A stretch of DNA of 62,453 nt from Candidatus Zixiibacteriota bacterium (GTDB lineage Bacteria > Zixibacteria > MSB-5A5 > GN15 > FEB-12). Each line of letters opens with the position of its first letter. Position 1 is the first letter of the stretch. Of the stretch, positions 1 to 62,453 are shown in pieces. The notes beneath the pieces were generated by a model. The model saw nothing but the letters and a program-made list of their open reading frames with translations, did not search any database and was not told the DNA's origin. The translations under genes and the position numbers were made by a program. Where the stretch lies: NCBI GenBank assembly GCA_024276275.1, contig JAJRXM010000082.1, forward strand, positions 1 through 62,453, in the 5' to 3' direction.

Positions 1-1
1 A

Positions 2-43
2 ACCGAAATTGAAACGGTTATCGAAAAAAGTCTGGATAAATAA
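2..43 (+). CDS. 3' end of an off-window gene
   Basis: Only 13 sense codons are inside the window, ending at a TAA at 41-43. The second reading frame gives an acidic, helical tail (ETVIEKSLDK at the end). Nothing identifies the protein. The call rests on the frame being open from the window edge and on a plus-strand terminator-like hairpin about 120 bases downstream. Low confidence because 14 codons can be open by chance. Confidence 0.35.
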   Translation, partial: TEIETVIEKSLDK

Positions 44-105
44 ACCGAGAGCTGCGTAAAAACAGAAAAAAATGTAATTTTGTAGAAAATTTCAAGAAGA
101 AATAA

Positions 106-519
106 TTAAGAAATGTGCATCATTTTTATTGACAAGTTCCGATGTTGGACTTTTTCTCTTCTTAACTTGGTTTTCCAAGTTTTTTTTAAATAAGGTAGAG
201 AACCTTGATAGCCATTTGAACCAATAGGCTTCGGAATAATTTCTGGTATATCTTGTTGATTAAACTTAAATTCAAAACCAGTTTCTTCGTCTATAATTGT
301 ATGTTTATTATAGGCTTCCCTTCTCTTCGCTAATCCAAGCTTAACCATTGCAGCAGTTACAAATACATTATCCTTAGCTAATGCTTCGAATTTACCTAAA
401 TAATTATTACATTTTTCACAACTGATATTAGGAGAAAATTTACCTCCCAAATATTCAGGTATTAGATGAGACTTTGAGATATTGTCTTTACTTCCACACC
501 AAATACTGCAGTCTTTCAA
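106..519 (-). CDS. HNH-type zinc-finger nuclease-like protein
   Basis: Small protein of 137 residues whose N-terminal half has the layout of HNH_5-like endonuclease domains: a first CxxC near residues 4-8 (CSIWCG), the SKSHLIPEYLGG segment carrying the probable catalytic His, then ISCEKCNN as the second metal pair with the Asn. Such domains cut DNA in restriction, homing or phage-defence settings; the actual role here is unknown. The start is taken as TTG at 519 because a perfect AGGAGG sits 9 bases upstream; a longer reading from 570 would put this site inside the coding region. The C-terminal 30 residues are Lys/Arg-rich, look unconserved and overlap a terminator hairpin, so the 3' end may be worn. 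No methyltransferase or other restriction partner is nearby. Confidence 0.6.
   Translation of the reverse strand: MKDCSIWCGSKDNISKSHLIPEYLGGKFSPNISCEKCNNYLGKFEALAKDNVFVTAAMVKLGLAKRREAYNKHTIIDEETGFEFKFNQQDIPEIIPKPIGSNGYQGSLPYLKKTWKTKLRREKVQHRNLSIKMMHIS
164..187 (+). terminator. Rho-independent terminator-like hairpin
   Basis: AACTTGG (164-170), loop TTTT, CCAAGTT (175-181), then a run of T to 187 on the plus strand. It fits termination of the plus-strand gene that ends at 43. It lies inside the last 30 codons of the minus-strand HNH gene, so that gene's 3' end and this hairpin overlap. Confidence 0.6.
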
Positions 520-528
520 AACTTTATA

Positions 529-534
529 CCTCCT
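529..534 (-). promoter_or_regulatory. Shine-Dalgarno AGGAGG deciding the HNH gene start
   Basis: Minus-strand AGGAGG, nine bases before TTG at 519. It is the only strong ribosome site in the 5' part of the frame, and supports starting just before the first Cys pair. Confidence 0.6.
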
Positions 535-633
535 GTTTATTAACAAAGTTGTGTTAAAATAATATAGCAATGTGAATCTACTATATCAATCTCTATTTCA
601 AGATTTTTACGAGGGGGAGTGGAATGACATTGT

Positions 634-694
634 AAAAAGATGAGATTGCCACAGCCAACAAGTCACTAGTGTGACAAGTTGGCTTCGCAATGAC
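634..694. repeat. REP-like hairpin repeat, family 1, copy 1
   Basis: Starts with AAAAGATGAGATTGCCAC and ends with CGCAATGACA. The middle folds strongly: GCCAAC (654-659) pairs with GTTGGC (678-683) and GTCAC (662-666) with GTGAC (671-675). Related copies are at 1022, 1195 and, with a different middle, 21923. Confidence 0.8.
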
Positions 695-814
695 AGCTCT
701 ATTCTTAAAGGAGTATAAAAATTCAGGAGCAACCGACTTCTGCCCTATAATATTTCAAAATCCCTACACATCTAAAGCAAAATACATACATCCAGTAATA
801 CATGATGAACAATG

Positions 815-842
815 TTGGATTCCTGATCAAGTCGAGAATGAG
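815..842. repeat. Short repeat, family 2 (GGATTCC..GATCAAGT type)
   Basis: TTGGATTCCTGATCAAGTCG followed by AGAATGAG. A close copy is at 1160-1188; degenerate relatives are at 19598-19628 (opposite orientation) and 21786-21812. Confidence 0.65.
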
Positions 843-887
843 AGGAGTGTTATGCTATTACAAAAAGGCTACAATTAATATTAGCAC

Positions 888-905
888 AAATGGCTTAAGC
901 CATTT
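888..905. repeat. Perfect 18-base palindrome
   Basis: AAATGGCTTAAGCCATTT is fully self-complementary; a partial echo (AAAGCCATTTCG) follows about 10 bases later. Not near a gene start, so more likely part of the repeat field than an operator. Confidence 0.6.
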
Positions 906-1021
906 ATTTATAAAAAGCCATTTCGAAGTAACAGGCTGTTCCCATTGATGTTATCTTCTATAATAATGAGTCAAACACAGTTTGTAGGTTCCCTTTATAT
1001 GCGAAACGAACCCATTTATTT

Positions 1022-1080
1022 AAAAGATGAGATTACCACTGCAACAAGTCACAAGTGTGACAAGTTTCCTCGCAAAGACA
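1022..1080. repeat. REP-like hairpin repeat, family 1, copy 2
   Basis: Begins AAAAGATGAGATTACCAC and ends TCGCAAAGACA, with AAGTCAC/GTGTGACAAG arms in the middle. It differs from the copy at 1195 at only a few positions. Confidence 0.8.
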
Positions 1081-1090
1081 GAAGTATGGA

Positions 1091-1154
1091 AGGGCTGGAT
1101 CCCTGGTCAAGCCAGGGAAGGGGTTACGGTGGATGGCAGATGCTCTCGTCTGCC
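1091..1154. repeat. Paired hairpins, families 3 and 4
   Basis: CCCTGG-TCAAG-CCAGGG (1101-1117) is a perfect hairpin. GGCAGATG-CTCT-CGTCTGCC (1135-1154) is a second one with near-perfect arms. The second matches CAGACG-AGGG-CGTCTG at 19551-19566. Confidence 0.65.
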
Positions 1155-1159
1155 CTTCA

Positions 1160-1252
1160 ACTGGATTCCCGATCAAGTTGAGAATGATATTGTTAAAAGA
1201 TGAGATTACCACGGCAACAAGTCACAACTGTGACAAGTTTCCTCGCAAAGAC
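1160..1252. repeat. Family 2 repeat followed by family 1 copy 3
   Basis: CTGGATTCCCGATCAAGTTG (1160-1179) leads directly into a family 1 hairpin at 1195-1252 with GTCACAACTGTGAC at its centre. The nesting shows that the two families travel or accumulate together. Confidence 0.75.
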
Positions 1253-1278
1253 ACTATTGATAGAAATTTTTAGGCAAT

Positions 1279-3267
1279 CTATTTCGGTAAAGTCATTTGG
1301 TCGGCGAGTTGGGTGTAGTTATGCAGGCGTTCTCTGAGTTGCAAAAGTATCGTTTTGTATTGTGATGTATCTGCTTCGATGAAGATGTTATTTTCATTAC
1401 GATATAGTTTTGAGTATTGACCGACCTGTTCAAAATAAAAATAATTATTATTAATATATCCGATACGATTCCAAAGATTTATAACCGCAAACCCGGAATC
1501 ACTGTCAGGTAAGTTTAATAAGTCACGACCCCAGCTTTCAATTTCGTATTCTCCACCAAGCAGACCGACCAAAGTCGGGATGATGTCAACCTGAGAACCT
1601 ACTCGTTCAATTCTCACAGCAGAGTCTCCCAGTAGCTTTGGAGAATAGATAAGAAGAGGGATATGGAAGATATTCGGGTCAAGAGACATCTTAGAACTTT
1701 CCAATAGGGAATGGTCAGAAACAAACAGAAATATTGTGCTGTCAAAAATCGGTTTGGTACGCATAGTTTGCATAAATTGTCCGATAGCAAAATCTGCATA
1801 TATAATCCCGTTTGCTTTTTGTGAGCTATAAGAATTGCCTGTAAACCGAATTGTAGATGAATCGGGAATATCAAACGGTTCATGGTTTGAAAGTGTTAAA
1901 GTTGTTAATTGGAATGGACGGGGAAGAGTATCTACAATTTCATTTATTCTTTTAAATAGTATATGGTCCGGAACTCCCCATTTAGAAAAAGACTGGTCGT
2001 ATGTAAATGATTGTTCGCTGTAAAAAGCATCATATTTTTTTCCACGGAAAAATCCTTCCATATTGTCAAAAGCTATATCACCTCCATAGCAAAAGAGGTT
2101 ATAATATCCTTTGGAATGTAAAATTTCTGATAGCGATATAAAGGGATGTTTTGATTCATATCTTTTTAGAATAGACCGACCGGGAAGAGCAGGGTAGGAA
2201 CATAGTGTTGCGGCGAGTCCATAGTTGGTTCGGAGTCCGTTCACATAAAAATTCTGAAAAAGAATTCCTTGGTTTGCTATTGAATCAAAGTGAGGTGTTA
2301 GATTGTTTGCTGCTCCTAATACAGAGGTTCTGTGACCTGACCATCCTTCCATCATTACAACGATTATGTTAGGTTGAAAGTCAAATCTTTTGTCGCTACT
2401 AATTTTTTGCTTGAGTGAGTTATTTTTATCGGTAAATACGGTTCTGTCTCCTGAAAGCATTTGCTGTACTTTTGCAAGTGCTGTGTCGTGAGGAACAAAA
2501 CGAAATCTTTCGGATTCATCCAAGAATGAAAGACGCGGGTCATGTTCGGTTTCATTATAATTTACAACTAGAGTATAGATACCGTTGAGAGCTGATTGGT
2601 TTAGAGTATGATTGTTAGAAAAATAGGCTATACCCCAATCCATCGGGGCAAGTGATATCCGTCCTCTAATGCCACCTGCAAATAATAGCAGAAAACAGAC
2701 AAACCATATAATACGATTCTTGATACTATAAATATCTTTTTGAAGATACTTTTTTAAAATCTTAAAGTGTAGAAATACAAATAAAGCAGAGGAAACAAAC
2801 CAAATAGAAATAAACTTCCAAAAGAATCTATCTGCATTGACAAATCTATTATTGATACCCTCGTTTCCGGTATACTCATAAGCCATAAAGTTTAGACGTA
2901 TATTAAAATAGTCATAGAATATAATATCAGCTATTTGTCCTAAAAAAATAATAGGAAATATAATATAGACATATAGTGATAAGCATATCTTAACTTTCCT
3001 GTTAGTAATATCAAACCAGGGAAGTAGAAACAGCACAGGAGTTAAGAGAGCTAAGATAATTATCTGGTCAAACCGAAAACCGATGAAATATGATGTCAAA
3101 ATCTCGGTATAGGTAACAGAGTTATAAAACTGTTCAGAAAAGCTAAGATGAAACACGAGTCGGTAGAAAGCAAAAAAGAGAATAAGCAAAGCATAGAGCC
3201 ATAAAAGGTATCTATACTGTTGGGGGAGTTTAATTTTTTGAAAAAAGGAATTGCTATCGTAATTCAT
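1279..3267 (-). CDS. LTA synthase-family sulfatase (phosphoglycerol transferase-like)
   Basis: Membrane enzyme of 662 residues. Five hydrophobic segments fill about the first 210 residues; the rest is an outward-facing sulfatase-fold domain. Visible active-site elements are PNIIVVMMEGWSG near residue 300 (metal-binding Glu), GLRTNYGLAAT near 342 (the Thr that becomes phosphoglycerylated in LtaS-type enzymes) and FVSDHS near 518 (metal-binding Asp-His). Enzymes of this family move phosphoglycerol or phosphoethanolamine from a lipid to an envelope polymer or glycan. In a Gram-negative-type cell it would more likely decorate periplasmic glucans or lipopolysaccharide than make lipoteichoic acid; that is inference. 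It is the last gene of a minus-strand group after the sigma factor, anti-sigma-like and UPF0145 genes, suggesting envelope-stress control. No clear ribosome site precedes its ATG. Confidence 0.85.
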   Translation of the reverse strand: MNYDSNSFFQKIKLPQQYRYLLWLYALLILFFAFYRLVFHLSFSEQFYNSVTYTEILTSYFIGFRFDQIIILALLTPVLFLLPWFDITNRKVKICLSLYVYIIFPIIFLGQIADIIFYDYFNIRLNFMAYEYTGNEGINNRFVNADRFFWKFISIWFVSSALFVFLHFKILKKYLQKDIYSIKNRIIWFVCFLLLFAGGIRGRISLAPMDWGIAYFSNNHTLNQSALNGIYTLVVNYNETEHDPRLSFLDESERFRFVPHDTALAKVQQMLSGDRTVFTDKNNSLKQKISSDKRFDFQPNIIVVMMEGWSGHRTSVLGAANNLTPHFDSIANQGILFQNFYVNGLRTNYGLAATLCSYPALPGRSILKRYESKHPFISLSEILHSKGYYNLFCYGGDIAFDNMEGFFRGKKYDAFYSEQSFTYDQSFSKWGVPDHILFKRINEIVDTLPRPFQLTTLTLSNHEPFDIPDSSTIRFTGNSYSSQKANGIIYADFAIGQFMQTMRTKPIFDSTIFLFVSDHSLLESSKMSLDPNIFHIPLLIYSPKLLGDSAVRIERVGSQVDIIPTLVGLLGGEYEIESWGRDLLNLPDSDSGFAVINLWNRIGYINNNYFYFEQVGQYSKLYRNENNIFIEADTSQYKTILLQLRERLHNYTQLADQMTLPK

Positions 3268-3312
3268 TTAGAGAATATGAGAGAGAGTATATCGCTTGTC
3301 AACTAATTATGG

Positions 3313-3636
3313 TTAATCTGCGTTCTCAGTCTTTACAGCAGTACCGTAAGCAAGTAGTTCAGCAGCTCCCGACATTATACCTGAAGTGGAAAAACGCAGC
3401 ATAATGATAGCATCGGCACCTAATTCTTTAGCCTCGGTAGTCATCCTGTCAATAGCCTGTTCGCGGGATTCAGCTATGAGTTTTGTATATTCGACAACCT
3501 CACCGCCGATCATTGTGCGGAATGCGGCACCGATATCCCGACCGATATGTCTTGCACGTACTGTATTGCCGCGTACTAGGCCTAATGTTTTTACAATTTT
3601 CCTGCCATGTATAAGTTCACCGGTAACTATAATCAT
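3313..3636 (-). CDS. UPF0145 (YbjQ-like) family protein
   Basis: Small soluble protein of 107 residues matching the UPF0145/YbjQ family over its whole length: the N-terminal VTGELIHGRKIVKTLGLVRG, the RARHIGRDIGA segment, the GGEVVEYTKLI helix, and ELGADAIIMLRFSTS with a glycine/alanine-rich C-terminus. The family forms oligomeric (pentamer-like) assemblies; its biochemical role is not established. The ATG at 3636 is preceded by a perfect AAGGAGG and overlaps the stop of the anti-sigma-like gene by four bases, so the two are translated together. Its presence in a sigma-factor operon points to a role in envelope or heavy-metal response, but this is guilt by association. Confidence 0.9.
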   Translation of the reverse strand: MIIVTGELIHGRKIVKTLGLVRGNTVRARHIGRDIGAAFRTMIGGEVVEYTKLIAESREQAIDRMTTEAKELGADAIIMLRFSTSGIMSGAAELLAYGTAVKTENAD

Positions 3637-4076
3637 TTCTTAACCTCCTTATAGCGGTCATGTTTATAAGCAAATAAACGTTCACGGCTAAAAGAAACAA
3701 GTAAAATTACAGCACCTAAAGCAAGAACTGTAACAGCAATTTTTACAAGAATCGGGACAGAGGGGTTATAAAATAGTTCTGATATAAATTGAAACAGACC
3801 GTAAAACAGTAATCCAATTGCTCCGATAGAAAAGAGAATCCAACCAAACCCACGTTCCATTTTTTTATATAATGACTGCCAATAGTTTTCCCACACTTCA
3901 TCAGGCAAATCGGCATAAGACATGATACCTGTCATCTCTTTTAATGTCATAAATTCCTCTAATTCAGCACGTAACTCTTCGTTTTCAGAAAGTTCCTTTT
4001 CAAAAGCAAGACGCTCGTTCTCAGGAAGCTCACCATCAACATACCCGGCTAACATTTCCCGTTTATCTTTGCTCAT
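3633..4076 (-). CDS. Anti-sigma-factor-like membrane protein
   Basis: Protein of 147 residues with the N-terminal segment GYVDGELPENERLAFEKEL, typical of anti-sigma factors that bind ECF sigma factors from the cytoplasmic face. The HxxxCxxC zinc motif of ZAS-type anti-sigmas is absent, so if this is an anti-sigma it belongs to the zinc-free type. Two hydrophobic segments (about residues 75-97 and 107-127) anchor it in the inner membrane and leave a very short basic tail, with no large periplasmic sensor domain. It starts inside the 3' end of the sigma gene (14-base overlap) and overlaps the UPF0145 start. Translational coupling to the sigma gene is the best support for the call. Confidence 0.7.
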   Translation of the reverse strand: MSKDKREMLAGYVDGELPENERLAFEKELSENEELRAELEEFMTLKEMTGIMSYADLPDEVWENYWQSLYKKMERGFGWILFSIGAIGLLFYGLFQFISELFYNPSVPILVKIAVTVLALGAVILLVSFSRERLFAYKHDRYKEVKK

Positions 4077-4617
4077 AATAGGACCTCATAATTGTTGCCA
4101 GTTTTTTTCTGGCGTAGTACAGACGTGACATTACTGTCCCCTTTGGTATATCGAGTAAGTCTGCGATTTCGTCATAAGACATATTTCTAAAATGCTGCAA
4201 TGTAATTATCTCTCTATCTTCATAATCTAATTTCAAGAGAGCATTTCTTACATAAGCGGCAGTTTCTTTTTTTACCATTGTATCTTCCGGATTAGTGGAG
4301 TCAATCAATAAGAATGAGGCATCATCAACATCGACCATTTTGTTCTCACGTCTGCTTCTTTTTGCGAGCCATGTTTTGGAAAGATTTGAAATTATACGGT
4401 AAAACCAAGGCATAAAAGGTTGTGAGTTGTCATAGGTGTTGGCAGAGCGATAGACACGAAGGCATGCCTCCTGGGAAATGTCATAGGCATCATCTTTGTT
4501 ACCTACTAACCCGAGGGCAATTCTGAAAGCGGTTTTTTTATGCTTGTCTACAAGCATGCCGAGTGCCTTTTTGTCGCCTGATTGAATATCCATAATTAAT
4601 GCTCTGTCTGTACACAT
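4063..4617 (-). CDS. ECF-family RNA polymerase sigma factor
   Basis: Sigma-70 family protein of 184 residues with only regions 2 and 4, as in extracytoplasmic-function sigmas. Region 2 runs from about residue 15 to 90 (DAYDISQEACLRVYRS, then PFMPWFYRIISNLSKTW as 2.4). Region 4 covers roughly 125-180 and contains REIITLQHFRNMSYDEIADL and the helix-turn-helix IPKGTVMSRLYYARKKL. It starts the minus-strand group sigma, anti-sigma, UPF0145, LTA-synthase-like enzyme, which is its likely regulon core. The ATG at 4617 is preferred over a second Met at 4593 because family members usually have about ten residues before the QSGD helix. The 111 bases upstream are shared with a divergent acetyltransferase gene. 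Confidence 0.9.
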   Translation of the reverse strand: MCTDRALIMDIQSGDKKALGMLVDKHKKTAFRIALGLVGNKDDAYDISQEACLRVYRSANTYDNSQPFMPWFYRIISNLSKTWLAKRSRRENKMVDVDDASFLLIDSTNPEDTMVKKETAAYVRNALLKLDYEDREIITLQHFRNMSYDEIADLLDIPKGTVMSRLYYARKKLATIMRSYYEQR

Positions 4618-4728
4618 ATTTTCGATTTATTCCATATTTACTTATACTACTTCAGAAGTTTGTGATTATTCAAACTAATTCCAATTATTTCTGTTTTTCA
4701 AGCATAAAATTCTGTAATTTTTGTACAT

Positions 4729-5187
4729 ATGATAAAAAAAATAGAAAACAAATCAGAAAAAGCTGAAATAACAGACCGTATTTTACGAGATTTACCGAAT
4801 TGGTTTGGAATTGAAACAGCTATTGTCGAATATGTAGAAAATGTCCAAAGAATGCCATTTTGGGCTGTATTTGAAAATGACAAAGCGGTCGGATTTATAG
4901 CTGTGAAAGAACATTTTGAAAAGTCTGCCGAAATTTATGTTATGGGAGTATTGACGGAAATTCATCGAAAAGGGTATGGAAAACAACTTGTCGATGAAAC
5001 CGAGAAGTATCTTAAATATCATAATTTTGAATTCTATCAAGTGAAAACCCTAAGTGATGCACATCCGCATGAAGGTTACGGGAAGACTCGACAGTTTTAT
5101 CTGTCCTGTGGTTTTATACCTCTTGAAGAGTTTAAGACTATATGGGGCGAGGCAAACCCTGCTTTGCAGATGGTTAAGAAATTGTAA
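4729..5187 (+). CDS. GNAT-family N-acetyltransferase
   Basis: Single-domain acetyltransferase of 152 residues. The acetyl-CoA pyrophosphate loop is RKGYGKQL, near residues 80-88, preceded by the strand EIYVMGVL and followed by a helix; FYLSCGFIPLEEF is the typical C-terminal part of the fold. The family moves an acetyl group to amines on small molecules, antibiotics or proteins; the substrate cannot be told. It is transcribed alone, divergently from the sigma factor gene and convergently with recN. No ribosome site is evident before the ATG. Confidence 0.85.
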   Translation: MIKKIENKSEKAEITDRILRDLPNWFGIETAIVEYVENVQRMPFWAVFENDKAVGFIAVKEHFEKSAEIYVMGVLTEIHRKGYGKQLVDETEKYLKYHNFEFYQVKTLSDAHPHEGYGKTRQFYLSCGFIPLEEFKTIWGEANPALQMVKKL

Positions 5188-5208
5188 GTCTTTTCTGAAT
5201 TCTATTGA

Positions 5209-5236
5209 AGCATACTTCGACAGGCTCAGTATGACA
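5209..5236. repeat. Intergenic repeat, family 5 (CTTCGACAGGCTCAGTATGAC type)
   Basis: CATACTTCGACAGGCTCAGT then ATGAC; outer arms CATACT and AGTATG are complementary. Related copies are at 14703, 17963, 18409 (opposite orientation in part), 18357 and 28843. All lie between genes. Confidence 0.75.
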
Positions 5237-5316
5237 AATTATAACTTGTTGACCCAAGTCTCCCTAAGATTGTTGAAGGATATAATGAAAGGCAGGTTTA
5301 GCATTAGCAACAAATA

Positions 5317-6972
5317 CTATTCGGGTAAAGCGACCATCCGTTTTAATTCAGTTTTTTTCCCGACAGGGTCTAGGTGGACTACATTTATGATTGTTCTTCT
5401 GTCGGAGCCTGTTGTTTTCTGAACAACAAAATGATTATCTGCCTCGCGGGCTATCTGATGCAGATGAGTTATAACGAGCAGCTGACTGTCAGTAGCGAGT
5501 TTTTTTATCTTTTTGCCGACTTCGACCGCTGTCTGACCACCGATACCCGCATCTACTTCATCAAATACTAGTAGCGAATTAGGGAGCTTTTTGTTTTTCT
5601 TTTCGGCTGATTTTAAGGCAAGCAGGACTCGGGAAATTTCACCGCCTGATGCTGTTTTTACCAATGACTTAAGAGGTTCCCCTACATTTGCTGAAAATAA
5701 AATACGGGCAGTTTCGAGACCGTTTTCAGATGGCTTTACATACATATCATCTAAAAGTACTCCGTTTGGGTCATCTTCATAGATAAACTCTATTTTAAAA
5801 CCTGAGTTTGAGATAGCAAGTTCGGAAAGTTCTTTTTGAACGAGTTTTTCTAAATACTCCGATGCTTTTTTCCGTGTTTCAGAAAGTGCTATCGCTTCTT
5901 TGGAGTAGTCATCAAACTGTAATTCTGTTTCCTCTTCCAGTTTATCTATATAGCTGTCAATGTCGGTTGGGATATTTTCTAAAGAGAGGTGAATAGCTTC
6001 TAAGGCTGATAAAATTGATTCTTCTGAACCGCCATATTTTTTCTTTAAGATATATAGTTCATCTAAACGATTATTGATTTCTTCTATGCGATTAGGATCG
6101 TCTATTATTGATGCACCGTATTGGTCAATAAATTGTTTTAAGTCTCCAACGCGGTAGACAATGTCAGTCAGTTCTTCTATTTGTTTTGATAAAGATGAAT
6201 CTATCTCTTGCATTTTTTCAAGTTCTTTTAATGCTGATTGTAAAAGAGAAAGAGAAGAAGTATCATCGTTTTCAAGAGTTTCAGAAACAAGGTTAGAGAA
6301 ATTCATTAAAGAACGGGAGGAGTCTAAAATCTTTTTTTCGGAAAGCAATTTTTCTGTCTCACCAATTTTAATGTCAGCTTTGCTGATTTCGTCTTGTTGA
6401 AAAAGTAACAGCTCTCGTTCGTTTTTAAATGCATCTCTTTTGCTTATTGTTTTTTTGAGACGTTCAGATGATTCTTTCCATAGATGATACTTCGTTTGAA
6501 CTGAATGTTTTAAATCATACAGATTGGCAAAGGTATCTAAAAACTCAAGATGGTTCTCTTCATGCATCAAAAGTTGGTTGGCGTGTTGTCCTAAAATTTC
6601 TGCTATGGGAGATGTTAATTCCCTTAATTCCGACAGAGTGGAGGGTATGTTTGAAATATATATTTTAGATTTTCCAGAAACCCTGATTTCCCGACTGATA
6701 GTAAGTAAGTTGTTTTCAATATATTCATCGAACTTAGTTTTATATGTTGTCGGCATAGATGAAACATTAAAAACAGCATCAACTTTTCCGAATTTTTCAC
6801 CGTATCTAATAACATCGCGGTCGGTACGCCCTCCGAGAATAAGCGAGAGGGCTGTTACTATGACAGATTTACCTGCCCCTGTTTCGCCAGTTAAAACAGT
6901 CAAACCTTTTTGAAAGGTAAGAGTTGTTTTGTCTATTAAAGCTATGTTTTGTATCTCTAATTGTTTAAGCAT
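5317..6972 (-). CDS. recN: DNA repair protein RecN
   Basis: SMC-like ATPase of 551 residues that gathers broken DNA ends for recombination repair. The Walker A motif GETGAGKS is at about residues 29-36, the long coiled-coil arms occupy about 150-370, the ABC signature TASGGEISR is near 442 and Walker B LLVFDEVDAGIGG is near 468, followed by the His-containing VITHLHQIA switch. Length is normal for RecN. The C-terminus stops at KRMVALPE, slightly earlier than many homologues; another frame continues with a plausible helix, but this is not enough to call a frameshift. It overlaps the end of dnaG by eight bases and is last in mutS2-dnaG-recN. A family 5 repeat lies between it and the convergent acetyltransferase gene. 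Confidence 0.95.
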   Translation of the reverse strand: MLKQLEIQNIALIDKTTLTFQKGLTVLTGETGAGKSVIVTALSLILGGRTDRDVIRYGEKFGKVDAVFNVSSMPTTYKTKFDEYIENNLLTISREIRVSGKSKIYISNIPSTLSELRELTSPIAEILGQHANQLLMHEENHLEFLDTFANLYDLKHSVQTKYHLWKESSERLKKTISKRDAFKNERELLLFQQDEISKADIKIGETEKLLSEKKILDSSRSLMNFSNLVSETLENDDTSSLSLLQSALKELEKMQEIDSSLSKQIEELTDIVYRVGDLKQFIDQYGASIIDDPNRIEEINNRLDELYILKKKYGGSEESILSALEAIHLSLENIPTDIDSYIDKLEEETELQFDDYSKEAIALSETRKKASEYLEKLVQKELSELAISNSGFKIEFIYEDDPNGVLLDDMYVKPSENGLETARILFSANVGEPLKSLVKTASGGEISRVLLALKSAEKKNKKLPNSLLVFDEVDAGIGGQTAVEVGKKIKKLATDSQLLVITHLHQIAREADNHFVVQKTTGSDRRTIINVVHLDPVGKKTELKRMVALPE

Positions 6973-8695
6973 TTTTTGATAAACTTTTTATTTCATCCAG
7001 TATTATATCGGCACGTTGTTGGTTTCCCTCAGATTCTGCTTGTGCAAGTTCTATGTGTAGCTTTTGAATCTGTCTTTTCCTTTTTTCAGCTATAAAGAGC
7101 GTTACAAAATTTGAAATCTCATCATCTATTTGGTCAGGCTTCCATTCCTGATTGGCGACCTCGGTAATAAGAGAAATAAATTCTAAATCAGTCGTATTGT
7201 CAATCATTTGACGGGCATCAATTTTTCCGTTTGTTTTATATAATTGAATAATAGCAGAATATAATCGAGATAATTGTTTGGAGTCAAAATCATCGGTAGA
7301 AATTCTCTCAAATATTGACTCTATATTATTCGGGTTGCTGAATAGGAGAGACAACAACGAAATTTCAATTTTGCTGTGTCGTTTTTGACGATGTGAAACA
7401 ACTTCCTGGTCACTTTCTTTTTTAGAAACGGATTGTAAAAAGATTTGAGGACTTGTATTGAGCCGCTCGGCAGCATCGGCAAAAAAGAGCGAACGACGGG
7501 TCGGATCGTTAATCTTCATACCTATTGATACAAACTCTTTTATGAGTTTTTCTTTACCGATAATACCTGACTTTTCTATGTCAATATCTACGACTCTGAA
7601 TTGTATGAACCCGATAGCTTCCTGCATCATTTGTTCGATTTTATCTTTGCCGTACTTTTTGGCAATAGTATCTGGGTCTTCACCTGCTATAGGCTGGATT
7701 ATTTTGACTTCCAGTCCTGCATCATAGAGTGAATCGACCGAACGAAGTGCTGCTGCTCTGCCTGCTGAGTCAGAGTCAAACAAGAGATAGGCAGTTTCGG
7801 CAAAGCGGGCGAGAAGACGTGCCTGCTGTGAGGTGAATGCGGTACCCGATGATGCCACGACATTTTTAATGCCTATCTGCCAGAGAGATATAACATCAAA
7901 GTATCCCTCGACAATATACACCGCATTTGAGTCTCGAATATCATCTTTGGCAAGGTTCAGCCCGTATAAAACATTACTTTTGCTGTACAATGTTGTTTCA
8001 GGTGAATTCATATATTTAGCAGGTTCACCTTTTTTTAAAGTTCTTCCACCGAATGCTATTGGACGACCGGAAAGATTCATGATTGGAATCATTAATCTTT
8101 GTCTAAAGCGGTCAAAATGTTTTTTTGTTTTATCTGAAAAAAGAACTAACCCAGCCTTGTCTAGAATGTCAGATGATATATCTTTTTTCTTAGCGTAATT
8201 GATAAGCCCATCCCATTCCTCACCTGCAAGACCAAGTTTAAAATGTTCTATAGCTTCAGAGTTTATATTTCGGGTAGTTTTAAGATATTTTTCTAGAATA
8301 GTAGTATACTTTTTGGTATGCAGAACTTTTTGGAAATACTCTAATGCCGTCAAGTTCGCAAAGTTTAGTTTATCTATTAAATCTTTTTTATAGTCCGATT
8401 GGTTATCTTCTTTAATTGTGATATTAGTTTTTTTAGCAAGAAACTGAACCGCTTCGACAAAAGACATTTTTTCATGTTCCATCAAAAAGGTAAAAAGATT
8501 ACCTCCTTTACCGCATCCGAAACAATGGAAAATCTGTTTGTCGGGGGAGACATTAAACGACGGTGTTTTTTCGGTATGGAATGGACAGAGGGCAAGATAA
8601 TTTCGTCCCCGTTTTTTCAAACGAAGAAACTCACCGATAACTTGCACTATATCGGCCGCCTCGCGTATCTGTTCTATAGTTTCTTGTGGTATCAT
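6965..8695 (-). CDS. dnaG: DNA primase DnaG
   Basis: Primase of 576 residues that makes RNA primers at the replication fork. The N-terminal zinc finger uses C37, H40, C58 and C61 (CPFH ... CFGC). The RNA-polymerase core follows, with the TOPRIM domain marked by VYIVEGYFD near residue 262 and LLFDSDSAGRAA near 306. The C-terminal ~130 residues are a helical helicase-binding domain, with IQKLHIELAQAE close to the end. Length is in the usual 570-650 range. The gene starts two bases after mutS2 and its end overlaps recN by eight bases, so translation of the three is coupled. No sigma-70 (rpoD) gene follows, unlike the classical rpsU-dnaG-rpoD macromolecular synthesis operon, but rpsU is nearby upstream. 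Confidence 0.97.
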   Translation of the reverse strand: MIPQETIEQIREAADIVQVIGEFLRLKKRGRNYLALCPFHTEKTPSFNVSPDKQIFHCFGCGKGGNLFTFLMEHEKMSFVEAVQFLAKKTNITIKEDNQSDYKKDLIDKLNFANLTALEYFQKVLHTKKYTTILEKYLKTTRNINSEAIEHFKLGLAGEEWDGLINYAKKKDISSDILDKAGLVLFSDKTKKHFDRFRQRLMIPIMNLSGRPIAFGGRTLKKGEPAKYMNSPETTLYSKSNVLYGLNLAKDDIRDSNAVYIVEGYFDVISLWQIGIKNVVASSGTAFTSQQARLLARFAETAYLLFDSDSAGRAAALRSVDSLYDAGLEVKIIQPIAGEDPDTIAKKYGKDKIEQMMQEAIGFIQFRVVDIDIEKSGIIGKEKLIKEFVSIGMKINDPTRRSLFFADAAERLNTSPQIFLQSVSKKESDQEVVSHRQKRHSKIEISLLSLLFSNPNNIESIFERISTDDFDSKQLSRLYSAIIQLYKTNGKIDARQMIDNTTDLEFISLITEVANQEWKPDQIDDEISNFVTLFIAEKRKRQIQKLHIELAQAESEGNQQRADIILDEIKSLSKNA

Positions 8696-8697
8696 GC

Positions 8698-11055
8698 TTA
8701 CTCTTTTAATTTCACAACAGTAACCCCGGCTCCGCCTTCGTTAAAATCTCCGAGTCGAAGTGAGGCAACCTCTTTATGCTTTCGTAAGTATTCAGTCAAA
8801 GTTCTTTTTAAAATTCCAGCACCTTTGCCGTGGATAACATATACCTGCGACATACCGCTGATAATAGCTTGGTCTAGAAATTGATCTAATTTCTCGGTAG
8901 CTTCTTCAGCGGTCAGACCTCTGAGATGAATTTCACGTGAGGCGGGTGGTTCATTGTCGTAAGTTACATTCGTTCGCTTTGAAGATACTTCTTTGTTTAG
9001 AGGTTCAATCTTTTTTAAGTTTCGTAATTCTACGGTTGTGAAGATATTTCCGATTTTTACTTTAGCTTTATCTTTTCCGACCAAGCAGTCAATTTCACCT
9101 TGCTGACGTAAAGAGATAATTTCTACTGAATCACCTTTGGTAAAGAGACCCTGCACTATAGTTTTTTTCTGAGACTTTTCAATTTGTGAACGTACTTTGT
9201 TTTCCCGTTCTTTTAAAGAACGATGAAATTCTTTTACAGATTTTTCCGATGCTTGGGAGCTTCTGATTTCAGCAACAAGTCTTTCTATCTCTTTGCGGGT
9301 GGTGAGCAAAAAGCTAGATGTTTCGGCAAGAGCTTTTTCTTTTTCAGATTCAATTTCTTTTTTCAGGTGGTCTGTTTGTGTCTTATAGAATTTTTCTAAG
9401 AGTGTTGCTTTTTCAAGTTTTTCAGCAAGCTCTGTTTTATCTTTTTTAATAACATTCAGCTCTTCTTCAAGTGACGTAATAAGTTTATCGAGAGATTTTT
9501 CTCCGCTTGAAAGAAGAGAGACCGCTTTTTCACAGATAGATTTCGGCATACCAAGACGTTCGGCAATTTCAACAGCGTACGATGACCCCGGTATACCTAC
9601 CCGTAGCTTATATGTAGGGGCGAGCGTTTCGCGGTCAAATTCAAGTGAACCGTTTTCAAGCTCGGAGTATTCCATTGCAAGAGTTTTAAGCTGAGAATAA
9701 TGAGTCGTAATTATCATACGGGCTTTTCTCTCAATGGCATATAGTATTGTTGCTTCGGCAAGGGCAGATCCTTCATTTGGATCGGTACCTGCTCCGATTT
9801 CATCGAATAAGATAAGAGTGTTACCGTTGGCTCCTTGGAGACCGTCGATAATGTTTTTTACATGAGAGGAAAAAGTCGAGAGTGAAAGTTCCAGAGATTG
9901 TTCATCGCCTATGTCAGAAAAAATATCAAAGAAAATTCCGACTTTGGATTTTTCATCACAATAAATATGCAGACCTGCCTGTGCCATTAAAATTGACAAG
10001 CCAACCGTTTTGAGAAGTATAGTTTTACCCCCCGTATTCGGTCCGGTTATCAGGATTGCCTGACGGTCATCATCAAGAGCTAGAGAGTTCGGAATTACTT
10101 TAGACTGATCATCAAACTGCAGCATTAAGAGTGGATGTTTGACATTTAGTAAATTAAACGAAGGTTCATCAATAATTATCGGGGAGTTTCCTTTTATTTT
10201 ATTGGAAAAATTAGCCGAGGCATGGAGAGAATCAAGGGTTCCGATTATATCAGCATTGGTCAAAAGAGATTCAGCACGGATGCCGATTTCTTTTGTTATA
10301 GCCTTAAGTATTCGTTGAATCTCCATACGTTCTTCTTGATAAAGCATGTTTATTTTATTATTCGTCTCTACAGTTTCTTTCGGTTCGATAAAAAATGTCG
10401 AACCGGATTGTGAACGGTCATGTAGTATTCCCATGTCAGCTTGATAATTATTTGTCGGGACTCCGATTACATATCTGTCATTACGCATAGTTACGATATC
10501 ATCCTGCCAGCCCGATTGTTTAGACTGTTTCGAAAGTAATCGGTTGAGCGTGTTTATAATTTTTCTTTTACTCTCATTAAGTTCTGAGCGGATAGATCGA
10601 AGTTTTTTCGATGCGGAGTCTTTGACAGTACCGTCGGGGTCTATGGCGTTTTCAATTTCTTTTTTTAGTTCAGGAAATGCCCGTAATTGTCCGAGGTAGT
10701 CCGCAATAAGAGGGAAGTTGTCACGATCATCGGAAGAATATCTTTCCAGTTCAATTGAGATTGAAACCAGTTGTAGAACGATAAGCATTTCTTTCGGTTC
10801 TATAAAATAATTTTCGACCTCTGTTTTATTTAAGAAATGTCTGCATTCTTCTGTGCGGTACAAAGGGAAGGGTGTTCCGAAATTAATAATATCTTTCATT
10901 TCAGAAACGGCCTGTTGTTTCAGGCGTATCTCTTTTAAGACAAATAGCGGCTCGATTGCCTCTATTTTTTCAACCCCATAGGGTGTCAGACACTTACCAC
11001 GGATAGTGGAGAGAACTTTTTTAAATTCTAAAATTTCTATACTATGTTTATTCAT
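8698..11055 (-). CDS. mutS2: Endonuclease MutS2
   Basis: MutS paralogue of 785 residues without the mismatch-recognition domain. The clamp/lever region occupies about 1-300. The ATPase has Walker A TGPNTGGKT near residue 339, FDEIGAGTDPNEGSALAEA as Walker B, and TTHYSQLK. A long coiled coil (about 515-640) follows, then a small beta domain, and a C-terminal Smr nuclease domain from about residue 711 with the HLRGLTAEEA and VIHGKGAGILK motifs. MutS2 acts on branched DNA and on collided ribosomes. It opens the mutS2-dnaG-recN group, directly after a terminator that ends the rpsU-yqeY-cvpA transcript; some read-through is likely because the gap has little room for a promoter. Confidence 0.96.
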   Translation of the reverse strand: MNKHSIEILEFKKVLSTIRGKCLTPYGVEKIEAIEPLFVLKEIRLKQQAVSEMKDIINFGTPFPLYRTEECRHFLNKTEVENYFIEPKEMLIVLQLVSISIELERYSSDDRDNFPLIADYLGQLRAFPELKKEIENAIDPDGTVKDSASKKLRSIRSELNESKRKIINTLNRLLSKQSKQSGWQDDIVTMRNDRYVIGVPTNNYQADMGILHDRSQSGSTFFIEPKETVETNNKINMLYQEERMEIQRILKAITKEIGIRAESLLTNADIIGTLDSLHASANFSNKIKGNSPIIIDEPSFNLLNVKHPLLMLQFDDQSKVIPNSLALDDDRQAILITGPNTGGKTILLKTVGLSILMAQAGLHIYCDEKSKVGIFFDIFSDIGDEQSLELSLSTFSSHVKNIIDGLQGANGNTLILFDEIGAGTDPNEGSALAEATILYAIERKARMIITTHYSQLKTLAMEYSELENGSLEFDRETLAPTYKLRVGIPGSSYAVEIAERLGMPKSICEKAVSLLSSGEKSLDKLITSLEEELNVIKKDKTELAEKLEKATLLEKFYKTQTDHLKKEIESEKEKALAETSSFLLTTRKEIERLVAEIRSSQASEKSVKEFHRSLKERENKVRSQIEKSQKKTIVQGLFTKGDSVEIISLRQQGEIDCLVGKDKAKVKIGNIFTTVELRNLKKIEPLNKEVSSKRTNVTYDNEPPASREIHLRGLTAEEATEKLDQFLDQAIISGMSQVYVIHGKGAGILKRTLTEYLRKHKEVASLRLGDFNEGGAGVTVVKLKE

Positions 11056-11061
11056 AACATT

Positions 11062-11087
11062 AAAAAAACCGACCTTTCAGCCGGTTT
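11062..11087 (-). terminator. Rho-independent terminator after cvpA
   Basis: On the minus strand AAACCGG and CGGTTT arms enclose CTGAAAGGT and are followed by seven T (plus-strand A run 11062-11068). It lies between cvpA and the mutS2 start, probably an attenuating terminator inside a longer transcription unit. Confidence 0.75.
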
Positions 11088-11129
11088 AATATACATATAT
11101 AGCGGACAATTGTAAAACAGGTAAATTGT

Positions 11130-11759
11130 CTATCTGATATTTGATGTAAAAAATCTTTCAATTTGATATAGTACCCGATGAACTTCTACCCGGTCTTTAT
11201 CAAGCATACTTCCGTTTGTTGTTTTACCGGGAGTTTCCAGCAAAGTTTTTTCTATTTGTCGCATAAAATTAGGGCTTTTCGGATGAATTTTAGCAGTACC
11301 TTCATATAAAATCGGTATTGTTTTTGCCATAGCCGGTCCAAATAATGAATTTTCAAAAGCGATATAAAAAGCATTAGGGAGCGGTAGTAAAAAAGCAATA
11401 AAAGTCAAAAATCCGACTGCGACCCAACCGCGTAAAAATCCTACCAATGCACCACCCATTTGGTCTCTACGGCCGGACGGTTTCAAGTTGGCTATTTTAT
11501 AAAAGAGAAGCCCAAGGATTTTAAAAGCTGCATAAGAAATAGCAAGTAACAACACAAAAGATAGGAATGCCGAAATAAGAGGTGAACCGCCTATTTTTTC
11601 ATATACCCAAACCGCAAATTGATCAATATAATTTACCGAGAAAATTATTGCGGTAAAAAAGATTATAAAAGCCATCAGTTCTCTAATAAGACCTTTTTTG
11701 GAGCCTACAATTACTGATGCTAATAATAAAACTAATAAAACGATGTCAACCCAATTCAT
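11130..11759 (-). CDS. CvpA family membrane protein
   Basis: Inner-membrane protein of 209 residues. MNWVDIVLLVLLLASVIVG is the first membrane segment, and three more follow before about residue 125 (FIIFFTAIIFSV, AFLSFVLLLAISYAAFKILG, FLRGWVAVGFLTFIAFLLP). The DGxxGxxxGLIRE-like stretch (GSKKGLIRELMAF) and GGALVGFLRGW are CvpA family marks. The family was named for colicin V production and is linked to envelope homeostasis; its mechanism is unsettled. The start is set at 11759, where AGGGAG lies six bases upstream; a longer frame to 11795 lacks a ribosome site. The soluble tail of about 80 residues is predicted to be helical. Confidence 0.88.
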   Translation of the reverse strand: MNWVDIVLLVLLLASVIVGSKKGLIRELMAFIIFFTAIIFSVNYIDQFAVWVYEKIGGSPLISAFLSFVLLLAISYAAFKILGLLFYKIANLKPSGRRDQMGGALVGFLRGWVAVGFLTFIAFLLPLPNAFYIAFENSLFGPAMAKTIPILYEGTAKIHPKSPNFMRQIEKTLLETPGKTTNGSMLDKDRVEVHRVLYQIERFFTSNIR

Positions 11760-11845
11760 ATAATACTCCCTGTTATTTTTCCTTTTACTAACCAAATATA
11801 GAAAAGTTTTAGGTTTTTAAACAAGATAAAAATATGAGAATTAGT

Positions 11846-12292
11846 TTAGGCAGTTAAGAGTTTAATAGAAATATCTTTGATTCGTTTTCCGTCAGCTCTG
11901 CCTTTGACCTGAGGTATGACAATTTTCATTATTAAACCAATTTTTTGAGGAGAATCAGCCCCTGATTCAGCAATAGCATCTTTGATAAAAGCGGTAAGCT
12001 CATCATCGGAGAGTGGTTCCGGTAAATACTCTTTGATTACAGCAGCTCCGAACTCCTCAGATTTAACCAGATCGTCACGCCCACCGGCTTTAAACTGTTC
12101 AATTGAGTCATTACGTTTTTTGAGGGCAGAGTTTAAAACTGCAATACAGTCGTCATCGGTTAATTCTTTGCCGATTTCGATTTGCTTATATTTTAAATCA
12201 GATTTAAGGCCCCGAAGAACGATGAGTTTTTCTTTTTCACCGGCCTTTAGAGCCTTAATAATATTTTCTTCAATTGTTTTATACAAAGACAT
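11846..12292 (-). CDS. YqeY/GatB-related domain protein
   Basis: Soluble helical protein of 148 residues of the YqeY family: an N-terminal four-helix part (KALKAGEKEKLIVLRGL, ALKKRNDSIEQFKAGGRDDL) and a C-terminal domain similar to the tRNA-binding tail of GatB amidotransferase (IGLIMKIVIPQVKGRADGK). The precise role is unknown; association with aminoacyl-tRNA metabolism is suggested for the family. It begins two bases after rpsU, the common rpsU-yqeY pairing found across many bacteria, and is followed by cvpA. Confidence 0.93.
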   Translation of the reverse strand: MSLYKTIEENIIKALKAGEKEKLIVLRGLKSDLKYKQIEIGKELTDDDCIAVLNSALKKRNDSIEQFKAGGRDDLVKSEEFGAAVIKEYLPEPLSDDELTAFIKDAIAESGADSPQKIGLIMKIVIPQVKGRADGKRIKDISIKLLTA

Positions 12293-12294
12293 TC

Positions 12295-12495
12295 TTAATA
12301 TTTATTCTGTATATATTTAGTTCTACGGTTTTTACGTTTAGCAGCAGCTAGTTTACGTTTTTTCTCGTCAGAAGGTTTTTCAAAGTGTTGATGTTTTTTT
12401 ATATCTGTAATAATTCCTGTTTTTTCGCAGAATTTATTAAAACGACGTAACGCTTTTTCAAAAGATTCATCATCACGAACTTTAACACCGGTCAA
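12295..12495 (-). CDS. rpsU: 30S ribosomal protein bS21
   Basis: Ribosomal protein of 66 residues needed for initiation at the 3' end of 16S rRNA. The core VRDDESFEKALRRFNKFCEK and the basic tail KKRKLAAAKRKNRRTK are typical. The start is TTG at 12495, seven bases after a near-perfect ribosome site. First gene of rpsU-yqeY-cvpA. A perfect seven-base inverted repeat lies in its leader (12550-12569). Confidence 0.97.
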   Translation of the reverse strand: MTGVKVRDDESFEKALRRFNKFCEKTGIITDIKKHQHFEKPSDEKKRKLAAAKRKNRRTKYIQNKY

Positions 12496-12502
12496 GTAAC
12501 AA

Positions 12503-12511
12503 CACCTCCTT
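12503..12511 (-). promoter_or_regulatory. Strong Shine-Dalgarno AAGGAGGTG of rpsU
   Basis: The minus strand reads AAGGAGGTG, complementary to the 16S 3' end along its length, with seven bases to the TTG start. A strong site paired with a weak start codon is common for ribosomal protein genes under translational control. Confidence 0.7.
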
Positions 12512-12549
12512 CAAGAGGAAAAAGTAATAAGTTAAATGTCTACAAATAA

Positions 12550-12569
12550 GATAACTAAATAAAGTTATC
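12550..12569 (-). promoter_or_regulatory. Inverted repeat in the rpsU leader
   Basis: GATAACT, six-base A-rich loop, AGTTATC: perfect seven-base arms, 55 bases before the rpsU start and with no T-run. TTTACA with GATAAC at 16-base spacing overlaps it and could be a sigma-70 promoter, which would make the palindrome a possible operator or leader hairpin. Function is not shown. Confidence 0.4.
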
Positions 12570-12677
12570 GGTGAAACTCTTAATTTGTAAAGCATGGCAA
12601 TTTAATAGGTTTTATGTTAAAACAAAGATGTTTTTTATAAAAATACGGTTTTTTTTTGATTTCTGCGTATAAAAACC

Positions 12678-13454
12678 ATGCCGTTTACTACCTCACATCC
12701 TGCCGCTGTCTTATTGTTAAAAAATGCCTTTCCGAGATATATCTCTCTGACAGGTCTGATTGCCGGAGCAATGTCACCGGATTTACTCTATTTCCTTGAG
12801 ATGAACACGGTTAACCGAGGAGTAAGCCATAGCTGGAGTGGCCTGTTTTTAGTATCTCTGCCGCTTGGTCTGCTTTTTTCGTTTGCATTTCACTATTTGT
12901 TTAAAAAAGAGCTAATCCTAAACTTACCAAACCGACTTTTGAAGCATTTTTCCGGTTTAGCTGTCTCGGAGTGGAAAATTAATAATGTACGCACTTGGAT
13001 TATTCTCATTATTTCAGTTTTAATCGGTGCAGTTTCTCATTTTGGGTGGGATTCCTGTACCCATTTGGACGGGGAAGTTGTACAGTTTTTTCCTGTACTA
13101 CAAAATAATATTTCAATCTTTGGATATTATATTACTGTCTTTCACTTATTACAGCATGTCAGTACAATTCTTGGTGCGGGAGCAGTTCTGATTTATTTTT
13201 CATTTCAATCAAATCTTCCACCAAGAATAAATACCGAGAATAAATACCCGACAATTCATCGGATTTCATTTTGGGTTATTACAATTCCTGTTTCTGCTCT
13301 GTTTGCTTTTACGGTGCTGCATTTGTATATCTATTTTGCTCCCGAACGTATAGCAAGTGAGAGAACAGTTTTTGGTCTGGCAGGCTGGGCAGGTTTTTTC
13401 TATTTGGTGATAGCCTTGGGGTTGTTCAAACGGTTTAAAAAGATTACTCAATAA
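12678..13454 (+). CDS. DUF4184 family membrane protein
   Basis: Polytopic membrane protein of 258 residues, about six hydrophobic segments. The N-terminus MPFTTSHPAAVLL with GAMSPDLLYFLEM and the later GAVSHFGWDSCTHLDG match the DUF4184 family, which shares the metal-dependent-hydrolase-like HPA/SPD/H motifs of the LexA-binding YdjM/phospholipase-like group. The His and Asp residues H8, D34 and the SHFGWD His/Asp are good candidates for a metal site, but no activity is known for the family. The gene diverges from rpsU and its last eleven bases overlap the 3' end of the convergent HIT gene. Confidence 0.8.
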   Translation: MPFTTSHPAAVLLLKNAFPRYISLTGLIAGAMSPDLLYFLEMNTVNRGVSHSWSGLFLVSLPLGLLFSFAFHYLFKKELILNLPNRLLKHFSGLAVSEWKINNVRTWIILIISVLIGAVSHFGWDSCTHLDGEVVQFFPVLQNNISIFGYYITVFHLLQHVSTILGAGAVLIYFSFQSNLPPRINTENKYPTIHRISFWVITIPVSALFAFTVLHLYIYFAPERIASERTVFGLAGWAGFFYLVIALGLFKRFKKITQ

Positions 13455-13773
13455 ACTCTAGCTTGTCTTTACCTCTGTCGGACATAAAGTGATAATGCAA
13501 ATGGTCAACTTCCTGCCCGAATCCATTGTTAATAAGAATTTTAAAATGGTCAGCTATACCAAGTTTGTCGGCAACAAGTTTGGCTGTCTCGTTTAATATT
13601 TGTAGTGTTTCTGAATTTGTTACAAAGAAATTTTTGGTTTTAACTTTTGGGATAATCAGTAAATGCACCGGAGTTTTTGGAGCATGGTCGGCTATTACGA
13701 TGACTAGATCGGTTTCATAAAATATCTTGGACGGAATTTCACGGTTGATTATTTTCGTGAATATTGAGGACAT
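13444..13773 (-). CDS. HIT family nucleotide hydrolase
   Basis: Histidine-triad protein of 109 residues, Hint/PKCI branch. The N-terminus SSIFTKIINREIPSKIFYE is typical, although the first Cys pair of zinc-binding members is replaced (SIFTKI instead of CIFCKI). The catalytic triad is HLHYHF near residue 95, and GQEVDH precedes it. Such enzymes hydrolyse nucleoside phosphoramidates or AMP-lysine. ATG at 13773 is chosen because AAGGA stands eight bases upstream; the in-frame ATG at 13782 would touch that site. Convergent with the DUF4184 gene, eleven bases overlapping, and divergent from yebC. Confidence 0.92.
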   Translation of the reverse strand: MSSIFTKIINREIPSKIFYETDLVIVIADHAPKTPVHLLIIPKVKTKNFFVTNSETLQILNETAKLVADKLGIADHFKILINNGFGQEVDHLHYHFMSDRGKDKLEFIE

Positions 13774-13834
13774 GGTTGACATTCCTTTCTTTTATTATGA
13801 GCATGACAGAGCATAATAATAATACCTCACCCGC

Positions 13835-13863
13835 TTGCCAAAAACAAGATTTCATATTATATT
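13835..13863 (+). promoter_or_regulatory. Putative sigma-70 promoter of yebC
   Basis: TTGCCA (13835-13840), 17 bases, TATATT (13858-13863). Position fits a leader of about 50 bases before the yebC ATG at 13922. The region is AT-rich, so a chance match cannot be excluded. Confidence 0.45.
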
Positions 13864-13921
13864 ATAAACTGTAAAATATGTTAAAATGATAGCTTGTATA
13901 AATTTATAGGAGAATGTGCCA

Positions 13922-14671
13922 ATGTCAGGTCATTCAAAGTGGTCGACCATTAAACGGAAAAAAGGGAAAGCTGATGCCGAACGCGGCAAAATATTTACCC
14001 GTTTAATTAAAGAAATTACTGTTGCTGCCCGTGAAGGTGGTGGAGATATTGAAGGCAACCCACGTCTGCGTACTGCGGTTGCAGGAGCAAAAGCTGCCAA
14101 CATGCCTGCTGATAATATCAAAAGAGGTATCTTAAAAGGAACCGGTGATCTCCCCGGAGTTGTCTATGAAAGTCACAATTATGAAGGGTACGGACCGGGT
14201 GGCGTTGCTGTCTACATGGAAGCACTTACCGACAACAAAATCAGAACTGTTGCTGATGTTCGGCATATCTTAACTAAGTACGGCGGTAATTTAGGTTCCA
14301 ATGGTTGTGTCGCCTGGTTGTTTGATAAGGCAGGAGTGATTATTATTGATGGTGAAGCTACTGACGAAGATACCATTATTGAAATTGCGACAGAAGCCGG
14401 TGCTGATGATGTTATCAACGAAGATGGCGTTTTTGAAATTCGTACTGAAGCATCTGAAATTGACAGAGTTCGTTCTGCTATCGAAGAAAAAGGTATCGAA
14501 ATGGTCTCTGCTGAAGTGACGATGATTCCTCAAAATACTGTTAAACTGACTAAGGAATCTGAAGCAAGTTCAATGTTAAAAATGTTTGAGCTTTTGGAAG
14601 AGAACGAAGATGTCCAAAAAGTGTATGCGAACTTTGATATTGATGAAGCACTGCTTGAAAAGCTATTATAA
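13922..14671 (+). CDS. yebC: YebC/PmpR family protein
   Basis: Protein of 249 residues of the YebC/TACO1 family, begins MSGHSKWSTIKRKKG. Conserved parts include GRGGNPRLR-like GNPRLRTAVAGAKAANMPADNI, YEGYGPGG, and ADVRHILTKYGGNLGSNGCVAWLF. The family was described as a transcription regulator and more recently as a ribosome-associated factor that relieves stalling at proline stretches. ATG 13922 is selected because AGGAGA (13908-13913) is eight bases upstream; an upstream GTG two codons earlier is less well placed. It heads the classical yebC-ruvC-ruvA-ruvB-queA neighbourhood, here interrupted by a methyltransferase gene and a repeat. Confidence 0.96.
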   Translation: MSGHSKWSTIKRKKGKADAERGKIFTRLIKEITVAAREGGGDIEGNPRLRTAVAGAKAANMPADNIKRGILKGTGDLPGVVYESHNYEGYGPGGVAVYMEALTDNKIRTVADVRHILTKYGGNLGSNGCVAWLFDKAGVIIIDGEATDEDTIIEIATEAGADDVINEDGVFEIRTEASEIDRVRSAIEEKGIEMVSAEVTMIPQNTVKLTKESEASSMLKMFELLEENEDVQKVYANFDIDEALLEKLL

Positions 14672-14702
14672 GTAAAATACATATGGTTTCAAATTATAAA
14701 TA

Positions 14703-14729
14703 AGTCATACTGAGTTTGTCGAAGTATGC
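14703..14729. repeat. Intergenic repeat, family 5
   Basis: GTCATACTGAGTTTGTCGAA followed by GTATGC; arms CATACT and AGTATG face each other. It sits between yebC and the inserted methyltransferase gene. Confidence 0.75.
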
Positions 14730-14798
14730 TCCACCAGAAGTGGCTATCAACAAGCCATTATGGCTAACGATGTATAATCAGAAAATAGATGAGTATGT

Positions 14799-15629
14799 AT
14801 GAATACTGAAAAAATAGTTCAAGCACACTACACCAAAGAAAATATGGCTGATAAAATTTTCTCGACTCTTTCGGAATCGGGTGTTGATATCAATAATCTT
14901 ACAAGAGAAGATATCGCTTCGTATGAAGAATTTCATATCGGCGGTAGAGAGGCTACCAGACTGCTTGCGGAATATGCTTCGATACAATCTGAAAAGTCGG
15001 TTTTAGATATAGGGTGTGGAATCGGCGGTCCTGCCCGAACTTTAGCTGCGGAATTCAGTTGTACCGTAACAGGTCTTGATTTGACCGAGGAGTTTGTGAA
15101 AACAGCACAAATTATTTCTGATAAATTATCTATGTCGGATGAGGTGAATTTTTTACAAGGAAGCGGAACAGAACTTCCGTTTGATGACAATAGTTTTTCA
15201 GCAGTATGGACACAACACATGACAATGAATGTTGAAAGAAAAGATTTGCTCTTTTCTGAGATTTCAAGGGTCTTAAAGCCGAACGGAAAATATGTTTTTC
15301 ATGAAGTTATCAAAGGGGATGAGGTTGAATTATTATTTCCGGTACTGTGGGCAAGTGATCGGAAAGGGAGTCATCTTATACCTGACAAACAATTTTGTGA
15401 TTTAATCAATTCCACTGGTTTGACTCAAGTGAAAATTAAAAACCATACAGATTTAGCACTGTTGTTTTTTGAGCAGATGCAGAAAAGTTCTCAAGAATCT
15501 TCTGAAACAAAAACAAGTATCAGATCATTTCTAAATAAAGATTTCCCTGAAAGAGCGAAAAACGTATATCAAAACCTCAAAGAGGGTAGAATTAAAACTC
15601 TCATGGGCGTTTTTGAAAAATCTGCCTAA
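14799..15629 (+). CDS. SAM-dependent class I methyltransferase
   Basis: Protein of 276 residues with the Rossmann-fold methyltransferase motifs: motif I VLDIGCGIGGPA at about residues 69-80, the acidic GLDLTEEFV that binds the ribose, motif II/III GSGTELPFDDNSFSAVWTQ, and VLKPNGKYVFHEV. The sequence after IGGREATRLL resembles the small-molecule methyltransferases of the sarcosine/glycine, tocopherol and cyclopropane-type group (Methyltransf_11); the substrate cannot be named. It is inserted between yebC and ruvC, with a family 5 repeat just upstream, and has no obvious partner, so it looks like a later addition to this conserved cluster. Confidence 0.85.
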   Translation: MNTEKIVQAHYTKENMADKIFSTLSESGVDINNLTREDIASYEEFHIGGREATRLLAEYASIQSEKSVLDIGCGIGGPARTLAAEFSCTVTGLDLTEEFVKTAQIISDKLSMSDEVNFLQGSGTELPFDDNSFSAVWTQHMTMNVERKDLLFSEISRVLKPNGKYVFHEVIKGDEVELLFPVLWASDRKGSHLIPDKQFCDLINSTGLTQVKIKNHTDLALLFFEQMQKSSQESSETKTSIRSFLNKDFPERAKNVYQNLKEGRIKTLMGVFEKSA

Positions 15630-15695
15630 GTCACAAATCTTATCTGTCTGCCTGTTTTTAATTGATATTCTTAAAGAATAACTCTATGCTTTAGT

Positions 15696-16190
15696 ATGCG
15701 AATTTTAGGAATAGACCCCGGTTTAATTATTACAGGTTACGGACTGCTTGAGATTGTAGATAATTCGATTCAAATTGTCGAAGCAGGAGTTATCCGTCCG
15801 AATAATAAACTTCCATTTGAGCAACGGCTTCTTGAACTCGGCAATGAGCTTGATAATGTAATCGCACAGTTTCGCCCCGATGTTATGGCTGTAGAAGAAC
15901 TATATTCAAATTATAAACATCCGAAAACATCTATAATTATGGGGCATGCCAGAGGTATAATATTTTACAAAGCCGCCGAGGCAAAACTTCCTGTAACACC
16001 ATACGCTTCTACAAAAGTTAAAAATTCACTAACAGGTAATGGGAGAGCATCTAAAAGACAGATGCAACTTATGGTCTGCTCAACGTTGAATTTGCCTGAA
16101 GTCCCGGAACCTCCCGATGTAGCCGATGCTCTTGCGGTCGCATTGTGTCACTTACGAACATTACAGCATCAGAAAGTTATTGAAGTATGA
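15696..16190 (+). CDS. ruvC: Holliday junction endonuclease RuvC
   Basis: Resolvase of 164 residues that cuts Holliday junctions after RuvAB migration. The catalytic acids are in place: D7 in GIDPG, E67/E68 in AVEELY, and D141 with D144 in PPDVADALAVAL. Length is standard. The start is ATG at 15696. It ends in a four-base ATGA overlap with ruvA, so the two are translationally coupled. Confidence 0.97.
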   Translation: MRILGIDPGLIITGYGLLEIVDNSIQIVEAGVIRPNNKLPFEQRLLELGNELDNVIAQFRPDVMAVEELYSNYKHPKTSIIMGHARGIIFYKAAEAKLPVTPYASTKVKNSLTGNGRASKRQMQLMVCSTLNLPEVPEPPDVADALAVALCHLRTLQHQKVIEV

Positions 16191-16828
16191 TACACGCCAT
16201 AAAAGGAAAACTTACACAAATTATAGAACAGTCGGCATATATAGAAAACAACGGTATGATTTACGAAATACTTTTACCGTCGGGTTTAGCAGAACGCTTA
16301 AAAAGTAATAGTGGTATCGGTAAAGAAATAGAGTTTAAAACTATATATTTTATTGAGGCGGGTGATAGAAAGTCTAACCATTATCCGAAGCTTGTCGGAT
16401 TTTTAGATGCTGTTGATAGGGAGTTCTTTTCGCTGTTTACGCAGGTTCCTGGTTTAGGTGTCAAAAAAGCTTTGAAATCATTGGTGCTTCCTATAAAAGA
16501 AATCGCTACCGCAATCGAGATGAAAGACAGTTCGGCATTAAATAAACTTCCCGGAGTCGGAGGAAGGTTAGCTGAGAAAATCATAGCGGAACTGCATGGG
16601 AAAGCATCGAAGTTTGCCCTGTCAAAGACAGATGAACCACTTGCAGTTATCCCAACCCAAAAAGCAATGGAACCGCTTGAGGCAGAAGCTGTCGAAGTTT
16701 TAATTCAGCTCCAGTACAAACAGGAAGAAGCGGAAAAAATGATTGCACGTGCTGTTGAAAATAATCCGAAAATCAGCAAAGTAGAAGATTTGATATCGAT
16801 TGTTTTTCGAAATGAAATGACTGGATAG
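16187..16828 (+). CDS. ruvA: Holliday junction branch migration protein RuvA
   Basis: Protein of 213 residues that binds the four-way junction and loads RuvB. The N-terminal OB domain (MIHAIKGKLTQIIEQSAYI) is followed by two helix-hairpin-helix motifs, VPGLGVKKALKSL and LPGVGGRLAEKI, and a C-terminal RuvB-contacting domain (EVLIQLQYKQEEAEKMIARA). Starts in the ruvC stop codon overlap and is followed by ruvB after 57 bases. Confidence 0.96.
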   Translation: MIHAIKGKLTQIIEQSAYIENNGMIYEILLPSGLAERLKSNSGIGKEIEFKTIYFIEAGDRKSNHYPKLVGFLDAVDREFFSLFTQVPGLGVKKALKSLVLPIKEIATAIEMKDSSALNKLPGVGGRLAEKIIAELHGKASKFALSKTDEPLAVIPTQKAMEPLEAEAVEVLIQLQYKQEEAEKMIARAVENNPKISKVEDLISIVFRNEMTG

Positions 16829-16885
16829 TCAAAAGCAAATTTTATATATTGATTTAGTTAAAAACCTTAATATTTAGGTACAGTA

Positions 16886-17914
16886 TTGTCACGTGAACGG
16901 ATAGTTTCGGGAGAACAAGTAACCCCCGAAGAAGATAAAATACAGCTTTCACTTCGTCCTAAAAAACTCTCTGAGTATATAGGACAGAAGGAGATACGCG
17001 GAAAAATTGAAGTTGCACTTCAAGCCGCTAAAAAGCGTTCGGAATCATGTGAACATATTCTTCTTTATGGTCCTCCAGGGCTTGGCAAAACTACTTTGGC
17101 TCATATTATTGCCAATGAAATGGGGTCAAAGCTGTATGCCACCGCCGGTCCTGCTTTGCAACGGACAGGTGATTTGATGGGGATTTTAACTAATCTTAAC
17201 GACGGTGATATTCTGTTTATCGATGAAATTCACAGGCTCTCTGCTACTATCGAAGAATTCATGTATCCTGCGATGGAAGATTACAAAGTTGATTTTGTCG
17301 TTGATAAAGGTGCCTTTGCCAAAGTTATTAATGTACCGTTAAAGAGATTTACTCTTATCGGTGCTACTACCAGAGCAGGAATGCTTTCAGCACCTCTCAG
17401 AGACCGTTTTGGGCTGTACTATCATCTTGATTTCTACCCGCCTGAAGAGTTGAAAGAAATTGTTATACGCTCGGCTCGCTTATTGGAATCAGAAATTGAT
17501 GATGCTGCCTCGGAAACTATTTCGATTCGTTCACGTGGTACTCCGAGAATTGCCAATCGCCTGCTTCGTCGTGTTCGGGATTATGCCGATGTAAAATTTG
17601 ACGGTCTTATTAACGAAGATATTGCTATAAAAGCTTTAGATGCCGAGGGTGTTGATACACTCGGTTTAGATAATTTAGACAGGAAACTGCTTGAAGTAAT
17701 AATTCAGTTTTACAAAGGCGGTCCGGTAGGAATCGAGGCGTTGGCGGCGACATTGAATGAGGAAGTTGATACTCTTGTTGATATGGTCGAACCGTATTTG
17801 CTGAAAAACGGTTTTGTCCAACGTACTAAACGGGGCAGAATGGTTTCAGATAAAGCGGTCAAACATCTTGGGCAAATACTTCCGAATAATTCTGACCAAC
17901 AATCGCTGTTATAA
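16886..17914 (+). CDS. ruvB: Holliday junction branch migration ATPase RuvB
   Basis: AAA+ motor of 342 residues. Walker A GPPGLGKTT is at residues 62-70, Walker B FIDEIHR at about 111-117, sensor 1 LIGATTRAG near 155 and the arginine finger in APLRDRFG. The C-terminal winged helix begins near 260 (PVGIEALAATLNEE). The start is a TTG at 16886 (residues SRERIVSGEQ follow, as in most RuvB proteins); the ribosome site upstream (TAGGT) is weak. Last of ruvC-ruvA-ruvB. Confidence 0.97.
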   Translation: MSRERIVSGEQVTPEEDKIQLSLRPKKLSEYIGQKEIRGKIEVALQAAKKRSESCEHILLYGPPGLGKTTLAHIIANEMGSKLYATAGPALQRTGDLMGILTNLNDGDILFIDEIHRLSATIEEFMYPAMEDYKVDFVVDKGAFAKVINVPLKRFTLIGATTRAGMLSAPLRDRFGLYYHLDFYPPEELKEIVIRSARLLESEIDDAASETISIRSRGTPRIANRLLRRVRDYADVKFDGLINEDIAIKALDAEGVDTLGLDNLDRKLLEVIIQFYKGGPVGIEALAATLNEEVDTLVDMVEPYLLKNGFVQRTKRGRMVSDKAVKHLGQILPNNSDQQSLL

Positions 17915-17962
17915 TAGTCCTCAATTTCGGATACTTTCTTGTCGATATATATAAGGTGCAAT

Positions 17963-18001
17963 GTTTCGACAAGCTCACACCCTGCAGGGTGTTCAGCATG
18001 A
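17963..18001. repeat. Intergenic repeat, family 5 with inner CCCTGCAGGG palindrome
   Basis: TTTCGACAAGCTCAC then ACCCTGCAGGGT then GTTCAGCATGA. The central part is a perfect palindrome (ACCCTGCAGGGT). It sits upstream of the unknown gene at 18035. Confidence 0.7.
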
Positions 18002-18034
18002 GAGATTATAAGTAGTTTAGTAGGAGTGTAATAT

Positions 18035-18343
18035 ATGTCAGATGAACAATATAAATTACTTTTAGATTCAATGAGTGACCAAATTTTTGGCGAACAGGAT
18101 AATTTTGATTCTGAAAAACAGCCTGAAATTCTTAGGAAACTGATGAAGGAAACAATCAAGTTTCGGGATAAAATCAAAGAAGATACAGGCTATATTATTA
18201 CTGTTGAAGATACCCGCAAGGCACTTGAAGCATTGGAAGCTCATTTGCAGAATGAAAAAGCCCCCAAAGATTTAACATCCGAACAAAAAGCCCTCGCCCA
18301 AATTTTAATTGATACGGTTGTGCTATATAATTATGGGTTTTAG
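18035..18343 (+). CDS. Unknown small helical protein
   Basis: Protein of 102 residues, not recognised. It is acidic and mostly helical by composition, with a Lys/Glu-rich centre (LRKLMKETIKFRDKIKEDTG), the stretch VEDTRKALEALEAHL, and a short hydrophobic end LIDTVVLYNYGF. No Cys motif, signal or membrane segment. A good ribosome site (AGGAGTG) lies before the ATG, so it is probably expressed. It is flanked on both sides by family 5 repeats (17963-18001 and 18357-18437) in a place where ruvB is normally followed by queA, so it looks like an insertion into the cluster. Confidence 0.65.
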   Translation: MSDEQYKLLLDSMSDQIFGEQDNFDSEKQPEILRKLMKETIKFRDKIKEDTGYIITVEDTRKALEALEAHLQNEKAPKDLTSEQKALAQILIDTVVLYNYGF

Positions 18344-18356
18344 GTTATTAATAACT

Positions 18357-18437
18357 ATGACCCTTCGACTCCGCTCAGGGTGACTTAAAAGACAACAGCC
18401 TAAATAGTAAGTCATGCTGAGCTTGTCGAAGTATGCT
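18357..18437. repeat. Two intergenic repeats, families 5 and 5b
   Basis: GACCCTTCGACTCCGCTCAG then GGTGAC (18359-18384) and, 25 bases on, AAGTCATGCTGAGCTTGTCG then AAGTATGC (18409-18436). The first is nearly identical to 28843-28868; the second to 14703-14729. Confidence 0.8.
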
Positions 18438-18490
18438 AACTTAAATTAATAATTGATGACACTATCTGCCTAATATAGTATATACTCCTC

Positions 18491-19528
18491 ATGGATATTT
18501 CACTTTTTGATTTTAATCTCCCCGAGGAACTGATTGCTCAGGTACCATCCCGCAATAGAGATGAATCCCGACTGCTGGTTTTAAATCGGGCAGACAATTC
18601 TATCAAGACAAAATCTTTCAAAGATATAATTTCATATTTTCAAAAGGGTGACTGCTTAGTTGTTAATAATACCAAAGTTTTTAAAGCACGTCTGTTAGGT
18701 AAAAGAAAAAGCGGGGGCGAGGTTGAAGTATTTTTGGTTCGTCGCGTAGAAGTACCTAATCATTGGACAGCGTTAGTCAAACCTTCCCGTCGGCTTAATG
18801 AGGGAGAGGAAATTCTGTTTGACAATAATCTTGCTTTACGATTACTCAAAAACAGTGGTGAAGGGAAATGGGATATTCAGTTTGATTCCGATAAATCTGA
18901 AGAGCAAATAATAGAAACATTCGGGCATGTGCCGCTTCCGTTATATATCAAACGCTCCGATACGACTAATGATGTCAGTCGTTACCAAACAATATTTGCC
19001 GACACGAATCAAACCGGAGCAGTAGCCGCCCCGACGGCAGGCTTTCATTTTACCGATGAAATAATTGCAAAGCTCAAAGAGATAGGTGTCGAGATTGCCG
19101 AACTGACTTTGCATGTCGGACCGGGGACTTTCAAACCTGTCTCTGTTGACAATATTGAAGAGCATACTGTTGACCCTGAGTATGCAGTTTTGTCATCCGA
19201 TGCGACTGATAAGATTAACAAAGCTCGTCAAGACGGCAATAAAGTTATAGCAGTCGGGACTACCTCGACCAGAACTTTAGAGTCAGCTCAGATTGACAAA
19301 GAGGGTAACTTGATTCCGTTTGAAAAGTTTGTCGATTTGTATATTCAGCCTGGGTATAGATTCAAGGTAGTCGATCATCTGATTACTAATTTCCATCTTC
19401 CGAAATCATCGCTTCTTATTTTAATCTCTGCCTTTGCCGGTAGGGAACAGGTACTCGATGCCTATCAAACTGCTATCGAAGAGAAATATCGTTTTTACAG
19501 CTACGGCGATGCTATGTTGATTTTGTAG
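18491..19528 (+). CDS. queA: S-adenosylmethionine:tRNA ribosyltransferase-isomerase QueA
   Basis: Enzyme of 345 residues that builds epoxyqueuosine in tRNA from preQ1-tRNA and SAM. Typical stretches are FDFNLPEELIAQVPSRNRDE at the start, NNTKVFKARL, TGAVAAPTAGFHFT, LHVGPGTFKPV, and the end FHLPKSSLLILISAFAGRE. Length is standard. It stands after ruvCAB as in many bacteria, although separated here by an unknown gene and repeats. No clear ribosome site precedes the ATG. Confidence 0.97.
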   Translation: MDISLFDFNLPEELIAQVPSRNRDESRLLVLNRADNSIKTKSFKDIISYFQKGDCLVVNNTKVFKARLLGKRKSGGEVEVFLVRRVEVPNHWTALVKPSRRLNEGEEILFDNNLALRLLKNSGEGKWDIQFDSDKSEEQIIETFGHVPLPLYIKRSDTTNDVSRYQTIFADTNQTGAVAAPTAGFHFTDEIIAKLKEIGVEIAELTLHVGPGTFKPVSVDNIEEHTVDPEYAVLSSDATDKINKARQDGNKVIAVGTTSTRTLESAQIDKEGNLIPFEKFVDLYIQPGYRFKVVDHLITNFHLPKSSLLILISAFAGREQVLDAYQTAIEEKYRFYSYGDAMLIL

Positions 19529-19550
19529 ATGTGGGTTTTGTCGATTTTGG

Positions 19551-19628
19551 CAGACGAGGGCGTCTGGCATGCACAATGCCAATCATAACAATCTCACAAT
19601 GTCATCCCAAACTTGATTTGGAATCCAG
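19551..19628. repeat. Hairpin (family 4) and family 2 repeat downstream of queA
   Basis: CAGACG-AGGG-CGTCTG (19551-19566) is a perfect hairpin like the one at 1135-1154. AATGTCATCCCAAACTTGAT then TTGGAATCCAG (19598-19628) matches the family 2 units of 815 and 1160 in reverse. Confidence 0.65.
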
Positions 19629-19695
19629 TTTTTTGAACTTTTTTGCTGTAATTCTATAAGTGTTTTTAGGTTACAAGGAAATGGGTTCGTTTCGT

Positions 19696-20289
19696 TCATT
19701 TTTTATTTTTTTTATCTTTTTCCTTCTGCTCTAATTTTTCTTTGAGTTGTATTTTTTGTAATAAATCATACGTTCTAGCAAGTTGACGGTCAAGACGCAT
19801 TTCATAATAAAGGATTTTAGTGGCAAAATTTTTATCAGGGATCGAATTAACACCTACTAAATTCGAAAATTCTTTTGTATCGGGTGATGAAAAATCTAAC
19901 GGTTGGGCATTTTCATTGTTTCTCATCTTAAATTTATGTATTAGTAGTTCTCTCTCAATTTTTTCATCAAGGTTGTTGAGCTGTTTGTTGATGTGGGCAG
20001 TTTCGGCAAAGGCAGCACGTTGGGTACGCCAGAGGCAGTTGGCGATTTTTTTGATAAGGTATTCCTGGAAAAAAGATTGAGGATTGAGTTCGGAACGGAG
20101 GTCTTCGATAAGTAAATCGTAATCTACTTTGTTCTCGGTGTGATAATTTGAATTGATTATGAGTTTGTTAGAGTATAGTCCGAATGTTGTGGAGTTTCGA
20201 GATGCGATTTCTTTGCCTAGTTCGGTTGTAGGTCCTGTCGATTGTTTGGTGTTTTCACGATTGGCTTTAATTTGTTTTGGTAAGGTCAT
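19696..20289 (-). CDS. Unknown protein, ANRxNxxxSTGPxTxxGKxxxSxN family
   Basis: Protein of 197 residues. The N-terminus KANRENTKQSTGPTTELGKE, with SRNSTTFGLYS after it, matches a widespread but uncharacterised family seen in acidobacteria, planctomycetes and relatives, often present in many copies per genome (known from general family knowledge, not tested). The rest is helical and charged (LRSELNPQSFFQEYLIKKIA, LDEKIERELL, RQLARTYDLLQKIQLKEKLE) with a Lys-rich end; no enzyme motif is visible. The Ser-Thr-Gly-Pro-rich start followed by long helices suggests a nucleic acid or protein binding role, which is a guess. It lies in an accessory patch between queA and ispD, flanked by repeats. Confidence 0.6.
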   Translation of the reverse strand: MTLPKQIKANRENTKQSTGPTTELGKEIASRNSTTFGLYSNKLIINSNYHTENKVDYDLLIEDLRSELNPQSFFQEYLIKKIANCLWRTQRAAFAETAHINKQLNNLDEKIERELLIHKFKMRNNENAQPLDFSSPDTKEFSNLVGVNSIPDKNFATKILYYEMRLDRQLARTYDLLQKIQLKEKLEQKEKDKKNKK

Positions 20290-20369
20290 ATTTTTCCTCT
20301 TATCTGATTTTATAAATGATGAGGAAGTTGTTTTTTAGGGGGAAGTTGTAGGGAAAGTGTGGGGATGAT

Positions 20370-21653
20370 CTATTTGAATATATTAAAATTCGGTTTACAA
20401 CCATCTTTGCCATAGACCTCTTCTAAGGCATTAAGATGCTCTTGAGAAGCAGAAGACTTTATGATATCTAAATACTCAATAAATTCATCTTTATTTTTTA
20501 GTGAAAATATCTTTGTATCATAATTTAGCTCTGTTTTTAATGGTTTCTCATTTAACAAATCGTTACATTCATTGTCAATAAATATAGCATCGCAATAAGG
20601 AGTGACAATCTCTAAAGTATGAATGTCTTGGAACATTCCTTCTGTAGGATATTTTTTTTGACCAGCATTTGCACGTCTCGCTAAGGAAGCTAGTAGCATA
20701 GATGATATTCTAACAAAAGGGATATACTTTACTGCATCTGATTGAAAAAAATGCATGCTTTTTATTGCGGATTCTGACTTTGCAAGACCATCACTTTCAA
20801 ATGATAAACGTGCTGCATCGAAGATATCGACTACTAATGGTCCAGAAATATTTTCAAAAGTTGGTTTGACTTTCCCGTTTGATATTTTTTCTAAATTTAA
20901 TAAATGGTTATAATACATACTAATTGTTGTTGTTCCATAAGAAGACGCTTCAGCATTAAACCAATCATAAAATGTCTTATTTTTTTCTTTTTTCCATCTA
21001 TCAAAAGAATTCTTTAATATACTACTTTCTTTATCGCGTGTACTTTTGTATTCATTCTTAGAATCCGCTATATACTTACGAGGGAACGTAAAATAGAATT
21101 TATCATGCCACTTATTAATGTAATTATGAAAGATGTCTTTTGAACAAAATTCATACCTCTGAAAATTTTCATTCCGATTCCACAAAGTAGCAACTTTATA
21201 AGTTTGATGTTTTTTTGTATCGTGAAAATTCTTAAAACTACTATTATATGACAATCTCTCATATATCTTTTTAATTAGATAGTAATAATCTGACATTGCA
21301 GATTCGTGTGAATGTGATGTAGATTCTGGGCAAATAATTAATTGCATTTTGACTAATTCATCAATTTTAGAATATAACTCAAACCAAAACTTGTAATGTT
21401 TATCTTCTTTTAGTCTTTGGTATTGTGGCATTTCTTTATTTAATAGAAATAAGAATTTACTTACAACAAATTGATCTAAATAGATAACTTTTTTAGTTAA
21501 CGGAGGTAAATTAAAAGAACAAGACTTTTGAGAATTAACAGGATAATCACATAATTTACATCTTCGATAATACTTGTTATCGTTAATAGTGCTTATACCA
21601 AAATAAGTCTCATTACAGTTTGGACAATTTATAAATGGCGAATGACTAAACAT
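20370..21653 (-). CDS. Zinc-ribbon protein with PIN-like nuclease features
   Basis: Protein of 427 residues. An N-terminal zinc ribbon uses C10, C13, C32 and C35. It is followed by KKVIYLDQFVVSKF (D60), LIICPESTSHSHES (E110, E117), and near residue 354 YCDAIFIDNECNDLL with two Asp (about 354 and 359). An early Asp in a strand-turn-helix, an acidic residue about 50 later and a closing cDAIFxD pair is the arrangement of PIN-domain RNases; here some 200 mostly helical residues are inserted between. The reading as an RNA-cutting enzyme is inference. The gene is AT-rich and monocistronic, with an AT-rich palindromic leader, in an accessory patch, so a defence or toxin-like role is possible. No antitoxin-sized partner is adjacent. 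Confidence 0.5.
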   Translation of the reverse strand: MFSHSPFINCPNCNETYFGISTINDNKYYRRCKLCDYPVNSQKSCSFNLPPLTKKVIYLDQFVVSKFLFLLNKEMPQYQRLKEDKHYKFWFELYSKIDELVKMQLIICPESTSHSHESAMSDYYYLIKKIYERLSYNSSFKNFHDTKKHQTYKVATLWNRNENFQRYEFCSKDIFHNYINKWHDKFYFTFPRKYIADSKNEYKSTRDKESSILKNSFDRWKKEKNKTFYDWFNAEASSYGTTTISMYYNHLLNLEKISNGKVKPTFENISGPLVVDIFDAARLSFESDGLAKSESAIKSMHFFQSDAVKYIPFVRISSMLLASLARRANAGQKKYPTEGMFQDIHTLEIVTPYCDAIFIDNECNDLLNEKPLKTELNYDTKIFSLKNKDEFIEYLDIIKSSASQEHLNALEEVYGKDGCKPNFNIFK

Positions 21654-22033
21654 AGATTCCCTGATTATAATTTATAATTATATAATTACACCTTCTGTAT
21701 TTCAAGCATAGATGTCGTACGAAATCTTATGATTAAAATAATTTTTGTCAATCTGTTTTTGATTTTATTGCAAATTTGTGACATTGACAAGGATTTGGAT
21801 TCCGTGTCAAGAGGCTGTGTCACAATAGACAATGTCGATTCACAAACCCACTTCGTGGATTCAGGAACCGACACAACATGTAAAAAGACTGGTTCCCAGC
21901 CTTCGCTGGGATGACATTAAGGAAAAGATGAGATTGCCACACTCCCTGCGGTCGTTCGCAATGACTGCTCAAAGTATTATTATCAATAATTACGGCGGTT
22001 GCGTAATGTCACTCAACAGCTTATATTCTCCAA
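21654..22033. other. 380-base gene-free stretch with repeats
   Basis: No supported gene. The part beside the PIN-like gene is very AT-rich with overlapping AATTATA/TATAATT palindromes that may be its promoter. The rest carries a run of short repeats (21786-21969). One small open frame here is broken-looking and has no ribosome site. Confidence 0.65.
21786..21969. repeat. Cluster of family 1 and 2 repeats before ispD
   Basis: GGATTTGGATTCCGTGTCAA (family 2 like, 21788), CTGGTTCCCAGCCTTCGCTG then GGATGAC (21889-21915, with CCCAGC/GCTGGG arms), and AAAAGATGAGATTGCCAC to CGCAATGAC (21923-21965), whose ends match family 1 although the middle differs. Confidence 0.7.
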
Positions 22034-22726
22034 ATGAAAACAGTAGCATTAATAGTAGCAGGTGGTAGCTCTGAGCGGTTTGGAGGTGAAATGCCCAAAC
22101 AGTATATCGAAATAGACCGAAAACCGCTTTTGTCACATACGATTGAAAAGTTTGAAAAAGCCGATTTTATTGATGCGATTGTCTTAGTTGTTGCTGAAGA
22201 TTACTTAGCGTTTACATCTGAAAATATAGTCGACCGATTCAATTTCCAAAAAGTCGCTAAAATTGTGTCAGGTGGGAAAAGTAGGCGGGAATCTGTTTTG
22301 AATGGGCTGAAATCTTTGTCAATATCTACAACTCATGTCGCAATTCATGATGCCGCCCGTCCGTTAGTATCAGTCGACGATATTAACAAAGTAGTCAAAA
22401 TGGCAAAAGAAGAAAAAGCAGCGATACTCGCATCACAGGCAGTAGATACAATTAAGCAGACATCGGGAAGATATATCGAAAGAACGCTTGAGCGAAAAAA
22501 ACTATATCATGCTCAAACTCCACAAGTATTTGAGTACGAATTGATTTTGAATGCTCATCAATCTTTTAACGGTGACGAGTTTCTTATAACCGATGATGCC
22601 TCGCTTTTAGAATTGCAAGGTGTGAAAGTGAAAATTGTAGAACCTACTTCTGTTAATTTTAAAGTAACGACCCAAACAGATTTTCAAATGGCAGAAATGA
22701 TATTACAAAAGGAAAAAAATGTCTAA
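22034..22726 (+). CDS. ispD: 2-C-methyl-D-erythritol 4-phosphate cytidylyltransferase IspD
   Basis: Enzyme of 230 residues, third step of the non-mevalonate isoprenoid pathway: CTP plus MEP gives CDP-methylerythritol. The nucleotide-binding signature is VAGGSSERFGGEMPKQY at residues 8-24; VAIHDAARPLVS and FLITDDASLLE are the other family blocks. It opens a very compact plus-strand operon and overlaps ispF by eight bases; ispE and the fusion form ispDF are not present here. Confidence 0.96.
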   Translation: MKTVALIVAGGSSERFGGEMPKQYIEIDRKPLLSHTIEKFEKADFIDAIVLVVAEDYLAFTSENIVDRFNFQKVAKIVSGGKSRRESVLNGLKSLSISTTHVAIHDAARPLVSVDDINKVVKMAKEEKAAILASQAVDTIKQTSGRYIERTLERKKLYHAQTPQVFEYELILNAHQSFNGDEFLITDDASLLELQGVKVKIVEPTSVNFKVTTQTDFQMAEMILQKEKNV

Positions 22727-23207
22727 TATACGAGTAGGTCATGGATTTGACGTACATAAGTTTGCTGAAAATCGAGCACTTATTATCGGAGGAGTAACTC
22801 TCGCACATGAATTTGGTTTAGACGGTCCCTCCGATGCCGATGTTTTGACCCATGCAATAATGGATGCACTCTTGGGAGCGGCAGGGCTTTCTGATATCGG
22901 TACGTATTTCCCACCATCTGATAAGAAGTTTAAAGATGCTAACTCTCTTGAGTTATTACAGGAAGTTCATAGGTTACTTTGTGAAAACGGCTTTTCAAAA
23001 ATAATCAATATTGATTCGGTTATTATGGCAGAAGAACCAAAGATGAAAGAGCATATACCTCAGATGAAAAAATTACTTGCTCACATTTTAGGTATTGAAA
23101 CTACCCAAATCGGAATCAAAGCAACCACTACCGAGCTGTTAGGATTTGTCGGTCGTAAAGAAGGAATCGCAGCCTCGGCTGTCTGTATGATAGCATCAGA
23201 TGTTTGA
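22719..23207 (+). CDS. ispF: 2-C-methyl-D-erythritol 2,4-cyclodiphosphate synthase IspF
   Basis: Enzyme of 162 residues acting two steps after IspD. The metal-binding GHGFDVHKF (D10, H12 region), the DGPSDADVLTHAIMDALLGA block with the third His, and the DIGTYFPPSD loop are all present; KATTTELLGFVGRKEGI near the end is the CDP-binding strand. Overlaps ispD by eight bases and dedA by eight, which shows tight translational coupling. Confidence 0.97.
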   Translation: MSNIRVGHGFDVHKFAENRALIIGGVTLAHEFGLDGPSDADVLTHAIMDALLGAAGLSDIGTYFPPSDKKFKDANSLELLQEVHRLLCENGFSKIINIDSVIMAEEPKMKEHIPQMKKLLAHILGIETTQIGIKATTTELLGFVGRKEGIAASAVCMIASDV

Positions 23208-23829
23208 TAATCTTGACACCATAAATGAATGGCTTGATATAATATTTGCCTATGGAGTTTTGTGGGTTTATGTCGTTATATTTTTAGCCTGTTTTATCGA
23301 AAATTTATTTCCTCCGTTTCCCGGGGATACTTTTATTGTTGCTGCGGGTGCATTGGTCGGGATAGAAAGATTAGATTTGTTTCTCGCATTTAGTTCTGTT
23401 GTCTGCGGTGGAGTTCTTTCGGTGATGGTGATATATATTTTCGGAAAAAATAAGGGGTATAATTATTTTAAAAAGAAAAACTATAAGCTGTATTCAGAAG
23501 AAGATATTGAAAAAAGTCATATTTATTTTCAAAAATATGGGGCATTAATCTTAATCTTTTCCCGGTTTGTAATCGGGTTCCGTTCGGCATTGGCGCTTGC
23601 TGCCGGGGTCGGACAGTATCAGGTGGGGAAGATGTTCTTGTATACTATAATTTCATATATATTATTTACATCATTGCTTATGTATTCTGCTATAGCGTTT
23701 ATTGAAAATTATGACGGTCTGGCATCATTTATAAAAACTTATAATTGGATTGTGCTGCCGCTCTTGATTATCGCCGTTGTTTTATATATACTGAGCAAGT
23801 TGAAAAATCAAAGGGATTTACAAAAATGA
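23200..23829 (+). CDS. DedA family (VTT/SNARE-associated) membrane protein
   Basis: Inner-membrane protein of 209 residues. Landmarks are ENLFPPFPGDTFIVAAGAL near residue 30, the GKNKGYNYF loop, and FSRFVIGFRSALALAAGVGQ near 122, the reentrant Arg-containing part. DedA proteins help recycle undecaprenyl phosphate or phospholipids across the membrane. Placement between isoprenoid genes and ddl fits a link to lipid-carrier supply for the cell wall. It overlaps ispF by eight bases and ddl by four. Confidence 0.93.
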   Translation: MFDNLDTINEWLDIIFAYGVLWVYVVIFLACFIENLFPPFPGDTFIVAAGALVGIERLDLFLAFSSVVCGGVLSVMVIYIFGKNKGYNYFKKKNYKLYSEEDIEKSHIYFQKYGALILIFSRFVIGFRSALALAAGVGQYQVGKMFLYTIISYILFTSLLMYSAIAFIENYDGLASFIKTYNWIVLPLLIIAVVLYILSKLKNQRDLQK

Positions 23830-24848
23830 AAATACTTTTATTAGCAGGCGGTGAATCAAACGAAAGAGCAGTGTCTCTTGATTCAGGTCAGGCAATATAT
23901 GAATCATTGCAAAAAGTTGGACATATTGTTTATGCGATAGACCCTGTTTCGGGCAAATCTTTATTGAACAGCGACGGGTCTTATATAGACTATCCTACTG
24001 ATGAAAGCGGACGGGCAATAGTTCCTCCGAAAGCATCGGGCTGGTCATTGGCAAAAACACTCGGTTCTCCTGCATTTCAGGATATAGATGTTGTCTTTAT
24101 TGCGATGCATGGCGGGTTCGGCGAGGACGGTATGCTTCAATGTTTATTGGAAATTGCCGGTAAGCAACATACCGGTTCAGAAATGGAAGCATCGGCAATT
24201 GCTATGGATAAAGCGATAGCAAAAAGACTTTGTATCTCCGCTCAAATTAAAACAGCTCAATTTATGCTCTACCGATTAAGTGCTTCGGATATTCCTGATG
24301 AAGTTCTAAATGAGATAGATGACAAGTTTAATTATCCTGTAATAGTCAAGCCGAATGACGGTGGCTCAACGATTGCTTTATCTAAGGTAGATAAAAAAGA
24401 AGAGTTGAAAGAAGCTCTAGAAAAATGTGCTGCTGAATCACCGAATGTGCTTATAGAAAAGTTTATATCGGGCCGTGAGATAACTGCTACTGTGTTAGAC
24501 GGGGAACCTTTGCCGATTGTTGAAATAGTTACCCAAAATGAATTGTATGACTATGAAGCTAAATACAAAAAAGGGCAAACAGAATATATTGTTCCTGCTA
24601 AAATCTCAGATGAACTGACTAAAAAGATACAAAAAGCAGCCTCGGATATTTACAAAATCATAGGATGTAAGGGTCTTGCCCGATCTGATTTTATCTTAGA
24701 TGAAAATGATGACTTTTATTTTCTTGAACTAAACACTCTCCCCGGTATGACAGAACTTTCGCTTGCTCCGATGGCAGCCAAAGCAAGCGGGTTAGAGTTT
24801 GAAGACCTTATAAATAGGATGATAGAGTCCGCTCTACAAAAAGAATAA
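23826..24848 (+). CDS. ddl: D-alanine--D-alanine ligase
   Basis: ATP-grasp enzyme of 340 residues making the D-Ala-D-Ala of peptidoglycan. Typical blocks are LLLAGGESNERAVSLDSG at the N-terminus, FIAMHGGFGEDGMLQCLLE, YPVIVKPNDGGSTIALSKV, FISGREITATVL, and the end CKGLARSDFILDENDDFYFL with LNTLPGMTELSLAP. The start is ATG 23826 in the ATGA overlap with dedA; an upstream extension in the same frame lies within dedA and is not coding. Confidence 0.95.
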   Translation: MKILLLAGGESNERAVSLDSGQAIYESLQKVGHIVYAIDPVSGKSLLNSDGSYIDYPTDESGRAIVPPKASGWSLAKTLGSPAFQDIDVVFIAMHGGFGEDGMLQCLLEIAGKQHTGSEMEASAIAMDKAIAKRLCISAQIKTAQFMLYRLSASDIPDEVLNEIDDKFNYPVIVKPNDGGSTIALSKVDKKEELKEALEKCAAESPNVLIEKFISGREITATVLDGEPLPIVEIVTQNELYDYEAKYKKGQTEYIVPAKISDELTKKIQKAASDIYKIIGCKGLARSDFILDENDDFYFLELNTLPGMTELSLAPMAAKASGLEFEDLINRMIESALQKE

Positions 24849-24854
24849 ACAACT

Positions 24855-25631
24855 ATGTCTGAAAAATTAACTCCTAAAGCTCTTATTTTTGATCTTGGTT
24901 CGACTCTAATTGAGTATGAAAAAATTCCCTGGCCTGAAATGGCTCCGCATTGTATGAAAGAAGTCGCCAAGTTCTTAAGAAAGAAAAAAATAGATATTCC
25001 CGATGATGAACAATTTGTTGAACAGTTTGAAGCTTTGAAAACAGAGTATAGAAAGTTGGCATCGGACAAATATATAGAATGGACAATTCCTCAGGTAGCT
25101 GAGAAACTACTTAAGAATATATCTATTGAAGCAGATGAAAAATTAATTGACGGGATGTTTGAGGCTTACTATAAACCGATAGAAAAAAATCTATCTGTGT
25201 ATGATGATACTGCCGACACTCTTGAATTGATAAAAAATAAAGGACTGACAATCGGATTGGTTTCTAATACAATCTTTCCCGAGTCGGCTCATCTTAGAGA
25301 ATTAAAACGATTTAAAATAAGTCAGTATTTTGACTTTACGCTGTTTAGCTCAACCTTTGGTTTACGTAAACCTCATTCGGATATTTTTATCAAAGCAGCA
25401 AATTTAGCAGGATATGCACCTTCTGAGTGTGTCTATATCGGTGATAGATACTTAGAGGATATCACAGGACCTGAATCAATCGGAATGCCGGCTATTTTGA
25501 AAAAACTCGATATTCGGGAATATCCTTCTGATATGCCGGAAACTATTCGGTCTATTTCCTGTTTATCTGAGTTACCAGAACATATTGATCTGATTGAAGA
25601 AAAAGAAGAACTAGAGACTCAAAAGGAATAA
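24855..25631 (+). CDS. HAD-superfamily hydrolase
   Basis: Protein of 258 residues with haloacid-dehalogenase motifs: motif I IFDLGSTLIE (nucleophile D13), motif II LVSNTI, the Lys in RKPHSD and motif IV YIGDRYLEDITG, with a helical cap at about 30-115. The second acid of motif I, normally Asp at position +2, is Gly (DLGST), as in some HAD-IA phosphatases that are poor acid catalysts. The substrate is unknown. It lies six bases after ddl and two before the M42-family gene. Confidence 0.88.
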   Translation: MSEKLTPKALIFDLGSTLIEYEKIPWPEMAPHCMKEVAKFLRKKKIDIPDDEQFVEQFEALKTEYRKLASDKYIEWTIPQVAEKLLKNISIEADEKLIDGMFEAYYKPIEKNLSVYDDTADTLELIKNKGLTIGLVSNTIFPESAHLRELKRFKISQYFDFTLFSSTFGLRKPHSDIFIKAANLAGYAPSECVYIGDRYLEDITGPESIGMPAILKKLDIREYPSDMPETIRSISCLSELPEHIDLIEEKEELETQKE

Positions 25632-25633
25632 AA

Positions 25634-26710
25634 ATGGATAAATCAGAAATTCTTTTAAAAGAAATTACCGAAGCAAACGGTGTCTCGGGGTATGAGAGTG
25701 AAGTTAGAAAAATCATGACCCGTGAGTTAAAAAAAACTGCTGATTCGATAGAATACGATAAAATGGGTTCTGTACTGGGTATAAAAAAAGGCAGCAGCGA
25801 TTCACCTCGTATTATGACAGTCGGACATATGTATGAAGTCGGATTTATGGTGAAAGAGGTAACGCCCGAAGGATTTATAAAGTTTTTACCTCTTGGAGGT
25901 TGGTGGGGGCATGTTGCTTTAGGGCAGAGGATGAGAATTATAACCTCAAAAGGTATTGTTATTGGTGTCGTAGGTTCAACACCTCCGCATCTTTTACCAC
26001 CAGAAGATAGAAAAAAAGTTTTAGAAATTAAAGATATGTTTATTGATGTCGGGGCTACCGAAAAATTTAATGTGCAGAAGAAACTTGGTATTAGACCGGG
26101 GGACCCGATTGTTCCTGACTCTGAATTTACAATTTTATCTAATACAAAAACATATATGGCAAAAGCATTTGATAACCGTGTTTCTTGTGCGATTGTGCTT
26201 GAAGTCATGGCCAAACTCGGTAAAGCAAAACACCCTAATACAATTTTAGGGGGTGCTACGGTACAGGCAGAAGTCGGACTTCGTGGAGCCCAAACAGTTG
26301 CCCATCTGGGAGACCCTGATGTATGTATTATTGTTGATACCGGTATTGCTCAGGATATTCCACCCAATAATTTCTCAAAAACTGAACGTCTTGGGGCGGG
26401 TCCTGTAATCCTGATTTATGATTCCGGTATGATACCGAATCTAAAATTACGTGACTTAGCAATGAAAACTGCTGAATCGAAAAAAATACCATATCATCTT
26501 TCATATATGGTAGGCGGAGCTACTGACGGTGGACGTATTCATATGAGCCGTTTCGGGGTACCGTCTATAGTCATTGGACCACCGATTAGATACATTCATT
26601 CTCATAACGGAATTTTAGCCCGTGCCGACTATGATAATACAGTTAAACTTTTATTTGAATTGATTAAAAAACTTGATAAAAAAATGGTCAAGTCTTTAAC
26701 GGAGGATTAG
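25634..26710 (+). CDS. M42-family aminopeptidase homologue with altered active site
   Basis: Protein of 358 residues covering the full M42/TET-type aminopeptidase length, which normally forms a dodecameric cobalt/zinc peptidase. The first metal His is kept in VGHMYEVGFMV, the bridging Asp in AKAFDNRVSCAI, another Asp in IIVDTGIAQDIP, and the C-terminal His in RYIHSHNG. Two positions differ: the usual HMDEIG is HMYEVG (Asp to Tyr) and the usual QEEVGLRG is QAEVGLRG, so the catalytic base Glu is Ala. The fold and metal ligands therefore look preserved, while catalysis is doubtful. AGGAAT is placed well before the ATG. Neighbours are the HAD gene and cysS. Confidence 0.85.
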   Translation: MDKSEILLKEITEANGVSGYESEVRKIMTRELKKTADSIEYDKMGSVLGIKKGSSDSPRIMTVGHMYEVGFMVKEVTPEGFIKFLPLGGWWGHVALGQRMRIITSKGIVIGVVGSTPPHLLPPEDRKKVLEIKDMFIDVGATEKFNVQKKLGIRPGDPIVPDSEFTILSNTKTYMAKAFDNRVSCAIVLEVMAKLGKAKHPNTILGGATVQAEVGLRGAQTVAHLGDPDVCIIVDTGIAQDIPPNNFSKTERLGAGPVILIYDSGMIPNLKLRDLAMKTAESKKIPYHLSYMVGGATDGGRIHMSRFGVPSIVIGPPIRYIHSHNGILARADYDNTVKLLFELIKKLDKKMVKSLTED

Positions 26711-26717
26711 AATAGAA

Positions 26718-28121
26718 ATGGCATTACGATTTAAAAATTCATTTACCAGAGTGAAAGAAGATTTTAAGCCTATCGAAGAGGGTAAAATCAAAATCTATAC
26801 TTGCGGACCGACTGTTTATAATTTTCAGCATATCGGAAATTTCCGCACTTTCATGTGGGGGGATTTATTACGCCGATATTTACAATACAAGGGCTATGAT
26901 GTTACATATGTCATGAATATAACAGACATTGATGATAAAATTATTCGGGATTCTCAAGCACAAAAAAAATCACGTAAAGAATTTATCCAAAAATATGTCG
27001 ATGCATTTTTAGAAGATTTAGATTCTCTCGGATTTCTCAAACCGGATGTTCAGCCGTATGCTACCGACCATATTGACGGTATGGTTGAGATGATTCAGCA
27101 ATTAGTTGCAAGAGGATTTGCCTACGAAATTGACGGAAACTATTATTATAAAATTTCAGCCTTTAAAGATTACGGAAAACTCGCCAATCTTGATATGGAC
27201 GGACTCAAAGCAGGGGCAAGAGTTTCCGCTGATGAATATGAAAAAGATTCAGTTTCTGATTTTGCTCTTTGGAAAGCATGGCAGGAGTCAGACGGTGATA
27301 TATATTGGGATACTCCGATAGGGAAAGGACGACCGGGCTGGCATATTGAATGTTCGGTGATGTCGCAAAAATATCTCGGCAACCATTTTGATATTCATAC
27401 CGGCGGTGTTGATTTACTTTTCCCTCATCATGAAAATGAAATTGCTCAATCGGAAGGCTGCACCGGTTCAAAGTCAGTTAACTATTGGCTGCACGGGGAG
27501 CATCTGATTGTAGAAGGCAAAAAAATGTCAAAATCTGTCGGTAATTTTTATACCCTTCGGGATATAATGGAAAAAGGATATGCAGGGGTTGTGGTGCGGT
27601 ATCTTTTGGCTTCGACATATTACCGTCAACAGTTGAACTTTACATTCCAGGGGCTTGAAGCTGCTCGGAATTCTTTAGAACGGTATAATGATTTTATTAC
27701 AAACCTCCAAAGTTATAACGGCGGTGATTCTGATAATTCCGCAGAGGCTATCATAGCAAAAGCAAAAACAGGCTTTGAAGATGCTCTTGATGATGACTTA
27801 AATGTATCAGGTGCTTTAGGAGTAGTCTTTGACTTTATCCGTGATATTAATCGTCTCAAAGCTGAAAATAAACTTTCAGTAGAGGAACGGGATAACGCAT
27901 TGGCAACAATTACGGCATTTGATTCGGTTCTGAATTTCAGATATCATATCGATAGTGATGATTCCGATAGTTCTGAAATTGAGGCATTGATACAAAAAAG
28001 AGCTGATGCCAAGAACAATAAAGACTTTGCATTGGCAGATAAAATCCGTAACGATTTACTGGAGCAGGGGATTATCTTGGAAGACAGCCGTGAAGGTACC
28101 AAATGGAAGAAAAAAGTCTGA
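26718..28121 (+). CDS. cysS: Cysteine--tRNA ligase
   Basis: Class I synthetase of 467 residues. YTCGPTVYNFQHIGNFRTFM holds the first zinc Cys and the HIGN form of HIGH, IECSVMSQKYLG and HTGGVDLLFPHHENEIAQSE supply the other zinc ligands, and KKMSKSVGN is KMSKS. The C-terminal helical part ends in an anticodon-binding segment with KNNKDFALADKIRNDL. Last gene in the ispD operon, with GGAGG 13 bases before the ATG. A tRNA-Thr gene follows. Confidence 0.97.
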   Translation: MALRFKNSFTRVKEDFKPIEEGKIKIYTCGPTVYNFQHIGNFRTFMWGDLLRRYLQYKGYDVTYVMNITDIDDKIIRDSQAQKKSRKEFIQKYVDAFLEDLDSLGFLKPDVQPYATDHIDGMVEMIQQLVARGFAYEIDGNYYYKISAFKDYGKLANLDMDGLKAGARVSADEYEKDSVSDFALWKAWQESDGDIYWDTPIGKGRPGWHIECSVMSQKYLGNHFDIHTGGVDLLFPHHENEIAQSEGCTGSKSVNYWLHGEHLIVEGKKMSKSVGNFYTLRDIMEKGYAGVVVRYLLASTYYRQQLNFTFQGLEAARNSLERYNDFITNLQSYNGGDSDNSAEAIIAKAKTGFEDALDDDLNVSGALGVVFDFIRDINRLKAENKLSVEERDNALATITAFDSVLNFRYHIDSDDSDSSEIEALIQKRADAKNNKDFALADKIRNDLLEQGIILEDSREGTKWKKKV

Positions 28122-28183
28122 CTTGCTTAAATTAGTCTGTATTTTGTCGATATAACTTTTTTAAGAGAAAAGTGAAAAACTAT

Positions 28184-28213
28184 TTGACATTACTGAATAA
28201 TTTAGTTCATTGT
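28184..28213 (+). promoter_or_regulatory. Possible promoter of tRNA-Thr
   Basis: A consensus TTGACA (28184-28189) with CATTGT at 18-base spacing, which would start transcription about ten bases before the tRNA. The -10 match is poor (three of six), so only the -35 box is persuasive. Confidence 0.35.
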
Positions 28214-28228
28214 GTCCTATATCTTTAA

Positions 28229-28301
28229 GCCATTGTAGCTCAGCAGGCAGAGCAATTGATTTGTAATCAATAGGTCGGGGGTTCGATTCCCTCCAATGGC
28301 T
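28229..28301 (+). tRNA. tRNA-Thr (anticodon UGU)
   Basis: Cloverleaf of 73 bases. The acceptor arm is GCCATTG with CAATGGC plus one T, the anticodon arm ATTGA-TTTGTAA-TCAAT puts TGT in the loop, and the T arm is GGGGGTTCGATTCCCTCC. There is no encoded CCA end. A run of six T begins at the last base and may aid termination. No sign of a suppressor anticodon. Confidence 0.95.
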
Positions 28302-28320
28302 TTTTTATTTTTGAGGGAAA

Positions 28321-28797
28321 ATGTCAAAATCAATAACTTGTCCTAATTGTCAATATGGTATATCAATAGAACAATCATCTAATTTAAAAGATTTTAAATG
28401 TCCGTCATGCTCATTTCGAATTGAGTTATTGCATACAAATGAGACAATAGTTTCTACGGCAACTGAAAAATATCAAACCTTAAAAAAGGTAATTAGATAT
28501 ACGAGTTTAGTAGTCAACGTTGCTTTGTTGTTAATTCTCCTTTATGTTATGTTAATTGATAAAAGTAAAATTTGGAATACTAATGAACTCATAGCGGGTT
28601 GGTATATAATAGTTGTTTTATTATTTACTATATTTAATTTATTTTCTAAGAAAGTGGTACTGAAACAAGTAAATATTACTCTATACTTGTTTTTGTTTAT
28701 AATCGGTGCAAGTTTAATGTATGATAGTAATTCAACTGGAATTATAATTATAGTTCTTTCATCTTTGTCTATGTATGCTCTATATTTAAAAAAGTAA
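28321..28797 (+). CDS. Zinc-ribbon membrane protein of unknown role
   Basis: Protein of 158 residues. The N-terminus has a zinc ribbon, ITCPNCQYG and FKCPSCSFR (C7, C10, C27, C30), then four hydrophobic segments: about 65-80 (SLVVNVALLLILLYVML), 93-108, 118-132 and 136-155. The combination of a cytoplasmic zinc ribbon on a small four-helix membrane module is common in predicted bacterial proteins, with no assigned function. GAGGGAAA is well placed before the ATG. It lies directly behind the tRNA and in front of a repeat-containing gap. Confidence 0.65.
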   Translation: MSKSITCPNCQYGISIEQSSNLKDFKCPSCSFRIELLHTNETIVSTATEKYQTLKKVIRYTSLVVNVALLLILLYVMLIDKSKIWNTNELIAGWYIIVVLLFTIFNLFSKKVVLKQVNITLYLFLFIIGASLMYDSNSTGIIIIVLSSLSMYALYLKK

Positions 28798-28842
28798 CTG
28801 TAATATAAGATAGGGCAATGCCCTGTCTGTACAACTCTTTCA

Positions 28843-28868
28843 AGACCCTTCGACTCCGCTCAGGGTGA
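28843..28868. repeat. Intergenic repeat, family 5b
   Basis: AGACCCTTCGACTCCGCTCA then GGGTGA, nearly identical to 18359-18384. Just before it is a small GGGC-AAT-GCCC hairpin (28812-28822). Both sit between the zinc-ribbon gene and the ABC exporter. Confidence 0.75.
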
Positions 28869-28997
28869 TTTGAAAGAGCAAAATTCATTTAAACCACCCT
28901 ATTCAAATCCAAATAACTACAATATCAGCAACATTTTTATCTTGAATACGTATTAAATAAAAACAATATTACGCAAAATTATAAAGGGATATAATAG

Positions 28998-29927
28998 ATG
29001 AATGTTGTTACGGTCAACGAATTAACAAAAGTATATCATACCGGAATGAAAAAGGGTGGGATAACCGCACTCGACTCTGTTTCTCTACATATTGAACCCG
29101 GGGAGATTTTTGGTCTACTCGGTCCAAACGGGGCAGGGAAAACTACTTTGTTTAAACTGCTTCTCGGTATCAGCTCTATAACATCAGGTGAGGCAACACT
29201 TCTGGGGAATACGCCGTCTAATCCAAAATCGAGAATGAAAATTGGATACTTACCTGAAAATCATCGTTTCCCCGAACATTTAACAGGCTTGGGACTCATA
29301 ACGCTTACCGGAAGAATGTATAATCTTAAAGAAGATGTTATCGCTCAAAGAGCCGATGAACTTCTTGAAACGGTGGATATGACAAAGTGGGCTGATACAA
29401 AAATGAAAAAGTATTCCAAAGGGATGCTTCAGCGGGTCGGGTTAGCTCAGTCGATGATAAACGACCCTGAAGTGCTTTTTTTAGATGAGCCGACAGACGG
29501 TGTTGATCCGGTTGGAAGAGCAGAAATAAAAAAGGTGATGTAAAAAATTCGAGATGACGGAAAAACTATAATCTTGAATTCACATCTATTGTCAGAAGTG
29601 GAAGCTGTTGCCGACAGAGTTGCGATATTACAACATGGGAAGATTGCCAAAATCGGTACTGTTGACGAGATGACAAATAAAAAACTACAATATGAAATTC
29701 AGGCAGAGTTTCGCGAGATGCTGTTTGACATTCCATCAGAGATTGGAAAATTACAATCACTCTCAAGAGGACGATTGGTCGTTGAACTGGTTGATGTCTC
29801 TAAAATCAATTGGGTTATAGATTCGCTTCGTCGTAAAAAAGTTGATATACGAGTTGTGAAACCGATTAAAATTTCGCTAGAACAATCATTTATTGATACA
29901 GTAACTCACAAGAAAGAGGGTGTCTGA
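28998..29927 (+). pseudogene. ABC exporter ATP-binding protein, split by an in-frame TAA
   Basis: Reads as one ATPase of 309 residues if the TAA at 29541-29543 is read through; the frame before and after is the same. Walker A GPNGAGKTT is at about residue 42, the signature YSKGMLQRVGLAQ near 143 and Walker B VLFLDEPTDGVDP near 163. The stop falls in EIKKVM*KIRDDGKT, and the next residues TIILNSHLLSEVEAVADRV contain the switch His. The C-terminal part is intact and well conserved and its stop overlaps the permease ATG by one base. Relatives often have Gln, Glu or Leu at the stop position, so a single CAA or GAA to TAA change explains it. Most likely a sequencing error or very recent nonsense mutation; recoding is also possible. 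Confidence 0.75.
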
Positions 29928-30727
29928 TGAATGGACTTTTTAAAGATACCTTGGCAGAACTGTTTGATAAAAAAACAGTCTATCTCTTTTTTGTGATAAC
30001 TTTTATTGCGATTCTTATAACAGCTTTTTCCGGTTCATTTGAAATGTCTATAAACGGTAACCCGCAGGGAATGGGGTTAGACGAACTTGGAGTAGATGTT
30101 GACAAACCGTTATTGATGGGGATTAAATTCTTAATGTCTCTTTTGACTTTTCTCGCGGTTATGTTATCAGCCGGAATTTTGCCTAATATGTTTATAAAGG
30201 GACGTTCAGATTATTTTCTATCTAAACCAATCTCCAGAGCATCGTTATTATTTAAAAAATTTCTCTCGGTATGGATTATCTATGGAATTTTGGTAACAGG
30301 ATGTGGGTTACTTTGCTATTTGAGCGGTGCCTTAGTACATTCTCTGTTCAATAATTATATTTTTATATTGATAGGTCTAGTTTTTTTAGAGCTTTTTATA
30401 TGGCTTTCAATCAGTTTTTTTATAGGCATTTTCACCGGGAAAACGGTCACAGTTATAATGGTGCTTTTTATTACCTGGTTGTCACAACTTGGTGTGTCGA
30501 TGCTGTACAGTTCTCAGGTAATAGCCGGAATCGGGTATGAAACAGTAGGGGAAATAGTCGATTATATTTATTATGTTTTTCCGAAAATATCTGAAATGTC
30601 ATCATTGGCAGAAGGTGCAATTTCAAATTCAGCATTATTAAGTAGCTATGTCCTGTATTCATCTGTCGGTTTTGGCATTGTAATGCTGTTTTTCACTCAA
30701 ATTTTGTTTAAACGAAAAGATTATTGA
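29927..30727 (+). CDS. ABC-2 type exporter permease
   Basis: Membrane protein of 266 residues with about six hydrophobic segments (first at about 17-37, last at 240-260). It has an ABC-2 permease layout, with a periplasmic loop between the first two helices and the FLSKPISRASLLFKKFLSVW amphipathic segment that contacts the ATPase. Its substrate is not evident; such pairs move lipids, drugs or polysaccharide units. The ATG overlaps the ATPase stop by one base, so they form one transporter, although the ATPase gene is interrupted here. Confidence 0.85.
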   Translation: MNGLFKDTLAELFDKKTVYLFFVITFIAILITAFSGSFEMSINGNPQGMGLDELGVDVDKPLLMGIKFLMSLLTFLAVMLSAGILPNMFIKGRSDYFLSKPISRASLLFKKFLSVWIIYGILVTGCGLLCYLSGALVHSLFNNYIFILIGLVFLELFIWLSISFFIGIFTGKTVTVIMVLFITWLSQLGVSMLYSSQVIAGIGYETVGEIVDYIYYVFPKISEMSSLAEGAISNSALLSSYVLYSSVGFGIVMLFFTQILFKRKDY

Positions 30728-30773
30728 TTCAGTTTTTGATTGATTTCTATTCTTAGTTCATGTAAATTCTACT

Positions 30774-31294
30774 ATGAATGATACCAATGAAAATCAAAAA
30801 CTGATAGAAACACTTCATATTGCTCTTCAATTAGAAAAAGAGGGGAAAGCCCTATTTCTACAGGCAGCATCTGAAACTAAAAGTAATTTAGCAAAACAGA
30901 CATTTGAGTTTTGGCAAAAGAAGAAGATAAGCATATTGAAAATATCAAACTTTTCTATGACACTTTAGTAGATTCAGACATAAGTCAGCTACCTGATATA
31001 GAAGAGTCAAATGCTGAAGAAAAGTTAGAAGCATTTAATCTAAAACTTGAATCGTTGCGTGAAGATTTTAAGCCGACCTTTACAGATATCGAAGCATACA
31101 ACTTAGCATTAAAATTTGAAAATGGGGCAGAAGAATTTTATAAGGAGCAGCTGGATAATGCCGTTGACCCTAAAATAAAAAAATTCTATAAATGGCTTGA
31201 AGCAGAAGAGACAATGCATTCCCGTCTAATAAATTCCTGCCTAAAATTCGTAGAAGATCCGACCGGATGGTTCCAGAAAAGAAAAAAGAACTAG
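30774..31294 (+). pseudogene. Ferritin-like/rubrerythrin-type protein, frameshifted
   Basis: Two short frames join into one protein of about 173 residues if one T is added to the T run at 30909-30912. The first frame ends with KQTFEFW; in the second frame LAKEEDKHIENIKLFYD carries on the expected helix (EExxH). The second helix pair has LKFENGAEEFYKEQLDNAVD and WLEAEETMHSRL with the other E and ExxH ligands of a di-iron site. A paralogue with the same layout is intact at 33736-34245. The lesion is a single homopolymer base, and both halves look under selection. Read as one gene, its role would be peroxide or iron handling. Confidence 0.75.
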
Positions 31295-31371
31295 AAGGAA
31301 TATTTGATTTACTATAAAATAACCAGAAGTTTGTTTGGCTTAAAATCTAACTAACGTTGTTGAGGAATTAT

Positions 31372-32736
31372 ATGCCATTATCGTTATTTAAAAAAAATGA
31401 AGATAAGAATCTAAAGGAACTTATAAGTTTCTTAAGTTTTCCGTCTGTATCTGCAAAATCAGAACATAAAAATGACTTAAAAAAATGCGCTAATTGGTTA
31501 AAAGACCATCTGAATACAATCGGATTTAAGACAAAAGTTTATCCAACCGGGGGACATCCATTAGTGTATGCTGAGTACATTGTAGATTCAAAACTTCCTA
31601 CGGTGCTTTATTACGGACATTATGATGTTCAACCACCGGAACCGTTAGACTTATGGAAAAGTTCTCCATTTAAGGCTGATATTCGTGACGGGTATATTTA
31701 TGCCCGCGGTGCTACCGATGATAAAGGGCAAACCTGGTGTCACATAAAAGGGTTGGAAGCTGTTATTAAAAAAACAGGAACTCTGCCAATCAATGTAAAG
31801 TTTTTAATCGAGGGTGAAGAAGAAGTACATTCTGCTAATCTTCCGGCTTGGCTTAAGAAAAATAAAAAAATGCTCAAGGCTGATATCGCTGTTGTTTCAG
31901 ATACTGCACAATTCAGCAAAACATTACCTGCGGTGACCTTTGGGTTGCGTGGTATAGCATCATGTGAAGTTTTTGTTTATGGACCGAACCGTGATGTACA
32001 TTCCGGTTCTTACGGTGGAGCGATTGCCAATCCGGTTAATATACTTTGTCAAATGGTCGGTCAGCTGCATGATAAAAACGGTAAAATTGCTATACCCGGT
32101 TTTTATAAAAAAGTTAAAACAATGACTAAATGGGAAAAAGCGAAATTTAAGAAACTTCCGTACAGCGAAGCTGCCTATAAAAAAGGTCTTAAAATACCTG
32201 CTCTGCATGGAGAAAAAGGATTTACAACTTATGAGCGTACCTGGGTTCGTCCTACTCTTGATGTCAACGGTATAACCGGCGGATATCAAGGTGAGGGAGC
32301 TAAGACAATTATTCCGTCGATGGCATCTTGCAAAATCACAATGAGATTAGTACCGAATATGGATGTAAACGAAATCTGTAAGCTTTTAGAAAAGCATTTA
32401 TTAAAAATTGCTCCAAAATCTGTTCGGGTAAAAGTAGATAAGCACGGCGGTGCATCTGCGGTTGAAGTGCCTACCGATGGTCCCTGGCTTGAAGCTGCCG
32501 GGCGTGCAATAAAAAAAGGTTTTGGTAAAGAACCGGTGTTTATGAAAGAAGGCGGTTCTATTCCTATAGTCGGTGATTTTAAGAAGATATTAGATGTTGA
32601 TACACTCCTTATCGGATTTGGACAGCAGGATGATAATATACATTCTCCCAATGAGCGATTTAGAATAATTGACTTTGTTCGAGGATGTAAAACTGCGGCA
32701 TTACTACCGAGTGAGTTAGCAACGGTAGAGAAATAA
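31372..32736 (+). CDS. M20-family dipeptidase-like metallopeptidase
   Basis: Enzyme of 454 residues. Metal ligands appear in order: H in YYGHYDVQPPEPLDLW, D in ARGATDDKGQ, E-E in LIEGEEEVHSANL, D in VVSDT and H in DNIHSPNERF near the end. The lid domain runs about 190-330. Members cleave dipeptides or N-acyl amino acids. Start ATG 31372 is favoured over a TTG five codons upstream because TGAGGA precedes it directly. The gene has a strong terminator behind it. Confidence 0.92.
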   Translation: MPLSLFKKNEDKNLKELISFLSFPSVSAKSEHKNDLKKCANWLKDHLNTIGFKTKVYPTGGHPLVYAEYIVDSKLPTVLYYGHYDVQPPEPLDLWKSSPFKADIRDGYIYARGATDDKGQTWCHIKGLEAVIKKTGTLPINVKFLIEGEEEVHSANLPAWLKKNKKMLKADIAVVSDTAQFSKTLPAVTFGLRGIASCEVFVYGPNRDVHSGSYGGAIANPVNILCQMVGQLHDKNGKIAIPGFYKKVKTMTKWEKAKFKKLPYSEAAYKKGLKIPALHGEKGFTTYERTWVRPTLDVNGITGGYQGEGAKTIIPSMASCKITMRLVPNMDVNEICKLLEKHLLKIAPKSVRVKVDKHGGASAVEVPTDGPWLEAAGRAIKKGFGKEPVFMKEGGSIPIVGDFKKILDVDTLLIGFGQQDDNIHSPNERFRIIDFVRGCKTAALLPSELATVEK

Positions 32737-32750
32737 ATATTCCGACAAAA

Positions 32751-32780
32751 AGAGACTTTCAGTTGAAAGTCTCTTTTTTT
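32751..32780 (+). terminator. Rho-independent terminator of the M20 peptidase gene
   Basis: AGAGACTTTC, loop AGTT, GAAAGTCTCT, then seven T. Ten perfect base pairs; a textbook terminator. Confidence 0.92.
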
Positions 32781-32797
32781 ATGATTAGTATGTACAT

Positions 32798-33685
32798 ATG
32801 TTTCATACATCTCAAAAATACAATTCCGTTTTTATTATTTCAGTTCTGCTTATACAACAGATTTTAGGGGCACTCGCTTTTCCAATTTCAAAGTATGGTC
32901 TTGAGTATATTGAACCTTTTACGTTTGCCTTTTATCGGTTTCTCATAGCATCAGTAACTTTACTTTCAGTAGTGTCTTTTCAAAAATATACTTTAAGAAT
33001 TAAAAAGTCCGATTATGTAAAAATAATGGGGCTTGGAGTTCTTATAATTCTTTTAAATCAAGTTTTGTTTTTAGTCGGACAGTCATACACAGCATCATCT
33101 CACGGTTCACTATTGTTTGCTACCATGCCTATTTGGATTCTTGTAGCTTCTTTTTTACACTTAAAAGAAAGACCTACCTTAAAGCGTATCTTCGGTATAT
33201 GCATCGCATTGAGCGGAGTAGCAGTTGTTATGACATCTGGGGCAATTACTCTAGGAAGTGAATTTCTCTTAGGAGATTTACTTATTCTACTGGCAGTAAT
33301 TGCTTGGGCATATTATACCGTATTTGGAAAAAAGTTGGTTGAAAAATATGGAGCACTTCGCATAACAGCTTATTCTCTTAGCTTTGGTTCTTTATTATAT
33401 ATGCCTTTTGGAATATATAAATCTATTAATTTTGACTATGGAGTTATACCGCTTGAGGCATGGTGGTCAGTACTCTATATGGCTATCGGAACATCTGTAT
33501 TTGCCTATGTTTTGTGGTATTGGGTTTTGAAATATATGGAGGCGTCTCGCATAGCAGTTTTTCAAAATATACAACCTTTTATAGCATCAGGAGTGGCTTA
33601 TCTTTGGTTAAGTGAGCCGATAAGCACTGCATTGGTTGTCGGGGGATTAATCGCAATTTCGGGTATTCTTATTGCTGAGGTATAA
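32798..33685 (+). CDS. EamA/DMT-family transporter
   Basis: Integral membrane protein of 295 residues with ten hydrophobic helices in two similar halves, the usual EamA (drug/metabolite transporter) build. The first half contains AFPISKYGLEYIEPFTFAFY and RFLIASVTLL; the second repeat starts near 155 with LLGDLLILLAVIAWAYYTVF and has ASGVAYLWLSEPISTALVVG at its end. Substrate not deducible. It begins between a terminator and a convergent gene, so it is likely a single-gene unit. Confidence 0.9.
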   Translation: MFHTSQKYNSVFIISVLLIQQILGALAFPISKYGLEYIEPFTFAFYRFLIASVTLLSVVSFQKYTLRIKKSDYVKIMGLGVLIILLNQVLFLVGQSYTASSHGSLLFATMPIWILVASFLHLKERPTLKRIFGICIALSGVAVVMTSGAITLGSEFLLGDLLILLAVIAWAYYTVFGKKLVEKYGALRITAYSLSFGSLLYMPFGIYKSINFDYGVIPLEAWWSVLYMAIGTSVFAYVLWYWVLKYMEASRIAVFQNIQPFIASGVAYLWLSEPISTALVVGGLIAISGILIAEV

Positions 33686-33691
33686 TATTAA

Positions 33692-33717
33692 AAAGACGGA
33701 ATAATAATTCCGCCTTT
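33692..33717. terminator. Bidirectional terminator between convergent genes
   Basis: AAAGACGGAAT, loop AATA, ATTCCGCCTTT with one A-C mismatch; A run on the left and T run on the right serve both the EamA gene (plus) and the ferritin-like gene (minus). Confidence 0.75.
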
Positions 33718-33735
33718 ATATTACCAAGATATATC

Positions 33736-34245
33736 TTACTTACCTTCTAAACTTTGAAAATTCTTAAATTGAGCCGAATCGGCAAATGCTTCCGGGAATT
33801 TTATATATGTCAGAATAGAGTCAATCATGTGGACATGATTTCTTTCTTCATCCGCTATAGTAATCAGAAGTTTTTGCTGTTCTGCATTTTTTTCTTCAAG
33901 TGCTTTTTCACGATAAAATGATTCAGCTTTTTCCTCGATTTCCATAGCTTTCATCCAGGTAGCTTCTTCATTAACACCAAAGACTTTTTTCTCTGTAGAT
34001 TGAGACATTTCTGTGAATATGTTTTGTACTTCTTTCAATGAAGAAGCTGAAGATGATATGATTCTTTTGGCTTCATCAGAATCACCCTCTTTTAGTGCTT
34101 TAAAAAAGTGATAATGTTTTTCTTCTTCTTCAGCCAGTAGGACAAAGATTTTCTTTAGGTCTTCATTGTCTGAATTACGAGCATTTTTTTCATAAAATGC
34201 TTTACCATCCAGTTCCATTTTCATGGCAAATTCTATAATATTCAT
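33736..34245 (-). CDS. Ferritin-like di-iron (rubrerythrin-type) protein
   Basis: Protein of 169 residues, four-helix bundle with two ligand sets: IEFAMKMELDGKAFYEKNAR with VLLAEEEEKHYHFFKAL, and AMEIEEKAESFYREKALEEK with ITIADEERNHVHMIDSIL, each of the E...EExxH form. Rubredoxin-type CxxC domains are missing, so it is of the ferritin-like family rather than classical rubrerythrin. Start is ATG 34245, where GAGG stands about eight bases upstream; the frame is open 16 codons further but that part overlaps the M29 gene. Follows the M29 peptidase gene on the same strand, and is a paralogue of the broken gene at 30774. Confidence 0.9.
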   Translation of the reverse strand: MNIIEFAMKMELDGKAFYEKNARNSDNEDLKKIFVLLAEEEEKHYHFFKALKEGDSDEAKRIISSSASSLKEVQNIFTEMSQSTEKKVFGVNEEATWMKAMEIEEKAESFYREKALEEKNAEQQKLLITIADEERNHVHMIDSILTYIKFPEAFADSAQFKNFQSLEGK

Positions 34246-34276
34246 ACTGTAACCTCTATAAAAAAAGTGCGGAAGG

Positions 34277-35416
34277 TTATTCCATTCCTGCACCTTTTAA
34301 GTTTTCTTTAGAAAAAGATTTTTCCATTTCAGCATCTGTGAAAACACCGTCTTTGCGAATAAGTTTATCATCAAAATATATTTCACCGCCACCGTAATCA
34401 GGGCGTTGGATTAAAACTAAATCCCAATGTATTGATGAGTCATTGCCGTTTGGAGCTTCATCATAGCATTGTCCCGGGGTGAAGTGGAAAGAACCTGCGA
34501 TTTTTTCATCAAACAAAGTATCTTTCATAGGGTGTAAAATAAACGGATTTACGCCGATAGCAAATTCACCAACATATCTGGCACCTTCATCGGTATCAAA
34601 TATTTTGTTCAGTTTTTCATTTTCACCGTCGCAGGTAGCTTTTATTATTTTACCGTTTTCAAAAGTAAGGGAGATATCATTAAAAACAGTTCCTTGATAT
34701 AACGAAGGTGTGTTGTACGTAATTGTACCGTTGATAGAATCACGAACCGGAGCGGTATATACTTCACCGTCAGGGATATTACGTTTACCGTCACATTTAA
34801 TACACGGGATACCTTTGAGTGAAAATGTAAGATCGGTGTTCGGAGCTTTTATATGAACTTTATCGGTTGCTTCCATTAAAGCAAAAAGTTTGTCCTGTGA
34901 TTTAGACATTTTGGCATAATCAGCACAGCAAACATCAAAATAGAAATCTTCAAATGCTTCCTGAGATGTTTCTGCAAGTTGTGCCATGGCATTGTTTGGA
35001 TACCTGAGAACAACCCATCTGGTACGTTTAACCCGTTCTTCCAAATGAACCGGTTTGTAGAAAATCATGTTCTGTTTGTCCATCTGTTCACGGGGAACAT
35101 CGGCCATATCAAACGGATTGTCAGAACCTCGAAGGCCGATATAACAGTCAGCTTTTTCCATTAAGTGCAGATGCATATCAGCTTGTGCTTTAAATTGGTC
35201 ATCGGAGGCGTTAGCGACCCAATGACGTAAAAGCGACTCATCGTTGTAATACCAAAATGTAGTAGCACCTTTTTGAGTAGCCAGTTTAATAATTTGTTTG
35301 CCCAGTTCTAGTGTTTCTTTCCCTTTGATTTCAAGGTAAAGTTTTTCACCTTTTTGAATTTCTGTAGAATAATCTAAAAGTTGTCGAGCTAAAATTTCGT
35401 TTCGTTTATCTTTCAT
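34277..35416 (-). CDS. M29-family aminopeptidase
   Basis: Enzyme of 379 residues of the thermophilic aminopeptidase T/AmpS (M29) family, a metal-dependent exopeptidase. The metal site elements are in the C-terminal domain: GEFAIGVNPFI, the SFHFTPGQCYD His, and SSIHWDLV, with upstream EKLYLEIKGK and the NDESLLRHW of the N-terminal half. ATG 35416 has AAGGGA six bases upstream. The downstream ferritin-like gene is probably co-transcribed; the M20 peptidase gene nearby on the other strand gives two exopeptidases in this stretch. Confidence 0.9.
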   Translation of the reverse strand: MKDKRNEILARQLLDYSTEIQKGEKLYLEIKGKETLELGKQIIKLATQKGATTFWYYNDESLLRHWVANASDDQFKAQADMHLHLMEKADCYIGLRGSDNPFDMADVPREQMDKQNMIFYKPVHLEERVKRTRWVVLRYPNNAMAQLAETSQEAFEDFYFDVCCADYAKMSKSQDKLFALMEATDKVHIKAPNTDLTFSLKGIPCIKCDGKRNIPDGEVYTAPVRDSINGTITYNTPSLYQGTVFNDISLTFENGKIIKATCDGENEKLNKIFDTDEGARYVGEFAIGVNPFILHPMKDTLFDEKIAGSFHFTPGQCYDEAPNGNDSSIHWDLVLIQRPDYGGGEIYFDDKLIRKDGVFTDAEMEKSFSKENLKGAGME

Positions 35417-35550
35417 TTTTATCCCTTGTTAAATTAAGTTCTTACCAAGAATACAGCATCTTTGAAAAATAATCAACAAATTGCGAATGAAAATCTATAA
35501 TAAATACATTTTTTACAGAACAATTGTAAAGAAGGATTGTTATTTTAAGT

Positions 35551-36309
35551 ATGAATAACAAGCAGCTGCATATAGGAACTTCCGGATTTTCTTACTCTGA
35601 TTGGTTGGGTAATTTTTATCCTCAATTTTGTCCAAAACTCGACTTCCTGCAATTCTATAGTTCGAAATTTAAAGTGGTTGAAATTGACTCTACATACTAC
35701 GGAATTCCAAGTGAGACTACTATTAAAAGGTGGTGCAAAATAACTCCCGATGATTTCCTTTTTACCGCAAAATTTCCAAAAGCAGTAACACATGAGGGGG
35801 ATATTGGTTATCGTATTTCAACAGCACATCATTTTGTCGATTCGATGAGATTGTTAGGAGACAAATTAGCAGTATTATTATTACAATTTCCCTATTGCTG
35901 TAAACCGGATCAATTAGACATATTACTAAAAATACTCTCTGAACTACCTTCTGACATTCGATTTGCAGTTGAATTACGAAATAAATGCTGGTTAGATATT
36001 CCTACGTTATTTAAGAGACTCAGGGAGCAGAATATAGCTTTTTGTCACATAGATCATCCCTGGATGCCAAAATCTGATATTCAGACTGCTGATTTTTCAT
36101 ATTTTAGATTTTTAGGGGATAGAAGAAAAATTGAAAAAGATTTCAGTTATGTGAGAAATGAAAGAGAAACAGAACTCGTATATTGGAAACAAGTTATAGA
36201 TAATCAACTGGAGGATGGAAATGATTGTTTTGCTTTTTTCAATAATCATTTTTCGGGGCATTCACCTTCTACGGCAGAATATTTCATATCTCAATTTAAA
36301 AACCTCTAA
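35551..36309 (+). CDS. DUF72 (YecE-like) family protein
   Basis: Soluble TIM-barrel-like protein of 252 residues. IGTSGFSYSDWLGNFYP at the start, VEIDSTYYGIPSETTIKRW and FLFTAKFPKAVTHE, then AVELRNKCWL, and a C-terminal CFAFFNNHFSGHSPSTAEYF are the marks of DUF72. No activity has been shown for the family; conserved acidic, His and Asn residues suggest a hydrolase or metal function. Divergent from the M29 gene, and no ribosome site is visible. Confidence 0.9.
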   Translation: MNNKQLHIGTSGFSYSDWLGNFYPQFCPKLDFLQFYSSKFKVVEIDSTYYGIPSETTIKRWCKITPDDFLFTAKFPKAVTHEGDIGYRISTAHHFVDSMRLLGDKLAVLLLQFPYCCKPDQLDILLKILSELPSDIRFAVELRNKCWLDIPTLFKRLREQNIAFCHIDHPWMPKSDIQTADFSYFRFLGDRRKIEKDFSYVRNERETELVYWKQVIDNQLEDGNDCFAFFNNHFSGHSPSTAEYFISQFKNL

Positions 36310-36463
36310 AGTAAAACTTTAAGTTTGGGAGGTAACTTGTTTTAGCTAATAGCTACTGCAAGTCAATATCAGAATTTTTAGGGGTTGAGGGGTACCTGAT
36401 AGTTTAAGTGTATATAAAGTAAAATTCAGATATTCCGATAATAATGATTAAAGATTAGTCTCT

Positions 36464-36482
36464 GCTATTTTATCAAAATAGC
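36464..36482 (+). promoter_or_regulatory. Perfect hairpin upstream of cheW
   Basis: GCTATTTT, loop ATC, AAAATAGC: eight perfect pairs, 23 bases before the cheW ATG. It has no T tail, so it is not a terminator; it may be an operator or a leader hairpin. The rest of the gap 36310-36505 shows nothing. Confidence 0.4.
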
Positions 36483-36505
36483 AATAAAATATAAAGGGTG
36501 TTGAT

Positions 36506-36997
36506 ATGGATACAGCGGTAGCAGAAAAAACTGAACAAATTCATGGTGGAGCTGTCGAAGAATTATTACAACTTGTCTCATTTAATATTGGTTCGGAAGA
36601 ATTCGGTGTTGATATACTAAAAGTACAAGAAATAAATAGAATGGTGGAAATCACAAAAGTTCCTCAAGCACCTCATTATGTCGAGGGTGTTATAAATTTA
36701 CGTGGTAAAGTTATTCCTATCGTAGATTTACGTAAAAGGTTTAATCTTGAACTAAAAGAATATGATAAAGATACACGAATAGTAGTAGTTGATATTAATG
36801 GCAATATCCTTGGGATGGTTGTCGATTCAGTTTCTGAAGTTTTAAGGTTACCAGCAAATACAATTGAACCACCTCCTGAGATCGTAACCGGAATTAATTC
36901 TGAGTATATTAAAGGGGTGGCGAAGCTCGAAGATCGTCTACTTATATTTTTAGACCTTTCTAAGGTTATTGATATAAGTGAGATGTCTGGATTCTAA
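36506..36997 (+). CDS. cheW: CheW-like adaptor protein
   Basis: Protein of 163 residues, single CheW domain with a 22-residue lead. CheW links receptors to the CheA kinase. Markers are LVSFNIGSEEFGVDILKVQE, INRMVEITKVPQAP, VEGVINLRGKVIPIVDLRKRF, and the end VAKLEDRLLIFLDLSKV. AAAGGGTG is close to the ATG. No cheA, receptor or motor gene is present in the window, so this is an orphan CheW; it could serve a non-flagellar signalling array. A bidirectional terminator follows. Confidence 0.94.
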   Translation: MDTAVAEKTEQIHGGAVEELLQLVSFNIGSEEFGVDILKVQEINRMVEITKVPQAPHYVEGVINLRGKVIPIVDLRKRFNLELKEYDKDTRIVVVDINGNILGMVVDSVSEVLRLPANTIEPPPEIVTGINSEYIKGVAKLEDRLLIFLDLSKVIDISEMSGF

Positions 36998-37020
36998 GGA
37001 TAGGGAAATCCAGAAGAATA

Positions 37021-37052
37021 AACCGGCTTTAGGGGAAATGGCCGGTTTTTTT
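37021..37052. terminator. Rho-independent terminator after cheW
   Basis: AACCGGC (37021-37027), 13-base loop, GCCGGTT (37041-37047), seven T. The T run overlaps the stop codon of the convergent DUF2064 gene and the hairpin may also slow transcription arriving from that side. Confidence 0.85.
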
Positions 37053-37677
37053 ATTGCATTTTTGAGAGAATTTGAGGGAATGATTTTAAATCTTCCTGTA
37101 TGTCTAAATCTGACAAAACTTGGAGCTGTTTAGTCTTTAGAGATAGGCTTTTACAGTTTTTTAATGTTTGGTCAAGTACGGTTGAAGTTCCCCATCTGAT
37201 ATTCTGAAACATTTCGCTGTAGACTTTATGTATTCCAAGCAAGTAATAACCTCCATCATCGGTAGGTCCAATGACTACATCATTTGTAGATAGGATGTCA
37301 AAAGCACAATCAATTATATTTCTATCTAAATCAGGTATATCTGCTCCTATTAAAATAGCTTTATCAGCGTGCAAATCAGAGAAGATAAACTGCAAAGCGT
37401 TTTGCATTCTTTCACCCAGGTTATCTCCGTTTTGGGGATTGTAAAATGCGAAATTATTATATAAAAGTTGAAAATCATTGATACTTCCAGTCGGAGTAAT
37501 GAAAGCACCTAATGTATATTGATTATTCTGTTTGGGTAGACAGTTCTCACATAGATTGTCTAAAAGAATTTTGTAAACTTCAAGAGCTTTCAGATCACCT
37601 AATGTTTTAGCCAGTCTTGTTTTTACCTGTGATAGTTCAGGATGTTTTGCCATGACAGCGACGATATTATTTGACAT
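37051..37677 (-). CDS. DUF2064/TIGR04282-type glycosyltransferase-like protein
   Basis: Protein of 208 residues with a CofC/GT-A nucleotidyltransferase fold. VMAKHPELSQVKTRLAKTLG at the N-terminus, GADIPDLDRNIIDCAFDIL, and VIGPTDDGGYYLLGI are the family blocks; GTSTVLDQTLKNCKSL follows. Members are found beside membrane glycosyltransferases, e.g. in arsenosugar-type clusters, and are thought to activate or move a sugar; function unproven. Last of four genes on the minus strand, starting 11 bases inside the end of the preceding GT2 gene. Confidence 0.88.
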   Translation of the reverse strand: MSNNIVAVMAKHPELSQVKTRLAKTLGDLKALEVYKILLDNLCENCLPKQNNQYTLGAFITPTGSINDFQLLYNNFAFYNPQNGDNLGERMQNALQFIFSDLHADKAILIGADIPDLDRNIIDCAFDILSTNDVVIGPTDDGGYYLLGIHKVYSEMFQNIRWGTSTVLDQTLKNCKSLSLKTKQLQVLSDLDIQEDLKSFPQILSKMQ

Positions 37678-39136
37678 ATAGCTCCCGAACTCCTTTATAT
37701 GAAAAGTACAGATAGCCGATGAAAAATGTCGCTAAAAAGGGTAATGTGAAATACAAGTGCATATCAAATGCGATAAGCAGAGCAGAAAAAGAATAACAGG
37801 TTAAGAATAATTCTAAAAATACAGTCTTGTCAATAGTGGCAAAATACGAGGTCGGCACTTCCTGAGGGAGAGCATCCGTTGAGCCGGATTTAGGTGTACG
37901 GATAAACGCAGATTTTCGTAACAATAATGCGGAGAAAAAAGCCTTACTGTTATTTACTGCCAGAGCAATTCCGAGAGATGTCAGCATAGGGAGTGTGAAT
38001 ATATCTTTCCACCCTTTGTTGCTATTACCGTGTTTATATGCATACGAATAAAAGAGAGACATTGAACCGGTGCCTGCAATGAAAATGGGGAAGTCTATCA
38101 AAAACAGTTTGAGTAATCCTGATTCCATGCGAATATACAAAGCCGGAACTAATAACAAAGCAAGCATCAATAAAACGGGAGAAATTGATTTACTGGTCAG
38201 ATGGAAAAAAGATGCTATTTTTACTTTTAGCGGTAAAGAAGATTTTAGTATTGTCGGTAGAAGTTTAATTGCTGTTTCTACAGCACCTTTTGCCCAGCGA
38301 TATTGCTGAGATTTAAATGCAGAGATTCTATTCGGTAATTCAGTTGGAACTATGTAACTATTGTCATAGATGAATTTCCACCCTTGTAACTGAGCCCGCA
38401 TTGATAAATCAAGGTCTTCAGTTAATGTGTCAAACTGCCAACCTCCTGCATCTGCGATAGTTTCTTTTCTCCAAATACCGGCGGTACCGTTAAAGTTGAA
38501 CAATAGTCCACCAAAATATCGTGCTTGTTGTTCAACAATAAAATGAGCATTTAAAAACAAAGTTTGAGCTCTGCATAAGAAAGATTCATTAGAATTTAAA
38601 AATCCCCACCGAGTTTGTACCATCCCTATTCTTTTATCATTAAAAAATCTCATACTGTATGTTAGAAAATCTTTGTTGGGAAGATTGTCCGCATCAAAAA
38701 TTGCAATAAATTCTCCCTTCGCAATTTTGAGACCTTCTGCTAATGCACCTGCTTTATATCCAGTTCGGTCTGTGCGATGTATATAATTAATCAAAGGTAG
38801 GTTTTGATTATTATTGTTGAGATTATCGATACATCTTTTAATAATATCCGAAGTTTCATCGGTTGAGTCATCCAGGATTTGAATTTCTAGTCTGTCATGC
38901 GGCCATTCAAACATAGAGACAGTTTTAATAAGTCTTTCAGCTACTAACTTTTCATTGTAAATCGGAAGTTGTACGGTTACATAAGGAAATTCGGAAATGG
39001 CTATTCTACCGTTTGGTATCGGTGGCTTTGAGTTTTTATGTTTTGCATAAATGATAATCATCCAATAAAGATGAATACCGTAAAAAGAGATATAAAACAG
39101 AAGGAAAAAATAAAACAGAATAAAAAGAGATTTCAA
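37667..39136 (-). CDS. Membrane GT2 glycosyltransferase, cellulose-synthase-like
   Basis: Enzyme of 489 residues. An N-terminal membrane segment leads into a GT-A domain with the processive-type signature: DDSTDE near 90, FDADNLP near 149, TEDLDLS near 241 and QQYRWAKG near 280. Four more hydrophobic segments follow to the end. The D, DxD, TED, QxxRW set indicates a processive or long-chain GT2 that polymerises or transfers sugars from UDP-sugars across the membrane; the product is unknown. It begins with a TTG inside the TGA of the upstream gene (TTGA overlap). Confidence 0.92.
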   Translation of the reverse strand: MKSLFILFYFFLLFYISFYGIHLYWMIIIYAKHKNSKPPIPNGRIAISEFPYVTVQLPIYNEKLVAERLIKTVSMFEWPHDRLEIQILDDSTDETSDIIKRCIDNLNNNNQNLPLINYIHRTDRTGYKAGALAEGLKIAKGEFIAIFDADNLPNKDFLTYSMRFFNDKRIGMVQTRWGFLNSNESFLCRAQTLFLNAHFIVEQQARYFGGLLFNFNGTAGIWRKETIADAGGWQFDTLTEDLDLSMRAQLQGWKFIYDNSYIVPTELPNRISAFKSQQYRWAKGAVETAIKLLPTILKSSLPLKVKIASFFHLTSKSISPVLLMLALLLVPALYIRMESGLLKLFLIDFPIFIAGTGSMSLFYSYAYKHGNSNKGWKDIFTLPMLTSLGIALAVNNSKAFFSALLLRKSAFIRTPKSGSTDALPQEVPTSYFATIDKTVFLELFLTCYSFSALLIAFDMHLYFTLPFLATFFIGYLYFSYKGVRELYVK

Positions 39137-40455
39137 TTTTTGTTCACTTTCAGGTTCATAGTATGCTTATAGATTTCATAGAGAAGTAAAGAAAAGAATA
39201 AGATATAACTTGTCAATGACAACAGCGGCATTTGTGACCATATTCCATTTTCATAGTATCCGACAAGCACATGATAGGACAACATAGATGTCCCTGTAAG
39301 GACTATAAAAGCGATACTTCTATAATATATCATAAATGGGAATATCCAAAGAAGATACCAGTTAAAAATAGCAGGCGTTACTATAACATAAACTGTGAAA
39401 ATTATAAAACATTGTAATATCGGATTATTTTTAAAACGGGGTAGTAGCAATAATGGAAGAAATGCTATAAAGAAAATAGCAAAACAGATATATCGAGCAG
39501 TTTCAGGAGAAAAGATATATTGCAATAACAAGTAAAGAGAACCGTTATACTGCCAACTGTCTAAATAAACAAACAGCGAACCGAAGAGGTCAAAACCTGA
39601 ACTTAAAATAAAGGGGAGATAGAAAATTAGAATAGTAGTAGAAAAAACAGCAATGAGTTTTAGTTTTTCAGTTTTACCTATATAGAAAAATATAAAAGGG
39701 ATAAAAAACAAGATGTAAAATTTCACTAAAACACCTAAGGCTAAAAGTAACGAAAGAGCTATGATATGTTTTCTGTAATCTTTAAGCAGTATCAACGAAC
39801 CGAGTAAAAAGGGAAGTCCAAAAATATCAAGGTGATTGGAGAATAAAAATTCAATAATAATCATCGGAGAAAATAGATAGATACAATACGACCAGTCAGG
39901 AAGTTGATATTTTTTTATAAATTGATACATCAGAAATAGTGACATTAGTTCAAACAACAGTGCGAGTAATTTGAAGCCTAAAATTGAATCTCCCCCTATT
40001 AAATAAGATGCCGCAAAAAGATACTGACTGACAGGTGGATAAATGGTCACATTCCAAGGATGATTTATAAGAGGGTAGATAGTAGAGTCCGCCAGGGGAG
40101 TGTTGTACATATCAGTCGGGGCTATAACAAACGGATTGTAGTTGTTGACTATCAGTTTCCCCTCCCAAATATACCTGTAGACATCATCGGAAAGATAGGA
40201 AACTTCACCTGAGAAAAATGAGACAGAAAATCTTATAAGCAAACCAATTACGATAAAATAAATAAAAAGTTTTTTATGTGTTTTAAACGAAAACGAATGT
40301 CTCTTAAGGAGATATAAAAAGAGAAGATATATCAGAAATATGACCTGAGATATTATGAGAAATTTAACTATATCGGGTGTCTCATTTTTTGGGAAAACGA
40401 GGTAAAGGAATAGTGCTAGAAAAGAAAGAGGTGCTGTTATTAAAAATAATTTCAT
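39133..40455 (-). CDS. Polytopic membrane glycosyltransferase (GT-C-like)
   Basis: Membrane protein of 440 residues with at least ten hydrophobic segments. The first large loop has YLSDDVYRYIWEGKLIVNNY and NPFVIAPTD: the Asp-Asp and the YRYIWEG pattern match GT-C enzymes of the mannosyltransferase/DUF2029 type, which use lipid-linked sugars. Also YPPVSQYLFAASYLIGGD. Specific substrate unknown. It starts within the ATGA overlap of the GT2 gene ahead and ends in the TTGA overlap with the next GT2 gene, so all four are translated as one unit. Confidence 0.8.
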   Translation of the reverse strand: MKLFLITAPLSFLALFLYLVFPKNETPDIVKFLIISQVIFLIYLLFLYLLKRHSFSFKTHKKLFIYFIVIGLLIRFSVSFFSGEVSYLSDDVYRYIWEGKLIVNNYNPFVIAPTDMYNTPLADSTIYPLINHPWNVTIYPPVSQYLFAASYLIGGDSILGFKLLALLFELMSLFLMYQFIKKYQLPDWSYCIYLFSPMIIIEFLFSNHLDIFGLPFLLGSLILLKDYRKHIIALSLLLALGVLVKFYILFFIPFIFFYIGKTEKLKLIAVFSTTILIFYLPFILSSGFDLFGSLFVYLDSWQYNGSLYLLLQYIFSPETARYICFAIFFIAFLPLLLLPRFKNNPILQCFIIFTVYVIVTPAIFNWYLLWIFPFMIYYRSIAFIVLTGTSMLSYHVLVGYYENGIWSQMPLLSLTSYILFFSLLLYEIYKHTMNLKVNKN

Positions 40456-41144
40456 TTTTTTAATAGCTCCCGAAATATCAAATACAATATTTTACATCCC
40501 GCCTTAAGAGAACCGGAAATAGTACCGGATATTTTAGAGTGTCCTAATCTGCTTCGATATGAAACGGGTACTTCAGTAGAGGCTAGCTTTATTTTTGCTG
40601 CTTTAATTTGTAGTTCAACAGTCCATCCAAAATTTTTATCTTCCATCTGTAATGCTTGAAATGATTTCCATTTTATAGCCCTAAAAGGTCCTAAGTCTGT
40701 ATATTTTGTACCCCAAAACAGCGTGATTAATTTGGTCGAGAGCCAATTTCCGAATCTTGCGACAGGAGTTAACACAGATTTTGATTCTGGTTTTAGCATT
40801 CGAGAACCGATGACAACTTCAAAATCGTGATATACAATTTGGTCCAGAAGTAGCCCCATCTCGTTTGGGTGGTCAGAATAATCACCGTCTAAGAAAACTA
40901 TGATATCAGTATCTTTATTTACTTTCCCCAATCCTTTTAAACAGGCGGCTCCATATCCTTTAATCGGCTCAGAAGTAACAATAGCACCAAAAGAATTTGC
41001 AATTGAAATAGTATTATCAGTTGAGCCGTTGTCTGCTACAATCAGTTGATCGACATATCCAGGAACTTCTTCTAAAACTTTTCCAATTGATTCCTCTTCA
41101 TTTAAGGCAGGAATAACAACAGCTACTTTATTGTTACGATACAA
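40452..41144 (-). CDS. DPM1-like GT2 glycosyltransferase
   Basis: Cytoplasmic-face GT2 enzyme of 230 residues, resembling dolichyl/polyprenyl-phosphate mannosyl- or glucosyltransferases. VVIPALNEEESIGKVLEEVP and ADNGSTDNTISIA give the nucleotide-binding strand; VFLDGDYSDHPNE is the DxD-like motif. Such an enzyme would make the lipid-linked sugar used by the GT-C gene that follows. The start is TTG at 41144, with AAAGG 12 bases ahead, just after the stop of the DUF547 pseudogene at 41154; an ATG is not available nearby. Confidence 0.88.
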   Translation of the reverse strand: MYRNNKVAVVIPALNEEESIGKVLEEVPGYVDQLIVADNGSTDNTISIANSFGAIVTSEPIKGYGAACLKGLGKVNKDTDIIVFLDGDYSDHPNEMGLLLDQIVYHDFEVVIGSRMLKPESKSVLTPVARFGNWLSTKLITLFWGTKYTDLGPFRAIKWKSFQALQMEDKNFGWTVELQIKAAKIKLASTEVPVSYRSRLGHSKISGTISGSLKAGCKILYLIFRELLKK

Positions 41145-41153
41145 ACTTGCTGT

Positions 41154-41956
41154 TTACCTTTCGATATCATTCAAGGACCAGTCATACGAAGAGAAACTAA
41201 TTGTCCAATGTTTATCTTGTGAGAAATCAACTTTTAAAGAATCGTCTAAGTATTGATAGGTGAAATTTAAAACAGCATTCTCTACGTCTGTTGTATTTTG
41301 AAATTTAATTTTGTCATATTTTCCGACAAAATCCTCCCAGAACCATTAGAATAATTCCGATGCTTCAATAGTCTGATTTTTGTAATCTATGTTATGACGA
41401 TTAGGATTATTGATGAACTGTGCAGAAACTAAGTTAAGCATACTGTCTATAATTTCACCCCTGAAAGGTTGATTATAAAGAGGTGGACACCCGACAGACG
41501 CACAGTTGACGGCAAAGTGAATTCGTGCATCTTTAAAAGTTGGTCTTATTAATTGGTGTTCGATATAATCAAGAGTCAGTTCCTGCTCGGCAACATACCA
41601 TTTTTCTCAGTCCAGACACCATCGATGTTTTGTATTGAGCTTAGAGGGTAATGGTCAATTATTGAACGAAGGGTAATGCCGTTGTAGGTATTTATCCAAA
41701 AGGCTAACTGTTCATCTTGCGACATTTTTGATAATTGTTTTTTACTGACTCCCGCCAATTGATTGATAAAGTGATCAAGCTCTGCTCTGTTTTGCTTAAG
41801 TTGTAAGTAGTCGACTTGTTCTGATTTAACATACGTTTTTAGGATTGTGCTGTATTTTTGATAGTTTGGGTCAAATGTTTCTTTTTTAACAGAACTTTTT
41901 TGCGAACAACCTACCGTAAGAACGAGTAATATAATCAGAAAGTATTGTTTTAGCAT
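41154..41956 (-). pseudogene. DUF547 lipoprotein gene, frameshifted and with an in-frame TAA
   Basis: A protein of about 267 residues can be rebuilt across two lesions. MLKQYFLIILLVLTVGC is a lipoprotein signal with lipobox LTVGC. DUF547 follows: QLAFWINTYNGITLRSIIDHYPLS, then, after a one-base loss in the A/T run at 41601-41605, WYVAEQELTLDYIEHQLIRP and RIHFAVNCASVGCPPL. A TAA at 41346-41348 interrupts ASELF*WFWEDF, where homologues have Lys or Glu. The rest reads well to the TAA at 41154. ATG 41956 follows AGAGGAAA. DUF547 has a cysteine-protease-like core of unknown activity (Asn-Cys of VNCASVGCPP is kept). Ten bases before the glycosyltransferase operon, on the same strand. Confidence 0.8.
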
Positions 41957-42137
41957 AATTTCCTCTTGGATCAGGTGATTTCTATAATTTAGATACAACT
42001 ATCTTGATAATGCGTCAACTAATAAACGTAACATTAAATAAGCTGAACTGTTCCTTCAGTGAGCCAAAAACTACTCTGTTAAGAAAAATAAATCTTTTAC
42101 CGTAATCTGTATTAATATATCTTGTTATAATAAGAAT

Positions 42138-43307
42138 ATGGATAAAATAAAATTATTATATACAGACATCGGCCGAGGACATCCTTTTTATCTGGACGGC
42201 ATTGTAGAGGAACTGAACCGTACTGGGGGAATAGACTCTCGGCATTCAAAATCAACTGTTTTCGAACATGCCAACGGTTTAAGTCTTAAAATGTGGCAGT
42301 TAGTACGGACATTATATATTCAAGGCGGAAAAGATAATTTTATTAGTTCTATCTATAAGAAAATAAGAAAAAACAATGATTATAATAAACCGTCAACATC
42401 GATAAATATATTAGGTAAAGATTTACGAAAAGACTTCTTATATGACATGTCACCTTTACTCGTTGCCCATCCGATACTTGTTTCTATTTTAAATGGGAGA
42501 AAAAATATATTCTATCAACACGGAGAATTGATAACTCCTCTTGAAGCAGTTGTAGGAGGAGCCGAAAAAGTATTTGTCCCGATAAAATCAGCTGCTGAAC
42601 CATTTTTAAAAAGATATACTACTGAACAACTGATTATTACCGGGCTATGTATTGAACCTTCAATAGTTCGCATGGCAGCAGATGCTTATGAATCCAGGCA
42701 GAAGCGTTTAGAAACTGAGACATCATTAACCGGCTGTTTTATAAGTTCAGGAGCAGAGCCGTTATCTCATCTGAAAATAATAATCAGTTCTTTAATATCG
42801 CATTTACAAGAAAATGGAAAAGCTATTCTGTTTGTAAAAAAAGATGGAATGTTGGAAAAACGCATAGAAAAATCTTTATCTTCTCTTGATATTGAGTTTC
42901 TACAGTTATCATCTTTGGAATTTGTTCCTTATGATTTACCTCCATTGACTATTGTACAATTTTCAGGTAGACGTGATGAAAATCGAAAAACATCCCATTT
43001 CTTTTCAAAATTTGATTTTCTCGTTTCACCGTCACATGAGCGAACAAATTGGGCAGTAGGGCTTGGTTTACCTATGTTTATTGCTGACCCGCCGATAGGA
43101 CCGTTTGCACCTCTAAATAGGCAGTTTCTTATCAATTCTGAAACGGGGCTCCCTATAGACAGAAAATTAGACAGTAATATATTTGCATCGTTACTAAAAA
43201 ACATGCATATTAGTGGGAAATTAAAACAGATGTCAGAAAACGGCTGGGGAAAACAGCCAATCGATGGATTCCAAAATATAGTTTCATTTATCAAGAACAT
43301 TTTGTAA
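42138..43307 (+). CDS. GT-B-like protein of unknown role
   Basis: Protein of 389 residues, not assigned to a named family. LLYTDIGRGHPFYLDGIVEE near the N-terminus is like the first strand and Gly-rich loop of MurG/MGD-type GT-B enzymes; FISSGAEPLSHLKIIISSL starts the second Rossmann half near residue 198, and SPSHERTNWAVGLGLPMFIA near 305 with GPFAPLNRQFL is in the position of the nucleotide-sugar pocket. A GT-B glycosyltransferase is therefore inferred, not shown. It is divergent from the DUF547 and glycosyltransferase operon and 51 bases ahead of the FHA phosphatase gene. Confidence 0.5.
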   Translation: MDKIKLLYTDIGRGHPFYLDGIVEELNRTGGIDSRHSKSTVFEHANGLSLKMWQLVRTLYIQGGKDNFISSIYKKIRKNNDYNKPSTSINILGKDLRKDFLYDMSPLLVAHPILVSILNGRKNIFYQHGELITPLEAVVGGAEKVFVPIKSAAEPFLKRYTTEQLIITGLCIEPSIVRMAADAYESRQKRLETETSLTGCFISSGAEPLSHLKIIISSLISHLQENGKAILFVKKDGMLEKRIEKSLSSLDIEFLQLSSLEFVPYDLPPLTIVQFSGRRDENRKTSHFFSKFDFLVSPSHERTNWAVGLGLPMFIADPPIGPFAPLNRQFLINSETGLPIDRKLDSNIFASLLKNMHISGKLKQMSENGWGKQPIDGFQNIVSFIKNIL

Positions 43308-43358
43308 TAAAAGTCGTATAGAATACAAACTACAGTAAGAGGATTTGAATAGTCTATT

Positions 43359-44999
43359 ATGATAAAGTTAATAGGAACAGACGGAAATAGATTTTATAAT
43401 TTTATAGTTGAAAAGAAAAAATATATTCTCGGTAGAAATCAAGATGCTGACTTTTGTGTTGCACACAAAACAGTTTCAAGAAACCATGCCATCCTCGAAT
43501 TTGATGATTCTGAGAAAGCATTTTACTTAAGTGATAACGGGAGACGCAACGGAACATTTATAAATGGGGAACAGATTCGTAATAAAACAATTTTTACTTC
43601 TTCAGATATAATTCAGTTTGGACAGGTAGAATTTAAGGCAACCGATTCTGATTCTACTCCAAATCAAGGGACGGTACCTATAACTCATAATTTGTCGCAA
43701 ATTGATGCGGAAAAATCAGTTTTTCTTTCTATAAATGAAGCGTTAAAGCCGTTACCTACCAAAGTGACAGAACTTCCCGATGTTTTACCTACAATGTTTG
43801 AAATGGCAAAAATTTTAGTTCTACATGAACCGAAAGAAAACATGCTTGAGAGGTCATTAAAATTAGTATCAAAAGTTATACCGGCTGAGCGGTTGGCTGT
43901 TTTAACTCATACTGACAGTGGGGAAGTAGTAACCTCCGCTTTATTATTACCGAGTGGAAAAGACCCGGGTACGTTTAATCTTTCTACGACGATTATCAAT
44001 GAAATCCTTACTGAAAAGAATTCTATCCTAATCAATCCTCAAGAGGATGACCGTTTTGCCAAACAGGAATCAATTATAATTTCTGAAATAAAATCGGCTA
44101 TGGCGGTACCGTTATTTGACGATGAAAAAGTTTTAGGAATACTATATGTTGATACCACTAACCCTCTCCATAGGTATAATAATGATTACTTGAGGCTGAT
44201 GGCAACCTTTGGGAATTTGTTAGCTTCACGTTTGTTAAATTATGAACTGATTTATGAACGTCAGGAGATGAAAGTAATGGAAGCTGAGCTTGAACGGGCA
44301 GCTCAAATACAAAAAAATCTTCTGTTGCAAAACGCACCTGCCTATCCTGAATATGCCTTACATACTTTCCAAGAACAATGTAAAATGGTCGGAGGTGATC
44401 TTTTTGATATTGCGGAGCTTCCCGACGGTCGTCTTTTGTTTTTAGTCGCTGATGTAAGCGGTAAAGGAATGGGGGCATCGCTGTTGATGTCTAATATCTT
44501 AGCATCTTTTCGGATATTATATGACGACAAAGAGTGTGACTTAGTGAAAGCTGTTAAACAAATATCAAAACAATTGGTGGCATATAGTCGTGCTGAAGAT
44601 TTTGCGACACTATTTATTGGGACTATTGATAATAAAACGCATAAACTTTCTTATGTAAATGCCGGGCATAATCCTCCTGTGTTATTACGAAAATCCGGTG
44701 AAGTAACCTATCTGGAGCCTTCCGGAATTATGATAGGTGCCTTTGATTTTGCTGAATGGACTGAAGATTCTCTAGACATGCAAAATGAAGATATGCTTTT
44801 GGTATTCACCGATGGGGTTGTTGAAGCAGATAAATATGGTGAATTGTATGGTGATGAACGGCTTGAAAAACTTGTTAAGAAAATGACAGAATACGCCCCT
44901 AAAAAAGTAGTTGATATTGTAGTGAAAGATGTGTTAGATTTTGTTTTAGACTCACCAAGATCAGATGATATAACAATGTTGGCATTAAAAAGGAATTAA
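43359..44999 (+). CDS. FHA-GAF-SpoIIE (PP2C-type) protein phosphatase
   Basis: Signalling protein of 546 residues. The FHA domain (about 22-95, ILGRNQDADFCVAHKTVSRN and DNGRRNGTFINGEQI) binds phosphothreonine. A GAF-like sensor domain runs about 140-300 (LLVLD-type VLGILYVDTTNPLHR near its end). After a coiled coil (about 305-325), a PP2C_SIG/SpoIIE phosphatase domain extends from 335 to the end, with GGDLFDIAELPDG, VADVSGKGMGASLLMS, VNAGHNPPVLL, VFTDGVVEA and SDDITMLAL as metal-site motifs. Only four bases separate it from the kinase gene, so a kinase/phosphatase pair is likely, with FHA docking to the kinase. Confidence 0.93.
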   Translation: MIKLIGTDGNRFYNFIVEKKKYILGRNQDADFCVAHKTVSRNHAILEFDDSEKAFYLSDNGRRNGTFINGEQIRNKTIFTSSDIIQFGQVEFKATDSDSTPNQGTVPITHNLSQIDAEKSVFLSINEALKPLPTKVTELPDVLPTMFEMAKILVLHEPKENMLERSLKLVSKVIPAERLAVLTHTDSGEVVTSALLLPSGKDPGTFNLSTTIINEILTEKNSILINPQEDDRFAKQESIIISEIKSAMAVPLFDDEKVLGILYVDTTNPLHRYNNDYLRLMATFGNLLASRLLNYELIYERQEMKVMEAELERAAQIQKNLLLQNAPAYPEYALHTFQEQCKMVGGDLFDIAELPDGRLLFLVADVSGKGMGASLLMSNILASFRILYDDKECDLVKAVKQISKQLVAYSRAEDFATLFIGTIDNKTHKLSYVNAGHNPPVLLRKSGEVTYLEPSGIMIGAFDFAEWTEDSLDMQNEDMLLVFTDGVVEADKYGELYGDERLEKLVKKMTEYAPKKVVDIVVKDVLDFVLDSPRSDDITMLALKRN

Positions 45000-45003
45000 C
45001 AGC

Positions 45004-47977
45004 ATGTTAGAAACCGGACAAATATTTGCTCATTTTAAAATCATAGAGAAAATCGGCGAAGGCGGTATGGGGGCAGTTTATCTTGCTGAAGATCAGAAAC
45101 TCCATAGAAAAGTAGCTATAAAAATACTTCATCCCGAAGCATTTGATAATAATGAAAAACAGGAACGGTTTAAAAGGGAAGCAAAAACAGCCGCACAAAT
45201 TTCTCATGGGAATGTGATGGCTATTTATGATATCGGAACCGCTAAAGATAAAAAAAGCGGTAAAGATATTGACTACATTGTTATGGAATATATTGTAGGA
45301 AAACAACTTTCAAACTATTTTACGACTAATACTCTATCGCTTAATAAAATAGTCCGGATTGCTGAAAAAAATATGTAACGGATTAGCGGCTGCTCATAAA
45401 CTTAATATTGTACACCGTGATATAAAAGCTGACAATATAATAATTGATGAACAAAACGAACCTAAAATATTAGATTTTGGTTTGGCAAAACCTGTTGACC
45501 CAATGTTTGAAAGCTCTGACAATGATAACACCGATACCGCAGATAACGATTTAACTAAAGCAGGGAAGATAATCGGGACAGTTACGTATATGTCTCCCGA
45601 ACAGGCTAAAGGTGAACATGTTGATATTCGTTCTGACATATTTTCATTCGGTATTCTTTTGTATCGTATGGCAACCGGTGAGTTTCCGTTTAGCGGTCCG
45701 ACTCAGGTCTCTACTATAGCAAAAATTTTAGAAACAAAACATGAAGCTCCTCGGATAAAAAATAGTAATATCTCTTCGGAATTAGAACGTATTATTGATA
45801 AATGCTTACAGAAAAATTGTGAAGATCGATATCAGGATACCCGTGATTTAGTTGTTGACCTCAGAAATTTACGTAGGCAATACGATTCAGGATTTACCGA
45901 TACTATTTCAACTGAACTTAATAAACCTGAAACCGTTACAAAATCTGCTGAATTAAAGTTGTCAAAAAAACCTATTTGGGCTCTTGCAATAGTTGCGGCA
46001 GCTGTTTTAGTCGTTTTGTTTGTATTTGTCTATCCAGGCTTTAAATCCAGTAATGAGGTACAGGCAAAAAGTAATTCTCTTGCAATTTTAGGATTTGAAA
46101 ATAAAACCGGTGATACAGAACTCGACTGGCTGCAAACAGGTCTTCCTGAAATTTTACTTACTGATTTGGCACAAACACAGTCATTGCAGCTCATATCTCT
46201 CAAGCGAATAATCGATTTTTTACCTCCTGAGAAAAGGAATAACTATACCTTTGATGAATGTGTCAAGGCGGCTGATAAATTAGGGGCACTACATATTTTA
46301 TCCGGTTCTTTTTATAAGTTAGGTGAGAAAATTCGTATAGATGCCAGAATTATAGATGCCAAAAGCGGAGATATTGTAAAAACACAAAAAGTCATCGGCT
46401 CCGATCCGTTTGAACTAATTGATAGTCTGACTTCTAAAATTGCAATCGCTTTAAATATGCAAGACGAATTCAAGAACGATAAATCAGTTTCACAGTATAC
46501 ATCTTCTCCTGAAGCATATAAGTACTACCTTGAAGGAATGGAGCTTTTTGGGTTAGGTAGAGATGAATTAGCACTTGAGAAATTCCATAGCGCTATTGAA
46601 GCAGACTCAGCATTTGCAATGCCGTACATGCGTATAGCTATGACATCCGTTTTTTCCGGTCGCCAACAAAAAGGCATAAAGTATTATCAAATGGCAAAAG
46701 ATAGAGAAGAGTCTTTACCTCTTAGAGAAAAGACGCTTCTAAATGTTTATACAGAAATATGGCTCGAACAGAATTTTAAAAATGGCTATGTTAAAATGGA
46801 GTCATTTGTTGAGCAGTTTCCTGATGATAAGGAAGGACAAACTATTTTTGGCATTTTAGTTAATGCCTTTAATCAAGATACAACAAAAGCATTTGAACAT
46901 TTAGATAAAGCTCTGGAAATCGACCCCGCATTTCATTTGGCTCTTTTACAGTATGCACAGATGTATATAAATCTTAAAAATTATGATGAAGCTCTTAAGT
47001 ACGCCCACAAAGCTAAAAAGTATCATCCCGATTCTCCGGATGCCTTACGTATTATAGCAGTTATTCAAACTCGTATGGGGAGATTGGATGACGCTATTCA
47101 AACCAACTTAGAAGTATTGGATAAATTCCCAGAGAATACCAATGTATTAGACAACCTTTATGCGATGTATATTAAAAAAAGAGATTTTAACAAAGCCCGA
47201 CAGTATATAGAAATGATAAAAAGAAATCACTCTGATGATAATCTTTTAATGAGTAATTATTATTATAATATGTCAAACCTTTCTATTTGGGAAGGTAATC
47301 TTAAACAAAGTTTTGTGTATAGAAAACAAGCCGTAGCCAAAGCAATTGATTCAAATGACAGCACTTCAGTAAGTGCAGCTTACAACTCATTAGGTAGATA
47401 TAATAATTATTTTGATAGAGATGTAGAAGCTATAAGAAATTATCAGGAAGGTAATAAATGGTATAATTCTTTCCAGAATTTTGAATATTATCTTGCTGTC
47501 ACAGCAATAGATAGTTCGTATGCTCCAAAACTTCGTTCTGAATTTATAGAAGTATTAGAAAAATTTAAAACAAGAGTACCTTCTAATCTTTGGTATATAT
47601 CTGATAAGATGTTGGAATTATATGATGCCGGAGCTGTAAAAGATACTGTCAAAGGTTTAACTTTACTGACTGAAATGTACGAGCAAAATCCGAATACAAC
47701 TTCAGGCAGACAAATCGGGCAAATAGAAATTGAGCTGGGATACTATCAAAAAGGGTTGGATAGAATTCTTCCATTTATTGAGGGAGAAAGAGAAACATCA
47801 AATGCCTTTACTTATTTGTCACTTCAGTATTATGCCGGTTATGCCTACGAGCATTTAGGTGATACAGAAGAAGCTATTAATAGATATAAGGAAGTTTTAA
47901 AATACTGGGGAGATGCTGATATCAAATTTAAAATCTTAACTAAAACAAAAGACCGACTGGCAAAACTTACTACATAA
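45004..47977 (+). pseudogene. Ser/Thr protein kinase with TolB-like and TPR domains, frameshifted
   Basis: One protein of about 990 residues if one A is removed from the seven-A run at 45365-45371. PknB-like kinase domain at about 1-295: IGEGGMGAVYLAEDQK, AIKIL Lys, HRDIKADNIIID and DFGLAKP. The break falls between VRIAEK and ICNGLAAAHK, within the kinase C-lobe, and the continuation is exact. A membrane helix near 325-345 leads to a periplasmic TolB/FlgO-like domain (AILGFENKTGDTELDWLQTG) and about eight TPRs (about 470-780). Without a frame change the N-terminal fragment of 124 residues lacks HRD and DFG, so no active kinase. Directly follows the FHA phosphatase gene with AAGGA before its ATG. 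Confidence 0.8.
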
Positions 47978-48003
47978 ATATAATGAACTCATACTTTATT
48001 TAT

Positions 48004-48030
48004 AAGCCCGCATTTGCGGGCTTTTTATTT
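48004..48030 (+). terminator. Rho-independent terminator of the kinase gene
   Basis: AAGCCCGC, loop ATTT, GCGGGCTT, then a T-rich tract. Eight perfect pairs, high GC in the stem. Confidence 0.9.
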
Positions 48031-48064
48031 TGTAACTAATATGCTTTGAGCCTATATTATGTAA

Positions 48065-49282
48065 ATGGTTAAGAGAGCTATATTTTTTATTAAGCAGTTT
48101 GACGTAAATCTTTGGGTGTTAGCATTAGGTTGGTTTGTCGGGGCAATGGGATTTGCTGTTGCGATTCCGTTTATTTCAATTTATTTTAGTAGAGAAATCG
48201 GATTTTCGTTATTTGAAATCGGAATATTCTTTGGTGTCTTAGCAATTATACGTTCTACTTCTCAGTTAATCGGTGGAGAGTTTTCAGATAGAGTCCAGCG
48301 AAGATATCTTTTAGTCCATACTCAGATTATTCGTGGAGTTTCATTTGCAGGTATAGCTTTGGCTATATTTTATGACTTAGGCTTTTGGTGGATAGCTTTT
48401 TTCTTGGTAGTCAATTCAATTTTTGGTGCCGTGTTTCATCCTGCTGCCAATGCGTTGGTCTCAGATATTTTACCCCCTTAAAAAAGATTAGAGGGTTATG
48501 CAATCACGCGTTCTGCCGGCAACTTAGGTTGGGCTGTAGGTCCGGCAATCGGTGGATATATGGCAGGTTATTCTTATGGTCTATTATTTGTAATTGCTGC
48601 TATCGTTACAATAATCTCCGGAATTGTCTTTGCACTATATTTAAAAACGGAAAATATGGTGCAAAACAAAGATAAATTTACCTTTAGAGATCTTCTCGCT
48701 ATCAAAGATGATCGAAATTTGGCATATCATTCAGCTTTGATTTTTATCTTATATCTTGTCGTGGCTCAATTGATCGCAACTTTTTCGGTATATGTTGTAG
48801 AAATTGTAGGTCTTTCTGAAACTCAACTGGGCATGATTTATACCGTAAACGGATTGTTAGTTGCAACATTACAAATTCCTATTACACGATTGTTACAGCA
48901 TAAAACATTTACATTTCAACTTGCTGTAGGAGCTTTTATATATGCATTAGGTTATAGCTTTGTCGGTCTTGTATCTACTTTTTCTTATTTTTTGTTTGCT
49001 ATAATTGTAGTTACAATCGGAGAAATGTTTATGTCGCCACCTTCACTTGCTCTTACATCTAAAATGGCACCCGATGGTCGCATGGGTAGATATATGGGGA
49101 TATTCGGCTTCTTTGTAGCTTCTGGATGGTCTTTTGGACCTATGTACGGAGGATTTCTTTTAGAACAATTTACCGGGAATCCATTAGTGGCATGGATGTT
49201 AATCGCATCACTTGGAATTGTTGCCGGAATTGGATATATGTTTTTAGGAAAAAAACTTTCAAAAGAATTGAATATTAAATAG
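48065..49282 (+). pseudogene. MFS transporter, split by an in-frame TAA
   Basis: A 405-residue major facilitator family transporter if the TAA at 48479-48481 is read through; the frame does not change. Before it, ALGWFVGAMGFAVAIPFI, ISIYFSREIGF and GGEFSDRVQRRYLL (motif A DRxGRR-like) are the first helices. The stop replaces one residue in VSDILPP*KRLEGYAITR, where family members have Glu or Gln, and AGNLGWAVGPAIGGYMAGYS follows as the intact motif C region. Twelve helices are then complete to TAG 49282. A single-base change can restore the gene. Substrate unknown; the closest types are multidrug or sugar efflux pumps. Confidence 0.78.
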
Positions 49283-49285
49283 ATG

Positions 49286-51898
49286 CTACATTATGATAAC
49301 AAATTTACCTACAAAAGAGCCTTGGTCCCATTCTATTACATAATAATATAATCCCGAAACGACTTCCTGAGTATTACGTGTAATCATATCCCATTCAGCA
49401 CGGCTGGATTGAGGGTCTGAGGAATCGGTATTATGATCTAGTTTTTTAATCAAATCACCATCGATTGAAAATATTTTGATAGTACAAACCGGAGGTATAT
49501 TTACAAAATGAATTTGTCTGGCACGGTTATCAGGTCTATCTTTTTTTGTCCGTCCTTCTAAGCCTTCTCTCCGATAGTTTCCATCTTTTCTATACGGGTT
49601 CGGGTAGGTATAGATATTTTCATAGTTATTTTGTGCTACATCAGAAAGAGAGTATAAAGGATAAGCACTTTTAGCTCCGATAGAAAGTGAAGATTCCAAA
49701 GATGCCAAGCCGACTTCCGGAGAGCCAAAATCGAAAGCTGTGATATTTACCCACCATTCAACAGTCGGGAGTAAATTATCAATTGTAAGTTCATATTCAA
49801 AATACTTCAAATTTCCTTCTTCAGTTAACTCATCAGCTAATGCAGAATCAGGATTTAAGTTTGATGGATATGGTTGATTAGGAAACCTTTTTTTAATATC
49901 TGTATCAACACCTAACTCAGATGCATTGTAATCTTGTGCTTCAAAGTAAAATATTGAATCGGGGAACCCCGGAACTTGAAATAGGTTGTTTTTAGTCCAA
50001 AATTCAGGATTAAATGATGCTCCATAGCTTGCCCGAAGAGATTCAATAGAAAAAGGAATATCTTTTAGTACAAATCCGGGTTCAGGAAGTTTATTTACTT
50101 TGTAGATATATTTATTGTAATTTTCTCTGTCAAACGATGAAGCCAAAGAGAAGCTTGTCTTTAAGTTATCTCTACCTATATAAACTCTGTATCCTTCAAA
50201 ATCATCATTTCCGGAAAATTGATCTTTTGCATTCTCAGACCGTAACCCGTTAAATAATACTTTTATTTTACCAACGTCCGGTTCGAGTCTAAATGTCGGA
50301 GCCGGCGGAGGAGAGGCACCTTTAAAATCAGGAGTTCCGTCGCCTTCGTAAAAAGTAGTATCACATTTGTCAGGTTGATAAAAAGTAATAGTTGTGTCAA
50401 CATTATTAATAGTTGTATCAACAGTTACTAAAGTTGAGTCAAAACAGGCTACACGAAACTTGCCGAAGGTCCCGTTGTTATCAGTATCAACTCCTGGATT
50501 ATCATAAACCCATGATGCCCATCGAGAATTTGCGGCAAGAGCAGAGAAATCTAATTTATTATAAAAAATATCAGGGTTTAGAGGATCGTGAGTCAAAAAT
50601 GCTCCCGGATCATTATGGAAATCTTCACCGCCGACAACAGCAAATGTTATAGGGAGTTTTTCTTTTGGATTTATGTTAAAAGGACCAAAGGACAATAAAT
50701 AACGTGTATCAAATCCGCTTGAATAAATATCGGCATTAGATGGAGGAGGTTGGTAGTCATCATCAGTATGATCAACAGCAGTGTATAAGAGGTCGTAGTC
50801 AAATTCTTTATGTCGTAAGACATAGTATTTGTCTTCATCACTTGTCGGAGTGCCTAAACGACCGTCTCCCATTCTTCTGAAAGGGTCATTCACTTTATCT
50901 ATTTTTCTTGGACCAAAATCCTGGCTCGGAACACCATAATCAATACGCCACCAGTTAAACGAATAGTTAAGAGAATCAGACGGTGTTCGTATTACACGAG
51001 TACCCATTACGGAACGGGGAGACTTGTCATCCCAAGCACCGTCTGTAGGGTCTCCATCATTATCAGCATTGTAGGCAATATTAACGGTGTCTATGAAACC
51101 ATTACCTTCAGGGGCATCAAATTCTCTTTTGAATCCGACAATATCATCATTCCATCCTTGTGGACCGGCGTTTGTTGAATGCCAAGCATCGCCGTCGACA
51201 AATATTCCCATATACACATTTTCTAATTTATTAAATCCGATATTTTCAATCTGCAAATCAAACAATATAAAATCATCTGCATATTCATAACTCCAAGCCA
51301 TAGAACGCTGAGTTACTTTTATATTTAAAGGTTTATGATTTCTACTTGTTTGATCCGTACCGGTCAAGTTTACATCTGTTACTGTATCATAGTATACACA
51401 AATAAAATCTTCTTCTGAATAAGCATCATCAGAGTAAAATTCTGAACCTTCATCAATAGAAATGAATCGAAAACTATCATTAGGCCTCGGCCAAAATTCT
51501 CGAACATCATACCAATCTTCTGTTCCGCAAGAAACTAAAGTATCTCTGCCTACAATAGCTCCTATCCAAAGAGAACCTACCCATAAGTATACAATATCAG
51601 AGTTTTTTGGATAGATACATGATTGAACAGGTTCATCGGTAAACACATCATTTACAAGTGCGCCAAATGACCCAAACGTACCGTTGTTGGCTACCGCTAA
51701 TTGAAGATTTCCACGATTATGAACTGCGTAATATACAATAGGGTCTGACGTAGAAGAATATGATTGTCTAGACTTCCCGATACTATTGAGTTTCGGGCTT
51801 ACCTCTCTGGAGAAAAGAGAACTATTTGTCGATATTATAGAGAAAACCGTTATAAATATAACGGTATAACGGTTTTTTATTATCTTAAGCTTATTCAT
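49286..51898 (-). CDS. Large secreted protein with FlgD-like/sorting tail, paralogue 1
   Basis: Protein of 870 residues with an N-terminal signal segment (about 10-28, YTVIFITVFSIISTNSSLFS). It is rich in Asp, Asn, Tyr and Pro; PKNSDIVYLWVGSLWIGAIV and YADDFILFDLQIENIG are shared with its neighbour at 51909. The region 530-640 is of Ig or fibronectin type (PAPTFRLEPDVGKIKVLFNG). The end, YTYPNPYRKDGNYRREG then VCTIKIFSIDGDLIKKL and VSGLYYYVIEWDQGSFVGKF, resembles FlgD_ig/type A sorting tails of FCB bacteria. Function is unknown: perhaps a surface or extracellular protein. Separated from the upstream paralogue by only ten bases. Confidence 0.75.
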   Translation of the reverse strand: MNKLKIIKNRYTVIFITVFSIISTNSSLFSREVSPKLNSIGKSRQSYSSTSDPIVYYAVHNRGNLQLAVANNGTFGSFGALVNDVFTDEPVQSCIYPKNSDIVYLWVGSLWIGAIVGRDTLVSCGTEDWYDVREFWPRPNDSFRFISIDEGSEFYSDDAYSEEDFICVYYDTVTDVNLTGTDQTSRNHKPLNIKVTQRSMAWSYEYADDFILFDLQIENIGFNKLENVYMGIFVDGDAWHSTNAGPQGWNDDIVGFKREFDAPEGNGFIDTVNIAYNADNDGDPTDGAWDDKSPRSVMGTRVIRTPSDSLNYSFNWWRIDYGVPSQDFGPRKIDKVNDPFRRMGDGRLGTPTSDEDKYYVLRHKEFDYDLLYTAVDHTDDDYQPPPSNADIYSSGFDTRYLLSFGPFNINPKEKLPITFAVVGGEDFHNDPGAFLTHDPLNPDIFYNKLDFSALAANSRWASWVYDNPGVDTDNNGTFGKFRVACFDSTLVTVDTTINNVDTTITFYQPDKCDTTFYEGDGTPDFKGASPPPAPTFRLEPDVGKIKVLFNGLRSENAKDQFSGNDDFEGYRVYIGRDNLKTSFSLASSFDRENYNKYIYKVNKLPEPGFVLKDIPFSIESLRASYGASFNPEFWTKNNLFQVPGFPDSIFYFEAQDYNASELGVDTDIKKRFPNQPYPSNLNPDSALADELTEEGNLKYFEYELTIDNLLPTVEWWVNITAFDFGSPEVGLASLESSLSIGAKSAYPLYSLSDVAQNNYENIYTYPNPYRKDGNYRREGLEGRTKKDRPDNRARQIHFVNIPPVCTIKIFSIDGDLIKKLDHNTDSSDPQSSRAEWDMITRNTQEVVSGLYYYVIEWDQGSFVGKFVIIM

Positions 51899-51908
51899 TA
51901 TTTTCGCA

Positions 51909-54533
51909 TTACATGATAATGACTAATTCACCTATTTGAGTTTCTTGACCATCCGCTTCAACCGTCCAATAATAAAGTCCTGAAACTGTTAATTGAGTGT
52001 TTCGAGTAATCAAGTTCCACTCTTCATTTCCTGAAGTAGGGTCTAGCGGGTCAGAATCATGGATAATCTCTCTGACTAAATCACCGTCAATTGAGAATAT
52101 TTTGATTGTACATCTAGGAGGTAAGTTCGCAAAATTAATAATTCTAATTCTATCACGAGCTTCCTGTATACCTTTGGTTCTTTCATATCCGTCTTCTTTA
52201 TAATTACCGTCATAAAGGTATGGATTCGGATAGACGTAGACCTTTTTATTTTGTTTTAGATTTTCCTCAGCATTTGTATTCGGATATGCAATTTTAGCAT
52301 TCAGAGATTTAGATGACTCTAAAGCAGCCAATCCGGACTCAGGAGAACCGAAGTCAAAGGCAGTAACATTGATATGGTAAGGAACTGTCGGCAGTAAATT
52401 ATCAATAGTAGTTTGATATTCAAAATACTTTAAGTATCCATCTTCAGTTAGTTCGTTCGCTAGAGCAGAGTCAGGAATTAAAGTGGAAGGATATGGTTGA
52501 TTTGGATAAATTTTAGTTATAGGAGTTGTTACACCGAATTCAGATGCGTTAAAATCCTGAGCTTCAAAGTAGAAAATAGAATCACCTATAATAAGGGGAT
52601 TATTCCTTGTGTAGAAGTTAGGGTTAAATGTCGTAGTAGCGGATGTATCACCATAAAGTGCTTCCAATTCATTGATAGTAAACGGTTTTTCTAAAAGGAC
52701 AAATCCTGCATCAGGTATTCTTCTAGAATCCCAAACAAACTTATTATAATTTTCTAAATCAAAAGAAGCGTGCATTGTATAACTTGATTCACGTTCATCT
52801 CTAGCAAAATATACACGGTATCCTTCAAAATCAATTATACGTGAGAATACATCTTTTGTATTTTCAGATAAAAGTCCGTTAAATCGAACATGAACTGAAC
52901 CTAATTCAGGAGTAAGCCAGAACTTAGGAGCAGGTGGAGGAGAAGCACCTTGGAAATCAGGAGTGCCGTCACCTTCATAATATAAAGTATCACAATCACC
53001 GTCTATAAAACCCCAGAAGGTATCAATAACTATAGGGTCAAACGAGAGTGTATCGTATGCTAAAGTAGAATCAATACAGCATACTCTGAATTTACCAATA
53101 TATCCGTTACCGTCGGTATCTAAGCCGGGGTTGTCGTATACTCGAGCTGCCCATGAAGCATTAGTAGCCAATTCTGTGAAATCTAAGTTTTTATAAAAGG
53201 CTTCAGGACTATCAGGAAGATTATCTAAATTATTAACATCGGTATGGAAATTTTCACCACCTACATAAGCAAAAGATACCGGTAAACGTTCTCCCGGATT
53301 AATGTTAAATGGACCAAAAGATAATAGATAACGGGTATCAAGTCCGGTTGCCCAAGCTCTTGCAAGAAGTGGATTCGGCTTGAACCACAAGGTATCTTCA
53401 TCACCAATAGATGCAATTTTATGTTGATCATAATCAAATTCACGGTTTCTCATGAAATAGTATTTGTTAGCATCGCCTTCAGGTGTTCCTAAAGCACCGG
53501 TACCTAAGTCACGAAACTCTTCTTTTAACTTACCGACAAAAGAACGTTCACGAGGTCCAAAATCAGTTGAAGCATTACCACCTGAAATCCACCAGTTATA
53601 AGATACTTCCAGCTCTTTGGCCGGTGTTCTAATAATTCTAGTTCCTGTTACTCCCAGAGGTGAGTTTTGATCAAAGTTTCCACCGGTCGGGTCACCGTCA
53701 TTATCAGCTAACCAAGCAATATTCACTGTATCAATAAAATCACAGTCTCTAAATTTTACAGAGTCCGTTTCAATAAACCCTGAGATATCATCGAGGTAAA
53801 CATTTTGAGCAGATGTTGCTCCGACATCTCCGTCAACGTAAATACCCATATATACGTTTTCTAATTTTTGAACACCGATATTTTTGATTTCATAATCAAA
53901 AAGTATAAAATCATCAGCATAAGGATATGACCAGGCAAAAGATCTCTGGGTAATTTCAATATTAAGATGAGTATGCTGACGACCAGAGACGACATCATTT
54001 GAAATACCTAATGAACCTGTATCTCTGTACACCATAATATAATCTTCTTCAGAAACAGCTCCCTCAAATAAAGAATCAATATCAGGGAATAAAATTGAGC
54101 GTTTTCGAATTCTTCCACCAAATTCGTCTGTTTCAGGAATAAATTCCTCAAAACCGCTGTTCCATCCGTCAGCAGCAGTAGATACAAGAGTATCACGACC
54201 TACTACAGCACCAATCCAAAATGCCCCCGCAAATAAGTAATCAATACTTGATGCTTTTGGGTAAATACAAGATTGTACAGCCTGCCCTGTAATTTGATCT
54301 ATCCCGTTACCAGCTGGAAAACCGGTTCCGAAAGTACCGTTGTTGTTTAGTCCTAGCTCTATTCTACCGACACGGTGACCGACCATACCTAAAGCAGGAA
54401 GTTCGGAAGTTGATAAATTGTTTAACCGTTTTTTATCGAGTGATTCCAAAGAAGAACGGCCAAATGATGTCGAACTTGCTAATAATGAAATCATCACTAC
54501 GCATACTAAAAGAAATCGTGTTTTGTTTCTCAT
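51909..54533 (-). CDS. Large secreted protein with FlgD-like/sorting tail, paralogue 2
   Basis: Protein of 874 residues, start MRNKTRFLLVCVVMISLLAS (clear signal peptide). It aligns with the 49286 protein over its full length: for example PKASSIDYLFAGAFWIGAVV, YADDFILFDYEIKNIGVQKL, AWLADNDGDPTGGNFDQ, FEYQTTIDNLLPTVPYHINV, and an end of YPNPYLYDGNYKEDGYERTK with TIKIFSIDGDLVREI. Both contain LSFGPFNINPxExLP and DNPGxDTDxNGxxGKFRVxC. No enzyme motif is visible. The pair probably arose by tandem duplication; AAGGTG precedes the ATG. A terminator separates it from the M4 protease gene. Confidence 0.78.
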   Translation of the reverse strand: MRNKTRFLLVCVVMISLLASSTSFGRSSLESLDKKRLNNLSTSELPALGMVGHRVGRIELGLNNNGTFGTGFPAGNGIDQITGQAVQSCIYPKASSIDYLFAGAFWIGAVVGRDTLVSTAADGWNSGFEEFIPETDEFGGRIRKRSILFPDIDSLFEGAVSEEDYIMVYRDTGSLGISNDVVSGRQHTHLNIEITQRSFAWSYPYADDFILFDYEIKNIGVQKLENVYMGIYVDGDVGATSAQNVYLDDISGFIETDSVKFRDCDFIDTVNIAWLADNDGDPTGGNFDQNSPLGVTGTRIIRTPAKELEVSYNWWISGGNASTDFGPRERSFVGKLKEEFRDLGTGALGTPEGDANKYYFMRNREFDYDQHKIASIGDEDTLWFKPNPLLARAWATGLDTRYLLSFGPFNINPGERLPVSFAYVGGENFHTDVNNLDNLPDSPEAFYKNLDFTELATNASWAARVYDNPGLDTDGNGYIGKFRVCCIDSTLAYDTLSFDPIVIDTFWGFIDGDCDTLYYEGDGTPDFQGASPPPAPKFWLTPELGSVHVRFNGLLSENTKDVFSRIIDFEGYRVYFARDERESSYTMHASFDLENYNKFVWDSRRIPDAGFVLLEKPFTINELEALYGDTSATTTFNPNFYTRNNPLIIGDSIFYFEAQDFNASEFGVTTPITKIYPNQPYPSTLIPDSALANELTEDGYLKYFEYQTTIDNLLPTVPYHINVTAFDFGSPESGLAALESSKSLNAKIAYPNTNAEENLKQNKKVYVYPNPYLYDGNYKEDGYERTKGIQEARDRIRIINFANLPPRCTIKIFSIDGDLVREIIHDSDPLDPTSGNEEWNLITRNTQLTVSGLYYWTVEADGQETQIGELVIIM

Positions 54534-54679
54534 TACACCTTACTCACATTATATATTATTTTCTATTTTCTACTATAAATAACGAATAAAAACTGTTATT
54601 AGTTTAATTCTTTTTAACAAAGGGAGAATATAATATAAAAAATCATTACATGGCAAGCATTTATAGAAGAAAAATAAGA

Positions 54680-54706
54680 AAAAAGCGGTAAAATTACCGC
54701 TTTTTT
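54680..54706 (-). terminator. Rho-independent terminator of the M4 protease gene
   Basis: AAAAGCGGTAA-AATT-ACCGCTTTTTT; symmetrical arms with A/T runs on both sides. On the minus strand it ends the transcript of the dockerin M4 protease 19 bases after its stop. Confidence 0.85.
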
Positions 54707-54724
54707 ATAAAAATCTATATTAAC

Positions 54725-57292
54725 TTAACATCCGCAAGGCGGAGCCCCGCTATTAAACATAAACGCAACGAGTAATACTATATCAGAAATATCCACTCCC
54801 GAGCTGCAATCAATATCAGCTAGATCAATTGGAGACGGGGCAGGACCACCGTTAAAGAAATAGCCGACAAGTTGAACAAGGTCAGAAATATCTATCGTAC
54901 TGTCATTATTTACGTCGCCACGCATTAAACAACTAGATATCATTATCTTACCGGATTTAAAGGCAGCATCATATGTTAAAGCACTCCCTGAAAATTCTGC
55001 AGAATACTGGGTACTTGTGCTGTAGCCGTCAAGTGATAAAATAACAGAATCTCCCGGATTTGCAGAAGAACTTACTGTAAAATATATTTTAAGTATATCC
55101 CCTTCACCTGCAGGTAATTCAGGCGTGTTATTTATTGGGTTGGTCTCGAGTCGATATGTAAACCGCTTGTTGAAGGCATCATAATGAATAAATTCCTGAA
55201 TATCAAAATAGTCAGTTCGGCATCCGAGAGTAGAAACAGAATCAAATGAAAGTGCAAATAATCCTTGATACTCTAACGGAATGTATATTCTACCAAGAGG
55301 AGTGTTATTACGAATACGTATAGTAACCTCAACTTGCATACCTGCTTCAGTTTCAATCGAGTCAGTAGAAATTGTATCAGCGAGAGCAATAATATAATTA
55401 GGTTGAGCTAATGTTATTATATCACCGTCAGCATTAATTTGTAAGGTTACGTCAAACATTCCTGAAGAATCAAATATATGTGACGGAGACTGTAGCGTAG
55501 ATGTAGTACCGTCACCGAAATCCCAATCCCAAGTTTGTACATTTAATACCGAACTACCGGTAAGGTTAACCGAAAGTGGAACCCAACCCCAAGAAGTATC
55601 TACAGTAAAATTGATTTCCGGATTAGGAGCATATATTCCGACCGCTTCCCATGCTTTAGAAACTTGAATAGTCCATGCAAATGTAGTGTCAAGATCACTG
55701 GCGGCAGAAATAGTACCAAAAGCAGCTTCTTCGTAAGTAGAATTTTCGGTCCAGTAAAAAGCATTTGCCTGATGAACTACTTTCATCGCATTTTGCACAC
55801 CGATTCCGCCTACTGTAATACCATTGTGAACGCCACCGTCAGATAAAAGATAGAACCACTTGTTGCCAACTCCGCTATTTGTATGAACTCCACACCAGTC
55901 ATTGTTCCATTGAGGAGTACAGTTGACTACATCAAACCAATAAGGGTCTGACGTGCCATAAGTATCGGGGTCACTATTATTATGCGGGTTTGAAAGAGAT
56001 CTGAAACCGGAACTTGAAAACGAGATATTTTCTCCCATTGTCCAATCAGGTGTATCATATTGTGGATGTGCAAATTCAAATGCGGCCCCCATCATATCAG
56101 AGAAGGATTCATTTAAGGCACCGGATTCTAATTGGTAAGCTAAATTTGAGGTAAACTGAGTGACAGCATGACCCCATTCATGAGCAACAACATCGGGACT
56201 TCCTGCTAATGAATTTAAACCGCTGGAAGCACCCCAAATTACAATTCTGCTGCCATTCCAATATGCATTGTTAGTACCTTCGGCAGTATATTCAACTGTT
56301 ACACTCATCGCAGCACCGTTGTTATCAAAGCTGTTTCTACCCATTGAGGATAATAACCAGTCATAAAATAATCCGGTATATACGTGACCGTCAACCGCAG
56401 CGGCTTGTAAAGGTGATGACCAGATATTGTCAGCATCTGCCGCTATTGTTCCCGGTAGCGAACTACTGGAAATAGATGTTCTAATTGAGTTGCCTAACGG
56501 AAATTGTCCGTTATGTCCGTGTATATTATTTGAAATTTGCCTGGTATTGTCAATCAACCGATAAGTCGACCCGTCAAAATCTGTATCTATATGTGCATAG
56601 GCGTTACCCATAACGCCAAATCCGGTACCTATTTCATCAGAACTCATTATTCTATTCGCTTTATAAATTATTTCACCGGTATGAGCGTCAACAAAATACT
56701 CCCACCGCCCCATCGGAAAATCAGAAAGTAAAAACATTCTCCAACTCAGGTAAGTTTTACCTTCCCATGGAAAAACAACAAGTTCTGCTTCGTTAGTTGT
56801 ACCAGTACCAAAAAAAGACTGTAAATCAGAAATTGAATTATTTACTGCTTCAGAAGAAGATATAGTAGGAATCTGATTTATCTGTATATCTCGAACTAAT
56901 GTTCCGTTGATAGTCTTAATCTTATTTTCATTATCAAAGTGAGTAAATAATTGACCGGTTATGACGCGAACGTCATTATAAAACTGATTAAATTTAATAT
57001 GTGTTTTGCCTAAACGGTCATGTATTACTTTGTCGACAGCCAGTTCTTGTACCGGGTTCGTTAAGAATAATGAAGATTTATGAGTTTCAAAAAAACTAAA
57101 TGAAGCAGAAATCTCATTCCCCAAAGCTACCGCAGACGATAACTCTCCTTCAATATGTATTGCTCCCGATTTATTGATTTTTAAAAACTCAATTGAGGGG
57201 ACAGATTGTAATGATTGTTTGGATGAGACACTTGACGCAGCACTTTCAATCAGAATGAATGCAAAAACATAAAACAAATTACCTAATTTCAT
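54725..57292 (-). CDS. M4 (thermolysin-type) metalloprotease with PKD, cohesin-like and dockerin domains
   Basis: Secreted protease of 855 residues. The signal peptide is followed by an FTP/PepSY pro-region (about 50-190), a thermolysin-type catalytic domain (about 210-545) with HEWGH near 371, NESFSD near 393 and the second active His in WCGVHTNSGVG near 465, a PKD domain (570-640, WDWDFGDGTTS), a cohesin-fold-like domain (650-780, IPLEYQGLFALSFDSVSTLG), and two dockerin-type calcium loops at the end, DVNNDSTIDISDLVQLV and DIDCSSGVDISDIVLLV. Catalytic residues look intact. ATG 57292 is preferred because GGAGA precedes it. The C-terminal 300 residues match those of the adjacent S8 protease. 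Confidence 0.93.
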   Translation of the reverse strand: MKLGNLFYVFAFILIESAASSVSSKQSLQSVPSIEFLKINKSGAIHIEGELSSAVALGNEISASFSFFETHKSSLFLTNPVQELAVDKVIHDRLGKTHIKFNQFYNDVRVITGQLFTHFDNENKIKTINGTLVRDIQINQIPTISSSEAVNNSISDLQSFFGTGTTNEAELVVFPWEGKTYLSWRMFLLSDFPMGRWEYFVDAHTGEIIYKANRIMSSDEIGTGFGVMGNAYAHIDTDFDGSTYRLIDNTRQISNNIHGHNGQFPLGNSIRTSISSSSLPGTIAADADNIWSSPLQAAAVDGHVYTGLFYDWLLSSMGRNSFDNNGAAMSVTVEYTAEGTNNAYWNGSRIVIWGASSGLNSLAGSPDVVAHEWGHAVTQFTSNLAYQLESGALNESFSDMMGAAFEFAHPQYDTPDWTMGENISFSSSGFRSLSNPHNNSDPDTYGTSDPYWFDVVNCTPQWNNDWCGVHTNSGVGNKWFYLLSDGGVHNGITVGGIGVQNAMKVVHQANAFYWTENSTYEEAAFGTISAASDLDTTFAWTIQVSKAWEAVGIYAPNPEINFTVDTSWGWVPLSVNLTGSSVLNVQTWDWDFGDGTTSTLQSPSHIFDSSGMFDVTLQINADGDIITLAQPNYIIALADTISTDSIETEAGMQVEVTIRIRNNTPLGRIYIPLEYQGLFALSFDSVSTLGCRTDYFDIQEFIHYDAFNKRFTYRLETNPINNTPELPAGEGDILKIYFTVSSSANPGDSVILSLDGYSTSTQYSAEFSGSALTYDAAFKSGKIMISSCLMRGDVNNDSTIDISDLVQLVGYFFNGGPAPSPIDLADIDCSSGVDISDIVLLVAFMFNSGAPPCGC

Positions 57293-57325
57293 CTTCTTCT
57301 CCAAGTTAATCCTTTATTAGTTTTT

Positions 57326-59743
57326 CTAAAAACAGTTCACAGGTGCAGGTCCACTTGGATTACCAAGTGAATAAGAAACCAAATATACAATATCGGTTAT
57401 ATCTATTGTTCCGGAACCGTCAACATCGGCCTCTTCAAAACAAGGAGGAGCCGGCCCGGTAGGGTTTCCGAATGAATAACCTACAAAATAGACTATGTCT
57501 GAAATGTCAATTATGTCAGATGCGTCGCCGTCGACATTTCCTCTAAATCCGGTACAACAACCACCGATGGAAATTGCTCCGTTAGTGAATCTTACATCAT
57601 AGTTTCCGAGTAGAGAAACAACTTTCGGGACATAAGTATTACTGCCGTTTGTATAGCCGTCTGTAGCTATTACATTTATGTCACCGTTTGCAGATGATGC
57701 ACTAGTTGTAAAGTATAATTTTAAAATTGCACCGTCGCCGATAGGAAGGTCCGGAGAAGTGCCGGCATTTGAGGAAATCAATAAAAAGTTGAATCGTTTA
57801 CCCCATGAATCAAATTGATTATAATTTTGTTCTTCGAAATAATCCGTCCGACATCCAAAAGTAGAAACTGAATCCAAACTTAATAAAATATCACCACCGT
57901 ATTCAATAGGAATCTCAATAGAACGTGCCGGAACAGTATTGTTTAAAGAAATTGTAATTTCGACTGAACTATTAGGAGTAGTTACTATAGAGTCTGCTTT
58001 AATCGTATCGCCAAGTGCGACAATAAAACTTGTTTTATTCGTTTGCCGAATATCACCTCCGGCATCAATTTCAACTCCAACTGAATAAAGTCCTTGGTCA
58101 GCATAAGTATGACCGGGAGACTGTATAAATGCAGAATCACCATCCCCGAATGCCCATTTCCAAGTATCAACCGAGAGTCCTGATGATGCTGTAAACTGTA
58201 CGTTTAACGGAGCCCATCCGAAAGTTGTATCGGCAACAAAAGAAATTCCCATAATTTGGTCAACTGCTCCCTGTAAGTCAGGTAGAGGACCAATCAGCTT
58301 AGAACTTGCGGTCTGTGGAGTAGAATAGTCAGTCAAGAAAGCTCTCATTTCATTATGATCTAACACTCTTCCATGATTTGCTTTATTTACTCCCTGTAAA
58401 ATGGCACATGCACCTGTAATAATCGGTGAGGCAGAGGAAGTACCAGCAAATGATGAAGTGTAAAAATTATCATTATTACTTCCGGAGAGGTCACCATAAC
58501 CTAAGGAATAAACATCCCATGTTCCAAAAGCATGAACATCTACTCGTTGTCCGTAATTAGTGAAAGATGCCGGAGTATGAGATGAATTAGAAGCACCTAC
58601 AATAATAGCTCCCGAGAATCTAAAGTTCGGGTCAAATAGTGAACCGTATAATAAGAAGTCATCAAAATCTTCAGCACCGTTACCGGCAGCTTCGACTATT
58701 ATACGACCCATAGCTGAGCCTTGCAGTATCGCATCAAAATTTTCCTGCCAGTATTCCATACAAACATATCCGTCTTGACCTTCTCCGCTTGCATCCGGAC
58801 CTGGGGCATGTAATTCAATTAAAATAACATCTCCGGTATCAGAGTTGTTTATTGCGGTAGTTATAGCAGATGCTGTTGACATAGAACCGATTGATACAGT
58901 TCCTAAATTAACTTCAAAAGCAATACCGGTCATTCCGAAAGTATTTGAATCAGCGGCAATTTCACCTAAAACTGCTGTGCCATGGTCTAACCATCCTTGG
59001 TCATTAATTCTATTACCGGCAATGTGAAAATTATCGATTCCGCCGTGTAAATCTTCATGTGTTTGATTCCAGTTTCCTTCGATATCAACAACTTTGATAT
59101 TTTCTCCTCTACCTCCTGGAACTCCCCAAGCATAATAAGCATCTATGCCGGTTGGAGCAGCTTGCAGGTAATACTGTCCCGATTCAAAACTTGCTGTTGC
59201 CGTTTGTTGGGTAGTAGTGGATGATTTCCCTTTACCCAAAGTAGCAATATCAGGAATCGGTGGGAAATATGCAATTTCAACTAAATCTAAAGCGTTCAGG
59301 GCATTTACTTTAGCAATCTTTTCAGCACCCGTCATCGACTCATCAAGGCTAATTCTGTTATAAAGGGATAAATCGGGTAGTTGGATACCTGAGCGTTCCA
59401 TTCCGAATTTTCTCATTTCATCCAGCTTTTCTTTAGACTGCTTAAAATGTTGTTTGACAGGCAGCATTTTTCCTTTATAGGAAATAATATCATTTACATT
59501 GTTCCACTCTGAGGATGCGCGTAAAAAACCGCTTTTACTGAGTTTAGGCTGGATAGTTCCTTCTTTAAATTTTACTACAATTTGTGAAGTATTAAGATTA
59601 ACGGGTAAAGATTGGTAAAAGGGCTTGGGTAAAACTACTCTTTTCAGTTCATGTTGTTTAGCATCAGTAGTATTTGGAGTAAAGAGGGTAAATAAACCAA
59701 ATAACAAAAATGCAATATAAATCCTTGAAACTCTCTTTGGCAT
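57326..59743 (-). CDS. S8 (subtilisin-like) serine protease with PKD, cohesin-like and dockerin domains
   Basis: Secreted subtilase of 805 residues. A pro-region (about 30-170) precedes the catalytic domain: Asp in VVDIEGNWNQTHEDL near 217 (the usual DTG/DSG is DIEG), His in WLDHGTAV near 253, the oxyanion Asn in VEAAGNGAE near 346 and Ser in AGTSSASP near 435. A PKD (WKWAFGDGDSA, 505-575), a cohesin-fold-like part (580-715, IPIEYGGDILLSLDSVSTFG) and two dockerin loops (SDIIDISDIVYFVGYSF and DVDGSGTIDITDIVYLV) end the protein. The D/H/S triad seems complete. Lies 34 bases before the M4 gene, probably one operon. Confidence 0.93.
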   Translation of the reverse strand: MPKRVSRIYIAFLLFGLFTLFTPNTTDAKQHELKRVVLPKPFYQSLPVNLNTSQIVVKFKEGTIQPKLSKSGFLRASSEWNNVNDIISYKGKMLPVKQHFKQSKEKLDEMRKFGMERSGIQLPDLSLYNRISLDESMTGAEKIAKVNALNALDLVEIAYFPPIPDIATLGKGKSSTTTQQTATASFESGQYYLQAAPTGIDAYYAWGVPGGRGENIKVVDIEGNWNQTHEDLHGGIDNFHIAGNRINDQGWLDHGTAVLGEIAADSNTFGMTGIAFEVNLGTVSIGSMSTASAITTAINNSDTGDVILIELHAPGPDASGEGQDGYVCMEYWQENFDAILQGSAMGRIIVEAAGNGAEDFDDFLLYGSLFDPNFRFSGAIIVGASNSSHTPASFTNYGQRVDVHAFGTWDVYSLGYGDLSGSNNDNFYTSSFAGTSSASPIITGACAILQGVNKANHGRVLDHNEMRAFLTDYSTPQTASSKLIGPLPDLQGAVDQIMGISFVADTTFGWAPLNVQFTASSGLSVDTWKWAFGDGDSAFIQSPGHTYADQGLYSVGVEIDAGGDIRQTNKTSFIVALGDTIKADSIVTTPNSSVEITISLNNTVPARSIEIPIEYGGDILLSLDSVSTFGCRTDYFEEQNYNQFDSWGKRFNFLLISSNAGTSPDLPIGDGAILKLYFTTSASSANGDINVIATDGYTNGSNTYVPKVVSLLGNYDVRFTNGAISIGGCCTGFRGNVDGDASDIIDISDIVYFVGYSFGNPTGPAPPCFEEADVDGSGTIDITDIVYLVSYSLGNPSGPAPVNCF

Positions 59744-59848
59744 AAGAAACCTTTGTTGTTTAGGTAGTTAGATATGTACTAAGAGACAACATACTGAAAA
59801 ATAATTATTTGGCAATATATAATTGAAAAGTGTAATATTTGCGAAAAG

Positions 59849-60772
59849 CTATAAATCGGGTGGAGGAGGGCCTGAATTAAACATATATGTCACTAAATAG
59901 ACTAAATCGCTTATATCTATTTGATTATTTAAATCGGTATCACAGTATAAAAGTGAACAAAAATAAGGTTCGTTGGGGAGAAACATAAAATTTATAAGAC
60001 AAATTAAGTCTGAGATATCGATATCACCGTTTCCGTCTAAATCACAATTCAGAATATCAAGAGTAATGCCGCCCTCAATAACAAATACAATAGCGGGGTC
60101 AAGCAGTCCAATAACAGTCGAATCGTAGTGAACCGCATCATAACCTAACGAAGTATCAACCACCTCAACCCAAACCGAACAAGAACTGTTAACCCATAAA
60201 GTACAATTTAAATATGTTGTATCAACGACTGTGTCCGGTACAACTCCGATAGAATTGCCGAGCGGGTCGGAAAAGTCTGTCGGTATTTCAATTGTTAATT
60301 CGGATCTAAGAGATAGCATAGTATCAGGTGCATTTGTTGTAATATATGGAATTTTTATAGCAATTCCACCTTGTTGAGGAAGTATACCGTCTTGGTTACC
60401 GGCGGGAAGAGAAAAGAGGTCAGCGATACATCGAAACCAATACTCACTTTGATCACCGGATTTATCTATTGCCTCGATATATTCGAAATTTTCAACAAGA
60501 GTTCCGGCCGTTTCATAACCTAGCCCTGAGAAATCAAATGAGATTAAATCGGGGCGGCTAGAGCGAAGTACAAACTGAAAACCAAATATCTCTGTATTAA
60601 AATTATCAAAATAGATATTGAGTAATCCTGTTTCTTCTCCGGTGGATACGAGTGTATCAGGCACTATCATAACTATTTCTAACTGGTTGTTCTGTGATTG
60701 AGTTTCGGAATTAGTTATCAGAGGCGTAATAAAGATACATAATAACAAACTAAACAAAATTTTAACCGGCAT
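59849..60772 (-). CDS. Secreted dockerin-containing protein
   Basis: Protein of 307 residues. Signal peptide MPVKILFSLLLCIFITPLI. The middle (about 30-235) is a beta-rich domain, VPDTLVSTGEETGLLNIYFD to LTIEIPTDFSDPLGNSIG, that may be cohesin-like. The end has two calcium-binding dockerin loops, CDLDGNGDIDISDLICLI and CDTDLNNQIDISDLVYLV, closing MFNSGPPPPDL. ATG 60772 is chosen for AAGGA 7 bases upstream. No catalytic motif. Presumed scaffold or binding partner for the neighbouring dockerin proteases; this is inferred from the shared tail. Shares a divergent promoter region with the TSP3 protein gene. Confidence 0.85.
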   Translation of the reverse strand: MPVKILFSLLLCIFITPLITNSETQSQNNQLEIVMIVPDTLVSTGEETGLLNIYFDNFNTEIFGFQFVLRSSRPDLISFDFSGLGYETAGTLVENFEYIEAIDKSGDQSEYWFRCIADLFSLPAGNQDGILPQQGGIAIKIPYITTNAPDTMLSLRSELTIEIPTDFSDPLGNSIGVVPDTVVDTTYLNCTLWVNSSCSVWVEVVDTSLGYDAVHYDSTVIGLLDPAIVFVIEGGITLDILNCDLDGNGDIDISDLICLINFMFLPNEPYFCSLLYCDTDLNNQIDISDLVYLVTYMFNSGPPPPDL

Positions 60773-60868
60773 CCTGATTCCTTGCAATTTACAGTTATTT
60801 TTTTGATTAGCTATTATTCTATGTATATGTTCTTTCCGTAAAATTTACATTTGATTAGTACTATCAAT

Positions 60869-60896
60869 AAAATATAATAAACAGCCGTATTGTCAA
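60869..60896 (-). promoter_or_regulatory. Putative promoter of the dockerin protein gene
   Basis: On the minus strand, TTGACA (60896-60891) and TATTTT (60874-60869) at 16-base spacing. The -35 box is one arm of the inverted repeat 60890-60914 and mirrors the plus-strand -35. Confidence 0.55.
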
Positions 60897-60914
60897 GAAC
60901 TAATTACTTGACAA
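60890..60914. promoter_or_regulatory. Perfect inverted repeat between divergent promoters
   Basis: TTGTCAAG, nine-base spacer AACTAATTA, CTTGACAA. Each arm contains a TTGACA pointing outwards. The arrangement is a shared operator candidate or simply two back-to-back -35 boxes. Confidence 0.6.
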
Positions 60915-60936
60915 CACATATCTCATCGTCTATGTT
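60908..60936 (+). promoter_or_regulatory. Putative promoter of the TSP3 repeat protein gene
   Basis: TTGACA (60908-60913), 17 bases, TATGTT (60931-60936). It gives a leader of about 110 bases before the ATG at 61053. Confidence 0.6.
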
Positions 60937-61052
60937 AAATTTATACAAGTACATTTTCTCTATCAGCTATGACTGACACGAGTCCTAATTTAAATAGTAA
61001 AAACAGACATATAAAATATAATATCAACCTAACCTTTTAAAGGAGAGTAGAA

Positions 61053-62453
61053 ATGACATTCACTCGTGTTTTTCTATGTAAGGTAATATTAACATCTTTG
61101 CTGTTTTTCTCAACAATTACCGCCCAAATTATTACTCTTGACAATGTCAGTGGTACATATAATCCAAATGCTTTGCTGGCAGACGGGTCAACAACTCAAG
61201 TTTTTCAAATTCGGCTCAATAACAACGGTGTAGATACATACGGTGGGATTGATAACGGATTCATCATTTATTCCCCCGATGGTGCGGCATGGACTACATT
61301 TGTCGGTGATACCATAAGTCTCGGTTGGGATGTCATGTTTGACCTTGTTTTTGCAATTCAAGGTAATGAAAATGCGACAGGAAACGGTGCTGATACTGTA
61401 GGCTTTGGAGGAGCGAAACTTTCAGGCACCGGATTCCCATCAGGCTTTAATAGCGTCTCTTATAGTATTACTATCGGACCGCTAAGTACCGGTGACCATT
61501 TAAAAACGATTGTCCTAGATTCTTCTTTCTATTTGCCGACAGGTGTATGGAAATGGGCAGGTCCTAATTATATCCCAGATTGGGGAGGTCCATATAGTTT
61601 TAAAGTTATTGACCCTACTCAATGTTCCGGGGGAGACTCCGATGGTGATTTATTCCCTGCAACATGTGATAATTGTCCTGATATAAATAACCCTAACCAA
61701 TTAGATACCGACGGTGACGGAATCGGTGATGATTGCGACAACTGTCCTACTACTCCAAACCCTGACCAATTAGATTCAGACGGTGACGGAATCGGTGATG
61801 TGTGTGATGATTGTACAGATATTGACGGTGACGGATTCGGTGACCCTGGATTTCCAAATAACACCTGTCAGGAAGATAATTGTCCTGATACTCAAAACCC
61901 AAGCCAACTTGATACAGACGGTGACGGAATCGGTGATGCTTGTGATACTTGCCCGAATGACCCTGACAATGATATAGACGGTGACGGTGTTTGTGGCGAT
62001 GTTGATAATTGTCCGACCACTTCGAACTCATCTCAAATTGATTCAGACAATGACGGTATCGGTGATGACTGTGATACTTGTACGGATACCGACGGTGACG
62101 GATTTGGTGACCCGGGATTTCCGAATAATACCTGTCAGGAAGATAACTGTCCGACAATATCAAACGCAGACCAGTTAGATACTGATGGTGACGGTATCGG
62201 TGATGTTTGTGATAATTGTCCTACTGTAGCCAATCCAAATCAGGAAGATGCTGACAACGACGGTATCGGTGATGATTGTGATACCTGTACAGATACCGAC
62301 GGTGACGGATTTGGTAATCCGGGATTTCCTGCCAACACATGTCAGGAAGATAACTGTCCGACAACTTCGAATGCTGACCAGTTAGATACTGATGGGGACG
62401 GTATAGGAGACGTTTGTGATACATGCCCGAACGACCCCGACAATGATATTGAC
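61053..62453 (+). CDS. Thrombospondin type 3 repeat protein, runs off the window
   Basis: Open from ATG 61053 (AAAGGAGAG ahead of it) to the window end: 467 codons without a stop. A signal peptide ([20 protein letters not shown]) is followed by a beta-rich domain (about 25-190, [18 protein letters not shown] near the end). From about residue 195 it is thrombospondin type 3-like calcium repeats: [40 protein letters not shown] and others, with a longer cassette ([19 protein letters not shown]) recurring three times (near 61825, 62092 and 62300). Such repeats bind many Ca2+ ions and form stiff rods on secreted proteins. The end of the gene and any anchor lie outside. Divergent from the dockerin gene. 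Confidence 0.9.

Follow-up and report, generated by a model that had tools for sequence, protein, structure and literature searches.

A PKD-cohesin-dockerin tail shared by unrelated proteases of Zixibacteria, with genome-specific residues on its presumed binding faces

The M4 and S8 protease genes and their neighborhood

The window, that is the whole stretch of 62,453 nucleotides analyzed here (contig JAJRXM010000082.1 from the 3.39-Mb MAG of a Candidatus Zixiibacteriota bacterium, G000), harbors two adjacent protease genes, both on the minus strand and separated by 21 nt. One codes for an M4 (thermolysin-family) protease of 859 aa (54725..57304, TTG start; Pfam M4, M4_C, FTP and PKD), with an FTP propeptide motif (56897..57046; PF07504, aa 87-136) and a catalytic head (55634..56629; PF01447, aa 226-383, and PF02868, aa 386-557). 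The other codes for an S8 (subtilase-family) protease of 805 aa (57326..59743; Pfam S8 and PKD), the catalytic head of which lies at 58322..59065 (PF00082, aa 227-474). An earlier note on this DNA had described the two genes as same-strand neighbors with unrelated catalytic parts, and this is indeed the case: Pfam assigns M4, M4_C and FTP to one and Peptidase_S8 to the other, and BLASTP aligns only their tails.

When aligned with solved neutral proteases, the M4 head keeps the HExxH, Glu and HTNSG motifs, so that the HExxH, the downstream Glu and the catalytic His region of M4 peptidases are all present. The S8 head, aligned with subtilisins, has the His motif (HGTAV), the Ser motif (GTSSASP) and the oxyanion Asn, together with an atypical Asp motif, VVDIEG, at which the alignment register is uncertain. 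The presumed catalytic Asp region of this head (within 58322-59065) reads VVDIEGNWNQTHEDL, versus IDTG in subtilisin, and is kept in the related genome G002.

Upstream of the pair and in the same direction lies a gene for a secreted dockerin-only protein of 312 aa (59849..60787, minus strand), identified by its dockerin match; a 308-aa counterpart occupies the same place in G002 (L107). The order dockerin-only, S8, M4 is also found in G002, and adjacent S8 and M4 tails are present in G001 and G003. Downstream, two adjoining secreted paralogues of about 870 aa (49286-54533), with an 884-aa counterpart at the same place in G002 (L107), have no Pfam family above cut-off and end in a C-terminus resembling a T9SS signal. 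On the plus strand, 61053-62453 covers the first part of a secreted protein in which thrombospondin type 3 repeats are numerous, truncated by the end of the window.

A tail with both a cohesin and a dockerin

The two proteases share a C-terminal tail of about 300 residues, as the earlier note had proposed, with 44% identity over 305 aa (BLASTP, E=1e-73), a likeness far above the background of unrelated proteins. Homology is clear at the protein level; at the DNA level the tails have 52% nucleotide identity and synonymous codon agreement at chance level, and the relationship is therefore old. Further copies of the tail occur elsewhere in the same genome, and the pair is not exceptional, its tail identity (45%) corresponding to the 85th percentile of within-genome tail pairs with different heads.

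In the M4 protein the tail consists of a PKD domain (55379..55624; Pfam PKD_4, boundary from the tail alignment), a middle domain (54926..55378) and a dockerin module (54728..54925). The corresponding parts of the S8 protein are a PKD domain (58010..58246, approximate ends; Pfam PKD_4 and PKD, and alignment to the M4 tail), a middle domain with 44% identity to that of the M4 tail (57548..58009, approximate ends) and a dockerin module (57329..57547; alignments A2 and A5). The middle domain had been called cohesin-like in the note, correctly, though Pfam names no domain there in either protein; among the tails of this genome, the Pfam Cohesin family matches only that of an S8 protein on contig C85, and weakly (E=0.0015). 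An AlphaFold2 model of the tail, built from a 32-row alignment (A3), has a mean pLDDT of 93.5, and its top 50 PDB matches in Foldseek are essentially all cohesins (TM-score by target mostly 0.5-0.83). Since the nearest solved structures are cohesins, the unnamed middle domain is, by its modelled fold, a cohesin, which places socket and plug in one chain.

The Pfam dockerin family is sub-threshold in the M4 protein and absent in the S8 protein. Both tails nevertheless show a duplicated Ca-loop pattern, in that a Ca-binding loop-helix segment, its ligands at positions 1, 3, 5, 9 and 12, occurs twice. Compared with the sequences of solved structures, the tail profile matched PKD domains of collagenases, the PKD being its strongest match in the PDB, as well as cellulosomal dockerins. 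The description of the tail as anchoring is incomplete, because it carries a cohesin socket in addition to the dockerin plug. We regard the whole as probably a docking cassette borne by the enzymes themselves, the binding being predicted.

Distribution of the tail and diversity of its heads

The tail is phylum-wide. Every one of the 41 genomes in the relatives search has it, as do 99 of 132 Candidatus Zixiibacteriota genomes at E<=1e-30. In the genome of the window, the cohesin-dockerin part gave 75 matches at E<=10, most of which cover the dockerin alone. Three further proteins there carry the full tail, namely one S1-type trypsin and two additional S8 proteins, and a beta-propeller protein shares its cohesin and dockerin modules. 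The same genome also codes for an M43-type protease with TSP3 and PKD (L050, G000:C81:1-6000, 118-1829, minus strand) whose tail is in a broken frame: the cohesin-like part runs on in another frame and no dockerin is present, at a contig edge, which represents either an assembly error or a broken gene.

A census of 80 stretches of relatives, the genome of the window and named loci gave 109 distinct full-tail proteins, 108 of which have heads long enough to cluster; labels were assigned by cluster, with Pfam run on representatives. Peptidase heads of nine classes account for 96 of these 108 proteins, in a sample biased towards tails resembling peptidase tails. The heads are S8 (42), C1 (20), M43/M57-like (11), S1 (7), C10 (6), FG-GAP (6), M4 (5), S41, M66-like, beta-helix, DUF362 and NHL (2 each) and C39 (1), the M66-like and some M43-like labels being below Pfam cut-offs. 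C1, C10, C39, S41, M43/M57-like and M66-like heads are found on the tail in relatives, beyond the set of the window's own genome. Among the dockerin-only proteins of that genome, 5 of 20 scanned have a peptidase head, and no glycoside hydrolase was found in these 20 or among the tail heads. A MAG labelled Candidatus Thermoplasmatota archaeon (CSMAG_2286) also contains Zixibacteria-like dockerin proteins (L131, L136, L142 and L165), on contigs that are probably mis-binned or mislabelled.

Exchange of heads and of tail modules

The earlier note had read the pair as the product of head-swapping on a fixed cassette. Unrelated heads on one tail are indeed observed and exchange is visible, but no recent swap took place in the window pair: it is excluded by the 52% nucleotide identity, the chance-level synonymous agreement and the gene order conserved in the genus. 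Mapped on a tree of 91 tails, the head label requires 30 changes, versus a minimum of 12 and a shuffled mean of 49.8; heads and tails are therefore mostly co-inherited, with repeated exchange, and some tails of one genome with different heads are sisters. The cassette is not fixed either, as the mode of evolution differs between its three modules.

The M4 tail of G002 is a mosaic. Its PKD is 62-65% identical to the M4 PKDs of the genus versus 49-51% to the S8 PKDs, its cohesin is of the S8 type (62-63% versus 42-49%), and its dockerin has 76% identity to that of the adjacent S8 protein. Judged from these identities, module exchange between tails does occur, with G002 M4 as the clearest case. 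In the S8-neighbor tail of G001 (L183:2726-3646), the cohesin shares only 43-46% identity with the remaining S8-type cohesins in the genus, with 64-67% for the PKD, possibly reflecting another cohesin replacement.

Genome-specific residues in cohesin and dockerin

We compared the identity of tails with different heads in one genome with that obtained when genome labels were permuted within head class, with the PKD as the internal control that accounts for composition and relatedness. Significance is taken from these permutations; Mann-Whitney values, in which pairs count as independent, were set aside. Observed and expected identities were 38.7% and 37.9% for the PKD (87/2000 permutations), 31.8% and 29.4% for the cohesin (0/2000) and 54.7% and 42.9% for the dockerin (0/2000). 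Within the genus, dockerin identity was 55.3% within versus 48.0% between genomes (0/5000), and the cohesin average taken within the genus alone was not significantly raised (386/5000). The dockerin-only proteins of G001, G019 and G022 are nearest to the tail dockerins of their own genome. Where residues are identical, their codons agree at a rate close to chance in every module (dockerin: 0.434, against 0.409 expected), so recent gene conversion, with synonymous sites saturated, is not supported as the cause of the dockerin likeness. Part of the genome-specific signal could come from old homogenization instead of binding.

A per-column version of the permutation test gave no PKD column at z>=4, 6 of 151 cohesin columns (R112, Y148, D149, F151 with z=16, N152 and G213) and 17 of 66 dockerin columns. 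Five of the six cohesin columns lie at the start of beta3 and in the beta5-beta6 hairpin of the model, which reads YDAFN in the M4 tail of the window (55169..55183). This hairpin aligns with the Tyr74 hairpin of the C. thermocellum CipA cohesin, in which the 8-3-6-5 face and Tyr74 contact the dockerin. In the underlying hhalign alignment, a weak one with 15% identity for which the CipA sequence was checked against the PDB, residues 148-152 match the Tyr74 hairpin and R112 matches Asn37, a reported specificity hot spot (PMC12484212). Dockerin columns at z>=4 favor the recognition positions 10, 11, 17, 18 and 22 (PMC6780208), with 8 of the 10 columns at these positions versus 9 of the 56 others (Fisher p=1.4e-4), and their profile is alike in both dockerin repeats (r=0.88). 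Genome-specific matching is thus concentrated on the presumed binding faces of both modules.

Near-copies of whole tails are excluded as the source of this column signal: when pairs with at least 40% PKD+cohesin identity were removed, F151 (0.49 versus 0.13), Y148, D149 and all the dockerin columns were kept. Residue 151 of the cohesin is F in all seven tails of G001 and in all those of G012, W in all the tails of G003 and G019, N in 5 of 6 in G008, and small in G022. It is mixed in G009 and in the genome of the window, which has two F and three W, so the matching is not absolute.

Other cohesin proteins and the search for a scaffoldin

No multi-cohesin scaffoldin with tail-type cohesins was found in the incomplete MAGs G001, G003, G008 and G019, where high-scoring tail-type cohesins occur one per polypeptide, on tails. 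The remaining cohesin proteins fall into three groups: those with a single cohesin and a T9SS-type C-terminus, versions of about 840 aa with two cohesins in the genus, and headless cohesin-dockerin proteins of about 275-297 aa; by inspection, the genome-specific hairpin is absent from those looked at. Searched by sequence against the PDB, a T9SS-type cohesin matched no cohesin, and a fold comparison was therefore used. The presence of a gene for SprA makes a T9SS likely.

The single-cohesin proteins with a T9SS-type C-terminus form two conserved families of small proteins (L338, L341, L342, L343, L344, L345, L346 and L066:3050-3901). On contig C36 of the window's genome, three consecutive proteins of about 830-880 aa (L060, 550-8711, minus strand) all have a T9SS-type C-terminus, with two cohesin-like domains in each of the first two and a weaker cohesin match in the third, and are candidate surface receptors. 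As a scaffoldin for the tail dockerin type, the two-cohesin proteins of C36 would be poor candidates, their hairpin sequence not matching. Headless secreted proteins of about 254-297 aa, with one cohesin-like domain and one dockerin, are also conserved (L340, L347, L348, L349 and L049:3336-4100) and are possible adaptors.

Proposed assembly and alternatives

The reading that we favor, with moderate confidence and from sequence comparison, is that tail cohesins bind dockerins of the same genome in trans and thereby form scaffoldin-free protease assemblies. Each protease would carry a PKD spacer, one cohesin as socket and one dockerin as plug, and outside the cell its cohesin would bind the dockerins of other proteins of the same cell, either other tail proteases or the many dockerin-only proteins. 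Proteases of differing chemistry may in this way be joined into chains or clusters with no multi-cohesin scaffoldin. The genome-specific recognition positions and hairpin columns offer indirect support for the predicted binding; it is inferred that binding takes place, that it does so in trans and builds chains, that the assemblies attach to the cell, and that they serve to digest extracellular protein. More tentatively, plug and socket may co-evolve per genome, with proteases clipping to each other and to dozens of dockerin-only proteins in chains or networks on or near the Zixibacteria surface. Dockerins far outnumber tail cohesins, with about 70-150 matches per genome versus about 7-16, a ratio of roughly ten to one. 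Most dockerins must therefore either remain unbound or have a different partner, and a further dockerin receptor may exist.

That excess would also be expected if the dockerin were a general surface-sorting or anchoring tag with one receptor per cell, such as a small T9SS-sorted cohesin protein, while the tail cohesin bound something unrelated and the genome-specific dockerins mirrored the receptor. This alternative is unlikely, albeit the most serious one: each relative examined has small secreted one-cohesin proteins with a T9SS-type C-terminus, two-cohesin versions are present in the genus, SprA is encoded, and dockerin-only proteins have the genome-specific type too. However, the inspected hairpins of T9SS-type cohesins are alike across genomes, so these cohesins do not track the dockerin type, and the genome-specific residues on the presumed dockerin face of the tail cohesin are left unexplained.

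In every tail the cohesin and dockerin adjoin in one chain, and they might bind each other in cis, stabilizing or silencing the tail without any complex between proteins. We consider this improbable, as the last cohesin strand and the first Ca ligand are only 8 residues apart in the median, and as a cis interaction does not require the residues to be common to same-genome proteins with different heads and to cohesin-free dockerin-only proteins. It is just as improbable that the tails are stalks with no specific partner, made alike within genomes by gene conversion between repeated dockerin DNA, since, in spite of the module exchange in G002 M4 (cohesin and dockerin S8-type, PKD M4-type) and of sister tails with different heads, codon agreement is near chance in all modules and the signal, which the PKD lacks, is confined to the cohesin hairpin and the recognition positions.

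Comparison with known systems and implications

The proposed trans docking resembles the cellulosome of Clostridium thermocellum and others in its cohesin-dockerin modules, its symmetric duplicated dockerin and its species-specific recognition residues. In the cellulosome, however, non-catalytic scaffoldins carry the cohesins in tandem and the enzymes mostly have a dockerin only, whereas the Zixibacteria enzymes bear both modules and most of their heads are peptidases. Cellulosomes do contain a few known peptidases, among them an S8 protease of C. thermocellum with a double dockerin and a cysteine peptidase of R. flavefaciens (PMC12484212). The cellulosome-like complex of Candidatus Stygibacter (Cloacimonadota), also from a candidate phylum, has dockerins on S8 and C25 peptidases and a T9SS-type C-terminal domain for surface attachment, but relies on a scaffoldin of 3,755 aa in which tandem cohesins are combined with carbohydrate-binding modules, and the part of the article consulted describes no enzyme-borne cohesin-dockerin cassette (PMC8542988).

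In Clostridium perfringens, as described in PMC12997984, cohesins are found on catalytic proteins and not on classical scaffoldins, which makes it the nearest precedent for scaffold-free docking of enzyme to enzyme; these are glycoside hydrolases in few proteins, unlike a PKD-cohesin-dockerin cassette common to many peptidase families. The Limousia mucinolysome is likewise a cohesin-dockerin system that includes dockerin-bearing peptidases, but is scaffoldin-based and consists mainly of carbohydrate-active enzymes (PMC12997984). Secreted proteases such as the collagenase ColH also have a protease head followed by PKD domains, but lack a cohesin-dockerin tail in the PDB match. Enzyme-borne cohesins (C. 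perfringens) and peptidases bearing dockerins (cellulosomes, Ca. Stygibacter) are thus already known; our literature search found no paper with both "Zixibacteria" and "dockerin".

If the proposed assembly is true, the uncultured Zixibacteria would possess, for proteases, an equivalent of the cellulosome that works without a scaffoldin. They would also provide many natural cohesin-dockerin pairs in which specificity has shifted in step between close relatives, so that the evolution of docking specificity would be directly testable. The column-by-column genome test could, moreover, be used on metagenomes for other docking systems.
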